From Amycolatopsis umgeniensis (GTDB lineage Bacteria > Actinomycetota > Actinomycetes > Mycobacteriales > Pseudonocardiaceae), in assembly GCF_014205155.1 (NCBI RefSeq), contig NZ_JACHMX010000001.1, positions 124,001-188,000 of the forward strand: a stretch of 64,000 bases of DNA, written 5' to 3'. The position numbers and the translations under genes are program-made. Each line of letters opens with the position of its first letter. The stretch's first letter is position 1. The notes beneath the pieces were generated by a model. The model was given only the letters and a program-made list of their open reading frames with translations, was not told the origin of the DNA and did not search any database. Shown here piece after piece: positions 1-64,000 of this stretch.

Positions 1-418
1 TGCCGTTGATCTTGTAGTGGCGGGCCAGCGCGAGCGTCATCGCGCACATGTCCTTCATGTCGACCGCGCCGCGACCCCAGACGTAGTCGTCCTGGATCGC
101 ACCGGAGAACGGGTGAACAGACCACTCGGAAGCGTCAGCGGGAACGGCGTCGAGGTGACCGTGGATCAGGAGCGCACCCCGCGACGGGTCGGCACCCGGC
201 AGCCGGACGATCACGTTGTGGCGGTTCTTGCCACCGGACTCGACGTAGGTGATCTCGTAGCCCGCGTCGGTGAGCTTCTCGGCGACGTACTCCGCCGCGG
301 CGCGTTCACCGACGAGTGTGTCGGGATCACCCGTGTTGGTGGTGTCGATGCGGATCAGTTCACTGGTGAGGGTGACTGCCTCTTCGGCGGCGGCTTCGAT
401 CAGATTCGGTTCGGTCAC
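1..418 (-). CDS. M20-family metallopeptidase, N-terminal part (runs off the window)
   Basis: Read on the minus strand from a GTG at 418, preceded by an AGGAA ribosome binding site. The 139 visible residues start VTEPNLIEAAAEEAVTLTSE and show the M20 pattern: HGHLDAVP (about residues 88-95, first metal-binding His and the following Asp) and WGRGAVDMKDM (about 114-124, bridging-metal Asp). M20 enzymes are cytosolic zinc or cobalt exopeptidases, dipeptidases or deacylases; the substrate cannot be read from this part. The C-terminal dimerisation domain and remaining ligands lie outside the window. The plus-strand frame over the same bases is a shadow. Confidence 0.88.
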   Translation of the reverse strand, partial: MTEPNLIEAAAEEAVTLTSELIRIDTTNTGDPDTLVGERAAAEYVAEKLTDAGYEITYVESGGKNRHNVIVRLPGADPSRGALLIHGHLDAVPADASEWSVHPFSGAIQDDYVWGRGAVDMKDMCAMTLALARHYKING

Positions 419-832
419 CAGGCATTCCTACCATTGGTGGAGCCCACCGACCCGATGCCACCGCGTGGTGGACAGCGTGTGAAGACCCACTCCCCCACGC
501 GGCGCCGTGTCGGCGCAGGCGCACGCTCGAAGCCCCGTCCGGCGAACAACGCGCTTCGGCGAGACCAGGGTGCAGGGCGTACTGCGGGTAGAGGAACGCA
601 TACCGCTCACGCTCCTCCTGACACACCGTGAACAGCTCTTCGAGAGTGCCAGGACGGAGCGTGCTTCCTGCGGTCGGTGGCGGCCTCTCCCCCGTTACCC
701 CGAAGCGGTAAGCGGCGCTAAGGGTGACGTATGGCATGTGCTTGGCGAGGCGCCTGCCTGGCCACGGTCGTCGCTCCCCGCGGCCGGGCCAGAACGACCG
801 GCCGCCGGGAAACGGCGAAATTCGGGTTGTGG
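419..832. other. Gap with no supported gene
   Basis: About 414 bases between the M20 gene start and the end of the DUF4232 gene. A minus-strand frame covers 360-737 and reads in part ELFTVCQEERERYAFLYPQY, which looks faintly protein-like. It runs through the M20 start region, has no clear ribosome binding site and matches no family I recognise. A decayed gene is possible. The promoter of the M20 gene should lie near 420-480. Confidence 0.4.
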
Positions 833-1375
833 TCAGACGGTGGGCGCGGTGCCGGCTGTCGTCGCCCCGGTGCGGATGGTGTGACTCTCCGGGGCGGCGT
901 TGACCGCGCCGAGGTTCCAGGGCAGCGTGATCCGCGGGTCACTGGTGTCGCCGCGCGGACTGGTTTCCTGGGGCGCGGTGACCGTGATCGCCAGCGGTGT
1001 CTGCTGCTGGGGTGAGCCGATCGCGGTCCAATGCAGCGGGATGTAGGCCGAGGAGCCGTCGCTGATTTCCACCGACGGAGCGTCCGGTGCGGCGTCCGAG
1101 GACAGCATCACGTCGTGGGCGCCGACGAGGTCGATGGGCAGCGCTCCGGGCAGCGTGCAGGTCTCGCCCGACCTCGCGGTGAACTGGATGGCGGCGTCCC
1201 GTCCCCCTGCGCCCGCTCCGCCGTAGACGAGCCGGCTGGTGACCTGGCCCGACGTGCAGTGGAAGTCGGTGGGCATCGCGCCGGCGGTCCCGGCGGTCAG
1301 GACGGTGGCCCCGGCCGCCGCTCCGGCGACGAGCAGGACCGCGGCGCTCCGGCGGACATTCGTGCGAGTGGTCAT
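833..1375 (-). CDS. Secreted DUF4232-type protein
   Basis: A 180-residue protein starting MTTRTNVRRSAAVLL at 1375, with AGAAGGGGAAG just upstream as ribosome binding site; the frame extends further upstream but without a better start. Residues about 8-34 form a Sec signal peptide ending GTAGAMP. The mature part has two cysteines (FHCTSGQ and ETCTLPG) and the beta-rich pattern of DUF4232, a domain of actinobacterial exported proteins and lipoproteins with no proven function. There is no lipobox cysteine, so it is probably released. The family call rests on pattern recognition. Confidence 0.75.
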   Translation of the reverse strand: MTTRTNVRRSAAVLLVAGAAAGATVLTAGTAGAMPTDFHCTSGQVTSRLVYGGAGAGGRDAAIQFTARSGETCTLPGALPIDLVGAHDVMLSSDAAPDAPSVEISDGSSAYIPLHWTAIGSPQQQTPLAITVTAPQETSPRGDTSDPRITLPWNLGAVNAAPESHTIRTGATTAGTAPTV

Positions 1376-1720
1376 CGATCTTCCCCTTCTGCCGTACTCC
1401 GGGACGGACGGTCCGGTCCCGGCGGCGACCGGTGGCGTCATGCCGACCAAGATCGCTCTCGCCACTGAAGTGCCCATCCCGCGGCCCCGACATGCGACAA
1501 CGTGAGATTGATCAGTCAGAAGCAACTTGAATACGACTTACGCGTCTCGTCGACCAAGGGTGCGCTCTCATACCGGGAGTTCCGTACCGACTCCGCGCCC
1601 CTGCGTGATCCGGCCCGCAGCTCGAGGCACGGGCAGTTTCAGCCGCACGGTCAGGGGGTAACCGGGAACGCAGTTGCTTGTACAGGGAGATCCTTGAGCA
1701 CGGCCAGCGAGGAGAAGGTG
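1376..1720. other. Divergent intergenic region
   Basis: About 345 bases between the DUF4232 gene (minus) and the membrane protein gene (plus). It should hold both promoters. I see TGATCA near 1509-1514 and an AT-richer stretch at 1500-1550, but no confident -35/-10 pair and no convincing small gene. The plus frame starting at 1502 is open here, but an ATG with a good ribosome binding site occurs only at 1721. Confidence 0.4.
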
Positions 1721-2368
1721 ATGACGCAGAGTCCGAACTCGATGGGGCAATCGGTGAGCACCAGCGTGACTGGCGTACGCGAACTCGCCGCGGAGGCGGG
1801 AAAGGCCGGTGCCGAAGCGGTCGCCGACGTTGCCAGTATCGCCGAGCGGAAGTTCTCCGAGGCAGCTGACGAAGTCACCAAGACGACCCGCCGGGCACGT
1901 CGGGATTTTGTCAGGCAAACACGGAAAACCCGCAAGGAAATCCGGGAGAACTCGTCTGCCGTGCGCGATGAGACACTCACGAGGATGGCCGGGTTGCGCG
2001 AGCCTGGACGCAGGGCGACAAAAGCGGCGGTGCTCGCCGCGAAATCAACCCGCGAGCCTGGGCGGCGGGGCAAGAGGCGGCGAGCCGCCGCGAAGGCAAA
2101 CCTGGGCGAAGCCCTGGCCGAGGCCAAGAGCGTGGCACGAGGTGAAGGTCTCCCGAGGTCCCGCCCCCGCTGGCCATGGATCGTGGTTCTCGGAGTCGTG
2201 GCCGCGGGCGCGACCTACATCCTTCGCACGAAGAAGAAGCCGTCCACAGTGGAGTTCCATGACGAGCCACATACGATAAAGACAGCCGAAGACACCCCGG
2301 CATCATCCGAGGCCGTGGAGAACGGACGCACGGCACCGGAACCGACGGCAGCGGGGCCGAAGAACTGA
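1721..2368 (+). CDS. Membrane-anchored, highly charged protein of unknown function
   Basis: A 215-residue protein starting MTQSPNSMGQ, with GGAGAAGG upstream; an in-frame TTG at 1694 is the main alternative start. The first 130 residues are rich in Ala, Arg, Lys and Glu and predict long helices, with a repeated REPGRR segment. A single hydrophobic segment (WPWIVVLGVVAAGATYIL, about residues 148-165) precedes an acidic tail. This looks like a one-pass protein with a basic helical cytoplasmic region, perhaps touching DNA or the envelope. I recognise no family; it loosely resembles YtxH-like or apolipoprotein-like proteins. It ends against the terminator shared with the convergent RHS gene. Confidence 0.7.
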   Translation: MTQSPNSMGQSVSTSVTGVRELAAEAGKAGAEAVADVASIAERKFSEAADEVTKTTRRARRDFVRQTRKTRKEIRENSSAVRDETLTRMAGLREPGRRATKAAVLAAKSTREPGRRGKRRRAAAKANLGEALAEAKSVARGEGLPRSRPRWPWIVVLGVVAAGATYILRTKKKPSTVEFHDEPHTIKTAEDTPASSEAVENGRTAPEPTAAGPKN

Positions 2369-2425
2369 CAGAGATCCCTGTTACGGGCGGGCCCGGGTAG
2401 CGTGCCCGAATGAAATTCCAAGACT

Positions 2426-2465
2426 CAGTGCCGCTCGACGACTATGCAGTCGTCGAGCGGCACTG
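2426..2465. terminator. Bidirectional hairpin terminator
   Basis: A perfect 18-bp inverted repeat (arms 2426-2443 and 2448-2465, arm containing CCGCTCGACGACT) with the four-base loop ATGC. It lies between the convergent ends of the membrane protein gene and the RHS gene. There is no long T-run, as is usual in high-GC actinobacteria. Confidence 0.85.
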
Positions 2466-2482
2466 GAGTTCGACAGGCCGCG

Positions 2483-5400
2483 CTACGGTTTCGTTCCCGT
2501 CCACTGAAGCCAATCGCCCTGCGGATTCAGCATGACCGCTCTCCCGATGTTGATCGCATGCATGACCGAATCAATAAGGAGTTTGTAGCGACTAGGGGCA
2601 CCTTCGTAATGAGGGCTGTTTTCAAAGTCGCTGGGCTTGAAGTTGACACCGATGGTCCGGCCGATCCAGTTGTTGTGAAGGTCCATCAACTCGAGCCAGT
2701 ACTTGCCATGGTTATCCGACGTGGCCTCGTGGGCGTCGGTGAACTCCTTCGCCCTCGTCGGGCCGAAATATACCGTCAGCAGAGCGCTCCAGTACACGTG
2801 CTGGAAGGCATTACCGATTGTCCCGTCCGCTGTTCCATACTTTCCGTCTTCGTTCGCAATGCGACCGAAAAGTATGGCGGCCGTAGTTTGAGCCTCACTC
2901 TTGAGCTCACGAAACTTGATCTTTTCCCAGGGCTTGAGCTTTCCGATCAAATCACTTTCCGCTTGAGTCACCGGAAATATGAAATATTTCGTCTTCGCAC
3001 CCGCGTTGTCGGACGGGAGTTGCGAGAACTGGCTCCTCACCCTCGCCATCTCGTCGTCGTCGAGCACCCCCACCCCGGGGGTGCGCTCGGTAGGGCTTTT
3101 GCCGGTGGGGTCAGTGAGCTTGACAGGATTGTTGTGGGCATAGGTGTGGGTGGCAAGGTTACGGGGGTTGTCGACGCCACCAGCGAGGTTTGAATCGAGG
3201 TAGTCAGGCAGTGCTGGATCCGCGCTCGCCCATAGTTGCGTTCTCGGATTGTAGTAGCGAGCACCGTGGTAGTAGAGGCCAGTCTCTTCGTCGAGTTCCT
3301 TGCCGGTGAACTTGTACGGCGTACCGCTTTGCCCTGCCCTCTCTTCCACCCAAGTTTCGCCGAAGGGCATGTACTCGAGGTGTTCGGTGACGTTGCCCTG
3401 CTTGTCGGTGACGTAGCCGGACGAGCCGAGGTGGTCGGCGTGGAAGTAGGACTGGACGTTTTCGGGCCCGGCGGCGGCGACGGTCTTGGTGGTGAGGCGG
3501 CTGTCGCCGATGAAGATGTGTTTGAAGCCGACGCCGTCACGTTCGCTGTAGCCGGGGTTGGGGTAGAGGGATTGGCCGTCGCCTTGTTTGATGACGCGCT
3601 CTCCGGCCGCGTCGTAGGTGTAGCCGACGGTCGCCGCCTGGCAGCCTGCCGGGGTTTGAGGGACCGTCGCCGTCACGGTGTCCTGGTTGCAGGCGAGCCG
3701 GTTCTCCTCGTCCCACACGTACTGGCGTCGTTTCCCCTCGGCTTCGGCGTTCACCGTGTCGGTGAGGTTTCCGCTCGCGTCGTAGACCTGGGTGATCGGG
3801 CCGACCTTGCTCGGCGCGTGGGGTTTTCCGCTGCCGTAGTCGTACTTGTAGTCGTAGCTGGTCTTGTCCTGTACCCCGGCAGGGTTGGCCGGATCCTCGA
3901 CCGGCTCGATCGGTCCGACCGACAGCGGGCCCAGTGACGCCGGGCTCCCCCCGCCGCCGCGGTTCAGGGAAGCCACTTGGGCGGACGAGGTCGAGGTGCC
4001 GGTGATCTCGTGGTGCTGGGTCTTGGTGGTCGTGTTGTGGATGGAGTCGTAACCCAACGCCAGGGTGTATCTGTCCTGCTGGTTGTTCTTGGTCGTGTAC
4101 TGGCCGCTGGCGGAGGTGAGCTGGTAGAGGTCGTCGTAGCCGAAGGTCTGGCTGCTCGGGCCACCGATCGTCGGGTTCTGTGCCGTGTTGTTGGTCAGCT
4201 TCGTGATGTTGCCGGTGTTGTCGTAGGTGTAGCCGAGGTTCTGGAACTCGGTGGCACCCGGCGTCTTCGACTTCAGGGTGGCGAGCCTGCGGTCGGCCTG
4301 GTCGTAGGTGTAGGTCGTGCGCACCCCGTTTCCGGCCTGCTGCAGCACCTTCTGGCCGAACTTGTCATAGTCCAGGCGACCGAGGTAGATGTAGTCGGTT
4401 CCGTTCTTGGACCCGGTGGCGCGGGTGACCTGGCCGCCTGCGTCGTAGTCGTAGCGGAGGACTTCGGAGTCCGGATAGGTCATCTGCAGGACACGGTTGA
4501 AGGCGTCGAAGCGCCATCCGGTGGTGTAGCCGCGGTCCGCCTGCCCGGCGATCTTGATGGTGCGGGTCTCCCGAGTGGTCTCGCCCAACGGGCCGTAACC
4601 GCGGGTGAGCGTCCCGGCCGCGTCGCGGATCTCGGTGATCCGCCCGGCGGCGTTGTCCGGTGCACCGGGTTCGCCGTGGAGGTAAGTGACGTTGTTGGCC
4701 GGGAAGGTCGGATAACGGACCGCCTTGAGGCGGCTGTGGTCGTAGTCGTACTCCACCTGTTTGCCGCTTGCGGTGATCTTCGCCGTCGGGTTGCCCGCCA
4801 GGTCGAAGCGGGTCTCGGTGCGGCCCGCATCGGGGCTGTCGAGCACAGTGCGGCGGCCGAGGGTGTCGTATTCGGACCGGGTGGTGTTGTTCTTGTCGTC
4901 CACCACGGTGGTGATCTGCCCGAGCGCGTCGTGGTCGTAGCTGGTCCAGATCACCGGCTGCCCACCGGCAGGGTTGAACTCCTTGACCGCGGTGGTCTTC
5001 TCCCGCAGGTCTGTGTAGCTGCGCTTCTGTTTGCCGTTGCCGTCGGTCGCGATGGTTTCGAACCGGGCGACACCGGCGCGGTCGGGGCCGAATCCGTAGG
5101 CCATGGTGGTCGTGACGTCGTCCGGCTCGACCGCCTTGACCGTCCGGTCGAGCACGTCGAACGAGGTTCTGGTGGGGGCGACGGTGTCGAAGGCGGCATT
5201 GAACGTGGTGTTGCCGTCGCCCTTGGGCTCGGTCACCGGGTGGTACTGCTCCACCACGCGGCCGACGAAATCGAACTTGGTGCGACCGGAGACGGTCATG
5301 ACCTGGTCAGGGGTGTCACCGGGTTTGTTCGCGACCGACGCGTCCTTTTTCGTCTGCAGGACGCGTTTGAGACCGTCGGTGAAGGTGACGGTGTCGATGG

Positions 5401-8400
5401 TGTCCTCCCGGACACCAGTGGCGTCACGGTCGAGGTGACGCGTGGTGGCGTACGGGACGGTGGCTTCGGGGTGATAGTCGAAGTCGATCGTGGCCTTGCC
5501 CGAACCGATCTCGTACGGCCCGGTGACCGTGTCCAGCCGACCCACGCTGTCGTAGGAGCGCAGCACCTGCTGGCCGTTCTGGTCGGTGGTGCGATCCGGT
5601 TGCCCGTACTTGAGGTTGTGCGTCGCGCCCGACCGCAGCCCGAAGCTGTCCACAATAGACTCGATGTGGACGCCGACGACGGTGTCGTAGCCGTACTCCA
5701 GCCGGTATCGCTGACCGGTCTTGCTTGCCGGTTTGGTGACCGCTTTCAGATTCCCGTCCGGGAAATACTCCAGGTCGGTATCGGCCGAGATGGTGTCGGT
5801 GAGGTACGCGCGGACCTGCCGCACCGCACCGGTCACGCAGTCCACTGTGGATTCGCTGTGCCGCGACACGGCGCCGCCGTTGGTGCCGCGCTGTTTGTGC
5901 GAGGTGGCGGTACCGACGAGGTTGCGCGTCCGGCAGTCCGGGTCGGACGCGGTGTAGCCGTAGGTGGTCTCCACATCGTCGGCGGCGCCCTCGTCGGCGG
6001 CGTCGAACGAGCGGATCAGGTTGCCGAAGTCGTCATACGACATTTCTGTGTAGGTGGACTTGCCAGGCTTCTCCGCGCCTTCGTAGAAGCGTTTGTCCAC
6101 TCGGGACAGACCCACGAACACGCTGCCCGGTGCGGTGTCGCGAAGCTGGTAGGTGTTGACGGTTTCGGTGAACGGCCGTCCCGCACCGTCGGTGCTGAGG
6201 GTGCGAGCGAGCAGTCCTCGGGTATACGGGCCGTCGGTGCGGTATTCATCGGTGGTCGAGCGATAGAGCGCCTCGGCAGTACCGGGGTCGCGCTGTTCGG
6301 TGACGACCTTGCCGAAACCGTGGAACTCGCGCTCGAGCCGATCGTACTTCCCCTGCTCGTAGCGATAGGTGGCGAGCTGGGTGTCGGCGCCATCGCCGCG
6401 ATGACCGTCGGACACGCTGGTGCGGGACAGCACCCAGTGGGACTCGGGCATCGCCTGAGTGTTACCGGTACGGGTGTAGTCCAGATCGATCTTCCCGCCC
6501 AACGGCCGCGTCACCGTGCGGAGCAGGTTCGTACGGCCGGTTTTGTTGACCGCGACCAGCAGCTCGTTGTCCCGGGTGGATTTGACGTGGTCGGCGAGGC
6601 CGTCACCGTTGATGTCACGCAGGCCGATCTCGGCGCGGCCGATGCCGGTGGAGGCGTTGACGCCGGGGTTGAACACGAAAGTGCCGATCGGGGTGGGGAC
6701 AGGGAACGTGAAGTAGACGCCCGCACCGAGGGTGGCGTTCTTGTCCACGGCGAGGTCGGAGAAGCTGCCGCGGAATGTGGTGGGCGCGGTGAAGCCGGTG
6801 CCGGTGTTGATGGCGACCTTGATCGGGTTGGCACCGTCGGTGAAGACGCGGTCGGTGAGGCCGTCGCCGTTGACGTCGAGCATGCTCGCGTTGGTGAAGG
6901 AAGTGCTCAGTTCGGCGGACAGTCCCCCGGCGAAGCCGTAGTTGTCGACGTTGAAACCGAGGTTGACGCCGAGGTTTCGGGTGGAGGCGTCGTTGATCGG
7001 TCCCGCTGACCAGGGTTCCCTGGCGGCGAAGCTGTAGCCGAGGTTGAGTTGTGCGTCGCCGTTGGCGAAGACCTTGTCGGGTAGACCGTCGCCGTTGATG
7101 TCGACGAGGTCGACGCGGGTGTCGGACTCGCCGCCGCCGAGGCTGCCGCCGATCCCGAGTGCCGGTTGGACCGAGCCGGAGGTGGCGGTGTTGTTGCTGC
7201 TTCCGGCCTCCGGAGCGGCCAGGCCCAATGCGCTGGCAAGGGTGGCCGACTCGCTGCCGGAAGAGTAGGACACGTTGCCGGACAAGGTGTCGGACTCGCG
7301 GACATTGCCGCCGAGTGTGCCGCGTCTGGCGCCCAGCCCGCCGTTGGTATCGGTGAACTGGATCTCCTTGGCGCCGACGACATCGGGAAAACGGTCACCG
7401 TTGAGGTCGACATAGTCGACGGAACCCGCGGTGATCCCACCGACGACCGTGCCCCCGAACGGACCGGCGGACAGCGTGCCGGATACCTGACCGGTCACGC
7501 CGCGACGCATCACGGTGCGGTCGCCTGCGACATCGGCGTCGGTGACCACGTCGATGGTGTCCGCGCCGAGCCGCGAACTGGTCGCCATGGTGGCGGTGAA
7601 CCAGGACGACTCGTCCTGCGCGGCCCAGCCGCCTTTGGCCGGGTTCGGGGCGAAGATCGCCAGCCGGGGCATGGTGATCCGGGGGTTCGCGGCGAACCCT
7701 GGGATGTCGGCTTCCTTCGGTTCCCGGGGAAGGGCGTTTTTGAAGCTCTCGTCGATCGCGAGCTCGGCCTGCTTGATGGGCTGGGTGGCGCGATCGCGGT
7801 TGGCCTGGTAGCCGATCACACCCCAGCCGCGATAGGGCTGCGGGAACGCACCCTGCTGAGCGGAGCCGTGCGCCGCGCTCGGCGCCGGGCTGAACGTCGG
7901 CCATGGAGACGAGAGATCGTAGGTGACCTTCGCGGACTGTTCGGCGACCAGCCCGAACAGGTAGGAATCCGTTGTGGAGTGGTCGAAATACAGCTCGTCG
8001 CCTTGGGTGACCGGGACGACCACGTCCAGGTCCTGGCCGGGCGAGCCGTACTGCCCGTTGACGATGTCGACGACCCGCTTGCCCAGCAGCTGCCCGCCGC
8101 GTTTCTTGACGGTGAACGCGATCTTGGTCGCCCCGGGAAAGCCGAAGTTGAGTTTCACGTTCGGCCGGACCCGCAGCTTGCCGGTCTTGGTCACCTTGTA
8201 GGTCTGCTGCGGTGCCGCGAGGGTGTCGGCGGGGTACATGTCCACGTCGAACGGCGGGCTGATCACCAGGGACGGCTGCCCCTTGTCGTCGACCAGCGAC
8301 TCCACCCCCGGCGCCTCCGTGTAGTGCGCTTTCGGTACCCAGGACACCGCGGAAACGTCGATCGCGGAGTCGGTCTTGATATGCCATGACATCTTCTCGA

Positions 8401-10795
8401 ACTGGCTGACCGGGAGGCTCATGTCGATCTTGGTGGTCCCGGTCGACGCGGCGGGCAAGACCTTGCGGAACACCTCCGCCGGCGCGTGCACCCCGTTGCC
8501 CTTCGTGATCACCACGGTCACGTCATCCGAGGTGACCTTGCTCTTGACCACGTCGCCGGTCAGCTGAAGCTTGCCGCTCACCGGCACCATCACCTGTGAC
8601 GAGCGGCCGCCGAGCGTGAAGTCCGCCGACGCACGGAACACGGTGTTCGCCAACCCGTTCACGTCCGTACCGGCCGCCAGGTCGGTGTAGGCGATCGTCG
8701 GGTCCCACGCCACCGTGTCGTACTTTCCGTCCAGAATGGACTGTGTGCGGAAGTAGAGCGCGTCGCCCTTCTTCACCGCGATCGCCGACACGTTGGCCGG
8801 GGTGAACTCGGTGTGGTCGTCCGGGCCGATTCGTTGCGCCCAGAGTTCGGTGTCCTTGGCCTGGATGGTGACCCGCACCCCGTCGGCTTTGGTGTACGCG
8901 GCGCGCGCGGGCGAGGGGTCCACGGTCAGTTGCACCCGGCCGTCGACGCGGACGGTTCCGTCGAACGGCGCGACCCAGCGGCGCACCGAGTCCAGCAGCG
9001 GCGAGTTGTCGACCTGCTGGTTGAACTGGGCGGTCTGGTCACCGACGATCTCGCCGGTCACCGCGCCACCGCCGACCGGCACCGGGGTGCGGGCGGAATC
9101 CGCGCTGTAGGCGGGCTGCCCGTTGGCGTCCAGGTAGCCGAACAACACGCCACCGTTGTCGACCAGGTCGGTGATGCCGTCACCGTTGACGTCGCTGAAG
9201 AACCGATCCGACGTGGTCGTGGTCCCCACGAAATCCAGCTGCGCGGCGATAGCGGCGACGAACGCCTCGACGCCGATCGTGCCCGACAACGTCCGCTCGG
9301 TCGAGATCCCCGGGAGGTCGCGCAACCTGACCGGCGGGTCGCCGAACTTCGGTTCACCCCCAGGGGTGCTCAGATTGGGGCGGTAGTACACGTCGTTGTT
9401 CTTGCGGAAAACCTTGTCCGGCAGGTTGTCGCCGTTCACGTCCACGAGCGCCGACAGGCCGTCGGACTGGCCGGCGTTGAACCCGACCTTCAGCCCGACG
9501 CCGCCCTGCTTGACCGGCAGACCCTGCACGTTGTAGCCGGCGAACAAGTGCGCACCGAACCCGACGGAGGTGTTCGCCGAGATCGCACTCGCCTCGCCTT
9601 CACGGATGTTCACGCCCAGATCGTCATCCGGGACCGACCAGCCGGCGGCGTCGGCGAACCCGGTGTAGTTGCCCGCCTGGTCACGCACCTCGTCGAAATA
9701 GTCGAACGAGTGGGTGTTGAACAGCTTGTCGTCCTCACCGAACTGCGACACCGACGCCAGCAACGTTTTCGCGAACGCGCCTGCCCGGTAGTTCAGCTCG
9801 TAGGCCCGGATCAGCTGGTCGTCCAGTTTGACCTCGACCCGCCGCAGCAGGTCCGCGGTCACCTTCTTGAACCCGCCGCGAGCGTCGATCTGCACGTCGC
9901 CGCGGCGCGGCTCACCCCTGTCCCGGTCGCGAAAGAACGTCACCGAGTATTTGCCCTCGGTCGCACCGTGGCCGGTGTAGGTGATCCGCCGCGGATACAG
10001 GTTGCTCCCCGGCACCGTCGACTTCGCGGTGCCGCCGTCTTCCACCCGGGCGTAGTGGTAACGCATGACATTGTCGTTGGTGTCACGGACCTCGCGCGCC
10101 GCCCAGGTCGCCACCTGGCCCGAGGCATCGGTCAACGTGGTGTTCTCCGCACCGCCGAACACCGTGCGAGTTCCCGACTTGTCAGTGACCTCCCACCAGT
10201 AGTTCGCGGGCTTGTCCCCATGGCGCACGATCCGATCGAACCGGCTCTCCACCCTCGCGTGGAACACCTTTTCCGCCGTCCGGGCCTGCGGCGCACCTCG
10301 ATGGGCCACCGGCGACAACTGCTCACCAGCCAGCACATAGGTCTCGGTCTCCAGCCCGGCGTCAAAGCGCGGCACCCCCCAACGGGTGTCCACCGAAATG
10401 GACGGCATGGAGACGTCCCACCCGACGCCCAGCCAGCCGTTCGCACCCCCGGAGCTGTACGACACCGCCAGTTTCGGCTCCAGGCCGGCTCTCCCCTTCG
10501 GTACCTCCAGCGGGTACGACATACGGGCGTCGCCCATGGAATTCGCCGTCGGTGGCCCGATCAGGTTCACCCCGGCTCCCGGATCGGCCGCCTTGATGTC
10601 CTTGATCTGATTCGGGTCGAACGCCGTTCCCTCCGGATGCTCGGGAGCCGTCACCGCCCCACCCTCACCCGAAACCCGAACCGAAGCGGGCGGGCCCGCA
10701 CTCGGGACGGCCATCGCCACCAACGCCAGGAACAACACCATCACCACGGCCCTGTGACGATGACGAACAGGACGAGCCCACGCGAAGGCAGACAT
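2483..10795 (-). CDS. Giant secreted SpvB/FG-GAP/RHS-repeat protein with C-terminal toxin-like domain
   Basis: A 2770-residue protein starting MSAFAWARPVRHRHRA at 10795 behind AGAGGGGG. Order: Sec signal peptide (about 1-35); SpvB-like domain (about 70-300, with SYSSGGANGWLGVGWD); FG-GAP/VCBS calcium-loop repeats (DVNGDNLPDKV, DVNGDGITDLV, DINGDGLPDKV and others); a TcdB middle-like segment; many YD/RHS repeats; then the RHS core (YFHADHLGSSGYVTD to GLYYHGARYYNPR). This is a TcB-TcC-like cocoon in one chain. The last roughly 204 residues carry FQHVYW, DAHE and MDLHNNWIG, resembling DUF6973, a polymorphic-toxin tip. No TcA subunit or immunity gene is adjacent. The tip DNA (2483 to about 3060) is clearly AT-richer than the rest. 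Role inferred: contact-dependent or released antagonism. Confidence 0.92.
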   Translation of the reverse strand: MSAFAWARPVRHRHRAVVMVLFLALVAMAVPSAGPPASVRVSGEGGAVTAPEHPEGTAFDPNQIKDIKAADPGAGVNLIGPPTANSMGDARMSYPLEVPKGRAGLEPKLAVSYSSGGANGWLGVGWDVSMPSISVDTRWGVPRFDAGLETETYVLAGEQLSPVAHRGAPQARTAEKVFHARVESRFDRIVRHGDKPANYWWEVTDKSGTRTVFGGAENTTLTDASGQVATWAAREVRDTNDNVMRYHYARVEDGGTAKSTVPGSNLYPRRITYTGHGATEGKYSVTFFRDRDRGEPRRGDVQIDARGGFKKVTADLLRRVEVKLDDQLIRAYELNYRAGAFAKTLLASVSQFGEDDKLFNTHSFDYFDEVRDQAGNYTGFADAAGWSVPDDDLGVNIREGEASAISANTSVGFGAHLFAGYNVQGLPVKQGGVGLKVGFNAGQSDGLSALVDVNGDNLPDKVFRKNNDVYYRPNLSTPGGEPKFGDPPVRLRDLPGISTERTLSGTIGVEAFVAAIAAQLDFVGTTTTSDRFFSDVNGDGITDLVDNGGVLFGYLDANGQPAYSADSARTPVPVGGGAVTGEIVGDQTAQFNQQVDNSPLLDSVRRWVAPFDGTVRVDGRVQLTVDPSPARAAYTKADGVRVTIQAKDTELWAQRIGPDDHTEFTPANVSAIAVKKGDALYFRTQSILDGKYDTVAWDPTIAYTDLAAGTDVNGLANTVFRASADFTLGGRSSQVMVPVSGKLQLTGDVVKSKVTSDDVTVVITKGNGVHAPAEVFRKVLPAASTGTTKIDMSLPVSQFEKMSWHIKTDSAIDVSAVSWVPKAHYTEAPGVESLVDDKGQPSLVISPPFDVDMYPADTLAAPQQTYKVTKTGKLRVRPNVKLNFGFPGATKIAFTVKKRGGQLLGKRVVDIVNGQYGSPGQDLDVVVPVTQGDELYFDHSTTDSYLFGLVAEQSAKVTYDLSSPWPTFSPAPSAAHGSAQQGAFPQPYRGWGVIGYQANRDRATQPIKQAELAIDESFKNALPREPKEADIPGFAANPRITMPRLAIFAPNPAKGGWAAQDESSWFTATMATSSRLGADTIDVVTDADVAGDRTVMRRGVTGQVSGTLSAGPFGGTVVGGITAGSVDYVDLNGDRFPDVVGAKEIQFTDTNGGLGARRGTLGGNVRESDTLSGNVSYSSGSESATLASALGLAAPEAGSSNNTATSGSVQPALGIGGSLGGGESDTRVDLVDINGDGLPDKVFANGDAQLNLGYSFAAREPWSAGPINDASTRNLGVNLGFNVDNYGFAGGLSAELSTSFTNASMLDVNGDGLTDRVFTDGANPIKVAINTGTGFTAPTTFRGSFSDLAVDKNATLGAGVYFTFPVPTPIGTFVFNPGVNASTGIGRAEIGLRDINGDGLADHVKSTRDNELLVAVNKTGRTNLLRTVTRPLGGKIDLDYTRTGNTQAMPESHWVLSRTSVSDGHRGDGADTQLATYRYEQGKYDRLEREFHGFGKVVTEQRDPGTAEALYRSTTDEYRTDGPYTRGLLARTLSTDGAGRPFTETVNTYQLRDTAPGSVFVGLSRVDKRFYEGAEKPGKSTYTEMSYDDFGNLIRSFDAADEGAADDVETTYGYTASDPDCRTRNLVGTATSHKQRGTNGGAVSRHSESTVDCVTGAVRQVRAYLTDTISADTDLEYFPDGNLKAVTKPASKTGQRYRLEYGYDTVVGVHIESIVDSFGLRSGATHNLKYGQPDRTTDQNGQQVLRSYDSVGRLDTVTGPYEIGSGKATIDFDYHPEATVPYATTRHLDRDATGVREDTIDTVTFTDGLKRVLQTKKDASVANKPGDTPDQVMTVSGRTKFDFVGRVVEQYHPVTEPKGDGNTTFNAAFDTVAPTRTSFDVLDRTVKAVEPDDVTTTMAYGFGPDRAGVARFETIATDGNGKQKRSYTDLREKTTAVKEFNPAGGQPVIWTSYDHDALGQITTVVDDKNNTTRSEYDTLGRRTVLDSPDAGRTETRFDLAGNPTAKITASGKQVEYDYDHSRLKAVRYPTFPANNVTYLHGEPGAPDNAAGRITEIRDAAGTLTRGYGPLGETTRETRTIKIAGQADRGYTTGWRFDAFNRVLQMTYPDSEVLRYDYDAGGQVTRATGSKNGTDYIYLGRLDYDKFGQKVLQQAGNGVRTTYTYDQADRRLATLKSKTPGATEFQNLGYTYDNTGNITKLTNNTAQNPTIGGPSSQTFGYDDLYQLTSASGQYTTKNNQQDRYTLALGYDSIHNTTTKTQHHEITGTSTSSAQVASLNRGGGGSPASLGPLSVGPIEPVEDPANPAGVQDKTSYDYKYDYGSGKPHAPSKVGPITQVYDASGNLTDTVNAEAEGKRRQYVWDEENRLACNQDTVTATVPQTPAGCQAATVGYTYDAAGERVIKQGDGQSLYPNPGYSERDGVGFKHIFIGDSRLTTKTVAAAGPENVQSYFHADHLGSSGYVTDKQGNVTEHLEYMPFGETWVEERAGQSGTPYKFTGKELDEETGLYYHGARYYNPRTQLWASADPALPDYLDSNLAGGVDNPRNLATHTYAHNNPVKLTDPTGKSPTERTPGVGVLDDDEMARVRSQFSQLPSDNAGAKTKYFIFPVTQAESDLIGKLKPWEKIKFRELKSEAQTTAAILFGRIANEDGKYGTADGTIGNAFQHVYWSALLTVYFGPTRAKEFTDAHEATSDNHGKYWLELMDLHNNWIGRTIGVNFKPSDFENSPHYEGAPSRYKLLIDSVMHAINIGRAVMLNPQGDWLQWTGTKP

Positions 10796-10957
10796 GCCCT
10801 CGACCCCCTCTGGATCAATGGATTCGGTGACGAAGAAATTGGTTCGAATAGCCGAAAAGAATTAGTGCGTTCGGTCGAACTCCCTGCCGGGCACAACCCC
10901 GGCAAAAAGATGAGACGTCGATCCCCGGTGACGCTATCGGCGGGTCATTAAATTTCG

Positions 10958-11917
10958 ATGAAATGCCCGTACTTGTGCGATGTGCCCTACCTAGGGAGCG
11001 CTGGGCCGGTGCCCGGAACCTGCCATGAGCCTGCAAGGTCGGGCTTCTACGTTCAGTTCTGGCTGCCTCACGCGGCCACGGACTCTCTCCTGGCCAAGGC
11101 GGCCGCGAAGGAGAGCTTCGACCTCATCATGGATTTGGCCGCACCGCTCCCGATCACGGTGATCAGTGACCTGCTCGGGATCCCGGACACCGACCGGTCG
11201 GCCTTCACCGAGTACGGCACTTTGATCGGCGAAGGCCTCAGCGGTGTGCACTCGGTCCGTCAAGCCGAACGGCTGATCGCAGTCGGCGAGGACCTGGTCA
11301 CGATGTTCGACCGGCTGCTTCACGAGCGGACGGCGGTTCCCGGCGATGATGTGATCAGCGATCTCGCGGTCGCCGCCGGGCAGGAAAGGATGACCGCGCG
11401 GGAGCTGCACGGCACCGCGTTGCTGTTGCTGATCGCCGGGTTCGAGACGACGGTCAACCTGATCGGCAACGGCGTGCGGGCGCTGTTGGATCACCCAGGA
11501 CAGTGGGATCTACTGTGCTCCGATCCGGGCTTCGCCACCGCCGCGGTGGAAGAAGTACTCCGCTACGACCCTCCGGTGCAGGCTTCTCTGAGGATCGCGC
11601 ACACCGAGGTGGAGCTGGCCGGGCGAACGATCAGACCGGGCGGGTTCGTCGCAGTGCTCCTGGCCGCGGCCAACCGCGATCCAGAGGTGTACGAAAGGCC
11701 GGGCGACTTCGACATCACCCGCTCCGGTGGACCGGACCATCTGGCGTTCTCCAGCGGAATTCACTACTGCCTCGGCGCCAGGCTGGCACGCGTCGAAGGC
11801 GAAATCGTCTTTCGCACCCTGGCAGAACGAATGCCGCTCCTCCGTCAGGCAGGCCCGCTGCGACGCCGGGAGGGCAGCTCCATCCGAGGCCTGAGCCAGT
11901 TCCCGGTGACGTTCTGA
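10958..11917 (+). pseudogene. Cytochrome P450 lacking its N-terminal third
   Basis: The frame encodes 319 residues, but actinobacterial P450s are about 400. P450 similarity begins near residue 38 (ATDSLLAKAAAKESFDL); the preceding residues (MKCPYLCDVPYLG onward) look unrelated. The I-helix oxygen motif (LLIAGFETT), the ExxR pair (EEVLRYDPP) and the heme loop (FSSGIHYCLGARLAR) are intact. The missing part would hold the B, B-prime and C helices, including the C-helix WxxxR heme contact, so function is unlikely. The truncation point sits beside the divergent RHS gene, whose arrival could have removed the 5' end. A frameshift assembly error is less likely, because no upstream frame supplies the missing region. 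Confidence 0.8.
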
Positions 11918-11933
11918 GGAGATCGCGACGACG

Positions 11934-12794
11934 CTATTTCCGCTCGTCTCCGGCGATGCTGAGGAACCTGGCGATCGAAGGCGACCGGCTCCCCGTGCGC
12001 CAGAGCGCCAGGGTCCGGTACGGCGTCACGTCACCGACCGGCCGGTAGACGACGTCCGGGCGGACGTTCACCGCGGCCAGCGAGGCAGGCACCAAGGCAA
12101 CGGCCTGCCCGAGGGAGACCACGTCCAGCAGCTGGGCGGTGTCGCGCACGACCGGCCCGTCGGACCGGCGATCGGGGTGGCCCAGCCAGTGGCCGCGCTC
12201 GACGACCCGCGAATCCGCCCATCTCGGGGCGGGTTCGGTGATCAGATCGGCGACGCTGAGCGCATCGCGACCGGCGAGCTCGTGATCGGCTGCGAGCGCG
12301 GCGACGCGCGGTTCGGTTGTCAGGAGTTCGGTATCGAGCCCGTCGCCGTCCACGCAGGCGGCGATCGCCAGATCGGCGCGCCCGTCACGGACCAGCTCGG
12401 CCTGTTCACCGAACCCGCTCACCACCACGCGGATCTCCGCCGCTGCCGGATCCTCCCGGAAGCGTTCGCGAACGCGATGCAGCAGCCGGGTGGCCACTCC
12501 GGGTTTGGCGGTCACCACGAGCACGTTCCCGCCCTGCCGCGTCCGGCGAACGGCGACGTCCAGGGCGGCGAAGACCTTGGCCGACTCGGCGAAAAGGGTC
12601 TCCCCGGCGGATGTCAGCGCCAACCGGCGCCCGGTGCGGTCGAACAGTTCCACGCCGATCCGGCGTTCGAGCCCGCGGATGGCCCGCGACAACGGCGGTT
12701 GCGCGATACCGAGCCGCTCGGCCGCGCGGGTGATGTTCAGGTCTTCGGCGACGGCGCGGAAGTAGCGCAGTTCGCGGATCTCCGGATCCGGCAT
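11934..12794 (-). CDS. LysR-family transcriptional regulator
   Basis: A 286-residue protein starting MPDPEIRELRYFRAVAEDLN at 12794; the frame extends upstream over 31 residues that do not look LysR-like. Residues 5-64 form the winged HTH (NITRAAERLGIAQPPLSRAI), followed by the usual linker helix and a two-lobed effector-binding domain. It is divergent from an SDR gene with about 71 bp between the starts, the classic arrangement in which a LysR protein controls its neighbour and itself. The effector is unknown; the SDR substrate is the likely candidate. Confidence 0.9.
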   Translation of the reverse strand: MPDPEIRELRYFRAVAEDLNITRAAERLGIAQPPLSRAIRGLERRIGVELFDRTGRRLALTSAGETLFAESAKVFAALDVAVRRTRQGGNVLVVTAKPGVATRLLHRVRERFREDPAAAEIRVVVSGFGEQAELVRDGRADLAIAACVDGDGLDTELLTTEPRVAALAADHELAGRDALSVADLITEPAPRWADSRVVERGHWLGHPDRRSDGPVVRDTAQLLDVVSLGQAVALVPASLAAVNVRPDVVYRPVGDVTPYRTLALWRTGSRSPSIARFLSIAGDERK

Positions 12795-12865
12795 ACCGCC
12801 AGGGTATGGCCAGCACACCGGATCGGTGCTTCCTTCCGGGCACGAGGTCGGCTGGAGTGGGCGGT

Positions 12866-13594
12866 ATGCACCCCCACGAAGTCGCACTCGTCACCGGCGG
12901 CGGCAAAGGCATCGGCAAGGAAATCGTCCGGCGACTGGCCGCGCGCGGGCTCACCGTCTACCTCGGCGCGCGGGATCCGGACCGGGGCGTCACGACCGGA
13001 CCGGGCGTCCGGCCCATCCGGCTCGACGTCACCGATGAAGCGTCCGTGGCGGCGGCGGTCGAGACGATCGAGGCCGAGACCGGCAGGCTGGACGTCCTGG
13101 TCAACAACGCCGGCATCACCAGCGACTGGGGTCTGCGCACCACCGACTTCACCGCCGCGCACCTGCGCGAAGTGTACGCGGTCAACGTTTTCGGTGTCGT
13201 CACGATGATCTCGGCCTGTGTGCCCTTGCTCCGACGCTCCCCCAATCCACGCGTGGTCAACCTCTCGAGCGGGCTCGCCTCCCTAACCTTGCTGAGCGAC
13301 CCGGAGATTTCCCTACCCACCGAAGGATTCCTCGCCTACAGCTCGTCCAAGGCCGCACTCAACGCCTTGACCCTGCTGTACGCCGAAACCCTCCGTGCCG
13401 ACGGCATCAAGGTCAACGCCGTCAGCCCCGGCATGGTGCCGACCGATCAGAACGCCGGGGCCCCTTTCCCGCGCGGGCACCGCACCGTGGCCGAGGGCGC
13501 GGCCGTTCCGGTCCTGCTCGCGACGATCCCCGCGGACGGCCCGACCGGCGTCTTCCGCGGACCGGATTCGCTCGAGGACGTCATCCCCTGGTGA
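12866..13594 (+). CDS. Short-chain dehydrogenase/reductase
   Basis: A 242-residue protein starting MHPHEVALVTGGGKGIGKEI, with CTGGAGTGG upstream. The classical SDR pattern is complete: cofactor loop TGGGKGIG (about 10-17), NNAG (about 84-87), catalytic Ser in NLSSG, and the YxxxK pair in AYSSSKAAL, then the SPGMVPTD region after the active site. The Arg in LGARD after beta-2 suggests NADP(H) preference, which is inference. Its substrate is unknown. It is divergent from the LysR gene and probably regulated by it. Confidence 0.92.
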   Translation: MHPHEVALVTGGGKGIGKEIVRRLAARGLTVYLGARDPDRGVTTGPGVRPIRLDVTDEASVAAAVETIEAETGRLDVLVNNAGITSDWGLRTTDFTAAHLREVYAVNVFGVVTMISACVPLLRRSPNPRVVNLSSGLASLTLLSDPEISLPTEGFLAYSSSKAALNALTLLYAETLRADGIKVNAVSPGMVPTDQNAGAPFPRGHRTVAEGAAVPVLLATIPADGPTGVFRGPDSLEDVIPW

Positions 13595-13718
13595 TCCGGT
13601 GGGCGTTCGGGACCCGGAACGGCCGGTCGCGGAAATAGCGGACTGTCGCGTCCGCGGGTAGTCGCCCCTTCGAGAAATTTCGTGCTGTCCCACCAGCCGT
13701 CCTTCGCCTCACCCTTCG

Positions 13719-13741
13719 TTGGTATGCCGATTCAGTACCAA
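13719..13741. promoter_or_regulatory. Possible operator upstream of the secreted protease
   Basis: Within the 259-base gap 13595-13853, TTGGTA and TACCAA form a 6-bp inverted repeat around an 11-base spacer. About 110 bases separate it from the protease start. A second, weaker repeat (GTGT/ACAC around TGATCGATCTG) lies near 13780. No binding protein can be named. Confidence 0.3.
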
Positions 13742-13853
13742 TGGGGGGTGCCGGATACTTTACAGGGCACTACGGTCGGGTGTTGATCGATCTGACACCA
13801 CTGAATCCCGTCCCATGCTGGACTCCCCTTTCGCTTCAGGAGGCCGAAAAATC

Positions 13854-14633
13854 ATGTGGATCCGACGTATGTCCATGATCGCCGCCGCCCTCTTTGCCGG
13901 GTCGCTCTTCGCCGGGCCCGCGGCTGTGGCCGAATCACCGGCCGGGCCGCCGATCGAACCTTTCATCATCGGCGGCAAGGTCGTCACCACTCCTTACTCG
14001 TTCTTCGCGTCGCTGCAACGCAATGGCCGTCATTTCTGTGGGGCGTCACTGATCGCCCCGCAGTGGCTCGTCACGGCGAAGCACTGCGTCCAGGGCTCCA
14101 CTGGTGGCGGCTTCTCCGCACGGATCGGCTCGGTCAACACCGGATTCGGCGGAGAGCTCATCACCGCGGCGAGCGCGACCCTCGGCGCGAACGACATCGC
14201 CGTGGTGAAGCTCTCGAGAGCAGCCACTTCCGCGCCGATCAAGATCGCGGCGTCCAGCCCGGCCGTCGGCACCGTCAACAAGCTGATCGGACACGGCCAG
14301 ACGTGCGGCACCCCCGGTTGCAGTGGCTCCTCGCCACAGCTTCGCGAGGTGGACACCACTACCGTCGCGGACTCGAGGTGTACCGCCGATTTCAAGCGAG
14401 GCAAGGAGATCTGCTTCCAGGGCGCACCTGGAACCAGCGCCTGCTACGGCGATTCCGGTGGACCGTCCATTTTGAACGGTGAACTGACCGGCGCCACCAG
14501 CCGATCCGGCAACAACAGCAGCAACTGCCTCAACGGTCCCGGAATCTACAACAGTGTTCCCGGCTACCGGGCCTGGATCAACCAGGTCACGGGCGGTGCG
14601 GTGACCGCCTGGGAGGCGACGTCGTCTCGATAA
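13854..14633 (+). CDS. Secreted trypsin-like serine protease (S1)
   Basis: A 259-residue protein starting MWIRRMSMIAAALF at 13854 behind a strong AGGAGG; upstream in-frame codons lack a ribosome binding site. A signal peptide ends near PAAVAESPAG, and a short propeptide leads to IIGGKVVTTPYS, where zymogen cleavage should give the N-terminal Ile. The catalytic triad is present: His in TAKHC, Asp in GANDIAVVKL, Ser in GDSGGP. Six or more cysteines suggest disulfides. The protein is extracellular. A second S1 protease lies 3.6 kb away at 18286. Regulation is not evident beyond possible operators in the upstream gap. Confidence 0.92.
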   Translation: MWIRRMSMIAAALFAGSLFAGPAAVAESPAGPPIEPFIIGGKVVTTPYSFFASLQRNGRHFCGASLIAPQWLVTAKHCVQGSTGGGFSARIGSVNTGFGGELITAASATLGANDIAVVKLSRAATSAPIKIAASSPAVGTVNKLIGHGQTCGTPGCSGSSPQLREVDTTTVADSRCTADFKRGKEICFQGAPGTSACYGDSGGPSILNGELTGATSRSGNNSSNCLNGPGIYNSVPGYRAWINQVTGGAVTAWEATSSR

Positions 14634-14962
14634 TCCTCCGCTTGAGCCTTCACCTCAGGTATTCCGCGGACACCTAGCCCTGCGGCGCCAGTGCGCCTTG
14701 GCCACCAAGGCCTCGGCGCACTGGCGCCTGCCCGGATCGCGGCATGGAGGACGCCTGACAACGTGCCGGTGATCACCACGCCCAGGAACAGGTTCCCGGC
14801 GGCCGTCGCGAATCTGGCGCCCCGATCGGCGTCGATGCCCAACGGGATGATCACGGTGATCGCCGTGAGGAGCAGCATGATCGACACGAAGAAGGACCTC
14901 GCGCGCGGTGTCCCGATCAAGAGGACATGCAGCAGCCCGGTCGCGGCCATCGCGGCGCTCAC
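14564..14962 (-). pseudogene. Remnant of a small membrane protein (DUF6069-like)
   Basis: A 132-codon frame from a GTG at 14962. Its first 75 residues hold two convincing membrane helices (RSFFVSIMLLLTAITVIIPLG and FLGVVITGTLSGVL) resembling the C-terminal half of DUF6069 proteins. The N-terminal half is missing, with an in-frame stop just upstream. The remaining 55 residues read through a terminator and into the antisense of the protease 3' end. I take it as a decayed gene. Confidence 0.4.
14684..14728. terminator. Hairpin terminator after the protease
   Basis: A perfect 14-bp inverted repeat (arms 14684-14697 and 14715-14728, arm GGCGCCAGTGCGCC) around a 17-base loop. Further pairing of GGCC within the loop is possible. 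It lies about 50 bases after the protease stop. Confidence 0.7.
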
Positions 14963-15020
14963 CGAAGCACTGTTCCTGCGGGACTACGGTGGCGGGTCAG
15001 AGCAGTCGTGAGAGCGTCGG

Positions 15021-15122
15021 CTAGCCGTCGTCATCGAGGAGCCTGGCGAGGACCCGTTCGAGTGCCAGGCCGATGGCATCGAGCTCGGCGTCGGTGAGCG
15101 CGCCACGGCCGGGTTCGAGCCG
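15021..15122 (-). pseudogene. Short C-terminal gene fragment
   Basis: Directly downstream of the DMT transporter, a minus-strand frame ending at a TAG (15021-15023) reads LEPGRGALTDAELDAIGLAL and continues to a DDDG end. It has good codon use and resembles the last helix of a MarR-type regulator. No start or N-terminal part is present, so it is probably a deletion remnant. The family is a guess. Confidence 0.25.
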
Positions 15123-15977
15123 CTACCGGTACGCCCTTTCTGCCGTACGGACGGGTTCCGTGGCCTGCGTGGCGTAGTGGGCGGTGACGATCGCGCCGGA
15201 CATCGCCAGGATCAGGCCCGCGACCGTGAAGGTGGTGAAGCCGTCGCGGACGCGGTCGTCGAGGAAGACCAAGCCGATGACCGAGGACAACGCCGTGTTC
15301 GTGGTGAACATGATCGCGTTGACCGCCGTCGCGCCGCCCTTCTGCAAGGCCAGGGCGAACGCGACCGCGGCGGCGAGACCGTTCAGGATCATCGCCCACA
15401 CAGCCGGTTCCGCCAGGATGGCCCAGCCCGATGACGGCAGCTCGAGGGTGCGTGCCGAGACACCGACCACGCTGAAGCCGACGCCTGTCGCGAAGCCGAG
15501 CACCTGCGCGGCCCAAGGGCGGTCGAATCGCCGGAAGTACCAAGCGATCGCCCCCACGACCAAGGCCATCGCGGGCAGCACCCAGCGCCAGGCCGACGGG
15601 AGCACCTTGGCCGGGCCCGGCTGCGCCGACAGGCCCAGCAAGACCAGACCGACCGCCCCCACTCCCAGCGCGGCCCAGCCCTGCGCGGCCAGGCGGGTGC
15701 CCATGAACGCGGAGATCGTGGCCGTCACGCCGACGCTGAACGCCAGCACCGACTGGACGAGGAACAGCGGCAGCCGCTGCAACGCGGCCGCCGCGCAGGC
15801 GAAACCGACCAGGTCGACGCCGATGCCCAGGAAGTAGATCCATTGGCGCCGCACGTGCACCAGGTCCAGCGCGCTGCCACCGTAAGCGCCCGCGCGGCGG
15901 ACACCGATCGACTCCAGCACCGAGCCGCTACCCGAGGCCAGCGCCGCCAGCAGCGCGAGGATGTATCCGACGATCAC
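15123..15977 (-). CDS. DMT-superfamily (EamA/NIPA-like) integral membrane protein
   Basis: A 284-residue protein from a GTG at 15977 (VIVGYILALLAALASGSGSV). It has about nine hydrophobic helices, including VDLVGFACAAAAL, FLVQSVLAFSVGVTATISAF and a C-terminal VAGLILAMSGAIVTAHYA. Small-residue helices such as ALASGSGSVLESIG at the N-terminus fit the drug/metabolite transporter superfamily, in particular the actinobacterial branch related to NIPA magnesium transporters. The solute is unknown. It is transcribed away from the MFS gene at 16104, with 126 bases between the starts. Confidence 0.82.
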   Translation of the reverse strand: MIVGYILALLAALASGSGSVLESIGVRRAGAYGGSALDLVHVRRQWIYFLGIGVDLVGFACAAAALQRLPLFLVQSVLAFSVGVTATISAFMGTRLAAQGWAALGVGAVGLVLLGLSAQPGPAKVLPSAWRWVLPAMALVVGAIAWYFRRFDRPWAAQVLGFATGVGFSVVGVSARTLELPSSGWAILAEPAVWAMILNGLAAAVAFALALQKGGATAVNAIMFTTNTALSSVIGLVFLDDRVRDGFTTFTVAGLILAMSGAIVTAHYATQATEPVRTAERAYR

Positions 15978-16088
15978 TCCCGCAGTCTGTCAGCCATGCC
16001 CCGGCGCGCTGACCAGCACCAGTCTTACCGGATCGGGTGATCATCGAAATGCGCCGTCCCCCGCGCCTGTCTTACGTTGGCTTCCTGA

Positions 16089-18149
<2,061 letters not shown>

Positions 18150-18285
18150 GCCGGGTAGCGCGGGCACCACCTCCCGGAGTCGGGCTGTCCTCACCACGAA
18201 CCGGCGGGCTGGCCCGATGGTTCACGACGCCACGGACGGCGATGATCAACTCGATCGATCCGAAGTCGCCGAACGAAGGAAAAGT

Positions 18286-19107
18286 ATGTCGAGAGTAAAT
18301 TCCGCACGCCGCAACCTGGTCCGGGCCGCCGGTGTCGCGCTCGTAGGGGCTTTCTGCGCGATCGCGACGGCCGGGAGCGCCGACGCCGTGGTGAACGGGA
18401 GGAACTCGACCGAGCGTTACGAGTTCATGGCCTCGATCCCGGAGGTCGTGCCCGAAATGGGCAACGCCAAGGGGGTGTGCGGGGCGGTGCTTGTCCATCC
18501 GCAGTGGGTGGTGACCGCGGCACACTGCGTCGATCCGGAACGCAACCCCGCCAGGCCGGAAGGGACGGTGCGCATCGGCAGCCAGCGGCGGACTTCCGGC
18601 GGCACCGTACGCGAGATCGACCGCATGGTGCGTCATCCTGGCTACGAGCCGGGCGCGCCGAACAAGAACGACATCGCGCTGGTCCGCCTGGACCGCCCGG
18701 TCTTCCAGCGGCCGATCCGGATCGCCGATCGCCCCGGCCGCCCCGGCACGCCGACCCGCTTGATGGGCTTCGGCACCACGGTCGACACCGGCGACCTGAC
18801 CAAGGTGGTGTTCCCCGAACGGCTCCAGGAACTCAACACCCGCCGCGGTGCGGAATCCGAATGCTCGCCCGGCTACGCGGACTCGACCCGGCTGTGCACG
18901 ATCAGCCGCAAGCGCGACGCGATGGCGTGTATGGGCGATTCCGGCGGACCGCAGGTCCAGCGCGGGAGGGCAGGCCGCTGGGAGCTGATCGGCGTCACGT
19001 CCGGCCCCGGTGACGACGACGTTCCCTGCGCGAACGGACCCGGCCTCTACACCAGCGTGCCCGCCTACACCGATTGGATCGATCGCACCATCCACGCACG
19101 CGATTGA
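18286..19107 (+). CDS. Secreted trypsin-like serine protease (S1)
   Basis: A 273-residue protein starting MSRVNSARRNLVRAAGVALV at 18286 behind GAAGGAAAAG. The signal peptide ends GSADA, directly before VVNGRNSTERYEFMA, so the mature enzyme may start at the VVNG that matches trypsin's IVGG. Triad: His in TAAHC, Asp in KNDIALVRL, Ser in GDSGGP. Extra cysteines (VCGAV, SECSPG, RLCTI, MACMG, VPCAN) suggest three disulfides. It is the nearest protease upstream of the LanM locus, two small genes away, so a role in leader removal is conceivable but unproven. Confidence 0.92.
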   Translation: MSRVNSARRNLVRAAGVALVGAFCAIATAGSADAVVNGRNSTERYEFMASIPEVVPEMGNAKGVCGAVLVHPQWVVTAAHCVDPERNPARPEGTVRIGSQRRTSGGTVREIDRMVRHPGYEPGAPNKNDIALVRLDRPVFQRPIRIADRPGRPGTPTRLMGFGTTVDTGDLTKVVFPERLQELNTRRGAESECSPGYADSTRLCTISRKRDAMACMGDSGGPQVQRGRAGRWELIGVTSGPGDDDVPCANGPGLYTSVPAYTDWIDRTIHARD

Positions 19108-19165
19108 TCTCCTCGCGCGAGTACGCTCCCCAGTAACTGGAGCCCTCGTCGCCTAGGAGCAGGCC

Positions 19166-19324
19166 ATCGCCGCGTATTCCGGCCTCAGGTGGATCCTCCT
19201 GGCGTTCGTCCTCTGCGCCTGCAGCACGGAACCGACGACGCCAGGAGGGAACACCGCCGTGGCCGACACCGAAGCCACCGAACCCGGCACCTTCGCCGAC
19301 GCGGAGCGAGAGTTCGGCAAGTGA
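19166..19324 (+). CDS. Tiny lipoprotein with apparent ATC start
   Basis: The frame after an in-frame TAG (19154-19156) reads IAAYSGLRWILLAFVLCACS and ends DAEREFGK, 52 codons. It has a basic residue, a hydrophobic core and a lipobox-like cysteine (VLCAC), followed by a flexible Thr/Pro/Gly stretch. A good TAGGAG site lies six bases before an ATC; there is no ATG, GTG or TTG in frame before the signal sequence. The stop overlaps the GTG of the next gene (GTGA), arguing for a real coupled pair. Either ATC is used or an ATG has mutated. Confidence 0.5.
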   Translation: MAAYSGLRWILLAFVLCACSTEPTTPGGNTAVADTEATEPGTFADAEREFGK

Positions 19325-19551
19325 CGGACGAGCAGCTGATCGTCGAGTTCGCGCTGACCCGTCTGGACCATCCCGGCCTCGACCTCGAAGAAGTGGCCAC
19401 GCTGACCGTCCGGCGGCTGGGAGAGGACCGGATGCTGGACTTCGCCGGGCGCACGCTCGCCAGCCGCGGCGAATTGCGCGGCGCCGCGTTCCCGGCCGCG
19501 GTCGAACACGTACTCCGGGTCGTCCTGACCTTGCGCGGCCCGGACGAGTGA
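19321..19551 (+). CDS. Small hypothetical protein coupled to the lipoprotein
   Basis: A 76-residue soluble protein from a GTG at 19321 (VTDEQLIVEFALTRLDHPGL), whose start overlaps the stop of the lipoprotein gene by four bases. It is predicted largely helical, acidic, without cysteines or membrane segments. I recognise no family. Codon use matches the neighbours. The overlap suggests the two proteins are made together. No function can be assigned. Confidence 0.6.
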   Translation: MTDEQLIVEFALTRLDHPGLDLEEVATLTVRRLGEDRMLDFAGRTLASRGELRGAAFPAAVEHVLRVVLTLRGPDE

Positions 19552-19660
19552 TCCTCCGTCGGCGCGGGCCGGACCCCCAGTGAAACCGGCCCGCGCCCGA
19601 AACCGCGGCGAGCCCCCTGCGACCGCCGCGAGTTCCCCGCCACCAGACCATGGTGAGGCC

Positions 19661-19697
19661 GGGACCGGTCCCCGCGTATGGGTACCGGGACCCCATA
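19661..19697. promoter_or_regulatory. Palindromes upstream of the LanM gene
   Basis: In the 263-base gap 19552-19814 there is a perfect 12-base palindrome GGGACCGGTCCC (19661-19672). Five bases later, TATGGG and CCCATA (19677-19682 and 19692-19697) form an inverted repeat around a GC-rich spacer. They lie 118-154 bases before the chosen LanM start. They are candidate sites for the LuxR-type regulator downstream, which is inference. Two frames of 17-19 codons in this gap have no other support. Confidence 0.35.
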
Positions 19698-19814
19698 TTC
19701 GGGCGGTGAGCGTGCCCTCCCCCGTCGTCACTCTCCGGGCACCTTCGTGTGTGCGCTGAATGTGGGGGGCCCGCCCCCATGTGCGGGTCCGGCCGAGCTG
19801 AAAGCATCACTGCC

Positions 19815-22685
19815 GTGACGCCCCAGCTTCCGGCGACGTCCCTGCCGCTGAAGTGGTGGGCACACGGCCAGACCCCGCGCGAACGGACATCGGTCAAACC
19901 CGCTTGGGCGGATTTGACCGAACACGCCGTCACCACGCTTCTGCCGGAGCGCCCCCCAGTCGGTGACTGGTGTGTCGAGTTCGCCGGGGTCTTCAGGTCG
20001 TTCGTCCGGGCCGCCTGCCGCGACGCTGTCCCCGAGGACCTCGCCGGCGCGGATGTCGATGCGCTCCGCCGGGGTTTCGCGGCCCAACTCGACCAGCATC
20101 TGCTCAAGCTTTCGGTCCGCACGCTGGTCCTCGAACTCCACCGGGCCCGTAACGCAGGCGCCCTTGAGGGCGAGACTCCTGAAGAGCGCTTCTCGGACTT
20201 CGTGCGCCGTCAATCCACCCCAGCCGGCCTGGTCCGCCTGTTCGGCGAGTACCCGGTCCTGGCCCGGCTCGTCGCCCAGGCCTGCCTCTACGCGGCAGAG
20301 GCCCACGCCGAGATGCTGACCCGCTTCTCCGCCGACGCCGCCGCTCTGCCCGCCTCCGTGGCGGACGGCGAACTCGGAACGCTCGTCGAGGTGACGGGCG
20401 GGATCGGCGACTCGCACGCGCGGGGACGTGCGGTCAAACTGCTCCGCTTCTCGAGCGGCGCCAGGGTGGTTTACAAGCCCCGCCCGCTGATCCTGCACGA
20501 GCGCTTCAGCGACGTCGTCGAACGGCTCAACAAGCGGCTGCCCGGCCTCGAGCTGAGGACCGCCGACGCATTGCCGCGCGACGGCTACGGCTGGCTGCGG
20601 TTCGTCGAGCACCGGCCGTGCGCCGACATCGCCGACGTCGACCGCTTCTACCGCCGCCAGGGAATTCTGCTGGCGCTCCTGCACGCGCTCGACGCGACCG
20701 ACGTCCACTACGAGAACATCATCGCCAGCGGCGACCAGCCGGTGCTGATCGACATCGAGACGCTGTTCCAGCCGTCGCCGCCCGATCAGCCGGACGGTGA
20801 CCCCGCGGCGGCGATGCTCGCGCGGTCGGTGCAGCGCACGCTGCTGCTCCCCCAGCTCTTCGCCGGGGAGCACGGCGCCGTCGACATCTCCGGGCTCGCG
20901 GGCCGCGGCGGCAAACTGCCCACCGACCGGGTCGATTGGGCCGATCCCGGCACCGACCGGATGCGGCTGGTCCGCGTGCCCGGCGAGCTCTCGGGCGGGA
21001 ACAACCTCCCGCGTCTCGACGGCCGCGACGTCACCCCCGCCGAGCACAGCGCGGCGCTGCTGGCCGGATTCCGGCTCGGCTACGACGCGCTCTCCACCGC
21101 GCGGGACGAACTCGCCGAGCACCTCCGGCGCTGCGCCGACGACCCCATCCGGGTGCTCATCCGGCCGACGAACTTCTACTTCCGCCTGCTCGACGAAACC
21201 ACCCATCCCGATCTCCTGCGCGACGCCGCCGACCGCGACCGCGCGTTCGATCTGCTCGAAGAGGATTCGGCGGGCGAGGAGAAACTGCTCCGGCTCGTGC
21301 CGCACGAACGGGCCGACCTGTGGGCGGGCGACGTCCCGATGTTCACCTCGAACCCCGGTTCGACCTCGCTACTGGATTCGCGCGGCGACAGTGTCGAAGG
21401 CGTGGTGGACCGGCCGTCGCTGGACACGGTGCTGGCGAAGGTCGCCGACATGGACCCGCTCGACCAGCGTGATCAGGAATGGCTGATCTCGGCCACGCTC
21501 GCCATCAGCACGGCGACCGCCGGGCATCACGGCGGTGGCGAGACCGTGGAAACGGCGGTGCCGAACCAGGCTCCCGACGCGGAACGGCTGCTGATCACCG
21601 CTTGCGGCATCGCCGATCACATCGTCGCCAACGCCTTCTCCGACGAGCGCCGCTCCAACTGGCTCGGGATCGAACTCGTCGACGACCGCTACTGGACCGT
21701 GCTGCCGATGGGCGCGGGACTCGGCGAGGGCTACTGCGGGGTCGCGCTGTTCCTCGCCCAACTCGCCGAACTGACCGGGATAGCGCGCTACCGCGATCTG
21801 GCCGCGTACGCGATCACCCCGCTCCCCGGCCTCTTCGCCACTCTCCGGGCAGACCGTGAGCTGGCCGCCACCGCCGGTTGCGGCGGGCTGCTGGGGCTCG
21901 GCGGCGTCGCGTACACGATCGCCCGGCTCAGCACACTGGTCGGTCTTCCGGCGGGTGACCTCATCGAGCAGGCCGTCGACCTGATGCCCGACGCCGGGCC
22001 CGGCACGCCCTCCGGGTTCACGACGGGACTCGCGGGCGGTGTCGCCTCGATGCGCTCGGTGTATGTCCAAACAGGACTGGACTCGGCGCTGGCCAGAGCG
22101 GACCGCTACACCGAGCAGCTGCTCGACCGTGGGCGTCCACAAGAGACGGGCTTCGCCCGCGGTTCCGCCGGGGTCGACTGGGTCCTGCGGGCACACGACC
22201 GGACCGGCGAAGAACCGTCCGAAAAGGCGGACGACCGGACGGAAAGCACCACCGGCTGGTGCGACGGCCTCGCGGGTGCCGCTCTCGGCCTCGCGGCTCA
22301 CCTGCCCGATCCCGTTCACGCCGTGGAACTGGACCGGACGATCAAACGGCTGGCCGACGGGGCACCCCTGAAGGATCTCAGTCTTTGCCACGGCGAGTCC
22401 GGAGTGTCGGAAGTGTTGTGCGTGCTGGCGGAGAACGGGCACACTGGCGCCGCCGCCGCGGTGCGTCGCCGGACCGGTCATCTGCTCGCCGCCGTCGACC
22501 AGCGCGGTGCTCGCTGCGGGACTCCCGGCGCGGTCTCCGCGCCCGGGCTGCTGAGCGGTCTGGCGGGCATCGGCTACGGCCTGCTGCGGCTGGGATTCGG
22601 CGACCGGGTCCCGTCCGCGCTCCTGCTCCGCCCCGACCGCCCGCATCCGGCGGCCACCATCGTTCCACCGGCAAACCGAGTATGA
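19815..22685 (+). CDS. Class II lanthipeptide synthetase LanM
   Basis: About 956 residues from a GTG at 19815 (VTPQLPATSLPLKWWAHGQ). The frame is open from 19749, so the start is uncertain. The N-terminal dehydratase (DUF4135) shows GDSHARGRAV (about residue 198), the VYKPR lysine (about 221) and DVHYENIIASG followed by PVLIDIETLF (about 296), the phosphorylation and elimination residues known from CylM-type enzymes. The C-terminal LanC-like cyclase keeps its zinc ligands in GWCDGL (about 815) and LCHGESG (about 858). LanM phosphorylates and eliminates Ser/Thr of a precursor, then adds Cys thiols. The adjacent 64-residue peptide has no Cys, so the cyclase role is unclear. No transporter or dedicated protease is adjacent. 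Confidence 0.93.
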   Translation: MTPQLPATSLPLKWWAHGQTPRERTSVKPAWADLTEHAVTTLLPERPPVGDWCVEFAGVFRSFVRAACRDAVPEDLAGADVDALRRGFAAQLDQHLLKLSVRTLVLELHRARNAGALEGETPEERFSDFVRRQSTPAGLVRLFGEYPVLARLVAQACLYAAEAHAEMLTRFSADAAALPASVADGELGTLVEVTGGIGDSHARGRAVKLLRFSSGARVVYKPRPLILHERFSDVVERLNKRLPGLELRTADALPRDGYGWLRFVEHRPCADIADVDRFYRRQGILLALLHALDATDVHYENIIASGDQPVLIDIETLFQPSPPDQPDGDPAAAMLARSVQRTLLLPQLFAGEHGAVDISGLAGRGGKLPTDRVDWADPGTDRMRLVRVPGELSGGNNLPRLDGRDVTPAEHSAALLAGFRLGYDALSTARDELAEHLRRCADDPIRVLIRPTNFYFRLLDETTHPDLLRDAADRDRAFDLLEEDSAGEEKLLRLVPHERADLWAGDVPMFTSNPGSTSLLDSRGDSVEGVVDRPSLDTVLAKVADMDPLDQRDQEWLISATLAISTATAGHHGGGETVETAVPNQAPDAERLLITACGIADHIVANAFSDERRSNWLGIELVDDRYWTVLPMGAGLGEGYCGVALFLAQLAELTGIARYRDLAAYAITPLPGLFATLRADRELAATAGCGGLLGLGGVAYTIARLSTLVGLPAGDLIEQAVDLMPDAGPGTPSGFTTGLAGGVASMRSVYVQTGLDSALARADRYTEQLLDRGRPQETGFARGSAGVDWVLRAHDRTGEEPSEKADDRTESTTGWCDGLAGAALGLAAHLPDPVHAVELDRTIKRLADGAPLKDLSLCHGESGVSEVLCVLAENGHTGAAAAVRRRTGHLLAAVDQRGARCGTPGAVSAPGLLSGLAGIGYGLLRLGFGDRVPSALLLRPDRPHPAATIVPPANRV

Positions 22686-22698
22686 GGAGAAAAACCGC

Positions 22699-22893
22699 AT
22701 GTACGAAAGAGATCTGCCCGCCACCGAAGACGCCCTCGGCGCCGTGAACCTGCCGCGCGCCCTCGAGGTCGGCTCGCGCAACCACGCGCTGGCGGGCAGC
22801 AAGCCGCGGCTGAGCGCCAACCCGCTCGCCACCCTGTCCGGCGACCCCGGTTCGCCGTCCGTCGTCAGTGTCTTCACCGGCGGCTGGATCTGA
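22699..22893 (+). CDS. Putative Cys-free precursor peptide for LanM
   Basis: A 64-residue peptide starting MYERDLPATEDALGAVNLPR, with GAGGAG overlapping the LanM stop and its ATG 13 bases after it. The acidic first third fits a leader. The C-terminal third, LSGDPGSPSVVSVFTGGWI, is rich in Ser, Thr, Gly and hydrophobics, with Ser52, Ser54, Ser57 and Thr60 as possible dehydration sites. There is no cysteine anywhere, so no (methyl)lanthionine can form within it. Possible processing points are ALA before Gly33, the basic SKPR end at residue 37, or LSG at 46-48. It may yield a dehydrated linear peptide or use Lys35; it could also be a degenerate precursor. Confidence 0.7.
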   Translation: MYERDLPATEDALGAVNLPRALEVGSRNHALAGSKPRLSANPLATLSGDPGSPSVVSVFTGGWI

Positions 22894-22899
22894 GACCGG

Positions 22900-22934
22900 T
22901 CACGAAGGCGGGCTCGCGCCGCCCGCCTTCGTGA
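22900..22934. terminator. Terminator after the LanM-peptide pair
   Basis: A perfect 14-bp inverted repeat (arms 22900-22913 and 22921-22934, arm TCACGAAGGCGGGC) with a seven-base loop, six bases after the peptide stop. It separates the LanM/peptide transcript from the regulator gene. Confidence 0.8.
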
Positions 22935-22968
22935 TCAACTCTTCGCCGTAGCAGGGGAACCCGCTCGC

Positions 22969-22974
22969 TATAGT
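22969..22974 (+). promoter_or_regulatory. -10 element for a leaderless regulator transcript
   Basis: TATAGT ends seven bases before the GTG start of the LuxR-family regulator at 22982. That places transcription initiation at or next to the start codon, and no ribosome binding site is visible. Leaderless mRNAs are common in actinobacteria. No clear -35 hexamer is seen. Confidence 0.5.
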
Positions 22975-22981
22975 CACGGCG

Positions 22982-25870
22982 GTGGGGATCCGTTCGTCGC
23001 GGGTGATCGGTCGCGACGCCGAACTGGCCGAGCTCTCCGGAGCTCTCGATCGCGCCATCGCCGGCCGCGGCGGCGCGATCTTTCTCGTGGGCGAAGGTGG
23101 GGTCGGCAAATCCCGGCTCGCGATCGAAGCCGCTTCGCGAGCGATCGCCTCGGACGTCCCGGTCCTGCAGGGCAGGGCCAGTTCGATCGGCCCGCTCGTC
23201 CCCTTCCGGCCGCTGACCCAGGCGCTGTTGTCGCATTTCCGAGGCGGCGGACCGCCCGAGGCGGCCGAACTCGACCCGTTCATCCCGGTACTCGCGCAGC
23301 TCGTCCCCGACTGGAGCCGAGGCGACCGGCCACGGGAATCGGGCTCCCTGATGGTGCTGGCCGAAGCGGTGTTCCGCCTGCTGGCCGTCACCAGCCGCGA
23401 CCGCGGCGCGCTCCTGGTCCTCGACGACCTGCAGGACGCCGACGCCGAAACTCTGTTCATCCTCGAGTACCTCGTCGACAACTTGCCCGCGGCGCAGGCC
23501 CTGTTCGTCGGCACGCTGCGCAACGAGCCCTCCGACGCCCTGCGCCTGGCGACCTCCGGCGCCCAGCGGATGAGCTGCGCCGTCCTCGAACTCGACAGGC
23601 TCGGCCTCGCCGACACCCGCGCTCTCGCCGCCGCCTGCTTGGAGACCGAGCCGGGGAACCTGCCGTCATCAGCGGCGGAGCTGTTGTGGCGCAACAGCGC
23701 CGGCCTGCCGTTCATCGTCGAGGAACTGCTTCACGGAATGGTGAACGACGGTCTGTTGGTCGAGAGCCGGGACGGCTGGCGCGTCATCGGCGAGCTCCGC
23801 GCCCGCGTACCCGCCGCGCTGGTCACCAGCTTCGGCGTCCGGATGGAACAACTCGGCGAGCAGGCGGGCGAGCTGCTTTCGGTCGCCGCGATCATCGGCC
23901 GCCGTTTCCCGCTGTCGGTCGTGCAAACGGTCACGGGCACGAACGACCGGACCCTGCACAACCACCTGAGCGCGGCGGTGTCGGCGAACCTGGTGACCAC
24001 CGACGAGACGACACCCGGTTGGTACGCCTTCCGGCATCCGCTGACCGCGGAGGCGCTGCTGGAGCGCCAAGCCCCGGCACGGAAGGCGGCGCTCGCCCGT
24101 CAGGCCGCCGATGCCGTCGAGAAGCTGTACCCGGGCCTGCCCGGCGATCTGTGCGCGCTCGTCGCGTCGCTGCGGCTGACAGCGCTGGACGAGCGGGCGG
24201 CGGGTCACCTGTTCGCGGAAACCGGTCGCCGCGCCCTCGACGCCGGTGCCGCGGACTCCGCGGTCACGATGCTCACCAAGGCCGTCGACCTGCTGTCCGG
24301 GGCCGACGCGGGTGATCGGGCCGAGGTGCTGGAGACGCTGCTGTACGCACTCGGGCAAACCGGCCAATTCGACCGCGCCGTCGAACTGTCCGCGGGTTTC
24401 GGCGAGATCGGGACACTCGAACGAGCCGCCAAACTGCACACCCAGCTGGCGTGGGCCGCCTACATCGCCGGGCGGCACGACGAATGCCTCGGCCAGATCG
24501 AACGCGCCCGCGCTCCCCTGGGTTCGGCGATCTCGCCTGCTCAGCAAGCCGCGCTCGACGCCGTCGAAGCGAATCTCTGGCTCGACGTCCCCGGCCGGAC
24601 AGGCACCGCGGAACGGCTCGCGCGCCAGGCCTGGAAAGTGGCCGAGGAGACCGAGCAGCCCTTCGTCGTCTGCCAGGCTCTTCAAGTGCTCGGCATGCTC
24701 GCGCTGCCGCGGGACCTCACCGAGTCCGAGCACTACATGCAGCTCGCACGGCGGACCGCCGAGGACAACCACCTGCACCACCTCCGCACCCAGGCACTGG
24801 TCCGGCTCGGCGGGCATCGCGTGCTGATGAACGGCGACGAACAGACCCTGCTGCTCGCCCGCGCCGACGCCCAGCGGCACGGCTCGATCACGCTGCACTG
24901 CGCCGTTGACGCCGTGCGCACCATGCACGCCGTCCTGCGCTGCGAGTTCGGGACGGCGCACGAGCTGCTGGAGGAGAACCTCGCCGTACTCGGCAGGCTC
25001 CGGTTGACCGCGTTGCTGCAGTACGCGCATATGACCAGGGCGATGTCGGCCGGACACCGGGCGGACCGTCCGGCGATGGAACAGGCGCTCGAGGACTTCC
25101 GGGAAAGCGGTGGCGAGAACGCGCAAGAGAAGGTGCTCAGCATCGGGCTGGCGCGTGTCTTCTGCTCACTGCTCGAGGAGGACTTCGACCGCGCGCGCCG
25201 GGAACTCGAGCAGGTGACCGAGCTGGAGGACCTGCGGCCGAGCCGGTTCCACCTCGCCGGCCAGCACGGCCTCAGGACGCTCGTCGACACCCTCGGCGGC
25301 GCCGACTGCCCGGAAACCGGATCCGCCGTGAGCGGGATGCGATGGAACCGGCAGTTCGTCGAATTCGCGCACGCCGTCGAACACGGCAGACGAGGCGACG
25401 CGGCGGAAGCCGGCCGGTCGGTGGCCGCCGCGCTGGAGACGTCCGCGCCCTACCCCCTGGCCCGGCACCTCGGGCTCCGGCTGATCGCCGAACCGGCCGC
25501 CGCCGACGGCTGGGGCGATCCCGCGGGCTGGCTCAAGGAGGCCGAGGAGTACTTCCACGGCAGGGACATCCAGGCGGTCGCCGGCGCCTGCCGGAGCCTG
25601 CTGCGCAAGCTCGGCGCGCCCGTCCGGCAGCGGCGGGCGGGTGTCGACCGGGTCCCCGGCGACCTGCGCGCGTCCGGTGTGACCGTGCGCGAGTACGAGG
25701 TGCTGGTGCTGCTCGCCGAGCGGATGGGCAACAAGGACATCGGCACCCGGCTGCACATCTCTCCCCGGACGGTCGAGAAACACGTGGCGAGCCTGCTCGC
25801 CAAAACCGGGCTCGCCGACCGGTCGGCCCTCGCCGAACACGCCGCCGCACTGCGACCTGGCATGCTGTGA
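22982..25870 (+). CDS. Large ATP-binding LuxR-family (LAL) transcriptional regulator
   Basis: A 962-residue protein from GTG 22982 (VGIRSSRVIGRDAELAELSG). An N-terminal STAND-type ATPase holds Walker A GEGGVGKS (37-44) and Walker B GALLVLDDLQD (about 139-149). The middle is a long helical, TPR-like region (residues about 400-850). The last 65 residues are the LuxR HTH (GVTVREYEVLVLLAERMGNK, then GTRLHISPRTVEKHVASLL). LAL proteins are pathway activators, often in natural-product loci; position directly after the LanM/peptide pair makes that pair its likely target. It starts its own transcript and is followed, three bases after its stop, by a glutaredoxin-like gene. Confidence 0.93.
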   Translation: MGIRSSRVIGRDAELAELSGALDRAIAGRGGAIFLVGEGGVGKSRLAIEAASRAIASDVPVLQGRASSIGPLVPFRPLTQALLSHFRGGGPPEAAELDPFIPVLAQLVPDWSRGDRPRESGSLMVLAEAVFRLLAVTSRDRGALLVLDDLQDADAETLFILEYLVDNLPAAQALFVGTLRNEPSDALRLATSGAQRMSCAVLELDRLGLADTRALAAACLETEPGNLPSSAAELLWRNSAGLPFIVEELLHGMVNDGLLVESRDGWRVIGELRARVPAALVTSFGVRMEQLGEQAGELLSVAAIIGRRFPLSVVQTVTGTNDRTLHNHLSAAVSANLVTTDETTPGWYAFRHPLTAEALLERQAPARKAALARQAADAVEKLYPGLPGDLCALVASLRLTALDERAAGHLFAETGRRALDAGAADSAVTMLTKAVDLLSGADAGDRAEVLETLLYALGQTGQFDRAVELSAGFGEIGTLERAAKLHTQLAWAAYIAGRHDECLGQIERARAPLGSAISPAQQAALDAVEANLWLDVPGRTGTAERLARQAWKVAEETEQPFVVCQALQVLGMLALPRDLTESEHYMQLARRTAEDNHLHHLRTQALVRLGGHRVLMNGDEQTLLLARADAQRHGSITLHCAVDAVRTMHAVLRCEFGTAHELLEENLAVLGRLRLTALLQYAHMTRAMSAGHRADRPAMEQALEDFRESGGENAQEKVLSIGLARVFCSLLEEDFDRARRELEQVTELEDLRPSRFHLAGQHGLRTLVDTLGGADCPETGSAVSGMRWNRQFVEFAHAVEHGRRGDAAEAGRSVAAALETSAPYPLARHLGLRLIAEPAAADGWGDPAGWLKEAEEYFHGRDIQAVAGACRSLLRKLGAPVRQRRAGVDRVPGDLRASGVTVREYEVLVLLAERMGNKDIGTRLHISPRTVEKHVASLLAKTGLADRSALAEHAAALRPGML

Positions 25871-25873
25871 TCC

Positions 25874-26113
25874 ATGAGCGACCTCACCGTGTACGGCGCC
25901 GGCTGGTGCCCCGACGTCAAACGCAGCCGCGCCCTGCTCGACTCGAAGGGTGTCGAGTACGCCTACCTCGACGTCGAAGCGGACGCCGGTGCCGAAGAGA
26001 CCGTGCGCGGACTGCAGAACGGTGAACGGCGGATCCCGACCATCGTCTGGCCGGACGGCACCCACCTGGTCGAACCGAGCGACGACGAGCTCACCGCGCA
26101 TCTGAACCGATGA
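25874..26113 (+). CDS. Glutaredoxin-like protein with a single active-site cysteine
   Basis: A 79-residue protein starting MSDLTVYGAGWCPDVKRSRA. It has the thioredoxin fold pattern of mycoredoxin/NrdH-type glutaredoxins: YGAGWCPD at the active site, the cis-Pro region RRIPTIVWPDG, and a C-terminal LVEPSDDELTAHL helix. The usual CPYC pair is CPDV here, so only the N-terminal cysteine is present, as in monothiol enzymes. It begins three bases after the regulator stop, and its own stop overlaps the next ATG, so the three genes form an operon. Confidence 0.88.
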   Translation: MSDLTVYGAGWCPDVKRSRALLDSKGVEYAYLDVEADAGAEETVRGLQNGERRIPTIVWPDGTHLVEPSDDELTAHLNR

Positions 26114-26322
26114 CCCTTCCGGACGTCCCGGTCGGCACGAGGGTCGTCGTGCGGTACCGGATCGAAGGCGGGTTCACCGACGCGCTCGGCTACCTGCGCT
26201 CCCGGGACGACGCGGAGTGCACCGTGGAGACCAAACGCGGTCTGGCGACGATCCGGCTGGCGGACATCGTCCTGGCCAAGACCGTGCCGCCTCCGCCGGT
26301 TCGGCGTGGCTCTCGTGAGTGA
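26110..26322 (+). CDS. Small SH3-like domain protein (Rv0428c N-terminal type)
   Basis: A 70-residue protein starting MTLPDVPVGTRVVVRYRIEG, overlapping the glutaredoxin-like gene by four bases (ATGA). The pattern GTRVVVRYRI, FTDALGYL, then ECTVETKRGLATIRLADIVL resembles the SH3-like domain that precedes the GNAT domain in Rv0428c-type acetyltransferases of mycobacteria. Here that domain stands alone, followed only by a short proline/arginine tail. Its function is unknown; a small RNA-, protein- or acetyltransferase-binding role is conceivable. The assignment is by motif memory only. Confidence 0.65.
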   Translation: MTLPDVPVGTRVVVRYRIEGGFTDALGYLRSRDDAECTVETKRGLATIRLADIVLAKTVPPPPVRRGSRE

Positions 26323-26358
26323 CAACGGCGGTTAGGGCGAAGCGTGTCTTGAGTACCT

Positions 26359-26397
26359 GCAGTCACGTGTGTTGCTCGTCTGATCACACGTGACTGC
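26359..26397. repeat. Inverted repeat with TCTGA-containing loop
   Basis: Arms GCAGTCACGTGTG (26359-26371) and its exact complement (26385-26397) enclose 13 bases ending GTCTGAT. It lies 37 bases after the SH3-like gene and could terminate that operon. Confidence 0.75.
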
Positions 26398-26405
26398 CGT
26401 GCAAT

Positions 26406-26458
26406 TCCGTGAAGGACTCCTTGCCTACTCTGAGGGTAGTGAAGGAGGCCTTCACGGA
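26406..26458. repeat. Palindromic element, 23-bp arms with loop TCTGAGG
   Basis: Arms 26406-26428 and 26436-26458 match at 20 of 23 positions (right-hand core GAAGGAGGCCTTCAC) around the loop TCTGAGG. The size and loop match the palindromes at 41726 and 61524, so I place them in one family. It sits between convergent operon ends and may act as a terminator. Confidence 0.75.
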
Positions 26459-26520
26459 CTTACGGACCGCCATGTACTTCAAGCGACCAGGGCACCGAAC
26501 CGTGGCGGTTCGGCGAGGAC

Positions 26521-27825
26521 TCAGGCGAGTGGCTTGTCCAGCACTGCCTTCACGTGGCTGAAGTTGTCGATCGAGTAGCGGCCGTGATAGCGGCCCATTC
26601 CGCTCTCCCCCACCCCGCCGAACGGCAGTTCGGGCGCCGCGAGATGGATGATCGCCGCGCCGAACACCAGACCGCCCGACGACGTCTCCGTCTCGATCCG
26701 GCGCTTCGTTTCGTCCGATTCGGTGAAGGCGTACAACGCCAGCGGCTTGTCGCGTTCGTTGACGAACGCCAGCGCCGCGTCGACGTCGGGGACGTCGATG
26801 ATCGGCAGGATCGGGCCGAAGATCTCGTCCTGCATCACCGGGGCGTCCGGGGAGACGCCGGTGAGCACGGTGGGCGCGATGTACTTCTCGTCGCGGTCGG
26901 CCTTGCCGCCGACGACCGCGGTTCCGTCGTCCAGCAAGGCGGCGAGCCGGTCGTAGTGCCGGGTCGAAATGATCCGGCCGTAGGTGTCACTGGTTGCGGG
27001 GTCCTCGCCGAACATCCCTTCGACGGTCTCGGCGAGGTGCTCCGCCAGCTTCGGGCCGGTGCCGCCGATCGCGAGGACGTAGTCGGGCGCGACGCAGGTC
27101 TGGCCCGCGTTCGCGAACTTGCCGTAGGCCAGCCGTTGCGCGGTCACGGCGAGATCAGCGCCCGGCTCGACGATCGCCGGGCTCTTCCCGCCCAGTTCGA
27201 GCGTGACCGGCGTGAGGTGCTTCGCCGCCGCGGCCATGACGATCCGGCCGACGGTGCCGTTCCCGGTGTAGAAGATGGTGTCGAACTTCTGCTCCAGCAA
27301 CGCCGTCGTCTCCGGGATCGCGCCCTCGACCACGCGGACGCCTTCGACGTAGTCGGGCAGATGCTCGGCGATCGCGGCCGAAGTGTTCGGCGACAGCTCG
27401 CTCGGCTTCACGACCGCGCAGTTACCCGCCGCCAGCGCTCCGACCAGCGGCGCCAGCACCAGTTGCAGCGGGTAGTTCCACGGCCCGATGATCAACGCGA
27501 CGCCGAGCGGTTCGCGGACGACGCGGCCGGAGCCGGGCCGCAGGGTCCGGGGCAGCTCGGCGGGCTCCGGATCCAGCCACGAGTCGAGGTTCTCCAGCGT
27601 GTGGTCGATCTCGTTGCGCACGAGCGCGATCTCCGCGCGTTTGGCCTCGACGGCGTTCTTGCGAAGGTCGGCGTAGACCGCCTTGAGGAAGACGTCCGCC
27701 TGTTCGGACAGGAGCGAACGCAATCCCATGAGCTGCTTCCGCCGCCAGGACACCGGTTTCGTGACGCCGGAACGGAAGAGGTCACGCAGCTCACCGACGA
27801 CTGCGGTGGCATCACTGCTTGTCAT
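26521..27825 (-). CDS. NAD(P)+-dependent aldehyde dehydrogenase
   Basis: A 434-residue protein starting MTSSDATAVVGELRDLFRSG at 27825; the frame extends 22 residues further upstream without support. The length and lack of the N-terminal extension fit the class 3-like (fatty aldehyde) branch. Visible: the cofactor-side segment GPWNYPLQL (about 114-122), PSELSP (141-146), catalytic Glu210 in LELGGKSP and nucleophile Cys244 in GQTCVAPDY. It oxidises aldehydes, probably aliphatic or aromatic, to acids in the cytosol. No partner enzyme is adjacent, and it is transcribed alone on the minus strand. Confidence 0.92.
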   Translation of the reverse strand: MTSSDATAVVGELRDLFRSGVTKPVSWRRKQLMGLRSLLSEQADVFLKAVYADLRKNAVEAKRAEIALVRNEIDHTLENLDSWLDPEPAELPRTLRPGSGRVVREPLGVALIIGPWNYPLQLVLAPLVGALAAGNCAVVKPSELSPNTSAAIAEHLPDYVEGVRVVEGAIPETTALLEQKFDTIFYTGNGTVGRIVMAAAAKHLTPVTLELGGKSPAIVEPGADLAVTAQRLAYGKFANAGQTCVAPDYVLAIGGTGPKLAEHLAETVEGMFGEDPATSDTYGRIISTRHYDRLAALLDDGTAVVGGKADRDEKYIAPTVLTGVSPDAPVMQDEIFGPILPIIDVPDVDAALAFVNERDKPLALYAFTESDETKRRIETETSSGGLVFGAAIIHLAAPELPFGGVGESGMGRYHGRYSIDNFSHVKAVLDKPLA

Positions 27826-27870
27826 GGATCCGAGCCTAACAACGTGGTCTGAAATCCGCCTCGAGAGAGC

Positions 27871-27945
27871 TGAAGGGCGCTTTCCCCGCATGGCATGCGG
27901 GAAAAGCGCCCTTCACCTCATGAGACGCGGGGAAAGCGTCCTTCA
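27871..27945. repeat. Three-armed palindromic element
   Basis: Arms 27871-27892 and 27894-27915 (core AAGGGCGCTTT) match at 21 of 22 positions around one base. A third copy of the right arm (GCGGGGAAAGCGTCCTTCA, 27927-27945) follows as a direct repeat. It lies upstream of the ALDH gene and just past the end of the glucanase gene, so it may terminate the latter. Confidence 0.7.
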
Positions 27946-27956
27946 GCCCCCGGGCG

Positions 27957-30290
27957 CTACGGGTAGCTGACCAGGTTGCTCGGCGTGGTCCCCGGCGGGG
28001 TCACCGCCCCCGCGTCGTTGATCACGTGGGTGATGGTCCCCTTGTAGTTCAGCGAAACCGTCACCAGGTTGTGGAACCGGACGCCGGAGCGGTTCGGCAC
28101 CTCGAACGCGTGGTACAGGTTCACCGCGGGGTTGTCGTTGAAGAAGCAGTAGCTGCCCAGGCCCCACGCCTCGTGCGAGGTCACGTTGTCCCCCACCTTG
28201 TAGGCGGCGTATCCGTTGAGCCCGTTGGGACTCTTCCAGCCCGCTTGATCCGGGACGTCGTAGGGGATCTCGTTCTGGAAGAAGATCGTCCGGCCGTTCT
28301 GGCCGTTCCAGATCACCTGGTACTTCTGGTAGTGCTCGACGAACAGACCGGTCGCCAGCACGTTGTCGCCGTTGACGACCACCCCGGTGTCGCCGGTGTT
28401 GACCGTCCAGCCGTAGGTGCCCGCGTTGCCGTGGTCTGCCCGCCAGGCCCAGATGTGGTCGATGATCGTGTCACGGCTGTTGACGATCAGGCTGTTCGTC
28501 GCCTTCCCCGCGATCTGACCGCCGATCCGGAAGAACACGTCCTGCAGGGTCGTCGGGTTGGCCGAGTGGTTCGCCGTCGAACCCGCCGGGCCGACCGTCA
28601 GCAGCGACTGCGAGTTGGTGGTGCCCGCGTCGAACAGCAAGCCCTTGAGCCGGACTCCGTCCACGTCGGCGACCTTCATCGCGTCGACGCCGTTGTCCGG
28701 CACCAGCGTCGGATAGCCGACGCCGAGGACGACGGTGTTGGCCTTGGTCACGTTCAGCGTCTGGTTGAGGTGGTAGACGCCCGGCGTGAAGAACAGGTTG
28801 CACCCCTGGGAAAGGGCGTTGTTGATCGACGACGCCGTGTCCCCCGCCTTCACGACGTAGAACTGGCTCATCGGCAGCGAACTCCCCTGCGTGCCGCCGT
28901 TGGCCCAGCTCGGCCCGGAGGCGTTGGTACGCAAGGAGGGCAGGAAGACGCGGTACTTGCCGGAACCGTCGAGGTAGAGGTACGGGACGTCGCGCGACAC
29001 CGGCGTGGTGCCGAGCGTGGTCTCCGGCGGGTTCGGGAAGGTGTTCGCCGGGGCGCCGTTCGTCCCGGAGAAGACCATGTTCCAGACGCCGCCTTCCCAG
29101 CTGCCGTAGCTGCTGTCACGCGTGTACCACTGCTGCTGCGAGATCGACGCCGTCTTGCCCGAGACCTTGCTGTCGGCGGTGTACCCGCCGCTGGCGAAGC
29201 CGTAGCTGGCCGGGAAGAGGTTGAGCCCGCCGCGGATGTCCATCCGCCGGAACGGCGCGGCCTGCGCGACGGCCCAGCGGGTCGCGCCGCTGCTCGGCAC
29301 GACGGCCAGGTTCTCCGTCGAACGCCAGAAGTTCTGCAGCGCCACACCCTTGTCCGACTCGTTGAACGCGTCGACGGTCACGTCACCGTTGATGACGACG
29401 TCCCCCGGGTTCTGCCCGAGACCCGCGACAGACGTGTAGTAGCCGACATCGTCGTGAATGCCGTTGTACACGCCGGGCTTGAACAGATGCGCGTACCGGC
29501 GTTCGGTGAACTGCGCGGTCAGGGTGTCCTTCTGCGCGTTGAAGTCCGCGTCGAGCTTGCTCTGGATCGACGACGCCGACATGCCCGGGTCGAAGATCCG
29601 CACGTTCGGGCCGAAATCCGGGACCTCGGCTTGAGCCGGACAGGTCGCCTGTGTCGATCCGATCGTGTAGCTCGCCGACGCCACCGGCGAGTTCGCCGAG
29701 CCCGGCTTGAGCGCGATCGCGGAAACCGTCGAGGACGCGGAGACCGTGATCGGCCCGGTGTACTGAGTGGACGACGCCGTCGGCGTCGATCCGTCCACTG
29801 TGTACCGGATGGTCGCGCCCGCGGTCGCGGTCGACAACGTCACCGAGCGAGCGCTCGGATAGCTGCCGCCCGGCGGGTCGAATGTCGGCGAAGCGACGGT
29901 CGTGCCGCTGCCGCCGTGCGTGTAGCCGAAATGCGGGGTGTCGTACTGCGGCCCGCTCTTCTCGTAGGTGAACCAGTAGTCGAGCACCGTGCCGGCGGCC
30001 AGCGAACCGACGGTGTGCCGCCAGGTCCCCCCGCTGTCGGTCATCCGGACGTTCTGCTGGCCCACGCCCGGGACACCGGTGTAGTGGATGTCGACGTACC
30101 GCGCGGTCGTCGCCGGGGTGAAGGAGAACTGCGCCTGGGTCGCGTTCAAGGACGCGGCGCTCTGGCTGTAGTCGGCGGCCGCGGCGGTGGCACCGCCGAG
30201 ACCGGCCGCGATCAGGAGCGCGGAAAGGCCGAGGGCGAGCACGCCCCGAACCCCTTTCCGCCGCTTGGGCTGCACAAAGATCCGGTCCAC
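27957..30290 (-). CDS. Secreted beta-helix glucanase-like protein with CBM56 and chitobiase-type domains
   Basis: A 777-residue protein from GTG 30290 with an ideal GGAGGTG site six to eight bases before it. Order: Sec signal peptide (about 15-40, ending TAAAADYS); a CBM56-like module (about 42-130, QQNVRMTDSGGTWRHTVGSL and TYEKSGPQYDTP), a fold known to bind beta-1,3-glucan; a chitobiase-C-like beta-sandwich (TIRYTVDGSTP, about 155-225); then about 550 residues of right-handed beta-helix like GH55/pectate-lyase-type proteins (often mis-called adenylyl cyclase). Likely attacks fungal or plant beta-glucan outside the cell. The catalytic Glu cannot be pinned down by eye. A DasR-like site lies about 105 bases upstream. 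Confidence 0.85.
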   Translation of the reverse strand: MDRIFVQPKRRKGVRGVLALGLSALLIAAGLGGATAAAADYSQSAASLNATQAQFSFTPATTARYVDIHYTGVPGVGQQNVRMTDSGGTWRHTVGSLAAGTVLDYWFTYEKSGPQYDTPHFGYTHGGSGTTVASPTFDPPGGSYPSARSVTLSTATAGATIRYTVDGSTPTASSTQYTGPITVSASSTVSAIALKPGSANSPVASASYTIGSTQATCPAQAEVPDFGPNVRIFDPGMSASSIQSKLDADFNAQKDTLTAQFTERRYAHLFKPGVYNGIHDDVGYYTSVAGLGQNPGDVVINGDVTVDAFNESDKGVALQNFWRSTENLAVVPSSGATRWAVAQAAPFRRMDIRGGLNLFPASYGFASGGYTADSKVSGKTASISQQQWYTRDSSYGSWEGGVWNMVFSGTNGAPANTFPNPPETTLGTTPVSRDVPYLYLDGSGKYRVFLPSLRTNASGPSWANGGTQGSSLPMSQFYVVKAGDTASSINNALSQGCNLFFTPGVYHLNQTLNVTKANTVVLGVGYPTLVPDNGVDAMKVADVDGVRLKGLLFDAGTTNSQSLLTVGPAGSTANHSANPTTLQDVFFRIGGQIAGKATNSLIVNSRDTIIDHIWAWRADHGNAGTYGWTVNTGDTGVVVNGDNVLATGLFVEHYQKYQVIWNGQNGRTIFFQNEIPYDVPDQAGWKSPNGLNGYAAYKVGDNVTSHEAWGLGSYCFFNDNPAVNLYHAFEVPNRSGVRFHNLVTVSLNYKGTITHVINDAGAVTPPGTTPSNLVSYP

Positions 30291-30392
30291 GTCGTGACAC
30301 CTCCGGCGTTGGAAATCCACGGGCGAAGCAATTCGTTGCGCGCCACAACAAAGTAGCCGTCCGTGCCATATGTCCAGATCACGCTTCGGTAA

Positions 30393-30413
30393 CAGTGGTG
30401 GTCCAAACCACTG
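30393..30413. promoter_or_regulatory. Candidate DasR (dre-like) operator
   Basis: CAGTGGT and ACCACTG form an inverted repeat. The 14-mer GTGGTCCAAACCAC within it (30398-30411) differs at two positions from the Streptomyces DasR consensus core STGGTCTAGACCAS. It sits about 105-125 bases upstream of the glucanase-like gene. DasR, the GlcNAc-responsive GntR regulator, controls chitinase genes in Streptomyces; control here is inference. Confidence 0.5.
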
Positions 30414-30441
30414 ACTGGGCCAGAAGACGGCGCGATAGACG

Positions 30442-30464
30442 GCCGTTCGGCGTCACCGAACGGC
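30442..30464. terminator. Hairpin after the zinc-ribbon gene
   Basis: GCCGTTCGG (30442-30450) and CCGAACGGC (30456-30464) pair perfectly around a five-base loop, 16 bases past the stop of the minus-strand gene ending at 30480. Confidence 0.7.
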
Positions 30465-30479
30465 GCGATCGGGCGCCTG

Positions 30480-30935
30480 TCAGCTGTCGGGGACGACGTA
30501 GAGCGTCGAAGCTTCCCCACCGTGCATGGCGCTCAGGCTGGCCCGGCAGGCCAGGAGCACCTCTCGGTTCGCGACCGTGTCCGGCGGGACGCCGCAGCCG
30601 TCGCAAGAGAGCTCGACCGATCCCGGGAAGTCCTCGACGACCTCGACGTCGACAGTGCGATCGCACCGGCGGCACCACCGGTGCCCGGTGACGACCAGGA
30701 CGTGCATCGGATCGGAGACGCACTCATGCACCCAGCAGCGGTGGACGTAGCAAGTGGTCCGCACGTGCGCGCTCAGCCCGTGTTCCTCGGCCACGTCTTC
30801 CGCGGCGAGGATCGCGGCCAGCCGCCGGTCTTCGATCTCGCCGTACCGGTCCCGGCGCCGGGCCGGCGGTGCCGCGTCCGCCTCCGCGAGCAGTCTGAGA
30901 TGAGCCCTCGAGTGTGGCGAAGTACGAAGCACCAT
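30480..30935 (-). CDS. Hypothetical protein with a zinc-ribbon-like Cys cluster
   Basis: A 151-residue soluble protein starting MVLRTSPHSRAHLRLLAEAD at 30935. Residues 60-115 hold many Cys and His: TTCYVHRCWVHEC, then HRWCRRCDRTVDVEV and ELSCDGCG. The last two CxxC pairs, about 20 residues apart, have the spacing of a zinc ribbon; the first cluster may bind a second metal. I recognise no named family. It is monocistronic, divergent from the peptidase gene at 31103, and followed by a hairpin. Codon use matches neighbours, so it looks real. Confidence 0.65.
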   Translation of the reverse strand: MVLRTSPHSRAHLRLLAEADAAPPARRRDRYGEIEDRRLAAILAAEDVAEEHGLSAHVRTTCYVHRCWVHECVSDPMHVLVVTGHRWCRRCDRTVDVEVVEDFPGSVELSCDGCGVPPDTVANREVLLACRASLSAMHGGEASTLYVVPDS

Positions 30936-31102
30936 GTGGGTCTCAACCTTTCGGCGTCCACGGGAAGTCTTATCAGGTCACTTCCGATTTCGCCGGAGTG
31001 ACACCCGACCGGGCGACAAGAGACTGGCCCGTTTGTACGGCCCTTGTATTCGCGCTGCTCATGCTGACCGGACAACGGGTGAGTTCGTTCAGGAGGCAGG
31101 AA

Positions 31103-31933
31103 TTGTTGACCAAGGTAGCCGTGCTCGCGACAGCGACCGCGCTCTCGTTCGGTGTGGCCGCACCGGCCAGTGCCGAAGTGACCGCGGCCGCGTTGCCCGC
31201 GGCCAGCATGGAAGCGGTGCTCAAGGCCGCGCAGATCGACCCGCGCCGGGCGGACAGCGCGCTGACCCCGGGTGCCAAGGACAGCGTGCTGCTGGTGGAG
31301 CAGGCGCTGGCCGCCAAGGGATTGCTCGACCAGCAGTACGTCGACGGCCACTTCGGCACGTCGACGATCAACGCGTACTCCAGCTACCAGAAGTCGCTGG
31401 GGTACACCGGGATCGACGCCTCCGGCTTGCCGGGCAAGACGTCGCTCGAGAAGCTGGGCGACGGCCGGTACACGGTGACCGCGACGGTCTCGGCGGGTAG
31501 CCGCCTGACCTATCACGGCAAGACCATGAACACCCGGACCAAGGCGATGCTGGTGAAGGCCGAGGCTCTGCTCGGCAGGCAGTTCACCATCACGCAGGGC
31601 TCGTACAACCCTGGCGGCGTCGGCGCTTCGGCCGGTACGCACGACGGTGGCGGCGCGCTCGACATCGGCGTCGAGGGCATGTCCTCGGCCACGCGGACCG
31701 ACGTCGCGCGAAAGCTTCGCCAGGTGGGCTTCGCGGCTTGGATCCGGACACCGGCTCAGGGCTTCGCCTACCACATCCACGCCATCGCACTGTCCGATCC
31801 GGACTTGTCGTCCGGTGCTCAGCACCAGGCCGGCGACTACTACCTCGGCTACAACGGCCTCGCGGGCCGTGGTTCCGACGACGGCCCCGCCGTCTCGCCG
31901 AAGCTCACCTGGGAGGAGTACCAGCGCGCGTGA
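31103..31933 (+). CDS. Secreted peptidoglycan-binding, M15-like peptidase
   Basis: A 276-residue protein. I choose TTG 31103 because AGGAGG lies six bases upstream; an ATG at 31061 is in frame but has no site. The signal peptide ends GVAAPASAEV. Residues about 50-115 form a peptidoglycan-binding-1 domain (LLVEQALAAKGLL, HFGTSTINAYSSYQKSLGY). The C-terminal domain has the LAS/M15 zinc pattern: GTHDGGGALDIG and YHIHAIAL. Such enzymes act as D-Ala-D-Ala or L-Ala-D-Glu carboxy- or endopeptidases on cell-wall stem peptides. It ends at a strong terminator. Confidence 0.85.
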   Translation: MLTKVAVLATATALSFGVAAPASAEVTAAALPAASMEAVLKAAQIDPRRADSALTPGAKDSVLLVEQALAAKGLLDQQYVDGHFGTSTINAYSSYQKSLGYTGIDASGLPGKTSLEKLGDGRYTVTATVSAGSRLTYHGKTMNTRTKAMLVKAEALLGRQFTITQGSYNPGGVGASAGTHDGGGALDIGVEGMSSATRTDVARKLRQVGFAAWIRTPAQGFAYHIHAIALSDPDLSSGAQHQAGDYYLGYNGLAGRGSDDGPAVSPKLTWEEYQRA

Positions 31934-31940
31934 CCCGGTT

Positions 31941-31993
31941 CCCGAAGGCCACCTTTCGCCGGCGTTGATCACCGGCGAAAGGTGGCCTTCGGG
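31941..31993. terminator. Strong palindromic terminator
   Basis: A perfect 22-bp inverted repeat (arms 31941-31962 and 31972-31993, core AAGGCCACCTTTCG) around a nine-base loop, eight bases after the peptidase stop. Its arms share the AAGG-CC-type core of the palindromes at 26406 and 27871. Confidence 0.8.
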
Positions 31994-32056
31994 CCGTCCG
32001 TGGACGCCCGGGTAGGCTTCGGCGCGACGGCAAAACCAGTGGGAAGGGAACATCGC

Positions 32057-32680
32057 GTGGAGGATCGACCGGTCGGTCAGTGGCTCGACGAGCTGGCTTC
32101 GAAGGCCTCGACGCCCGGTGGTGGCGCGGCGGCCGCGATGAACGCCGCCGTGGGTGCCGCACTGGTCTCCATGGTGTGCAACCTGACCATCGGCAAGCCG
32201 AAGTACGCCGAGCACGAGGCGACGATGACCGAGGCGCTCGCCAAGGCCGAAGACCTTCGCGGTCGTGCGCTCGGCCTCGCCGCCGACGACGCCGCCGCGT
32301 TCGACGCCGTGGTCTCCGCGTACAAGCTCCCGAAGGCCACCGACGAGGAGAAGCAGGCCCGCAGCGCCGCGATCCAGGCCGCCCTGGTCGGCGCCGCCGA
32401 CGTCCCGCTGCGGACGGCCGCCCTCGCCGCCGAGGTCATCGACGTCGCCGCCTCGATCCTCGAAGGCGCCAACACCAACGTCATCTCCGACATCGCGGTC
32501 GCCGCCTCCTCCGCCAAGTCGGCTCTCGAATCGGGCGTGGTCAACGTCGAGGTCAACCTCGCGTCGATGTCGGACGAGCAGCTCCGCAAGGAGACCGAGG
32601 CCCGCCTCGCCGAGTACACCCCGGCCGCCGGGCGTGCCGACGCTCTCATCGCCCAGGTTCGCGAGAGGATCGCCCGATGA
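32057..32680 (+). CDS. fchA: Methenyl-tetrahydrofolate cyclohydrolase (cyclodeaminase family)
   Basis: A 207-residue protein from GTG 32057 (VEDRPVGQWLDELASKASTP) behind GGGAAGGGA. It has the family's N-terminal STPGGGAAAAMNAAVGAAL signature, the helix LVSMVCNLTIGKPKYAEHE and a helical body, at the usual 200-210 residue length. The family interconverts 5,10-methenyl-THF and 10-formyl-THF (FchA) or deaminates formimino-THF (FTCD). Its stop overlaps the ATG of folD (ATGA), so the proteins are made together. Because the partner FolD has lost its cyclohydrolase lysine, the FchA role is the better reading. Confidence 0.9.
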   Translation: MEDRPVGQWLDELASKASTPGGGAAAAMNAAVGAALVSMVCNLTIGKPKYAEHEATMTEALAKAEDLRGRALGLAADDAAAFDAVVSAYKLPKATDEEKQARSAAIQAALVGAADVPLRTAALAAEVIDVAASILEGANTNVISDIAVAASSAKSALESGVVNVEVNLASMSDEQLRKETEARLAEYTPAAGRADALIAQVRERIAR

Positions 32681-33510
32681 CGCTGATCGACGGGCGCGCG
32701 ATCGCCGCCGCCATCACCGCCGAGGTCACCGAGACCGCCGCCAAGCTGCGCGAATCGGGCACCGTTCCGACGCTGGCCGTGCTGGTGCCGACCGACGACG
32801 ACGCCACCGCCTGGTACGTGCGCTCGATCGAACGCGCCGCGAAGAAGGTCGACATCGACTGCCGCGTGGTCAAGCTGGAGAACCCGACGGGCGAGGACGT
32901 CACCCGCGAACTCGACAAGCTGTCCGCGGACCCGTCGGTCCACGGCATCATCTGCCAGACCCCCCTGCCCGAAGGTGTGACGCTCGACCACGTCGGCGCG
33001 CATATCGACCCGGCCAAGGACGTCGACGGCGCCAACCCGGTCAGCCTCGGCCGTCTCGCCGCGGGCCTCCCGACCTACGCGCCCGCGACCGCCGCCGCGG
33101 TACTGGAGATCCTGAAGCGCGAGCAGGTCGCGCTGTCCGGTGCCCAGGTCGCCGTCGTGGGCCGCTCGACCGTCGTCGGCAAGCCTGCCGCGCTGCTATT
33201 GCTCGGCGAGAACGCGACAGTGACCGTCTGCCACTCCCGCACGAAGGACCTCGCGGCGGTCACCAAGACCGCCGACGTCCTGGTCGTGGCCGTGGGCCGC
33301 GCGCACTTCGTCGGCGCGGACCACGTCAAGCCCGGCGCCGTGGTGATCGACGTCGGCACCAACCCGACCCCCGAAGGCGGGCTCGTCGGCGACGTCGACC
33401 AGGCCGCGGTCGAGGAGATCGCGGGCTCGATCACGCCGGTCCCCGGCGGCGTCGGCCCGGTCACCACTTCGCTGCTGCTGCGGCACACGGTCACCGCCGC
33501 GCAGGCCTGA
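32677..33510 (+). CDS. folD: Methylene-THF dehydrogenase FolD with substituted cyclohydrolase lysine
   Basis: A 277-residue protein starting MTLIDGRAIAAAITAEVTET, overlapping fchA by four bases. FolD normally oxidises 5,10-methylene-THF with NADP+ and hydrolyses methenyl-THF. The Rossmann loop GRSTVVGKPAA, the conserved Gln in ICQTPLPEG, the Asp in KDVDGANP and the C-terminal TPVPGGVGPVT are intact. The YxxxK motif (Tyr52/Lys56 of E. coli FolD) reads YVRSI, so the catalytic Lys is Ile51 (codon ATC, 32827-32829). By family knowledge this should abolish cyclohydrolase but not dehydrogenase activity. Its 3' end overlaps the convergent TetR gene by 20 bases. Confidence 0.95.
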   Translation: MTLIDGRAIAAAITAEVTETAAKLRESGTVPTLAVLVPTDDDATAWYVRSIERAAKKVDIDCRVVKLENPTGEDVTRELDKLSADPSVHGIICQTPLPEGVTLDHVGAHIDPAKDVDGANPVSLGRLAAGLPTYAPATAAAVLEILKREQVALSGAQVAVVGRSTVVGKPAALLLLGENATVTVCHSRTKDLAAVTKTADVLVVAVGRAHFVGADHVKPGAVVIDVGTNPTPEGGLVGDVDQAAVEEIAGSITPVPGGVGPVTTSLLLRHTVTAAQA

Positions 33511-34084
33511 CCCCCGAGCCGACGACGGCGGCCACGGTCTTCCGGACCTGGGCCGCCTCCGGCCTGGCACCCGTACGATCGGCGAACAGCAGATGTGTCG
33601 CGCCGATGAGCGTGGCTGCCAGCGTATCGACGTCGGCGTTCTCGCCGATCCTGCCCGCATCGCGTTCGGCCTTGAGATAACCCGCGATCATCACGGCCGC
33701 CTGCGTCAGCACCGGGACCCCGGCCGGCCACTCGCGACGCAACCGGGCACGGAGTTCGTCGCGGAAGATCACCAGCGGGACGATCGCGACCGCGACCGAC
33801 TCGAACACCGCCGTGAGTGCCGCCGCCAGGTTGTCGACCACCGTTCCGGTGCCGACAGCCTTCCGCAGGCTCTCTTCGTCCAGCTTCTCGATCCGGTCCA
33901 GCACGAACTCCGCGAGGAACGCGTCGAAGTCGTCGAAATGCCGGTGCAGCACGCCTTTCGCGCAGTCAGCCTCTGTGGTCACGGCGCGGCTGGTCAGGCC
34001 GCTCGGCCCGTCCCGCAGCAGGACCCGTTCAGCGGCGTCGAACAACTGCGCGCGCACGGCGCGCAGGGCTACCCCGGTCGGCAT
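33491..34084 (-). CDS. TetR-family transcriptional repressor
   Basis: A 197-residue protein starting MPTGVALRAVRAQLFDAAER at 34084. The N-terminal 50 residues form the TetR HTH (LTSRAVTTEADCAKGVLHRHF), followed by a helical ligand-binding domain. It is divergent from a SAM-methyltransferase gene, and two near-identical 16-bp palindromes lie between the starts, so it almost certainly represses both genes. The ligand is unknown. Its stop overlaps the end of the convergent folD. Confidence 0.92.
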   Translation of the reverse strand: MPTGVALRAVRAQLFDAAERVLLRDGPSGLTSRAVTTEADCAKGVLHRHFDDFDAFLAEFVLDRIEKLDEESLRKAVGTGTVVDNLAAALTAVFESVAVAIVPLVIFRDELRARLRREWPAGVPVLTQAAVMIAGYLKAERDAGRIGENADVDTLAATLIGATHLLFADRTGARPEAAQVRKTVAAVVGSGVRPARR

Positions 34085-34103
34085 ACGGCTCCTTCGCGTT
34101 GAC

Positions 34104-34144
34104 GAGTGGGCATGTGCCCACTTAAGGTGGGCACATGCCCACTC
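34104..34144. promoter_or_regulatory. Double TetR operator between divergent genes
   Basis: Two 16-bp near-palindromes, GTGGGCATGTGCCCAC (34106-34121) and GTGGGCACATGCCCAC (34127-34142), are separated by five bases and are inverted relative to each other. Together they make an 18+5+18 perfect inverted repeat. The second contains the ATG of the methyltransferase gene, so repressor binding would cover the start codon. Confidence 0.85.
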
Positions 34145-34938
34145 TACCTTCGGGGCAAGAGCCTCACCGTCATCGACAGGCCGCGGAATCCTTCGGCGTG
34201 GACGCCGAACGCTACGACCGGACCCGGCCCGCCTATCCCCCGGAACTCATCGAACACCTCACCGCGACCGCTCCCGGCCGCGAAACCCTCGACGTCGGCG
34301 TCGGCACCGGGATCGAAGCGCGCCAGCTCCAGGCGGCGGGCTGTCACGTCCTGGGCGTCGAACCCGATCCGCGGATGGCCGAGTTCGCCCGCCGCGGCGG
34401 GATCGACGTCGAGGTCGCGAAATTCGAAACCTGGGATCCCGCCGGGCGCCGGTTCGACCTGCTCGTCTCCGGGCAGGCCTGGCACTGGGTCGACCCGGTG
34501 GCGGGAGCCGCCAAGGCCGCCGAAGTGCTGCGGCCCGGCGGTCTCTGGGCCGCGTTCTGGCACGTGCCCGAACCACCGGAAGAGGTCACGGACGCCTTGG
34601 CGGACGCGTACCAGCGGTTCGTTCCCGACGCCCCGATCGACCTCAAGAGTGTGCCGAAACAGCCCGCCGACCCGTACGGGCCGCTCATCGCGAAGGTCGC
34701 AGACGGTCTGCGCGAAGCAGGCGGGTTCGGTGAACTGGAGCGAATCCGCCACGACTGGGAACGCATCCACACTCGCGACGAATGGCTGGACCAGCTTCCG
34801 ACGTTCGGCTCGCTCACCTGGGTCGAACCCGTTGCACAGCACAAGATCCTCGCCGAAGTCGGCGAGGCGATCGACCGGATGGGCGGCCGGTTCACCACCC
34901 GCTATGCCACCGTCGCGATCACCGCGGTCCGGGACTGA
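34135..34938 (+). CDS. SAM-dependent class I methyltransferase
   Basis: A 267-residue protein starting MPTLPSGQEPHRHRQAAESF, with AAGGTGG four bases before the ATG, inside the operator. Motif I (ETLDVGVGTGIEARQL, about 50-65), motif post-I (GCHVLGVEPDPRMAEFAR) and FDLLVSGQAWHWVDP mark the Methyltransf_11/25 fold of actinobacterial stand-alone methyltransferases related to UbiE/Tam. The acceptor is unknown. It is controlled by the divergent TetR, which hints at detoxification or modification of the TetR ligand. No operon partner follows; the next gene is convergent. Confidence 0.9.
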   Translation: MPTLPSGQEPHRHRQAAESFGVDAERYDRTRPAYPPELIEHLTATAPGRETLDVGVGTGIEARQLQAAGCHVLGVEPDPRMAEFARRGGIDVEVAKFETWDPAGRRFDLLVSGQAWHWVDPVAGAAKAAEVLRPGGLWAAFWHVPEPPEEVTDALADAYQRFVPDAPIDLKSVPKQPADPYGPLIAKVADGLREAGGFGELERIRHDWERIHTRDEWLDQLPTFGSLTWVEPVAQHKILAEVGEAIDRMGGRFTTRYATVAITAVRD

Positions 34939-34982
34939 CTCGCCGGTGACAGGAGCCGCGCCGCTCCCGCCACCGGCGTCCG

Positions 34983-36431
34983 TCAAGGCGTGACGGGAAC
35001 ATTGGTCAGCCCGTTCACCGCCCTGGACACGGTGTTGGACGCGTAGACGACGTTCGGCCGTTCCGAGCACTTCGACGTCGACGTGATCTTGATGGCGTAC
35101 TGGCCCACGCCGCCGAGATCGGATTTGTTGCCCCGCCAGACGTTCCCGCAGCCGTTCGGGAACGACGGGGTGGTCCCGGGGTTGTGCGTCTCGTAGCCGT
35201 TCACGAACGTCCCCGGCGAGGCGAACGTGCCGGTGTTGTCCTCGATGACGTAACCGAATCCCTTGACGTCGACCCAGGAATCGGCCGAGTTCTGCCCGGA
35301 CACCCCTTGACCGTCGAAGGTGTTGCCGCGGATGACGCCGCCCTCGGTGCCTTCCTTGACGTCGATGCCTTCCGCGGCGACGTACGGTCCGATGTGGTTG
35401 CCGAGGACCTGGATCCGGTCACTGCGGTCGACCCCGCCGGAGTTCCCGTGGCACGCCCAGTTCGAGTTCGCCGAGCCGAGGTAGACGCCCTCGCCGTAGC
35501 CTGCCTGTACGAGACCGGTGTGGCTGATCGTCGAGTCACGGATGACGCTGTCGGCCGAAGAACGCCGGAAGTGAACGGCTTCCTCGTCGATCCGGTGAAC
35601 CCGCACACCGTCGATCACGGTGTGGTGCGAGTTGTCGGCGACGATGCCCTTCTTCGACTCCTGCACGGTGAAACCCTCGAGGTGCCAGTACGGTGCGCCA
35701 TAAAGCCAGAATCCGTACCCGGAGTCCCAGCCCGCCGTCGGCGCCGGGCAGGACGGCGCCTCACCCGAGGGGCCGTCGTTGATCAGAACCGCCGTCGATG
35801 GCCCGGTCACCGTGATCGGCGCGCCGGCCGTCCCGGGTTTCATGGCCACGAAGGAACCCAGGTAGGTTCCGGCGGCCAGCCGGATGGTCTGCCCGGGGCT
35901 CGCGGCGGCCAGCGCGGACTGAAGCTCCGCCGCGGTGTCCACCTCGACGACGTCACCCGACGGGGTGGTCGTGGTGGTCGTTGGTGGCTTGCTCGTGGTC
36001 GTGGTGGTCGGCGACGCGGTGGTGGTCGGCGCTCCTCCCCCGCACGGGCTTCCGTTGACCGTGCACCCGGTCGGCAGGCCCAGTCCGGCGGTGTTGAAGC
36101 CGAACGTCGCCGTCCCACCGGGTTTGACCGTGCCGTTGAAGCCCGCGTTGGTGACCTTGTAGTGCTGCCCGGTCCTGGTCAGCACCGAACTCCACGACGT
36201 GGTGATCGCGGTCCCCTCGGGGAGATCGAATTCGATCGTCCACTGTGTACTGTTCGCGTCCCCGGCGTTGGTCAGCGTGTACTTCCCGCCGTAGCCGCTG
36301 TCCCAGGACGAGCTCTGGGCGAACGCGGCGGACAGGCTGGGCGCGGCGGCCTCGGCGGTGACGACGGCGCCGGACAGGCCCACCGCCGACGCCGTGGCCG
36401 CGATCGCGGCGAGCAGTCGTTTCCTCGTCAT
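34983..36431 (-). CDS. Secreted CBM2 plus right-handed beta-helix protein
   Basis: A 482-residue protein starting MTRKRLLAAIAATASAVGLS at 36431, overlapping the stop of the upstream gene (ATGA) with GGAGGCACGGA as binding site. Signal peptide to about 30; CBM2 module (about 30-135, WDSGYGGKYTLTN, EFDLPEGTAITTSWSSVL, closing cysteines); a Thr/Pro linker; then a beta-helix domain (about 175-482) of the DUF1565/pectate-lyase type with repeated G-N-x-I-x-G coils (VLGNHIGPY, VIRGNTFDG). CBM2 binds cellulose or chitin. The helix domain is probably a polysaccharide lyase or hydrolase; its catalytic residues are not assignable by eye. Confidence 0.87.
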   Translation of the reverse strand: MTRKRLLAAIAATASAVGLSGAVVTAEAAAPSLSAAFAQSSSWDSGYGGKYTLTNAGDANSTQWTIEFDLPEGTAITTSWSSVLTRTGQHYKVTNAGFNGTVKPGGTATFGFNTAGLGLPTGCTVNGSPCGGGAPTTTASPTTTTTSKPPTTTTTTPSGDVVEVDTAAELQSALAAASPGQTIRLAAGTYLGSFVAMKPGTAGAPITVTGPSTAVLINDGPSGEAPSCPAPTAGWDSGYGFWLYGAPYWHLEGFTVQESKKGIVADNSHHTVIDGVRVHRIDEEAVHFRRSSADSVIRDSTISHTGLVQAGYGEGVYLGSANSNWACHGNSGGVDRSDRIQVLGNHIGPYVAAEGIDVKEGTEGGVIRGNTFDGQGVSGQNSADSWVDVKGFGYVIEDNTGTFASPGTFVNGYETHNPGTTPSFPNGCGNVWRGNKSDLGGVGQYAIKITSTSKCSERPNVVYASNTVSRAVNGLTNVPVTP

Positions 36432-38749
36432 TCCGTGCCTCCGCATTTCGTTCCGGCGATCGAGCACGCGACCGGCAGTCCCTGACCGGCGGCGTTGAAG
36501 CCGAACGTCGCCGTGCCGCCGGGTTTGACGCTTCCGTTGTGCGTCGCGTTCCCGAACCGGTAGTGCCGGCCGGTCTTGGTCAGGACCGAACTCCAGGAAC
36601 TGCTGACCGTCGTCCCCTCGGGCAGGTCGAACTCGACCACCCAGGAGCCCACCGCGGCCGAACAGGTGTTGGTGACGGTGAAACCGGCGCCGTAGCCGCT
36701 GTCCCACACCGACTTGCGGGCGAAAGCCGCCGTCAGGCAGGCGCCGGGATTCGACGTGGTCGTGGTGGACGGCGTCGTCGTGGTGGACGTCTGACCTGTC
36801 GACGAGGACGGCGGGGTCCCGTCGACGGACTTCAGGAACAGTGACGAAGCGGCGTCGGTCTTGGTCGCGTCGACCCCGTGTCCTCCGGTGTAGTCCCGCT
36901 GCTCGTTCTTCGCCCAGTCGGCGATCGGTGTGCCACCCGCGTCGAGGTGCTTGTACGCCGTGCCGTCCCACCCGAAGGCGTAAACGCGGTGCCGGTCGCC
37001 GTAGAAGTCGTTATACGGGCCGTTGTCCACGAGCTGCTTGGTCATGGCGTTGTTGAAGAACACGTTCCGGGGGCCGGTGGCACCCGACCATTTGACGGCC
37101 TTCTTGCCCGCACCCCACCAGATCGGGAACCAGTTCGAGTCGTCGGGACCGCCGCCGCCCTCTTCACCGCAGTTGGCCCGGCAGTTCCCGGAGCGGTGCG
37201 CGTACGGGACCTTGACCGTGTTGAGCTCGAAGAGGTTGTTGCGCTCCCAGCCGCCGTGCAGGTTCAGGTCGGAGTCGAACGAGTTGCCGATCACCACGTT
37301 GCCCGCGGCGGACCACTGGAAGGTGAAGTGCCGCAACAAGGTGGAGGTGTTCCCGGCGTAGATCGAATCCCAGACCCGGGAGCCGCGGAAGTACCCGTTG
37401 CCACCCTTGCCCTTGTTCCACGAGCCGTTGAGTTCGTTGTCGACGATCTGGAGGTTCTTGGCCTCCTCCGTGACGATCGGGTGTGACCCGGTCATGTCCG
37501 CGCGGATGCCGCGGACCCAGGAGTTCGCAGCCCACTTGAACACGATCCCGTGCATCTCCGCTGCGGGTGCCATGTTCCCGTAGTTGTTGTTCGCCTCCGT
37601 GGGATTCAGACCCGGCATCTCCTGGGTGAATCCGAGGTTCTCGAAGCCGACGCCGAGCACCGGGTCCACCAACGGTGCCGCCTTCGAGTCGTAGGTGGCG
37701 CCGTCGATCGGGGCCGAACCGTCCGAAGTGGAGTTCACCGGGACGTCGTACTCGAGCGGTTTGTCGAGCGTGATGGTGCGCGCGGCCGTATCGAGAGCCG
37801 CGATGGTGAAGATCTGCTGGCGCATGTGCATGTTCAGCAACGGGAACGTGGTCGGCGTCGCCTGCTGCTGCTCGTAGAACTTCTGCGAGTTGGCCGCGCG
37901 GATGTTGACCAGGTTCCCGGCGGCGAGCGAAGTCAGGGCGCCGCCGCCCGCCAGATGGACGACCCGGTCCCCCGTCCGCGCGGCGAACGCGGTGTCACCG
38001 GGCTTGCCCCGCAGCTTCACCCCGGCCTTCCAATGGACGTTGACGGTGCCCTCGAAGATGTCCTTGCGGTTGGCGGGCGCCGAGGCGTGGTCACTCGCGT
38101 AGGACGAGTGCACTCCCCTGGACTGGACGCGGAACAGCCCGCGTCCCGGCCACAACCAGCCGCCCTTGCCCGCACCCGAGGTCATCCCGTCCTCGTCCCA
38201 GTCGGAACCGTCCGGGGTGAGCGTGTCGTACTGCGTGTTCGCGTCGGGTTTGTAGACGAATTTCGTCGCGTCCTTGCCCGCGCCGCGCAGGATCAGGTAG
38301 TCGGCGTCGACGTGGATCTCGTGGGTGACGTCGAACCGGCCTGCCGGGAAGGTGATCGTGCTCAGTTTGGTGTAGCTCCCGGACGGCGAGCACGCGCTCT
38401 TGACCCCGTCGATCGCCGCCTGGATCCCGTTCGTGTCGTCGGCGCCGTCGTCGGGTTTGACGTTGTACTGGCCCGCCAGTTCCGCGGCGGTGACCTGGCA
38501 AGTGGCGTTCGGATTCACTTCACCGGAGCCGGGCAGGGCGGCGCCGCCCCGGTATCCGGCCTTGGACCAGTCGTAGAGCCCCGCAACAGGTGCGCGACGG
38601 TTCGCCGCGCCGACATCGAGGCCGGTCAGCGCGCCGGGCCCCGGTGCCGCGTCCGCCAGGTCGGGCGGTACTTGCAGGAGCGCGGCGGTGGCGACCACGG
38701 CGGCGATCGCCGGGAGGACGACACGACGAAGAGGACTTTTTCGGGACAC
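36428..38749 (-). CDS. Secreted beta-helix protein with C-terminal CBM2
   Basis: A 773-residue protein from GTG 38749 (VSRKSPLRRVVLPAIAAVVA) behind GGAGG. Signal peptide to about 35; an N-terminal segment; a pectate-lyase-3-like beta-helix (about 90-620, with FPAGRFDVTHEIHVDADYLI and DPVLGVGFENLGFTQEM); a Ser/Thr linker (about 660-680); and a C-terminal CBM2 (WDSGYGAGFTVTN, EFDLPEGTTVSSSWSSVL). It is first in a two-gene operon, and the next gene starts with an almost identical CBM2. A clear promoter lies at 38809-38838. Likely an extracellular polysaccharide-active enzyme; substrate unknown. Confidence 0.87.
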   Translation of the reverse strand: MSRKSPLRRVVLPAIAAVVATAALLQVPPDLADAAPGPGALTGLDVGAANRRAPVAGLYDWSKAGYRGGAALPGSGEVNPNATCQVTAAELAGQYNVKPDDGADDTNGIQAAIDGVKSACSPSGSYTKLSTITFPAGRFDVTHEIHVDADYLILRGAGKDATKFVYKPDANTQYDTLTPDGSDWDEDGMTSGAGKGGWLWPGRGLFRVQSRGVHSSYASDHASAPANRKDIFEGTVNVHWKAGVKLRGKPGDTAFAARTGDRVVHLAGGGALTSLAAGNLVNIRAANSQKFYEQQQATPTTFPLLNMHMRQQIFTIAALDTAARTITLDKPLEYDVPVNSTSDGSAPIDGATYDSKAAPLVDPVLGVGFENLGFTQEMPGLNPTEANNNYGNMAPAAEMHGIVFKWAANSWVRGIRADMTGSHPIVTEEAKNLQIVDNELNGSWNKGKGGNGYFRGSRVWDSIYAGNTSTLLRHFTFQWSAAGNVVIGNSFDSDLNLHGGWERNNLFELNTVKVPYAHRSGNCRANCGEEGGGGPDDSNWFPIWWGAGKKAVKWSGATGPRNVFFNNAMTKQLVDNGPYNDFYGDRHRVYAFGWDGTAYKHLDAGGTPIADWAKNEQRDYTGGHGVDATKTDAASSLFLKSVDGTPPSSSTGQTSTTTTPSTTTTSNPGACLTAAFARKSVWDSGYGAGFTVTNTCSAAVGSWVVEFDLPEGTTVSSSWSSVLTKTGRHYRFGNATHNGSVKPGGTATFGFNAAGQGLPVACSIAGTKCGGTE

Positions 38750-38808
38750 CCGAAACCTCCGTGACGGACTGACGGAAGGTGTTGCGGCGTGTACACCCGG
38801 ACACAGCC

Positions 38809-38838
38809 TTTATAGTTCACGTCCCTGTCACCCGTCAA
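38809..38838 (-). promoter_or_regulatory. Promoter of the CBM2 beta-helix operon
   Basis: On the minus strand, TTGACG (38833-38838) and TATAAA (38809-38814) are 18 bases apart, about 60 bases before the GTG at 38749. Two ATGTGAA direct repeats near 38845 and 38870 and a GTTCAC at 38815 lie just upstream or overlapping and may be regulator sites. Confidence 0.65.
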
Positions 38839-38927
38839 CGGATGTGAATAACGTCCACGTATGTGAACGCGATGAGTTTCGGGGTCCACCGGGGTTGTCA
38901 CGTCGAACTCTACGAAAGGAACACCCC

Positions 38928-39329
38928 ATGAGTACCGACGAAAGCCGGATCCGCGCGCTCATCGAGAACTGGGCCAAGGCCGTGCACGCCGGCGATCTCG
39001 ACGCCGTTCTCGCCGAGCACACCGGCGACATCGTGATGTTCGACGTCCCGCCGCCCTACGACGGCGTCCTCGGCATCGACTCCTACCGTGAGACCTGGCC
39101 GTCCTTCTTCACGTGGCAGGCGACGGGCGCGTCGTTCGAGATCGTCTCGCTCGACGTCACCGCGGGCGAGGACGTCGCGTTCGCGCACGCCCTGCTGCGC
39201 TGCGGCACGGCCGAGGAATTCGAGCGGAACCCGGCGAACCGGTTGCGGCTGACCTTCGGGCTGCGCAAGGAATCCGGCCGCTGGCTCGTCGCACACGAGC
39301 ACCATTCGTTCCCGATCGAGATCGCCTAG
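38928..39329 (+). CDS. SnoaL/NTF2-like protein (DUF4440 type)
   Basis: A 133-residue cytosolic protein starting MSTDESRIRALIENWAKAVH behind AAAGGA. The pattern AVHAGDLDAVLAEHTGDIVMFDVPPPYDGVLGIDSYRETW followed by beta-strands (GEDVAFAHALLRCG, GRWLVAHEHHSFP) is the cone-shaped NTF2/SnoaL fold, at the usual 130-140 residues. Members are isomerases, hydratases, calcium-kinase-association-like or ligand-binding proteins; this branch is mostly annotated as ketosteroid-isomerase-like without known substrate. It is divergent from the beta-helix operon. Confidence 0.85.
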   Translation: MSTDESRIRALIENWAKAVHAGDLDAVLAEHTGDIVMFDVPPPYDGVLGIDSYRETWPSFFTWQATGASFEIVSLDVTAGEDVAFAHALLRCGTAEEFERNPANRLRLTFGLRKESGRWLVAHEHHSFPIEIA

Positions 39330-39332
39330 GGC

Positions 39333-39698
39333 TCAGTTCTCACCGGAACGGAACCGGTCGAGCACACGGCGTTCCCGTTTGGTCGGGCGTCCCGCGCCCC
39401 GCTCCCGCCGCGCGACCGGCACGGCGGATTCGGGCGGCGGCGCGGGCGTCCGGTCGATGAAGCAGGTCGCGGCGTCGGCGGCACCGACGCGCTTCTGGAT
39501 CACCCGCGTCACTTCCAAGATCCGCGTGGTGTCGTTGACCCGGGCGCGCACCTCGTCGCCCGCGACGACCGCTGTCGCGGGCTTGGCCGGTTTGCCGTTC
39601 ACGCGCACATGGCCGCCACGGCACGCGGCGGCAGCGTCCGGACGCGTCTTGGTCAGCCGGACGGCCCACAGCCAGCGATCAACTCGAGTGGACTCCAC
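39333..39698 (-). CDS. S4-domain RNA-binding protein (Hsp15/HslR-like)
   Basis: About 121 residues from GTG 39698 (VESTRVDRWLWAVRLTKTRP); an ATG at 39728 in the same frame would add ten residues. The S4 motif is complete: RVDRWLWAVRL, AAACRGGHVRVNGKPAKPAT, VVAGDEVRA. The C-terminus is basic (RRERGAGRPTKRERRVLDRF). In E. coli, Hsp15 binds stalled 50S subunits carrying nascent chains; the same ribosome-rescue role is likely here. It ends three bases from the convergent SnoaL-like gene. Confidence 0.88.
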   Translation of the reverse strand: MESTRVDRWLWAVRLTKTRPDAAAACRGGHVRVNGKPAKPATAVVAGDEVRARVNDTTRILEVTRVIQKRVGAADAATCFIDRTPAPPPESAVPVARRERGAGRPTKRERRVLDRFRSGEN

Positions 39699-39710
39699 AG
39701 CAGTACATAG

Positions 39711-41459
<1,749 letters not shown>

Positions 41460-41526
41460 CACCGTCCGGGGCGCGGGTGCTTCTCGTTCACGGCACCCGC
41501 CGCCCCGTTTCCGGTAGCGTGGCGGC

Positions 41527-41646
41527 ATGCTGGACTACGGCCTCGACCTGTCCGGTGTGGAGCGTGACGTCGCTCTGCTCGCTGACTCCGTCCGGAGGCC
41601 CACTTGGGCGTGGCAAGACGAGAACTGTCGCTCTCGTGAGGGGTGA
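41527..41646 (+). pseudogene. Short 5' gene fragment
   Basis: A 39-codon frame starting MLDYGLDLSGVERDVALLAD with good codon use that loses protein-like character after SVRRPTW and stops at 41646. It looks like the first 25-30 residues of a gene cut by the repeat-rich DNA that follows. No family can be named, and chance is possible. Confidence 0.25.
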
Positions 41647-41725
41647 GGCAATCGTGGCGTGTTCGCGGGTAGGAGTGGCGGCGGGATGACGGTGTCCTTC
41701 GCCGCGTCCGAATGCCCATCGGCCG

Positions 41726-41780
41726 TGTCGCGAAAGCCACTTTCGGGACGTCTGATGTCTCGAAAGTGGCTTTCGCGACA
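41726..41780. repeat. Palindromic element, 24-bp arms with loop GTCTGAT
   Basis: Arms 41726-41749 and 41757-41780 (core CGAAAGCCACTTTCG) match at 23 of 24 positions around GTCTGAT. It lies in the 527-base gap 41460-41986 after the cholesterol oxidase gene, which otherwise holds only the fragment at 41527. Confidence 0.8.
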
Positions 41781-41847
41781 TCCGACCCACCCCACGCGGT
41801 CTGATCCTTCAGCCCTGGCTGGGAACGGGATCATCCAGGACAAAAGT

Positions 41848-41900
41848 GTTGTGAAAGCCACTTTCACAACCTTGACCGTTGCGAAAGTGGCGTTCACAAC
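41848..41900. repeat. Palindromic element, 23-bp arms
   Basis: Arms 41848-41870 and 41878-41900 match at 21 of 23 positions around CTTGACC. The left arm is itself a hairpin (GTTGTGAAAG, CCA, CTTTCACAAC). The core GAAAGCCACTTTC is shared with the element at 41726. Confidence 0.75.
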
Positions 41901-41986
41901 GCCCGCCCTGCGAACGAAACACGGCACGGCCGTCGGCGAACACGCTCAGAAGTGGCTGGAGATCGCTCGCGTTTTCCTCTGAGCGC

Positions 41987-42466
41987 TCAAATCTTCGGAA
42001 GAACGCAAACGGTGTCGATCCCCAATACATGGTTCAGCCGCCCGAAAGCGAGCCAAGCACCGATGCTCATGCTCAATTCGACGATTTCCGCCTCGGTGTA
42101 GTACTCGCCCATCCGCTTCCAGAATTCGTCGTCGAGGCCGTGGTGGTCGAGTGCGTAACGCTCCGCGTACTCGGCCGCCAACCGGGTCCGTTCGTCGAAC
42201 AACTCGGTGGTGCGCCACTCGGTCACCGCGTCGGCGAACTCCTCCTCCACTTTCACGCCATCGCGTTCGGTACGCCAGTCCAGGCAGAAGACACAGCCGT
42301 TGATCTGCGCGGTCCGCAGCCGTGCCGCCTCGAACTCGCGGAGCCCCAAGGTGGTGTGCGAGTAGACAGCGAGCGAGTAGTTCGACGCCGCGACGCCGAT
42401 GCCGGGCACCATCTCACCCCAGACGTAGCCGATCGGATCCTTGCCCTCGGGAATGTCGATGTTCAT
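41987..42466 (-). CDS. Carboxymuconolactone decarboxylase/AhpD-like protein
   Basis: A 159-residue protein starting MNIDIPEGKDPIGYVWGEMV at 42466. The all-helical CMD fold is marked by INGCVFCLDWRTE, the CxxC redox pair of AhpD-type alkylhydroperoxidases; the usual EEx5Cx2Cx3H ends in W-R here, so the downstream His is not obvious. The GIGVAASNYS and LSMSIGAWLAFGRLNHVLG segments fit the family. Its start overlaps the stop of the DapB-like gene (ATGA), so both are translated together; a role in the same catabolic or redox pathway is inferred. Confidence 0.85.
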   Translation of the reverse strand: MNIDIPEGKDPIGYVWGEMVPGIGVAASNYSLAVYSHTTLGLREFEAARLRTAQINGCVFCLDWRTERDGVKVEEEFADAVTEWRTTELFDERTRLAAEYAERYALDHHGLDDEFWKRMGEYYTEAEIVELSMSIGAWLAFGRLNHVLGIDTVCVLPKI

Positions 42467-43542
42467 CGCGCGCTCCTTCCGAGCTTGCCGGTCGCCGGTC
42501 GCAGGGGGACGTCCAGTGCGTCGTAGAGCCCAGGTTTGGCGTCCACGAGCCAGTCGATGGCGCCGACCAGCCTGCCGACCGCGGTCGCGTTGCCGCCGGC
42601 GGACCGGTTCTCGCCCTCGTCGGTGGCCTCGACCGAGACCTCGATCCGGGGTCGGCCCTCGATGATCACCCGGTGCGCCCCGTCACCGCTGGGCGGTTTC
42701 GGCCAGTCCGGCGCACACGACGCGTGGATGCGGGTGACGTGCTCGATGACGATGCGGGGTTCGCCGTCCACGATGCCCTGCACTTCGAACCGGACGGCTC
42801 CCTGTGTGCCCGCCTCGAATTCGCCCATCGCCCGGGTGGTCACGGTTTCCTCGAGCGGACGGCGGTCGAGCGTCTCGCGGATCTCGTCCAGGTCGACACC
42901 GAGACCACGGGCGATCAGCCGCACCTGCCCGCCCCACACCATGGTGGGGACCGACGGGGCCAGCATCGGCGGCTGGTAGTCCATCGGCTGTCCCATACCG
43001 ACCAGGTAGCGGACGGAATCCGGCTGGTCGTAGGTGGAGTAGTCGAAGATCTCCTGGCAACGGACAGCGTCGACGGTGGTCCCGAGCCCGCTGATCAGCA
43101 ACGGCAGGATGTCGTTGCCCCAGCCCGGATCGACGCCCGAGACGAACAGTGAGCCGCCACCCTCGGCGATCGCCGCGAGCACCGGTTCCCGCAGTTCCTC
43201 CGGCGCGTTGCGCTGGTCGTACAGCGCGTAGAGCGCGGGTGTCACCACCACCGCCCCCGCCCGGATCGCGCGGACGATGTCGGCCAGCGCTTCGGCGGGC
43301 CGGATGTCGCCGGACGCCGCGTACACCACCGCCCTCGGCCCCGCCGCCAGCACGGCTTCGACGTCATCGGTCGCCGCCACCCCGAATTCACCGTCGACAC
43401 CGGCGAGCGCGGCCGCGTCGCGGCCCACCTTCGCGGGGTCGTGCACGAGCACACCGGCGAGTTCCAGTGCCGGATGCGCGTCGACGGCGCGGAGGGAGGC
43501 ACGGCCGATGTTGCCTGTACCCCAGACAACTGTGGGAATCAT
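42463..43542 (-). CDS. DapB-like NAD(P)H-dependent dehydrogenase
   Basis: A 359-residue protein starting MIPTVVWGTGNIGRASLRAV at 43542; 16 further in-frame residues upstream are unlikely. The Rossmann loop GTGNIG and the DapB-type substrate domain (SGVDPGWGNDILPLLISGLG) place it among dihydrodipicolinate-reductase-like proteins of about 350 residues, the group that includes 2,4-diaminopentanoate dehydrogenase. True DapB is about 250 residues, so this is not the lysine enzyme. The substrate is unknown. It is the first gene of a pair with the AhpD-like protein. Confidence 0.82.
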   Translation of the reverse strand: MIPTVVWGTGNIGRASLRAVDAHPALELAGVLVHDPAKVGRDAAALAGVDGEFGVAATDDVEAVLAAGPRAVVYAASGDIRPAEALADIVRAIRAGAVVVTPALYALYDQRNAPEELREPVLAAIAEGGGSLFVSGVDPGWGNDILPLLISGLGTTVDAVRCQEIFDYSTYDQPDSVRYLVGMGQPMDYQPPMLAPSVPTMVWGGQVRLIARGLGVDLDEIRETLDRRPLEETVTTRAMGEFEAGTQGAVRFEVQGIVDGEPRIVIEHVTRIHASCAPDWPKPPSGDGAHRVIIEGRPRIEVSVEATDEGENRSAGGNATAVGRLVGAIDWLVDAKPGLYDALDVPLRPATGKLGRSAR

Positions 43543-43766
43543 GGAGTCGAGGTTAACCGAATAACGGATCGGTTCCCAGTACCGAAACAATCACGAAAAC
43601 CCCAGGTCAGAGTGCATTACTCGGCTTCATTCACCGGGGCAACGAAAGCGTTCCGGTACGCGGAACGGACCCCGTTTTCTTCGGTGACCGGCAATACCCG
43701 TTGGGCCGTTCGCCACGGGCTGTGTAATGTGCGTTCCCGTGACGAGCCCCGAGTCGGACAGAATCC

Positions 43767-43788
43767 CGCCGCCGGTCATCCGGCGGCG
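43767..43788. promoter_or_regulatory. Hairpin in the leader region of the efflux gene
   Basis: CGCCGCCGG and CCGGCGGCG pair perfectly around TCAT in the 383-base gap 43543-43925. A frame from GTG 43855 reads VRPAGFLLSRARLLLLTFCL and runs into the TTG of the efflux gene in another frame, so a leader peptide is possible. No confident promoter is seen. Confidence 0.35.
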
Positions 43789-43925
43789 AGTCGTCGTGTC
43801 CGGCCGTTAGACGTCGTCGGCCCCCTCGCTTTCCGGTGACCGGAGCGCTGTTCCGTGCGCCCGGCCGGTTTCCTCCTGTCCCGCGCACGGCTCCTCCTGC
43901 TCACCTTCTGCTTGGGAGTCGTCCG

Positions 43926-45056
43926 TTGCCCCTGTTCGTCTATGTCCTCGGCCTTGCCGTCTTCGCGCAAGGCACCTCCGAATTCATGGCTTCCGGTCTC
44001 GTACCGGGAATCGCCGATGACCTGTCCGTCCCGGTGGGCGCCGCCGCCGCGCTGACTTCGGCGTACGCCGTCGGAATGATCGTCGGCGCTCCCGCCATGG
44101 CCGTGCTCAGCGCTCGCTGGCCACGACGCCGGGCGCTGGCGGGGTTTCTGGCCGCGTTCGTCTTGCTGCACGTCATCGGCGCGGTGACGACGAGTTTTCC
44201 GGTGCTGTTCGGCACCCGGATCGCCGCGGCGGTCGTCAACGCCGGTTTCCTCGCCGTCGCCATGCCCGTCGCGGTCGCCTTGGCACCACCGGGAAAGCAG
44301 GCGCGGGCGACCGCGGTCCTGTTGGCGGGCATCACGCTGTCGTGTGTCGCCGGTGTGCCCGCCGGGGCCGTACTGGGTGACATCGCGGGCTGGCGCTCCG
44401 CGTTCTGGGCGGTCGCGGCGCTGTGCCTTCCCGCGCTGGTACTGGTGTTCCGTTCGGCACCCGCCGACGCGGCGGGCAGGCCCGAAGTCTCGATCAGGCA
44501 AGAGGCACGCGAGCTGAAAGCACCTCCGGTGCGGCAGGCGATGATCCTCGCGGCCTTGGTCAACGGCGCGACCTTCGCGAGCTTCGCCTTCCTCGCGGTC
44601 ATCGCGACCGACGTCGCCCGCCTCCCCGCCGGGGCGGTTTCCGGTCTGCTCGCGGCCTTCGGCGTCGGCGCGTTCCTCGGGGTGACCGTGGCGGGCCGCA
44701 AGGGTGACGGCGAACTCCGTCGCGGACTGATCCTCGCCCTGTGCGCACTGCCGGTGGGCTGGGCGGTGCTGGCGCTGACAGGAGCACAACCGGTCGCCCT
44801 GTTCGTCGTGACGACCGTCCAAGGTGGACTGTCGTTCGGCTGCGGGTCGGCGCTCGTGGCCAGGGTCATGCACGTCGCGTCCGGGGCGCCGACCCTCGGC
44901 GGCTCGTTCGCCACGGTGGCGCTCAACGTGGGCGCGTTCCTGGGGCCGGTGCTCGCCGGTCTCGTCACGGAAGCGACGGACGACTATCGCCACGCCCTCT
45001 GGATCAGCGCGGCGATCGCCGTCGTGGCGCTCACGCGGGTACCGCGTCGCTCTTGA
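43926..45056 (+). CDS. Cmx/CmlR-type MFS (chloramphenicol-class) efflux protein
   Basis: A 376-residue protein from TTG 43926 (LPLFVYVLGLAVFAQGTSEF), chosen because the Cmx family starts this way and GGGAG lies just upstream; the frame is open from 43836. It has 12 membrane helices, with FAQGTSEFMASGLVPGIADDL in TM1, RWPRRRALAG (motif A) and LAGITLSCVAGVPAGAVLGD (motif C). Relatives expel chloramphenicol or sugars and other small molecules (AraJ/DHA1 branch). The substrate is unproven. Its 3' end overlaps the convergent GNAT gene by 26 bases. Confidence 0.85.
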   Translation: MPLFVYVLGLAVFAQGTSEFMASGLVPGIADDLSVPVGAAAALTSAYAVGMIVGAPAMAVLSARWPRRRALAGFLAAFVLLHVIGAVTTSFPVLFGTRIAAAVVNAGFLAVAMPVAVALAPPGKQARATAVLLAGITLSCVAGVPAGAVLGDIAGWRSAFWAVAALCLPALVLVFRSAPADAAGRPEVSIRQEARELKAPPVRQAMILAALVNGATFASFAFLAVIATDVARLPAGAVSGLLAAFGVGAFLGVTVAGRKGDGELRRGLILALCALPVGWAVLALTGAQPVALFVVTTVQGGLSFGCGSALVARVMHVASGAPTLGGSFATVALNVGAFLGPVLAGLVTEATDDYRHALWISAAIAVVALTRVPRRS

Positions 45057-45624
45057 GCCGTGCGTGGACGTGGACGTCGTGCCACCCGTCCGCGTGCAGC
45101 ATCGAGGAGCGCAAAGTGCCTTCGAGGCCGTATCCGGCCTTGTCCGCGACGCGGCACGAGGCGTTGTTCGCGGTGGAATGCAGGAGGGACAACCGGTTCA
45201 TCCCGGCTGTTTCGAACGCCCACCGCGTCAACGCCGCCACCGCGCCGGTCGCGATCCCGATGCCGCGCGCGGAAGGCAGAACCCAGTAGGACAACTGCGC
45301 TGAAGCCTCGAAAAGCGAGACGGTGCGGAGGCCGACCTGCCCGACCGGCCGGTCTTCGCGGGCGTCGACCACCGCCCAGCTCGCGTCCGTCTCGTCCGTC
45401 CAGCGCCGTTCCCAGCCCGCGATCCAGGCGCGGGCCTCGTCCTCGCCGTCGACTCGGCGGACGTGCCAGCGCTGGATGGCGGGACAGGCGAAGGCGGTTT
45501 CGACGCTCTTCGCGTCTTCAGCGCACCACGGGCGCAACACCAGCCTGTCGTCGACGATCAGGCACGGCTGCTTGACCGCCCGGAAGGTACCGGCGGGAAG
45601 GACTGGCTCGATGAGCAGAGGCAC
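45031..45624 (-). CDS. GNAT-family N-acetyltransferase
   Basis: A 197-residue protein from GTG 45624 (VPLLIEPVLPAGTFRAVKQP). The RimJ/RimL-like fold is clear: LVLRPWCAEDAKSVETAF, GQVGLRTVSLFEASAQLSYWVLPSARGIGIATGAV (acetyl-CoA loop ARGIGIATGA), then NRLSLLHSTANNASCRVADKAGYGLEG, the NxAS-x-R motif of motif B. It acetylates an amine of a protein terminus or small molecule. It is convergent with the efflux gene and divergent from the FGE-like gene. Confidence 0.9.
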   Translation of the reverse strand: MPLLIEPVLPAGTFRAVKQPCLIVDDRLVLRPWCAEDAKSVETAFACPAIQRWHVRRVDGEDEARAWIAGWERRWTDETDASWAVVDAREDRPVGQVGLRTVSLFEASAQLSYWVLPSARGIGIATGAVAALTRWAFETAGMNRLSLLHSTANNASCRVADKAGYGLEGTLRSSMLHADGWHDVHVHARLKSDAVPA

Positions 45625-45676
45625 GCGCCCATCATGGCGCACCGGCGCCGCCGGTCTGGGTAACATCGGCCGGACC

Positions 45677-46276
45677 ATGGAGATGATCACCGTGCCGGCG
45701 GGCGAGGTCACGCTGTCCGACCGGCGGACCCAGCGGAGCTGGACCGTCGAGGTCGCGTCCTTCCTGCTCGCGCCGGTGCCGGTCACCCGGGAGTCCGACG
45801 AGCGTCCGCTCGTCGAGGTCTCGTGGCCGGACGCCCTCCGGTTCTGCAACACGCTGTCCGAACGCGAAGGGCTGACCCCTGCGTACCGGCTGGACCCCGA
45901 AGTGTCGTGGGACCGGTCTGCGAACGGCTACCGCCTGCCCTCCGAGGCGGAATGGGAGCACGCCTGCCGTGCCGGGACGACCGGCCCCCGCTACGGACCG
46001 CTCGACGAGATCGCCTGGTACCGCGAGAACTCGGCGGAGTCGGCGCACGACGTCGGCCGGAAGGCACCCAACGCGTGGGGCCTGCACGACATGCTGGGCA
46101 ACGTCTGGGAATGGTGCTGGGACGTCTACGACGCCCAGGTGTACGGCGAGTACCGGGTCCTGCGGGGCGGCGGCTGGTTCGACGAACAATGGAGCTGCCG
46201 GGCCGGGGTGCGGCGCCGCAGCCACCCGACCTTCCGCGTCGACGACGTCGGTTTCCGCCTCGCCCGGACACTGTGA
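45677..46276 (+). CDS. Compact formylglycine-generating-enzyme-like (SUMF1/EgtB/PvdO) protein
   Basis: A 199-residue protein starting MEMITVPAGEVTLSDRRTQR. It has the FGE-sulfatase fold signature: PVTRESDERPLVEVSWPDALRFCN, GYRLPSEAEWEHACRAGT, NAWGLHDMLGNVWEWCWDVY, LRGGGWF and the end DDVGFRLARTL. Family members are usually 250-330 residues, so this is a short version. One Cys in the copper-site region (WSCRAGVRRRS) is kept where FGEs have the catalytic pair. No sulfatase is in the window. It may be an FGE, a non-heme iron sulfoxide synthase relative, or a structural member. Confidence 0.85.
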   Translation: MEMITVPAGEVTLSDRRTQRSWTVEVASFLLAPVPVTRESDERPLVEVSWPDALRFCNTLSEREGLTPAYRLDPEVSWDRSANGYRLPSEAEWEHACRAGTTGPRYGPLDEIAWYRENSAESAHDVGRKAPNAWGLHDMLGNVWEWCWDVYDAQVYGEYRVLRGGGWFDEQWSCRAGVRRRSHPTFRVDDVGFRLARTL

Positions 46277-46357
46277 CCCCGCCTACAGCGCGCGATGATC
46301 ACACGATTGAATGACGCCACGGACACCCGGCCGGGGTGTCGGACCCTGGAGGAAACC

Positions 46358-46621
46358 GTGACCGGAACCGCTCCCCGAGACGTCGAACGCGTCTACTCCA
46401 CCGCCGACGTCGTCGCGAAGCTGCGCCGCCTCGCCGACGCGCTCGAGTCCGAGACCTCGTTCCGCATCCAGATCGCCGGGGAACGGTTCCGCGTCCCCGC
46501 CCGCGCGCAGTTCTCGATCGAGCACGAGCGCGGCGACGGCGAGGAAGAGGTCGAGTTCCAGCTGAAGTGGAAGATCGAAGAAGCCGACTCCGACGACGAC
46601 TCCGAAGGCACCGTCGTCTGA
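46358..46621 (+). CDS. Amphi-Trp domain protein
   Basis: An 87-residue protein from GTG 46358 (VTGTAPRDVERVYSTADVVA) with GGAGGAAACC upstream. ADVVAKLRRLADALES, FRIQIAGERFRVPARA, then EVEFQLKWKIEE is the pattern of the small amphi-Trp family of archaea and actinobacteria, of unknown function. The C-terminal tail is strongly acidic. It is monocistronic and followed by a hairpin. Confidence 0.8.
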   Translation: MTGTAPRDVERVYSTADVVAKLRRLADALESETSFRIQIAGERFRVPARAQFSIEHERGDGEEEVEFQLKWKIEEADSDDDSEGTVV

Positions 46622-46644
46622 TCTTCCGTCCACAAAGGACTGAG

Positions 46645-46677
46645 GGGCGGGCTCGCGATTCCGTGGCGGGCCCGCCC
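46645..46677 (+). terminator. GC-rich terminator after the amphi-Trp gene
   Basis: GGGCGGGC (46645-46652) pairs with GCCCGCCC (46670-46677) around a 17-base loop, followed by TTG. It lies 23 bases after the stop. Confidence 0.6.
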
Positions 46678-46723
46678 TTGAAGACTTGAGTCTCCACCCA
46701 CTGGAGGCTTTACCGTTCTCTTC

Positions 46724-47626
46724 ATGACGATCAAGGTTCTCGACACCTACCCGGCGATGCGCGAGATCCTTCGCACGCCGCGGGCCGACCGCGCCGCTCT
46801 CCTCAAGACGATGGTCGAACCCGCCGCCGGGATGTACCGCTACTTTCCCGGCGAGGTGGACCTCGTAGCGATGCACGCGATGAGCTCCGGTTTCCCCCTC
46901 GACTGTGACACCGAGCGTTGCCTGGACGCCCTCGAAGCCCTGCACGAAGCCGACGCATGGAACCGGATCCAGCGGGCGCTCGACGACGCCGTCACCGTGC
47001 AGCTCTCGGCGACGCCCGGGCTCGCGGTGCCGGACATCACCGTGCTCACCGTTCTGGGTGACCCCGGCGACGCACACTTCATGGGGCCGAACCTGGGGAT
47101 GTCGGCGAACGGCAGTGTGTCCGGCTACATCTACCTCACCTTCTGGCCGTATCCGGAGAACCTGGCGCGGCTGGAGGCCACGGCGGTCCACGAGCTGAAC
47201 CACAATCTGCGCTACAGCCCCGGCGGGGTGATCTGGGATCCGGCGACGGTCACCGTCGGCGAGCAGATCGTGTCCGAGGGGCTGGCCGACGCGTTCGCCC
47301 GGCAGTTGTACGGCGACGAGCTCGGCCATGCCCGGATCGGCGTGCCGCATCTGCACGACGACGCCGTGTTCGCGAAGGTCGTCTCGGGGCTGGAGATCAC
47401 CGGTATGCAGAACTTCATGGCCTGGGTGCACGGCGACGCGACCGCCGCCCGCTACGGCGGCACGCCCGTCGGACTGCCGACCGGTGCCGGGTACGCGGTC
47501 GGCAACCGCCTCGTCGACGCCTACCTGGCCGCGACGGGCCGCACCGCCGCGGAGGCCCTGCTGGCGGACCGCCGCGACATCATCGACACCGCGCTCAGGA
47601 CTCGCGGCGCCTCGACCGGATCGTGA
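46724..47626 (+). CDS. DUF2268-type putative zinc protease
   Basis: A 300-residue protein starting [20 protein letters not shown]. Residues about 155-180 read [18 protein letters not shown], an HExxH-like zinc motif (HELNH), and [14 protein letters not shown] about 35 residues later supplies the Glu third ligand, as in DUF2268/YjaZ proteins. No signal peptide, so it is cytosolic. In Bacillus, relatives are predicted metalloproteases without proven substrate. The 3' end overlaps the convergent wall-protein gene by 32 bases. Confidence 0.85.
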
Positions 47627-49139
47627 GTGCCACCAGCACGCCACCGAGCATCAGCAGGAAGAGGCCGGGAGCCAGCAGGCCCCGGACCTCGCTGCCGGTC
47701 GAGGCCAGCGGGCCGCTGTCGGTCGGTCCGCCGCCCGGAGTGGTCGCTCCCGGCTGCCCCGGCGTGGTGCTCGTCGTGCCCCCCGGCCCCGGTGTGGTGC
47801 TCGAGGTACTGCTGCTGGACGTGCTCGTCGGGCGCGAAGAAGTGCTCGAACTGGACGTGCTCGAAGAAGACGAGGCGCTGCTGCTGGAACTGCTGCTGGA
47901 CGACGAGCTACTCGACGGCGAAGAGGACGTCGACGAAGACGAGGTGCTCGAACTGCTGCTCGACGGCGAGCTGCTGGTCGGGCTCGTGGAACTGGAGGAC
48001 GAGGACGTCGAACTGCTCGGCGTCGTCGAACTGCTCGGTGTTGTGGAACTGCTCGATGTCGTCGAACTGCTCGGTGTCGTGGTCGGCGTGCTGCCGCAGT
48101 CGGGCAGGTCGCCGGTGAACGGGTAAGCGTGGAACTCCTGTCCGCCGCCACCGGTGGCTTCGGAGCTGTGCACCAGCGAGCCCGTGGTGAAGAAACGGCC
48201 GTTCATCCCGGACGCGGTGACCGTGGCGGTGCTCCCCGGCTCACCGATCAGCACACTCCCCTGGAACTGCGCGCCACCGGCGATCTTCACCTTCGTGGCG
48301 TCCGGGAAGTTCCACAGCAGGCGTTCCCGCAGCTTGTTGATCGGATCCGCGTCGCCGGGGTCACCGGTGAAGGTGTTGATCGTCCGGGCGCCGCCGACCA
48401 TGTTGACCAGGATCGTCGCCCCGGCCGGGATGCCTTCGAACTCGATGCCCTGCATACCGCCGTTGGCCGCGGTCACGTCGAAGTCCACGGTGAACACCTG
48501 CAACGCGGATTTCCCGTCCCCGGTGAACAGGGTGCGGTATCCCTCGTTCTTCGCCGTGCCCGTGGCGGGCCGCGGCGTGGTGCCTTCACGCGCGTAACAC
48601 TGGCTCGCCACCCGAAGATCCTCGCGCAGGCCCAGATAGGGTTTCGCCGCGTCGGCGGCCTTTGTGAGCGTCCCGTCCACCGTCCCGGTGGCTGTCCCCG
48701 CGTACCGGACGACACCGTCGTCGGCGACCAACCGTTGCTGCGGGGCGACACTCACGTTCCCGCCGGTGGTCAGGAAATCCGCGCCGTCCGGTGGCGGGAC
48801 CCGCGAACCGACGCCGGCGATGCCGACGTTGTAGATCGCGGACACTCCCGCTCGTTTCGCCATGTCGAAGCCGCCAAGGACGACGACCCGTCCTTCGGCT
48901 TCCGCCGCCGCTTCGCGTACCTGGAACTCACCGCCGACGAAAACGTTGATGCCGTTGTCGCGACCGGCGTAGTCCAGGTTGTTCACCGGTGGGTATTTTC
49001 CGGGGCACGCCGGCCCGACGCACGGTCCCAGTCCGCCCGGTAAAGGGGCGGCGACCGCGCCGTCGGTGACCACGAGGGCCGCCACGCACACCGCCGCGGC
49101 GGCACCGGCAGAAATCGAGGCGAACCGCCTTGCACGCAT
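47595..49139 (-). CDS. Wall-anchored choice-of-anchor A protein with LAxTG sorting signal
   Basis: A 514-residue protein starting [20 protein letters not shown] at 49139. Signal peptide to about 30; a choice-of-anchor-A domain (about 45-340: [69 protein letters not shown]); a roughly 100-residue Ser/Thr/Pro linker; then [11 protein letters not shown], a hydrophobic helix and RSRRRES. LASTG followed by a TM and basic tail is a class E sortase signal, so it should be covalently attached to peptidoglycan. Such domains occur in surface adhesins and ice-binding-like proteins. Confidence 0.88.
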
Positions 49140-49284
49140 GGGGCGATTCTTGTGCCCTCCGACCGGATGAACACAATCGGAATGCGGAAATACCCCCGAC
49201 CGGGTGGGATCGGTAACCCACCCGTCCAGTGTTGTCCAGACAACGAAATTCCTGGTGGAACGCTGAATCCCTAGAGTCTGGCCG

Positions 49285-50244
49285 ATGGACGCCGAAGTGA
49301 ACCGACGCACCGGTTCGGTGGAAGTGCTCGCGGGCCTTCTCGCTCTTGTTCTACTCGTCCGCGGGCCACTCGACGACCTCCTCGGGACACCGATCGCGCG
49401 GACCTGGACCACGGTCTTCGTTTCGATCGTCCTCCAAGCCGTTCCGTTCCTCGTGTTCGGCGTCACCCTTTCCGCCGCTATCGCGGTCTTCGTCCCGCGG
49501 GAATTCTTCGCGAAAGCCCTTCCGAAACATCCGGCTCTCGCGGTTCCGGCGGCCGCGGCGACCGGAATGGTGCTGCCGGGATGCGAATGCGGTTCGGTCC
49601 CGGTCGCGGGTGCGCTGGTGCGCAAGGGGGTCACCCCGGCCGCGGCGCTGGCGTTCCTGCTCGCCGCTCCCGCCCTCAATCCCGTGGTGCTGACCGCCAC
49701 GGCGATCGCGTTCCCGGATCAGCCGTCGATGGTGTTCGCCAGGGCGGTGGCGGGTCTCGCCGCCTCGGTCGTGATGGGCTGGCTGTGGCTCTGCCTCGGT
49801 CGGACGGAGTGGATCAAGCTGCCGGAACATTCCCACGGTGACACTCGCTGGCGGGCGTTCGCCGGGGCGGCGGGGCACGATCTGGTGCACGCGGGCGGCT
49901 TCCTGGTCATCGGTGCCATGGCGGCCGCGACGCTCAACGTCCTGATCCCCGGCCGCTGGCTCCAGGCCCTCGCGGACAACCCGGTGCTCGGCATCCTCGC
50001 GCTGTCCTTGCTGGCTGTCCTGTTGTCGATCTGCAGCGAGGCGGACGCCTTCGTCGCCGCCTCGCTCACCCAGTTCTCCCTCACCGCCCGCCTGGCGTTC
50101 CTGGTGGTCGGGCCGATGATCGACCTGAAGCTGTTCGCCATGCAGGCCGGCACCTTCGGCAAGCAGTTCGCCGTCCGGTTCGCGCCCGCCACGTTCGTCG
50201 TCGCGCTCGCCTGCGCGACCGTGACCGGCACGGTGCTCTGGTGA
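49285..50244 (+). CDS. DUF318/YraQ-family permease
   Basis: A 319-residue protein starting [20 protein letters not shown] with about eight membrane helices. Two related halves carry the family signatures [22 protein letters not shown] and [16 protein letters not shown], with [10 protein letters not shown] between. DUF318 permeases are thought to move metal or thiol-related solutes; direction and substrate are unproven. The next gene, a TIGR03943 protein, overlaps by four bases, and this pair is conserved in many bacteria, often zinc-responsive. No Zur-like box was seen upstream. Confidence 0.9.
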
Positions 50245-50888
50245 ACCGCACCGCGGCGACCGTCGTGCTGCTCCTGCTGGGCGTGGCCGTGGTCAAGGTA
50301 TGCCTGACCGGCCAATACCTGCTCTATGTCAAAGAGGGGCTGTGGCCGTTCCTGCTCGCGTCGGGTCTCCTGGTGCTGGCGCTGGCGGCCACGAACCGCC
50401 ATCGTCACCCGAAAGTGGCTTGGCTGCTCCCGCTTCCGGTCCTCGCGTTACTGCTGGTCGTCCCGCAACCGCTCGGCAGTTACGCGGCGGGCAACGCGGG
50501 CACGGCGCTGACGCGTTCCGACGACTACCCGCCACTGCCCGACGGCGATCCGGTGAAGGTGACCGTCCTGGACTACGCCTCGCGCGCCGTCTTCGACGAA
50601 GGCCGTTCCCTCGGTTCGAAGCGGGTCGTGCTCACCGGCTTCACCGCCACCGCCCCGGACGGCGGGTCGCTCCTGGTCCGGATGATGCTGACCTGCTGCG
50701 CCGCGGACGGGCGCCCGGTCAAGGTCGTGCTGGACGGGCACGTCCCGAGCGAACCCGACACCTGGATCGAGGTCACCGGCACGTTCAGGCCGGGGTCCGT
50801 GGCGGACGCCGTCAACGGCGAACGCATCCCTTTCCTCAAGGTCGAAAGCGTCACCCCGGTGGCCGCGCCCGAACGTCCCTACGAATAG
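50241..50888 (+). CDS. TIGR03943-family membrane protein
   Basis: A 215-residue protein from GTG 50241 ([20 protein letters not shown]), overlapping the permease stop (GTGA). Three N-terminal hydrophobic helices (to about residue 80) are followed by a soluble domain with LLVRMMLTCCAADGRPVKVVLDG and WIEVTGTFRP, typical of the family. It probably forms a complex with the DUF318 permease, the soluble part lying outside the membrane. The CC pair could bind metal, which is inference. Confidence 0.88.
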   Translation: MNRTAATVVLLLLGVAVVKVCLTGQYLLYVKEGLWPFLLASGLLVLALAATNRHRHPKVAWLLPLPVLALLLVVPQPLGSYAAGNAGTALTRSDDYPPLPDGDPVKVTVLDYASRAVFDEGRSLGSKRVVLTGFTATAPDGGSLLVRMMLTCCAADGRPVKVVLDGHVPSEPDTWIEVTGTFRPGSVADAVNGERIPFLKVESVTPVAAPERPYE

Positions 50889-50892
50889 GGCC

Positions 50893-51792
50893 TCAGGTCC
50901 AGCTCCACCGGATCCCGTACTGGCCGGGCAGCGGGTCGAGGGTGATGAACTGGAAGGTGCCCGTCTCCCGGTCGAGGGTCGCCTCACCGCGTTCTTCCGG
51001 CGGTGAGGCGGCTTTCGCCCGGAAGAACGCGGCGCAACTCCGGGGCAGGCGGGCCGGATCGAACGCGATCCGCAACGCCAGATCCCTCGCGGGCCGGTAG
51101 ATGGCGATCTGGGCGTGTTTCCCGGCCTGCCCCGGCGGGAACCGGACGCCGAATTCCACGACGGCCAATTCCCCCGCGGCCAGTGTCCGGTCCAGCACGA
51201 ATTCGAAGGCGCAGGTGGACGACGGCACGTCCGCGCGAAACCGCGCCGGACGGCAGCCTTCGGTGAACAGCACCACCGGCGGCCTGGTGAGACTGGAACA
51301 CCGGGTCACGAACAGGAACCGGGAAGTGCCGTCGTGATCGGCGCGGACCAGCCGCCGGACCCGTATCGACTCCTCGTGCCCATAACCGTCGACACGGAAG
51401 GACACGTATTGCGAGAGCCGGTGAGGGGTATCGAGTTCCTCGGGCGTCGCGTCCACTTTGGCCAGTGCACGCGCGACCGTCTCGGGACGGCGCCACACCA
51501 GGTCGTAGGCCACCGTGCGATGGTTCAGCCTGCCGCGCGGCCTTCGTGGACCCAACAGCCCGGTCAAGGTTTCCGGTTGCTGGCCGAGAATGGCTTCCAG
51601 CGCGGTGACAGCGGCGAGCGAGCTGGCCCGTTCGGGCCGGTTCTCCCCGTTCTGCCAGTAACTGAGCGCACTGATGCTGACCGGTGTCTCTCGTGCCCGC
51701 AGACGGCGGCTGATCTCGTTGAGGCTCAGCCCGCTGCGCTCGATCGCGGTGCGCAGCGCGGACCCGAATTCCGCCGGAACGGTGCTCGTCAT
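50893..51792 (-). CDS. XRE-type HTH regulator with C-terminal beta-rich domain
   Basis: A 299-residue protein starting MTSTVPAEFGSALRTAIERS at 51792. Residues 8-75 are an XRE-like HTH (GLSLNEISRRLRARETPVSI, SALSYWQNGENRPERASSL). The rest is beta-rich, with paired cysteines, resembling an effector-binding domain known in actinobacterial HTH proteins of unknown role. It is divergent from the secreted phosphoesterase gene (190 bp between the starts) and so may control it. It ends four bases past the convergent TIGR03943 gene. Confidence 0.8.
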   Translation of the reverse strand: MTSTVPAEFGSALRTAIERSGLSLNEISRRLRARETPVSISALSYWQNGENRPERASSLAAVTALEAILGQQPETLTGLLGPRRPRGRLNHRTVAYDLVWRRPETVARALAKVDATPEELDTPHRLSQYVSFRVDGYGHEESIRVRRLVRADHDGTSRFLFVTRCSSLTRPPVVLFTEGCRPARFRADVPSSTCAFEFVLDRTLAAGELAVVEFGVRFPPGQAGKHAQIAIYRPARDLALRIAFDPARLPRSCAAFFRAKAASPPEERGEATLDRETGTFQFITLDPLPGQYGIRWSWT

Positions 51793-51882
51793 GAAAGCGC
51801 AGCGTACCGCCCGGAACGCCCGACTTTCGTCGGGTGAACCGGGCCTCGTTCAGAGTTATCCAGCGTCCCGAACCGCTTTCCG

Positions 51883-51910
51883 TTGACGGCGAACCGGCCG
51901 CGATTAGGGT
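51883..51910 (+). promoter_or_regulatory. Promoter of the secreted phosphoesterase gene
   Basis: TTGACG (51883-51888) and TAGGGT (51905-51910) are 16 bases apart, about 70 bases before the ATG at 51982. Confidence 0.5.
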
Positions 51911-51981
51911 CGGGAGAATCCTGGAATTCCTTGCCCATTCCCGAATTGCTCGTTCCCCTGCATAGCCGGAAGAGGATTCTC

Positions 51982-54114
51982 ATGCACTCAGCGACACGAC
52001 AACGACGATGGCGCCGCCGGACACTGGCCGTCGCGACCTCGGCACTCGCGGCCGGGGCCTTCCTGGTCGCCGCACAACCATCGGCGGTCGGCGCCGCGCC
52101 ACCCGCCGTACCCGAAGTGGCCGATCAGGTTCCGCAATTGACCGAGGACGGTGTCACCGGCGGGCCCGCCTCGGTGTCCGGCGGCGCGTCCACACAGGCC
52201 GCCTCCACCCGCTCGGTCTGCGCTCCCGGCGCACAGTGGCTCCGCGTCCGGTTCACGGAACTTTCGTTGCGCGGCAACGATTCGGTGACACTCACCGGCA
52301 GCAGTGCCGGCTCGTTCACGCTCACCGCGCGGAACTGGCCGGGCCGGGCGTTCCACACCCGCGCCTTCGAGGGCGACTGCGTGCGGGTCTCGACGGCGCT
52401 GTCCGACCCCGCCAGCCGGTTCGCGATCGACTCCTATCAGGCGGGTGACCGGCCGCTCGCCGCGGCGGCCACGACCGTCGCCGCCGTCGGCGATGTCTGC
52501 GGGTCTTCGTGCAACCAGACAGCCCCGCTGGTGAAGAACATGAATCCGCAGGCGCTGATCTTGGCCGGGGACAACGCCTACGACTCGGGCACGCTGTCCG
52601 ACTACAAGAACAAGTACGACCCGAACTACGGCCAGTTCAAGTCGATCACCTATCCGACGCCGGGCAACCACGAGTACAAGACCTCCGGCGCATCGGGCTA
52701 CTTCGACTACTTCGGCGCACGGGCGGGCGAACGCGGCAAGGGCTACTACAGCTTCGACGTCGGCGACTGGCATTTCGTCGCGCTCAACTCCAACATCACC
52801 CACAACGCGGGTTCGACGCAGGTGACCTGGTTGAAGAACGACCTGGCCGCGAGCACCAAACCGTGCACGGCCGCGTTCTTCCACCACCCGCGGTTCAGCC
52901 GCGGCACCCACGGCGACGACTCGTCGGTGACGCCGTTCTTCCAGACGCTCTACGACGCGAAGGCGGATCTGGTCGTCGTCGGCCACGACCACAACTACCA
53001 GCGGTACGCGCCGTCGCGGCCCGATGGGAAGCGTGACGACGTCAACGGCGTCCGCCAGCTGCTGATCGGCACCGGCGGCCGCGGGTACTACAACTTCGAC
53101 CAGTCCTCGGCCGCCGAACAGGAAGCGGGCAACACCAACACCTTCGGCGTGGGCAAGCTGACGCTCACCGCGACCGACTACCGCAGCGAGTTCGTGCCGG
53201 TGTCCGGCCGCACCTTCACCGATTCGACGACCGGCAAGTGCAAGAAGGGGGTCTCCTCCCCCGCCTTCTCCGTCGGCGCCAGCCCGTCGTCGGTGTCGGT
53301 GAAACCGGGCGGCACCGCGTCGGTGACGGTGAACGTCGGCAGCACCGGCGGTTTCACCGCGGCGACCGCGCTTTCGGTGTCGGGCCTGCCCTCGGGGGTG
53401 ACCGGGACGATCTCGCCGTCGTCGGTCACCCCGCCCGCCAACGGCACCGCGACGGCGACGCTGACCTTGACCGCCTCGGACGCGGCCACGGGTTCGGCGA
53501 CAGCCACGGTCACCGGATCCTCCGGTTCGGTCAGCCACACCGCGAACGTGTCCGTCAGCGTCGGCTCGGGCGGCGGTGAGGCGTTCTCCGACGACTTCGA
53601 GACCGACAAGGGCTGGCAGGTCAACGCGGACGGTTCGGACACCGCCACGTCGGGTAGATGGGAGCGCGGAGATCCCGAGCAGACCACCTCGACCTACAGC
53701 AACCAGATCAAGCAGCGCGGAGACACGACCAGCGGCGCGAACTGCCTGGTCACCGGGCGGCTGGCCGGTTCCGAGTACGGCGCCAACGATCTCGACGGCG
53801 GCGCCTCGTCGATGACGTCGCCGCAGTTCACCGTGCCCGCGGGCGGGAAGCTGAGCTTCTCCTACACCTTCGCGCACGGCGACAACGCGACGTCGGCCGA
53901 CTACCTGCGGATCCGCGTGCTCGACGGCACCACGCCGACGACGGTCTTCGAGAAACTCGGCTCCGCGGCCGAGGTCGCGGGCGCCTGGCAGACCGCGACC
54001 GCCGATCTGGCGTCGTACGCCGGGCGGAGTGTCCGCCTGCTGGTCGAAGCGGCGGACGCGAGTACCGCGTCGCTGTGGGAATCGGCTGTCGACGACCTCC
54101 GCGTCACCGCGTAA
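51982..54114 (+). CDS. Secreted metallophosphoesterase (purple-acid-phosphatase-like), multidomain
   Basis: A 710-residue protein starting MHSATRQRRWRRRTLAVATS behind GGAAGAGGA; a long signal peptide with twin Arg ends near SAVGAAPP. The phosphoesterase (about 165-400) shows VGDVCG, LAGDNAYDSG, TPGNHEYK, FFHHPRFS and GHDHNYQRYAP, the five metal-binding motifs, with Cys in place of the usual residue after GDV. An Ig-like domain follows (about 425-525, SPSSVSVKPGGTASVTV), then a C-terminal beta-sandwich (about 535-710, DDFETDKGWQVN). It hydrolyses phosphomonoesters or diesters outside the cell, probably for phosphate supply. The divergent XRE gene may regulate it. Confidence 0.9.
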   Translation: MHSATRQRRWRRRTLAVATSALAAGAFLVAAQPSAVGAAPPAVPEVADQVPQLTEDGVTGGPASVSGGASTQAASTRSVCAPGAQWLRVRFTELSLRGNDSVTLTGSSAGSFTLTARNWPGRAFHTRAFEGDCVRVSTALSDPASRFAIDSYQAGDRPLAAAATTVAAVGDVCGSSCNQTAPLVKNMNPQALILAGDNAYDSGTLSDYKNKYDPNYGQFKSITYPTPGNHEYKTSGASGYFDYFGARAGERGKGYYSFDVGDWHFVALNSNITHNAGSTQVTWLKNDLAASTKPCTAAFFHHPRFSRGTHGDDSSVTPFFQTLYDAKADLVVVGHDHNYQRYAPSRPDGKRDDVNGVRQLLIGTGGRGYYNFDQSSAAEQEAGNTNTFGVGKLTLTATDYRSEFVPVSGRTFTDSTTGKCKKGVSSPAFSVGASPSSVSVKPGGTASVTVNVGSTGGFTAATALSVSGLPSGVTGTISPSSVTPPANGTATATLTLTASDAATGSATATVTGSSGSVSHTANVSVSVGSGGGEAFSDDFETDKGWQVNADGSDTATSGRWERGDPEQTTSTYSNQIKQRGDTTSGANCLVTGRLAGSEYGANDLDGGASSMTSPQFTVPAGGKLSFSYTFAHGDNATSADYLRIRVLDGTTPTTVFEKLGSAAEVAGAWQTATADLASYAGRSVRLLVEAADASTASLWESAVDDLRVTA

Positions 54115-54130
54115 CGCAGGAAGGCCGGAC

Positions 54131-55345
54131 ATGTACGTCTCCAGTATCCGTTCCACCGACCCCGCCCCGCCCGCCGGACGCGCGAAGCACGCCGTACCCG
54201 CCACCGTGGTCGGCCTGGGTGTGGTCAGCCTGATCACGGACATGTCCGCCGAGATGGTCACCGCCGTGCTCCCCCTGTATCTCGTCTATGGCCTTGGCGT
54301 GGGCTACCTGCAACTGGGCGCGATCGACGGTCTCTACACGGGCGCCACGGCGTTGCTGCGACTGGCGGGCGGCTACTTCGCCGACCGCCTCGGCCGTCCG
54401 AAGGCCGTGGCCCTGGTGGGCTACGGCCTCTCGGCGGCGACCAAACTCGCGTTCCCCGCCGCGGGATCCTCGCTGGGTGCGATCGGCCTCGTCATCGGCG
54501 CCGATCGCGCCGGCAAGGGCATCCGCACCGCGCCGCGGGACGCGATGATCACGCTCGCCACCCCCGCCGACGGTCTCGGCCGCGCGTTCGGTGTCCATCG
54601 CGCGATGGACACCGCCGGCGCGCTGCTCGGGCCGATCATCGCTTTCGGCCTGCTGACCCTGCTCGTCGGCGACTACCCGGCGGTGTTCGGGGTGAGCTTC
54701 TGCCTCGCCGTGATCGCGGTGATCGTGCTGGCGGTGTTCGTCCGCGCCCCCGCCGGGACGGTCGGGCGATCGCGGGTGCGGCTGCGGGAGGGTTTCGCCC
54801 TGCTGCGGCAACCCGGCCTGCGCGGAACCTGCCTGGCCGCCGCGTCGCTCGGCGTCTGCACGATCGGCGACATGTTCCTCTTCGTCGGCGTGCAGCGGTC
54901 CGCCGGGCTGCCGCCCGGGGCGCTCCCGTTGCTGCCGCTGGCGACAGCGCTGGTGTTCATGGCGCTGGCGTCGCCGATCGGACGGCTCGCCGACCGCGCC
55001 GGACGGTGGAAGGTGTTCCTCGCGGGCCACGTCGTGCTGCTCGCCGCGTACGTCGTCCTGGCCGCTTCGGCGAGTGGTTGGCTCGTCGCGGCGGTCGTCC
55101 TGGCGGCACACGGTGCGTTCTACGCGTGCACGGACGGTGTCTTGATGGCACACGCGTCACCGCTGGTGCCGGAGTCGTTGCGGGCCACCGGTCTCGCGCT
55201 TGTCCAAACAGGACAGTCATTGGCCAGGGCTGCCGGGGCGGTGCTGTTCGGCGCGCTCGCGGCCGCGACGGCGTTGCGACCGGCGTTCGCGATCTTCGCC
55301 GTCGTGCTGCTGGTGTCGGTGCTGGCCGGAACGAGGGTGAAATGA
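54131..55345 (+). CDS. MFS transporter, first gene of a six-gene run
   Basis: A 404-residue protein starting MYVSSIRSTDPAPPAGRAKH behind GGAAGG, 16 bases after the phosphoesterase stop. Twelve helices; motif A as GGYFADRLGRPKA and the unusual GADRAGKGIRTAPRDAMI segment mark a branch of uncharacterised actinobacterial MFS proteins. The stop overlaps the next ATG, so it is translated with the two beta-propeller genes that follow. Substrate unknown; export of a small molecule sensed by the downstream two-component proteins is one possibility. Confidence 0.88.
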   Translation: MYVSSIRSTDPAPPAGRAKHAVPATVVGLGVVSLITDMSAEMVTAVLPLYLVYGLGVGYLQLGAIDGLYTGATALLRLAGGYFADRLGRPKAVALVGYGLSAATKLAFPAAGSSLGAIGLVIGADRAGKGIRTAPRDAMITLATPADGLGRAFGVHRAMDTAGALLGPIIAFGLLTLLVGDYPAVFGVSFCLAVIAVIVLAVFVRAPAGTVGRSRVRLREGFALLRQPGLRGTCLAAASLGVCTIGDMFLFVGVQRSAGLPPGALPLLPLATALVFMALASPIGRLADRAGRWKVFLAGHVVLLAAYVVLAASASGWLVAAVVLAAHGAFYACTDGVLMAHASPLVPESLRATGLALVQTGQSLARAAGAVLFGALAAATALRPAFAIFAVVLLVSVLAGTRVK

Positions 55346-56241
55346 GACGGACTTGGCTGGGAATCGCCGCCGTCGTGGTCACGGTGGTGGCCGGGGCGGT
55401 CTTCGTCGGCCTGCGCACGGGCGACGCGGTGGAGGAGCAGCGACTCGACCTCGCCCGCGGCGGGTTGCTGTCCGTGGACGAGTCGGGCCGGGTCCGCCAA
55501 GACGACCGCGTCGGACCGTCCTGTCAGCGGGTGGACGTCGCCGCGGGGACGCTGGCGTGCCTGCGCGCGACGGCCGTGCCCGACCAAGCCGAGCTCGTCG
55601 TCACGAAACCGGGAGCCGAACCGCGGCTGATCTCCGAATGGGGAATGCCGTCGCGGGTCCGGGTCTCGCCGTCCGGACGGCTGGTGGGCTGGACGGTGTT
55701 CCGCACCGGCGACTCGTATCTCGGCGGCGTCGGCACGTTCTCGACCACCGCCGGGATCTTCGATCTGGACACCGGGAATCATTTCGGCTCCCTGGAGGAT
55801 TTCGCGCTCACCGTGGACGGGAAGCCCTACCCGGCCAAGGATCTGAACTATTGGGGAGTGACGTTCGCCCGGGACGACCTGACGTTCTACGCCACCGCCA
55901 GATCGGCGGGCGGGACCTGGCTGGTGCGGGGTGATCTCCGCGGCCGCACGCTGACCGCGCTGCGGCGCAACGTCGAATGCCCGTCGCTCTCGCCGAACGG
56001 CACCCGGATCGCCTACAAGTTCCGGGAAGGCGACCGCTGGCGGCTGCACGTGCTCTCCCTCGCCGACGACCGCGACGTCCCGCTCGCCGACCCCGCGCAT
56101 CTGGACGACCAGCCGCAGTGGCTGGACGACCGGACCGTCGCGTACGGCCGCGACAAGGCGATCTACTCGGTGCCCGCCGACGGGACCGGCGCGCCCGTCC
56201 TCGTCCGCCCCGCCGCCTCCTCCCCCGCGGTCGTGCGGTGA
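55342..56241 (+). CDS. Membrane-anchored TolB/WD40-like beta-propeller protein
   Basis: A 299-residue protein starting MRRTWLGIAAVVVTVVAGAV, ATGA overlap with the MFS gene. One N-terminal membrane helix (4-24) anchors an outer beta-propeller with PD40-type blades: MPSRVRVSPSGRLVGWTVF, RRNVECPSLSPNGTRIAYKF, HLDDQPQWLDDRTVAYGRD. Two cysteines may bond. The next gene, a similar propeller, overlaps by four bases. A substrate-binding or sensory role next to the transporter is inferred. Confidence 0.82.
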   Translation: MRRTWLGIAAVVVTVVAGAVFVGLRTGDAVEEQRLDLARGGLLSVDESGRVRQDDRVGPSCQRVDVAAGTLACLRATAVPDQAELVVTKPGAEPRLISEWGMPSRVRVSPSGRLVGWTVFRTGDSYLGGVGTFSTTAGIFDLDTGNHFGSLEDFALTVDGKPYPAKDLNYWGVTFARDDLTFYATARSAGGTWLVRGDLRGRTLTALRRNVECPSLSPNGTRIAYKFREGDRWRLHVLSLADDRDVPLADPAHLDDQPQWLDDRTVAYGRDKAIYSVPADGTGAPVLVRPAASSPAVVR

Positions 56242-57266
56242 TCCCGCGCGACTGCACCCCGCTCGGCCTGGTCCTGGTGACACTGGCGGCCATCGCGGTC
56301 GTGGTGTTGCCGGGGCCAAAGCCCGAATCCAAGGCCGCCGCCATCCCGTCGCTCACCGACGTCTGGCCGGACGCGCGGATCGGCACGGAGGCCGTCACCG
56401 GGGCGCCCTACACACCGCTGGCGTATCTCGATTCCGGTGTCTCCGCCGGGATCACGCGGGCGAACGACTCGATCCGGCTGACGCTGGGAGATCGCGTAGT
56501 CCGTGAAGTACCGCCGTCGGGCTCGCCCCGGTTCGTGCTCTCGCAGGCCCCGGACGCGCTGGTGTGGCTGGAACTGTCCGACGTCACCAGGGCGGGTTCC
56601 CTGTGGCGGGCCGGACCGCTCGGCGAAAATCCGGTCCGCGTCACCTCCGACGTCGGGCGGGTCGTGCTCCTGGAGTCCCAATACGACCTCGTCGTGCACG
56701 ACGGCCAGGTCAGCTGGATGGCCGTGCGGGGCGACGCCACCGAAGTGCGGACGGTGGCGTTGTCCGGCGGCCCGGTGACCGTCACGCCGCTGTCCGGCGA
56801 CTTCGCGCTGACAGCGTGGCCGTTCGCGACGTCGGCGGCGATCGAGCAGGCCGGTCCGTCGGAACTCGTGGACGTCCGCGACGGCCGGAGCACGAAGGTC
56901 GACGGGCAAAGCGTCGAACTGGTCGACTGCACGCCGTCCTGGTGCCGGGTCCAGGTACTGCGCCAGAGCGGGACGGCGCGGTTCGACCTGATGAGGCCCG
57001 ACGGTTCCGAACGGAGGCGGGTCGGCGGGAAGGGAATCCGGCCCGCGTTCGGCGACGTCGTCGTGCTCGACCGGTACGCGGTGGTGGTCGACGACGACCG
57101 TGGCGCGCTCGTCCTCTACGACACCGTCAGCGGCCGGATGGCCGACCTGGCGACGGAGTTCGGCACGGTACTGGCGCGAGGGCCGTTCGTGTGGTGGTCC
57201 GAGGGCGGGAACGAGGCGCTGACCTGGCGGGTCCTGGACCTGCGGACCCTGAAGGGGTCTGCTTGA
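56238..57266 (+). CDS. Second membrane-anchored beta-propeller-like protein
   Basis: A 342-residue protein from GTG 56238 (VIPRDCTPLGLVLVTLAAIA), GTGA overlap with the previous gene. An N-terminal hydrophobic helix (9-24) is followed by about 310 residues of repeated beta-strand blades (LVWLELSDVTRAGSLWRAG, VSWMAVRGDATEVRTVALSG, WWSEGGNEALTWRVLDL) and one Cys pair (VDCTPSWCRV). It looks like a diverged relative of the preceding propeller, perhaps forming a pair with it outside the membrane. It ends nine bases before the sensor kinase start. Confidence 0.78.
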   Translation: MIPRDCTPLGLVLVTLAAIAVVVLPGPKPESKAAAIPSLTDVWPDARIGTEAVTGAPYTPLAYLDSGVSAGITRANDSIRLTLGDRVVREVPPSGSPRFVLSQAPDALVWLELSDVTRAGSLWRAGPLGENPVRVTSDVGRVVLLESQYDLVVHDGQVSWMAVRGDATEVRTVALSGGPVTVTPLSGDFALTAWPFATSAAIEQAGPSELVDVRDGRSTKVDGQSVELVDCTPSWCRVQVLRQSGTARFDLMRPDGSERRRVGGKGIRPAFGDVVVLDRYAVVVDDDRGALVLYDTVSGRMADLATEFGTVLARGPFVWWSEGGNEALTWRVLDLRTLKGSA

Positions 57267-57275
57267 CTGCTGCCC

Positions 57276-58379
57276 GTGCCGTCCGATCGTGAGCCCTCCG
57301 TCGAAGCGGAGTTCTTGACGGTGGTCGGCCGGTTCGCCGGACCGGCCCGGGGCGCCGGGCTGCTGGTGATCAGCGTTTTTGGTGTACTCGCGACACCGTC
57401 GGCCGCACTTCCGCTCGGCTTCGGTCTGCTCGCCCTGGCGCTCGTCACCGCCGTGGCCGAGCATCTGGCGGGCAAGACCGGCCGGGGCAGGCCGGTGGCG
57501 TTCGCGCTGACGCTGGTGCGCGCCGCGGCGATCTGCGGCACCCAGTTCCTGACGGCGCCCGAAGCGGGCGAGCTGAACCAGTGGGCGCTCAACGTCCTCA
57601 CCGTCACCGCGATCACCCTGCAATGGGAATGGCCGCCGAAGATCACCGTGCCCGCCATCCTCGGCCTGCTGGCGATCGAGGTGGTTCCGCTCGAGTTCGA
57701 AGACGGTCTCTCGGTGGTACTTCGAGTGGTGATCGAAGCCGCGCTCGCCAGGGGTGCCTTCCTCCTGCTTTCGCGCACGACGCGGCGGATCGACCATCTT
57801 CGCGAGCGCCGTGCCCGGCTGGCGCGAGAGGAATCCCTCGCCGTGGAACGACGTCGTCAGGAGCGGGAGTATCTGGCCGTCCTGCACGACACGGCGGCGG
57901 CCACGTTTCTCACCGTGGCCCAGCGCGGGGAAACGGCGGGCCCGGCCGAGGTCGCCGAGTACGCCCGCCGGGATCTCGCGATCCTCACCGGCGAATCCGG
58001 GCGAGGTGGCGAGGTCGACCTCGAGAGCTCGTTGCGCGGCGTGCTCGCGCACAGCCCGGTGAAGGTCGAGACGCGCTGGTCGCCCGTCCCGCCGATGCCG
58101 GCGTCGGCCGCGCTCGCACTGGTCCGGGCCGTGCGCGAGGCGCTGGTGAACGTCGACAGGCACGCGGGCGTCGGCGAAGCCCTGCTGACGGTCGAACCCG
58201 GTGTGCGCGTGACAGTCCGGGACGAGGGCCGCGGTTTCGATCCGGCACGGACCCCGGCTCAACGACGAGGCGTGCGGGATTCGCTCGTCGAGCGCATGGC
58301 CGCGGCGGGCGGCCGGGCCGAGGTGACCTCCGCGCCCGGGGCGGGGACCACGGTGGAACTGGTGTGGCCCGATGGGTGA
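57276..58379 (+). CDS. Sensor histidine kinase (DesK/HisKA_3-like)
   Basis: A 367-residue protein from GTG 57276 (VPSDREPSVEAEFLTVVGRF). Four or five N-terminal membrane helices (about 25-165) precede a coiled linker and YLAVLHDTAAATFLTVA (about 200-215), whose His in LHD is the expected phospho-acceptor of NarL-partner kinases. The ATPase domain keeps its N box (VREALVNVDRHAGVGEA), G1 (VRDEGRGFD) and G2 (GAGTTVEL). It should phosphorylate the LuxR-type response regulator encoded two genes later. It overlaps the next gene by eight bases. Confidence 0.9.
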   Translation: MPSDREPSVEAEFLTVVGRFAGPARGAGLLVISVFGVLATPSAALPLGFGLLALALVTAVAEHLAGKTGRGRPVAFALTLVRAAAICGTQFLTAPEAGELNQWALNVLTVTAITLQWEWPPKITVPAILGLLAIEVVPLEFEDGLSVVLRVVIEAALARGAFLLLSRTTRRIDHLRERRARLAREESLAVERRRQEREYLAVLHDTAAATFLTVAQRGETAGPAEVAEYARRDLAILTGESGRGGEVDLESSLRGVLAHSPVKVETRWSPVPPMPASAALALVRAVREALVNVDRHAGVGEALLTVEPGVRVTVRDEGRGFDPARTPAQRRGVRDSLVERMAAAGGRAEVTSAPGAGTTVELVWPDG

Positions 58380-59442
58380 GACGGCGGACCGGGTCCTCGG
58401 CGGCTGCCGGATCGCGCTGCTGATCGTGACCGCGGTGATCCAGATCGGCCTCAGCCTGCCCGTGGTGACCGGAGCCGCGAGCGCGTACGCCTTCGCGGCG
58501 CTGGGTGCGGTCCTGGTGGTCGCGGCGTTCTGGGTGCTGCGCGGCAGGGCTGTCCCGTGGCCCGTGGCCGGGATGGCGGCCGTCATGGTGCTGACCGCCT
58601 CGGCGGTCGCGACGTGGGCGGTGCCGCCCGGCGAGCTGTTCGGCGACCGGCACTGGGTCTTCGGATTGGCCGGGTGGCATCTGCTGGTCCTGCTGCTGGA
58701 CCGTCCCGTGGCCGCCGTCGCCGCCCTGGGCGCGCAACTCGCGCTCACCCTCGTCCGGCTCGTGGCGTCCGCGCCCACCGACCGGTTCGAGATCGGCGGG
58801 GTGGTGATCGTCGGGCTCAGCGTGATCACCTTCCAGGCCGCGACGCTGGCGCTGGTCCGGATCGTCAACCGGCGGGCGGGCGAAGCCGCGGAGGCCTCGG
58901 CCGAACGGGACCGGCTGGCCCATCGCAAGGCGCTCGCCGAGCAGCGGGAAGCCGACCAGCGGAGCCGGTTCGCCGGTCAGCTCGGCGCCACGCTGCCGCT
59001 GCTCGCCGGGCTGGCCGACCGCACCTTGGACCCGCGTGACGAAGCTGTCCGGCAGCGGTGCGCGCTCGCGGCCACGCAGCTTCGGCGGCTGTTCGCGGAG
59101 AACGACGAAGTCCCCGACCCGCTGGTGCACGAGGTGTCGGCGTGCGTCGATCTCGCCGAGCGGCGGGGTTTGACGGTGACGCTGGCGGTGAGCGGCGAAC
59201 CGGCGCCCGTGCCGACGGACGTCCGGCGCGAACTGACCGGCCCGCTGATGACCGCGCTGGTCGCCGCGCGGTCCCAAGCGCGGGTCAGCGTGCTCCGCAC
59301 CGGCGACGAGATCCGGGTCGCGGCGATCACGGACGGTGAACCGGGCACACGGTCGAACGGATCGGACGCCGTCGACGTCGAATGGCACGCACTGGGAGAA
59401 CGATCGTGGATGGAGGCGAAATGGCGTTCGCGACAGAACTGA
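58372..59442 (+). CDS. Degenerate sensor-kinase-like partner
   Basis: A 356-residue protein starting MGETADRVLGGCRIALLIVT, overlapping the kinase gene by eight bases. It has five or so membrane helices and a coiled linker (EAAEASAERDRLAHRKALAE) like its neighbour, but I find neither an LHD-type phospho-acceptor nor the N and G boxes of an active ATPase; the C-terminal third is only faintly kinase-like. It is probably a pseudokinase or sensor subunit pairing with the kinase before it. Its last 22 bases overlap the response regulator gene. Confidence 0.75.
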   Translation: MGETADRVLGGCRIALLIVTAVIQIGLSLPVVTGAASAYAFAALGAVLVVAAFWVLRGRAVPWPVAGMAAVMVLTASAVATWAVPPGELFGDRHWVFGLAGWHLLVLLLDRPVAAVAALGAQLALTLVRLVASAPTDRFEIGGVVIVGLSVITFQAATLALVRIVNRRAGEAAEASAERDRLAHRKALAEQREADQRSRFAGQLGATLPLLAGLADRTLDPRDEAVRQRCALAATQLRRLFAENDEVPDPLVHEVSACVDLAERRGLTVTLAVSGEPAPVPTDVRRELTGPLMTALVAARSQARVSVLRTGDEIRVAAITDGEPGTRSNGSDAVDVEWHALGERSWMEAKWRSRQN

Positions 59443-60077
59443 CCGCGGTGGTCGTCGACGATCATCCGGCCGTACGGGCCGGGGTCGTGCACTGGCTGTC
59501 CTCGGGGACCCCGCCGGTCACCGTCGTGGCCGAGGGTGAGGACGTGCGGGCCGCCTGGATCGGCGAGGGCGCGCGGGCCGACGTCGTCATCCTCGACCTG
59601 CACCTGAACAGCACCACCCCGGCGATGGGCGATCTGCGCAGGCTCACCGAGGCGGGACGGCGCGTGGTCGTCTACTCGATGCGGGCCGACGACGAGACCG
59701 TCCTGCACTGCCTCGAACTCGGCGCGCTCAGCTATCTCACCAAGGCCGAGGGCGCGGACCATCTCCTCGAAGCCGTGCGCGCGGCGGCGGCCGACCGGTC
59801 GTACACGCCGCCGTCACTGGCGGGCGCGCTGGCCGGTGACCGCTCGGAGCGGCGTCCGGCCCTCTCCGCGCGGGAAACCGAAGTGCTCATCGAGTGGTTC
59901 CAGTCCGAGTCGAAGGACTTCGTCGCGCACCGGCTGGGGATCTCGCCGAACACGGTCAACTCGCATCTCGAGCGGATCCGGGTCAAATACGCCCAGATCG
60001 GCAGGGAGGCGCCGACCAAGGCCGCCCTGGTCGCACGGGCGATCCAAGATGGACTGATCGGCGTGAGCGATTTGTGA
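59421..60077 (+). CDS. NarL/LuxR-family response regulator
   Basis: A 218-residue protein starting MAFATELTAVVVDDHPAVRA behind GGAGGCGA. Receiver domain with the acidic pair Asp13/Asp14, phospho-acceptor Asp59 in VVILDLHLN, and Lys in YLTKAEGAD; a C-terminal LuxR HTH (LSARETEVLIEWFQ, VAHRLGISPNTVNSHLERIR). It is the output of the kinase pair upstream. The two lipoprotein genes that follow share a duplicated upstream region containing TGTGG-N10-CCACA, a plausible binding site. Confidence 0.92.
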   Translation: MAFATELTAVVVDDHPAVRAGVVHWLSSGTPPVTVVAEGEDVRAAWIGEGARADVVILDLHLNSTTPAMGDLRRLTEAGRRVVVYSMRADDETVLHCLELGALSYLTKAEGADHLLEAVRAAAADRSYTPPSLAGALAGDRSERRPALSARETEVLIEWFQSESKDFVAHRLGISPNTVNSHLERIRVKYAQIGREAPTKAALVARAIQDGLIGVSDL

Positions 60078-60188
60078 TCACTTGTGGTGCGAACGAGCCA
60101 CACCGTCGCATCCCCTCGGCGATTACGGTGCGTGGCGAGCACGCCGGAGCCGATCCGGCGGGGAGTTTCCGAGGAGATCCATGAAGTC
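60074..60188 (+). repeat. Duplicated regulatory region, copy 1
   Basis: The roughly 115 bases before and into lipoprotein gene 1 are closely repeated at 60757-60869. Conserved blocks: TTGTGGTGCGAACG then CCACACCG (containing TGTGG-N10-CCACA, 60083-60102), GATTACGGTGCGTGGCGAGC, and CGAGGAGATCCATGAAGTCC. The block starts inside the stop codon of the response regulator. Probably promoter, operator and ribosome binding site together. Confidence 0.8.
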
Positions 60189-60726
60189 CGGCCGTACCGC
60201 CCTGTCCGCCATCGGCTGCGCCGCCGCGCTGCTGCTTTCCGCGTGTGGCGAGGAGGGCGGGAAGACCGTCAAGGCCGACGGCACCATGGCGCCCGGCAGC
60301 GAACTGAAGGTCGGCGAGCGCGCCGTCGTCCCGTTCTCCTACGCCGAGAAGTCCGGCACCATCGCGATCACCGTCAAGTCGATCGACATCGGGCCGAAGG
60401 AGGACCTCGCCAAGTTCAAGGACAAGGGCGAAGGCACCCTTCCGGTGTACGTCCGGATGGTGATCGAGAACGTCGGCGGCACAGACCTCTCCGGCGCCGA
60501 CGTGTCCCTGCGCGCGGTGGGCGCCGACGGCAAGGGCACCAAGGTGATCATGGCCGGCGGCACCCCGGCCTGCAAAGGCGAATCGGCGGAGGAGAACTTC
60601 ACCACGAAGGGTGCGACCTTCGAGACGTGCGACACCCAAGGCGTCAAGGACGGCAACGAGATCGGCGGCGTGACTTTCAGCGACGGCGACGGCTACAAGG
60701 ACGACCCGATCATCTGGAAGAAGTGA
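60181..60726 (+). CDS. Lipoprotein of the duplicated pair, copy 1
   Basis: A 181-residue protein starting MKSGRTALSAIGCAAALLLS behind GAGGAG. A lipobox (LLLSAC, Cys22) means it is anchored to the outer face of the membrane. The mature part (ERAVVPFSYAEKSGTIAITV, VYVRMVIENVGGTDLSGADV, two Cys in PACKGE and ETCDTQ) resembles DUF4352/telokin-like beta-sandwich domains of exported proteins. It follows a two-component system and shares its upstream region with copy 2. Confidence 0.85.
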   Translation: MKSGRTALSAIGCAAALLLSACGEEGGKTVKADGTMAPGSELKVGERAVVPFSYAEKSGTIAITVKSIDIGPKEDLAKFKDKGEGTLPVYVRMVIENVGGTDLSGADVSLRAVGADGKGTKVIMAGGTPACKGESAEENFTTKGATFETCDTQGVKDGNEIGGVTFSDGDGYKDDPIIWKK

Positions 60727-60756
60727 CACCGCTGGGCTGATCAGCGCAATCGATTC

Positions 60757-60869
60757 GTGATCGTTTGTGGTGCGAACGGCCCACACCGCCCTACTCCCGT
60801 GTCGATTACGGTGCGTGGCGAGCACGCCGGAGCAGATTCGGCGAGAAGTCCGAGGAGATCCATGAAGTC
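60757..60869 (+). repeat. Duplicated regulatory region, copy 2
   Basis: Second copy of the block at 60074-60188, with TGTGG-N10-CCACA at 60766-60785 and the same GATTACGGTGCG and GAGGAGATCCATGAAGTCC blocks before lipoprotein gene 2. Confidence 0.8.
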
Positions 60870-61485
60870 CCACCGCATCGCCCTGTTCGCCACCGGCTGC
60901 GCCGCCGTGCTGCTGCTTTCCGCGTGCGGCGGCAAAGAGGAATCGGGCAGCGCGGCCCCCGCCCCTTCGCCCGCGCCGACGTCGGCTCCCGCTTCCTCGC
61001 CCGCGACCAGCGGCACCGTCCCGGTCTCGAACGCGGACGCCACCGCGCCCGGCAGCGAACTGAAGGTGGGCGACCGCGCCGTCGTCCCGTTCAAGTACGG
61101 CACGGACAAGACCGGCACCATCGCGATCACCGTCAAGTCGATCGAACTGGGCGCGAAGGAAGACCTCGCCGCCTATGGCGAGAAGGCCAAGGGCATGACG
61201 CCGGTGTACATCCGGATGTCGGTGGAGAACGTCGGCGGCACGGACCTCACCTACAGCACGGTGCGGCTGCGCGCGGTGGGCCCGAACAACAAGAGCACCG
61301 GCGTGATCATCACCGGCGAAACCCCGCAGTGCCAGTCCGAAACGGCGAAGAAGGACTTCAAGGCCGCCGGCGCGACCTACGAGACCTGCGAGCTCCAAGC
61401 CGTGCGCGACGGCGGCGAGGTCGGCGGCGCGACCTACACCGACAGTGACGGCTACAAGGACGACCCGGTCATCTGGAAGAAGTAA
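60862..61485 (+). CDS. Lipoprotein of the duplicated pair, copy 2
   Basis: A 207-residue protein starting MKSHRIALFATGCAAVLLLS behind GAGGAG, with lipobox LLLSAC (Cys22). It differs from copy 1 mainly by a Ser/Ala/Pro linker of about 30 residues (APAPSPAPTSAPASSPATSG) after the lipid anchor. The DUF4352-like domain is close to copy 1 throughout (GTIAITVKSIELGAKEDLAA, NVGGTDL, DGYKDDPVIWKK). Tandem duplication carried its promoter along. Confidence 0.87.
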   Translation: MKSHRIALFATGCAAVLLLSACGGKEESGSAAPAPSPAPTSAPASSPATSGTVPVSNADATAPGSELKVGDRAVVPFKYGTDKTGTIAITVKSIELGAKEDLAAYGEKAKGMTPVYIRMSVENVGGTDLTYSTVRLRAVGPNNKSTGVIITGETPQCQSETAKKDFKAAGATYETCELQAVRDGGEVGGATYTDSDGYKDDPVIWKK

Positions 61486-61523
61486 GGCCCTCGGGTCGGG
61501 TGGCGCCTCACCGCCATCCCCGA

Positions 61524-62013
61524 TGTCGCGAAAGCCACTTTCAGGACATCTGACGTCCCGAAGGAGGCCTTCATTTGTTTACCTACGTCTGACCTGCGCG
61601 TAGCTGGCGGCTCGATCTGTTCGGGGATCGACGGTGGAGGATTTGGGACGTTCAACGTCCCAAATCCTCCACCGTCGCGCGAGTCACCTGGTTGATCGAG
61701 GCAGTGTCGGTCACGACCTCGTGGCCGACGACCGAGCGAGGAACATTCCGGACGTTCAACGTCCTGAAACCTCCACACCCGAACCCACACACCAGCAGGT
61801 CAGCAAACACAAGCCCGTTAAGGAGGCCTTCACTACCTTCGTCTGACCTGCGCGAGGACGGTGGTTGCGCGGGTCCATCCAGTCGCGGACCGGTGGCAGG
61901 CAACCCGAGTGGGGAAGATTGGGGACGTTCAACGTCCCAAATCCTTCACGCTCGACCACCGGCCACGCCAGTGGGCAAGCAAATCGAGGGTCCCGAAAGT
62001 GGCTTTCGCGACA
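61524..62013. repeat. Composite repeat array bounded by 24-base half-units
   Basis: The 591-base gap 61486-62076 holds no gene. A half-unit with core CGAAAGCCACTTTC (61524-61547) lies at one end and its complement (61990-62013, core CGAAAGTGGCTTTCG) at the other. Between them are two AAGGAGGCCTTCA copies (near 61560 and 61820), each followed within about 35 bases by CGTCTGACCTGCGCG, and three GGACGTTCAACGTCC copies. Confidence 0.75.
61629..61677. repeat. 49-base perfect palindrome
   Basis: Two 24-base arms around a single C (61653); the arm includes GGTGGAGGATTTGGGACGTT. The core GGACGTTCAACGTCC recurs at 61750-61764 and 61923-61937 with partly conserved flanks. Confidence 0.85.
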
Positions 62014-62076
62014 CCCGAAGCCGACACATGCCCTGACCGTGCTGCGGGACCGGGTACTGCTGCGTACCGTTGTCCC

Positions 62077-62508
62077 GTGGTCCACGTGCACCGGACGATC
62101 ACCGTCCGAACCCCCGCCCAGACCGTCGTCGACTATCTGCGGGACTTCGCGCACGCCGAGGCGTGGGATCCGGGCACCGTGTCCTGCACCCGGGCGGACA
62201 CCGGCCCGATCGCCGTCGGGTCGCGGTGGCACAACGTGTCCGAGTTCCGCGGCAAGAAGACCGAATTGACCTACCGCCTCGACCGGCTGGAGCCGGGACG
62301 GATCGTGTTCGTCGGCGACAACAAGACCGCCACCTCCACCGACGATCTGACGGTGACCGAAGAAGACGGCACGACGACCGTCAGCTACCACGCCACCATC
62401 GAGTTCCACGGACTGGCGAAACTCGCGGACCCCTTCCTGAAGCGGCAGTTCGAGAAGATGGGCGATGAGCTGGTGCCGACCATGAAGGCGACACTGGAAG
62501 CGCTCTAG
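62077..62508 (+). CDS. SRPBCC/START-like protein
   Basis: A 143-residue protein from GTG 62077 (VVHVHRTITVRTPAQTVVDY). The polyketide-cyclase/SRPBCC helix-grip pattern is clear: VDYLRDFAHAEAWDPGTVSC, GSRWHNVSEFRGKKTELTYR, and a C-terminal helix KRQFEKMGDELVPTMKATLE. Members bind hydrophobic ligands or act in aromatic polyketide and stress pathways; the ligand is unknown. It lies after the palindrome array, and its stop codon overlaps that of the convergent DAHP synthase gene. Confidence 0.87.
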   Translation: MVHVHRTITVRTPAQTVVDYLRDFAHAEAWDPGTVSCTRADTGPIAVGSRWHNVSEFRGKKTELTYRLDRLEPGRIVFVGDNKTATSTDDLTVTEEDGTTTVSYHATIEFHGLAKLADPFLKRQFEKMGDELVPTMKATLEAL

Positions 62509-63554
62509 ACGCGCGGCGACTCCAGTCGCCGCCGCCGCGGGTTGCTGAGCCGCCGCACCGCGTTCGCGCAGGCCAGCGACTCCAGCAGCGGCACCGTCCG
62601 TTCCCAGCCGAGACAAGCATCCGTGATGCTCAGGTCGGGCCGGGGCGGCGCCGACCCGACGTCCTGCCTGCCGTCGGAGAGGTAGGACTCGATCATCACT
62701 CCGGCCAGCGCGTCGTTGCCCGCCGAAATCTGGTCCGCCAGATCCGCGACGACCACGGGCTGGCGGTTGTGGTCCTTGCCGCTGTTGCCGTGCGAGGCGT
62801 CGACGACGAGACGGTGCGGCAGGCCGGCGGCGGTCAGCGAGTCGAGGGCGTCGGCGACCGCGTGGGCGTGGTAGTTCGGTTTCGAGCCGCCGCGCAGGAC
62901 GATGTGGGCGTCCGGATTCCCGGTGCTGCGCAGGATCCTCGGGTGCCCGTCCGCCGCGGCGCCGGGGAACACGTGCGGCAGCCCGGCCGCCCGCACCGCG
63001 GCGACGGCCGTGTCCAGTCGCCCGGAGACGCAGTTCTTCATGCCCACAGGCATCGGCAACCACGACGCCAGATGCCGGTGCGGCTGGCTGGCGACGGTCC
63101 GCGCGCCGATCGCGCCCCAGCTGATCGTGTCGGCGAAGTAGGGCGCCAAGAACGGGTCGACGAACTCGTACGCGAGCGGCAGCCCGGTCGCGGCGGCGTC
63201 GATGAGGAATCGCCGTCCGATCCGCACTCCGGACGCGAGATCGCCCTTGCCGTCCAAGGTGGGGTCGGGCACCAGGCCGGTCCACCCCGCGATCGTCCGC
63301 GGTTTTTCGAGGTAGGCGCGCAGGACCACGACGAGGTCGTCGGCGAAGTTCCGGGCCGCGTCGGCGAGCCGGTGCGCGTATTCGAGCGCGCCGTCGGCGT
63401 CGTGCACCGAACACGGGCCCACGACGACGAGCAGCCGCGAGTCGCGACGGGCGAGGACGTCCGCGACGGTTTCGCGGTGCCGGGCCACTTCGTCCGGCAC
63501 GGTCCCGTTCACGGCCACCTCGGCCGGGCTGGGCAGGGTGTCCTGGTCAGGCAT
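62505..63554 (-). CDS. 3-Deoxy-7-phosphoheptulonate (DAHP) synthase, type I (AroG/F/H family)
   Basis: A 349-residue protein starting MPDQDTLPSPAEVAVNGTVP at 63554. The type I pattern is complete: VVVGPCSVHD, YLEKPRTIAGWTGLVPDP, SWGAIGARTVASQPHR, GMKNCVSG, RGGSKPNYH and DASHGNSGKDH. It condenses phosphoenolpyruvate with erythrose-4-phosphate, the first shikimate step. Actinobacteria usually use the type II enzyme for primary metabolism, so a type I copy often belongs to a specialised pathway; that is inference. It overlaps the end of an MFS exporter gene by eight bases, pointing to co-translation. Confidence 0.93.
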   Translation of the reverse strand: MPDQDTLPSPAEVAVNGTVPDEVARHRETVADVLARRDSRLLVVVGPCSVHDADGALEYAHRLADAARNFADDLVVVLRAYLEKPRTIAGWTGLVPDPTLDGKGDLASGVRIGRRFLIDAAATGLPLAYEFVDPFLAPYFADTISWGAIGARTVASQPHRHLASWLPMPVGMKNCVSGRLDTAVAAVRAAGLPHVFPGAAADGHPRILRSTGNPDAHIVLRGGSKPNYHAHAVADALDSLTAAGLPHRLVVDASHGNSGKDHNRQPVVVADLADQISAGNDALAGVMIESYLSDGRQDVGSAPPRPDLSITDACLGWERTVPLLESLACANAVRRLSNPRRRRLESPRV

Positions 63555-64000
63555 CCGCGTGACCTCTCTTCTTGTCGGGGGCGGCCACCCCGGCCCGGGG
63601 CAGCCGCGTCGCACCGGCGACCGCCACGACGGCGAGGCCGAGAACGCACCAGAAAGCGTCCGCGAAGGCCGCGGCGACGTCCGGACCGCGCGCGGCCAGC
63701 CGGGCCTGCAGCACCACGGCCAGCACCGCGGTGCCGATCGAGCCGCCGAGCGTGTTGAGCAGGTTCAGTGCCCCGGCCGCGCGGGGCAGCCGGGCGGGTT
63801 CGACCCGGCGGTAGACGATCGTCATCACCGGCGCGCCGATCAGCGCCGCGCCGAAACCTCGCAGCAGCAAGGAAATCACGATCACCCAGTCCGGGAGTCC
63901 GGGGCCGAGCTGGGTGAAGGGTGCGGTGCCGAGGGCGACCAGCCCGATCCCGCTCAGTACCAGGGTGCGTGGCGAGATCCGGTCGACGAGCCGGTTCACC
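63547..64000 (-). CDS. DHA2-type MFS transporter, C-terminal part (runs off the window)
   Basis: The visible 150 residues (from NRLVDRISPRTLVLSGIGLV to the stop) hold the last four or so helices of an EmrB/QacA-type exporter: LLLRGFGAALIGAPVMTIVY, LPRAAGALNLLNTLGGSIGT and VLGLAVVAVAGATRLP. The frame is open to the window edge. Its stop lies inside the start of the DAHP synthase gene, so the two form an operon, perhaps exporting a shikimate-derived product. Confidence 0.85.
   Translation of the reverse strand, partial: VNRLVDRISPRTLVLSGIGLVALGTAPFTQLGPGLPDWVIVISLLLRGFGAALIGAPVMTIVYRRVEPARLPRAAGALNLLNTLGGSIGTAVLAVVLQARLAARGPDVAAAFADAFWCVLGLAVVAVAGATRLPRAGVAAPDKKRGHADA

Follow-up and report, generated by a model that had tools for sequence, protein, structure and literature searches.

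A recurrent actinomycete cassette of a LanM-type synthetase, mainly cysteine-free peptides and a LAL-type regulator: a possible route to linear dehydroamino-acid peptides

Background

What might a LanM-type synthetase make from a peptide that contains no cysteine? This question is raised by a locus in the 64,000-nucleotide stretch of DNA from the soil actinomycete Amycolatopsis umgeniensis that was analysed here (the window), where the gene for such an enzyme is followed, 13 bases past its stop codon, by a gene for a 64-residue Cys-free peptide. Both had been correctly recognised in the initial annotation, which had overlooked the conserved LAL-type LuxR regulator gene downstream and the size of the family to which the locus belongs (Table 1). 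Without Cys the peptide cannot yield LanM-type thioether rings. On balance, and with modest confidence, we regard the locus as a class II-like dehydration cassette that would produce a linear peptide carrying Dha/Dhb residues, its zinc-bound cyclase domain having been put to another use.

Table 1. Features of the LanM locus, numbered from the first nucleotide of the window
Feature	Positions	Strand	Basis or remark
LanM-type synthetase, 956 aa, GTG start	19815..22685	+	Pfam/NCBIfam and alignment; DUF4135 match unique in the genome
Dehydratase domain (DUF4135/PF13575)	20250..21350	+	Domain match and motif alignment
Arg782 codon at the LanC catalytic-acid His position (NisC His212, CylM His835)	22158..22160	+	
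Zinc-ligand motifs WCDG (Cys816) and LCHG (Cys858, His859)	22260..22391	+	
64-aa Cys-free precursor-like peptide	22699..22893	+	13 nt past the LanM stop
GSRNHALAG, local variant of the GxRxxALxG leader motif of the family	22771..22797	+	
Presumed core SKPRLSANPLATLSGDPGSPSVVSVFTGGWI	22798..22890	+	Boundary presumed from the double-Gly-like motif
Core motif [ST]V(V)[ST], here SVVS	22858..22869	+	
Hairpin, 16-bp stem, without T-run, between peptide and regulator genes	22898..22936	.	
LAL-type LuxR regulator gene, conserved partner	22982..25870	+	AAA_16 N-terminal, GerE HTH C-terminal

Organisation of the locus

An in-frame GTG at position 19749 offers a possible longer start for the LanM gene. 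Behind the peptide gene, a terminator had been thought to close the transcript; however, the hairpin found there (region z -3.5) lacks a T-run and is absent from the output of the terminator scan, and the regulator gene follows on the same strand. Long stems after the peptide gene were present at 7 of 7 close loci sampled, though not in every family member sampled. The product of the third gene (962 aa) combines an AAA_16 domain (residues 7-174) with a GerE domain (901-954), as expected of a LAL protein with a putative regulatory role, and a glutaredoxin-like gene begins 3 bases past it.

Conservation of the peptide

A single Cys-less 64-mer would be unremarkable. Its significance lies in its conservation, because the peptide is retained in Cys-free form at all 19 close loci of the Amycolatopsis group, the comparison of orthologous loci for which the initial annotation had called, and because Cys-free cores are found at 78 of the 101 classed loci of the family. 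At the close loci Ser39, Thr45, Ser47, Ser52, Ser54 and Ser57 are invariant; of the candidate dehydration sites listed at the outset, Ser52, Ser54 and Ser57 are thus among the invariant residues, whereas Thr60 is replaced at 5 of the 19 loci (Ala in 4, Ser in 1). For the window peptide and two relatives, no Pfam or NCBIfam match was obtained.

The dN/dS ratio of 0.22 for the peptide (0.23 for the core), together with conserved synteny, disfavours the suggestion that the precursor is degenerate. In the same vein, ratios of about 0.17 for both LanM domains and a three-gene order conserved at 78 of 79 loci in named genomes make it extremely improbable that the LanM locus as a whole is a relic, its substrate having lost both Cys and function, for which the loss of the catalytic-acid His (see below) and the failure to find a constant transporter or protease neighbour among the wide loci compared might otherwise be adduced.

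The cassette family

The order LanM, one to three small peptides and LAL-type regulator defines a large actinomycete family, found in records bearing 16 actinomycete genus names (as counted from their titles), the closest named relatives of the window locus being Amycolatopsis. At about 60% LanM identity, 12 of 12 loci carry one to three peptides with Cys-free cores. For 106 cassette LanMs, five without a classed peptide (L072, L118, L124, L125, L126) set aside and three classed by hand (L065, L070, L096), the 101 classed loci comprise 78 with Cys-free cores and 23 with Cys, 16 of the latter being of the TTCC type. The 79 loci in named genomes, which share genomes with this set and are therefore counted separately, gave 67 with a Cys-free core and 11 with Cys. 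These figures include, judged by eye, 11 of the 12 loci without a pattern match, the twelfth (L259) lying on a short contig; nine of the 11 are Cys-free, while Cys occurs in one of two peptides at L233 and in both at L238, in each case shortly upstream of a TTT/TTS-type motif. To judge from such sequences, the Cys-bearing members (23 of 101) may in some cases still form thioethers.

Cys-free here refers to the core past the leader motif: the longest frame contains an earlier Cys at 6 of the 78 Cys-free loci (L026, L033, L035, L085, L093, L094) and at three loci in named genomes (L204, L226, L262), several of these residues probably preceding the true start. The motif [ST]V(V)[ST] occurs in 81 of 101 distinct Cys-free cores, against 20.1 expected from shuffled sequences when kinship is ignored.

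By tblastn, a LAL gene lies downstream on the same strand at 78 of the 79 loci in named genomes and at 69 of 74 cassette loci in the other set. With regard to the five exceptions, the gene is on the opposite strand at L044, L045, L046 and L120, and the contig ends at L043, where LanM is partial and was excluded from the LanM alignments. No LAL match was present at five loci of other LanMs, representing four genes (L047-L049, L051, L123). These counts are preferred to a clustering of neighbourhoods at 27 wide loci, in which ORF shadows on the strand opposite LanM and LAL blurred the picture; shadows aside, the commonest other neighbour families occur in 6 of the 27. The trypsin-like and MFS genes upstream of the window LanM, a possible leader protease and exporter, recur at only 1 of 11 other wide loci (L053) and were rejected as parts of the cassette.

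Search for a cysteine-bearing partner

In some genomes a Cys-free cassette coexists with a TTCC one (L064 with L067; L094 with L095), which would fit a Cys-containing partner peptide encoded elsewhere, with lanthionine formed in or between the partners. For the window locus this option, raised early on, is very unlikely and drew no support from its own genome: searches returned a single DUF4135 protein, other LanC-domain matches solely at 4.87 and 8.71 Mb and, with 150 of 413 candidates scored against a 14-sequence precursor profile, the window peptide at E 2e-17 and no other match better than E 0.04, that one sitting in a 236-aa frame resembling a nucleotidyltransferase. With neither a Cys in the peptide nor a Cys-bearing relative found in the genome, the predicted product would lack (methyl)lanthionine, which is formed from Ser/Thr and a core Cys.

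The dehydratase domain

The window LanM matches the NCBIfam model lanti_2_LanM (E 2.9e-204) as well as PF13575 and PF05147, and its dehydratase motifs align with those of CylM and LicM2, in agreement with the first reading that the dehydratase residues are retained. The aligned residues presumably play the same catalytic roles, and a DUF4135 domain so equipped points to a class II LanM. Across 115 aligned LanMs the motif residues D, H, N, D and R are invariant, and the T position is occupied by T in 105 and by S in 10. The K position has K in 92 sequences, including that of the window, R in 21 and Q in 2; this replacement of the dehydratase Lys in 23 of the 115 is a counterpoint to the main explanation.

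The cyclase domain

In the cyclase half, the LanC-type zinc ligands are kept, as had been stated (Cys816, Cys858, His859), but the position of the catalytic acid is taken by Arg782 instead of His, a point in which the earlier picture needs correction. According to the available text of PMC9934072, this His protonates the enolate, and its mutation impairs catalysis in NisC, SpaC, LctM and ProcM. Among 151 distinct cassette LanMs (the same gene with differing N-terminal ends being counted once), the first Cys is found in 149, the second Cys in 150 and the ligand His in 149. The motif-4 His, i.e., the catalytic acid, is kept in 25 of these 151, as opposed to all 24 other LanMs compared (from 30 control loci, six of which had no usable frame). 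Its loss is not tightly linked to that of the core Cys, since 16 of the 78 Cys-free loci retain His (60 have Arg, Trp or Phe), and it is mostly lost at Cys-bearing loci too (retained at 3 of 23). The cyclase domain has a dN/dS of 0.165, near the 0.174 of the dehydratase domain, and is therefore under purifying selection rather than decaying. Because the zinc site has been kept though the acid residue was lost, a separate job of the domain is possible.

One such job would be the addition of an external thiol, by which zinc-bound mycothiol or another small thiol is joined to Dha/Dhb. Precedent exists in the human LanCL enzymes, which add glutathione intermolecularly (PMC9934072, in the part available), and the near-invariant zinc ligands in a clade with mainly Cys-free substrates, the purifying selection on the domain and the adjacent glutaredoxin-like gene are all compatible with it. 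We nevertheless consider it unlikely, as the enolate-protonating acid is Arg, Trp or Phe at most Cys-free loci, and a glutaredoxin gene is found at only 3 of 11 other wide loci, all of them close, and is absent at the 8 more distant ones.

A non-thioether crosslink, for example between two dehydrated residues of SVVS/TTVS or involving the amino terminus freed by leader cleavage, would likewise draw on the retained zinc ligands, and on the Ser/Thr pair two or three positions apart that is the commonest shared element of otherwise highly diverse cores. Lys35, proposed early on as a nucleophile, is invariant at the 19 close loci but not family-wide: Lys and His are both absent from 60 of the 101 distinct Cys-free cores, which excludes either as a family-wide nucleophile, and four cores have none of K, H, R, Y, D, E and C. 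As no precedent was seen in the literature examined, which was available in part, such a crosslink is judged quite unlikely.

More broadly, a clade-wide zinc site acting on dehydro residues derived from [ST]V(V)[ST], by small-thiol addition or a non-sulfur crosslink and not by an intramolecular thioether, with the product read by the dedicated LAL regulator, would amount to a third kind of LanC-domain chemistry, a tentative and somewhat doubtful proposal.

Proposed pathway

Among the options first considered, a LanM that only dehydrates is the best supported. In the preferred explanation, LanM would phosphorylate and then eliminate Ser and Thr near the C-terminus of the peptide, chiefly in [ST]V(V)[ST], to give a linear peptide with Dha/Dhb; no lanthionine would form because the peptide is devoid of Cys. 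The cyclase domain, including its zinc site and with Arg at the acid position, would have been kept as a folded module, holding the substrate or aiding dehydration, and not as a thia-Michael cyclase. In CcaM, a dehydrazole enzyme, the fused cyclase domain is required for dehydration, yet no lanthionine results (available text of PMC10676384). The LAL protein most likely governs the cassette or answers its product, and leader cleavage and export by an unlinked system would be further steps. As a counterpoint, the near-universal zinc triad suggests metal chemistry beyond a scaffold, the cyclase domain of CcaM being without zinc ligands.

Comparison with known systems

With class II lanthipeptide systems (LanM; CylM, LicM2) the window locus shares the dehydratase motifs, the C/C/H zinc ligands and a double-Gly-like leader end, but it differs in its Cys-less core, the replaced acid His, the lack of a constant transporter or protease neighbour and the dedicated LAL regulator. 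Cys-free LanM substrates as such have already been published (PMC7268733 and PMC11356792, each in the part available), and cyanotins and prochlorosin-like Cys-less substrates resemble the present case in pairing a LanM-type enzyme with Cys-free precursors. They are cyanobacterial, however, and in that of PMC11356792 the leader is related to Nif11 and the zinc ligands are altered, whereas the window peptide has no Pfam/NCBIfam match that would indicate a Nif11-type leader, and its closest named relatives are Amycolatopsis.

Cys-lacking LanM precursors are also stated, in the accessible part of PMC7268733, to occur in LanM+LanKC hybrid clusters, and that of PMC11251773 describes a subfamily C of LanM with Cys-free peptide in Streptomyces clusters. 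The window locus is set apart by the absence of LanKC beside it, the LanKC-like gene of the genome lying at 4.87 Mb as against 0.14 Mb. Comparable in the inferred chemistry are the dehydrazoles (CcaM/LanMbC; PMC10676384, in part), where a DUF4135 dehydratase gives dehydro residues and no lanthionine; there, the cyclase domain lacks the zinc ligands that the window LanM possesses and a YcaO partner is involved, while no YcaO was seen among the Pfam-scanned neighbours, which cover part of the window genes.

The LanM-peptide-LAL cassette itself was not found in the literature searched, seen partly in excerpt and including few subscription papers. Recurring across many actinomycetes, it may give rise to a peptide product of a different kind, and it could open the way to dehydroamino-acid peptides of a class that has no described member in that literature. 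Its numerous natural versions that retain the zinc site but have lost the acid residue and the substrate Cys render a LanC role beyond thioether formation directly testable. In the parts available, the mining of PMC7268733 drops any ORF whose estimated core is Cys-less, and that of PMC11251773 demands one or more Cys in the precursor; the family would therefore be skipped by design.

Conservation of the LanM-peptide pair

As described in the initial annotation, a 64-residue peptide without cysteine, MYERDLPATEDALGAVNLPRALEVGSRNHALAGSKPRLSANPLATLSGDPGSPSVVSVFTGGWI, begins 13 bases past the stop codon of the LanM gene. The two further features ascribed there to the synthetase are likewise borne out, the dehydratase motifs being present on alignment with the solved CylM and LicM2 and the LanC zinc ligands being found in the WCDG and LCHG motifs of the C-terminal part. 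The 9.2-Mb genome yielded a single DUF4135 match, and a Cys-bearing partner peptide, which had been considered as encoded elsewhere, was sought in this genome and not found. The peptide has four database relatives, all of them unnamed and free of precomputed Pfam domains.

Features in and around the LanM locus
Feature	Position	Strand	Description
Trypsin-like protease gene	18217-19107		upstream of LanM
LanM	19815-22685	+	matches NCBIfam lanti_2_LanM, 680.6 bits
Hairpin	22898-22936		strong 16-bp stem, no T-run; between peptide and regulator
LAL-type LuxR regulator	22982-25870	+	AAA_16 and GerE domains; 3' of LanM and peptide
Glutaredoxin-like gene	25874-26113		3 bases 3' of LAL; the next gene, a small SH3_Rv0428c one, overlaps it

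The hairpin may act as a terminator or attenuator; hairpins of this type are also present in sampled close loci.

Within the genus, 53 of the 80 genomes searched, including that of the window, have a LanM match. Identity is 88-100% at 19 loci (window's included), 59-60% at 12, 45-48% at nine full-length and four partial loci, and lower at the others. With respect to the orthologous loci, the Cys-free 64-residue peptide is conserved in all 19 close loci, starting 12 to 14 bases downstream of LanM. Each of the 12 loci of the 59-60% tier encodes between one and three peptides whose cores lack Cys, in tandem arrays of up to three, and at 45-48% the loci fetched whole have C-terminal forms such as VTMDISTVVSNHTHA or TTVSAPGGGSL. 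Over the 19 close loci, dN/dS for the whole peptide is 0.22, with 0.19 in residues 1-33 and 0.23 in residues 34-64; the dehydratase and cyclase parts of LanM give 0.174 and 0.165, respectively. Ser39, Thr45, Ser47, Ser52, Ser54 and Ser57 are invariant; of the dehydration sites proposed initially, Ser52, Ser54 and Ser57 thus stand in 19 of 19 loci, and Thr60, replaced by Ala at four loci and by Ser at one, does not.

Cassette organisation and distribution

The cassette of LanM, one to three small peptides and the LAL regulator is found well beyond the genus. A family-level sample of 390 genomes contains 166 with a LanM match of any kind; 58 of these loci, from 11 other genus groups, were fetched. 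In an even draw of 394 genomes of the class, 40 had a LanM match, with an identity of at least 45% in three besides the window's own. Record titles among the best 80 of 242 relatives name 16 actinomycete genera, including Amycolatopsis, Saccharothrix, Lentzea, Kutzneria, Kibdelosporangium, Kribbella, Micromonospora and Streptomyces, as well as one metagenome bin titled Melainabacteria.

The LAL gene, absent from the initial annotation, is seen at nearly all related loci. All 11 other genus loci fetched with broad flanks have it. Among 74 further cassette loci, 69 carry it on the strand of LanM, L044, L045, L046 and L120 have it on the opposite one, and L043 stops at a contig end. Of the 79 loci from named genomes, a set limited to the best 80 of 242 relatives, 78 have it and the one without lies on a 4.6-kb contig. 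No LAL gene was detected at five loci of LanMs outside the cassette clade (L047, L048, L049, L051 and L123, corresponding to four genes). No constant transporter or protease neighbour was found in the broadly flanked loci examined; the trypsin-like protease gene recurs at only one of the 11 other such loci and is therefore not counted in the cassette. Of these broadly flanked loci, only the three close ones share the glutaredoxin-like gene.

The precursor family

A GxRxxALxG-like leader motif is common to the cassette peptides, a generality that is partly by construction because the motif also served to find them. At 101 classable loci, 78 have Cys-free cores and 23 cores with Cys, 16 of the latter being TTCC. 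FastTree separates 106 cassette LanMs from nine other LanMs with a support of 100 and places 21 of the 23 Cys-bearing loci in one group, with a minimum of three changes between the Cys-free and Cys-bearing states; owing to a long-branch warning, the tree was used for this grouping only. [ST]V(V)[ST] is present in 81 of 101 distinct Cys-free cores (both sets) versus 20.1 expected from per-core shuffles, which ignore relatedness.

The TTCC (L067, L086-L089, L091, L095, L097, L099-L101, L103, L113-L116) and STCC (L096, L121) sister precursors have two adjacent Cys, and their partner LanMs mostly carry Asp or Asn at the acid-His position. The peptide of L121, 56 bases after LanM, contains both SVVSV and STCC stretches, as if bridging both precursor types. 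L220 (Saccharothrix) is a natural Cys variant with a C-terminal Cys in one core. Cys also lies N-terminal to a TTVS-like motif in the two peptides of L238 (Streptomyces-titled; ahead of ITTSVS or ITTTVS) and the first of L233 (Kribbella-titled), an arrangement resembling the reverse-labionin-like C.S..S motif reported in PMC11251773.

The cyclase domain and the question of the nucleophile

In 151 distinct cassette LanMs the zinc ligands are almost always retained (first Cys in 149, second Cys in 150, His in 149). At the position of the motif-4 catalytic-acid His, 76 have Arg, 25 His, 19 Asp and 14 Trp, the rest having other residues or a gap; all 24 LanMs outside the clade aligned with cassette members have His there. 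The position directly following the first zinc Cys, equivalent to the enolate-stabilising His277 of LanCL1, holds His in 21 of these 24 and in five of the 151; in the 151 it is mostly Ser, Asp, Ala, Thr, Gly or Glu. According to PMC9934072, the motif-4 His is the acid protonating the enolate and its mutation harms NisC, SpaC, LctM, ProcM and LanCL, and the His277 position is variable among working enzymes. The cassette enzymes have thus kept the zinc and mostly replaced the acid to which thia-Michael addition is attributed, in Cys-free and Cys-bearing members alike. The acid His is retained at 16 of 78 Cys-free and three of 23 Cys-bearing loci, which counts against a simple coupling of the acid's loss to that of the substrate Cys.

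We propose that the C-terminal Ser/Thr cluster of the peptide would be dehydrated, that no lanthionine would form on the product, and that the cyclase domain might be retained as a zinc-bound support. In the dehydrazole enzyme CcaM (PMC10676384), the fused cyclase domain is required for dehydration and no lanthionine is made; however, that domain lacks the zinc ligands, which are strictly retained in the cassette LanMs, and their retention is therefore what dehydration plus support explains least well. For this reason a chemically active zinc site is kept as a second reading, albeit an unlikely one. Lys, suggested initially as Lys35, is not a general nucleophile: Lys and His are both excluded in that role because 60 of the 101 distinct Cys-free cores contain neither, and four have no K, H, R, Y, D, E or C at all.

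Relation to described systems

PMC7268733 states that the precursors associated with LanM in clusters encoding both LanM and LanKC lack Cys, and names cyanotins; ORFs whose estimated core has no Cys were discarded there. In PMC11251773, where candidates also had to contain Cys, six peptides form a Streptomyces subfamily whose clusters encode cyclases of types II and III together with an extra Cys-free peptide. PMC11356792 presents a cyanobacterial Cys-free case with altered zinc ligands. Cys-free LanM substrates are thus already known in principle; the combination of a dedicated LAL regulator, a core with [ST]V(V)[ST], retained zinc with a mostly lost acid, and wide spread was not found in the open-licence literature searched.

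The A. umgeniensis genome also encodes, unlinked to the LanM locus, a stand-alone LanC-like protein at 8.71 Mb (L173), carrying FSHG and WCHG motifs, and a class III LanKC-like protein at 4.87 Mb (L176). The diverged LanMs of L044-L046, where LAL lies on the opposite strand, have Phe at the acid position and Cys-free peptides with PSTVAGLS-like ends.
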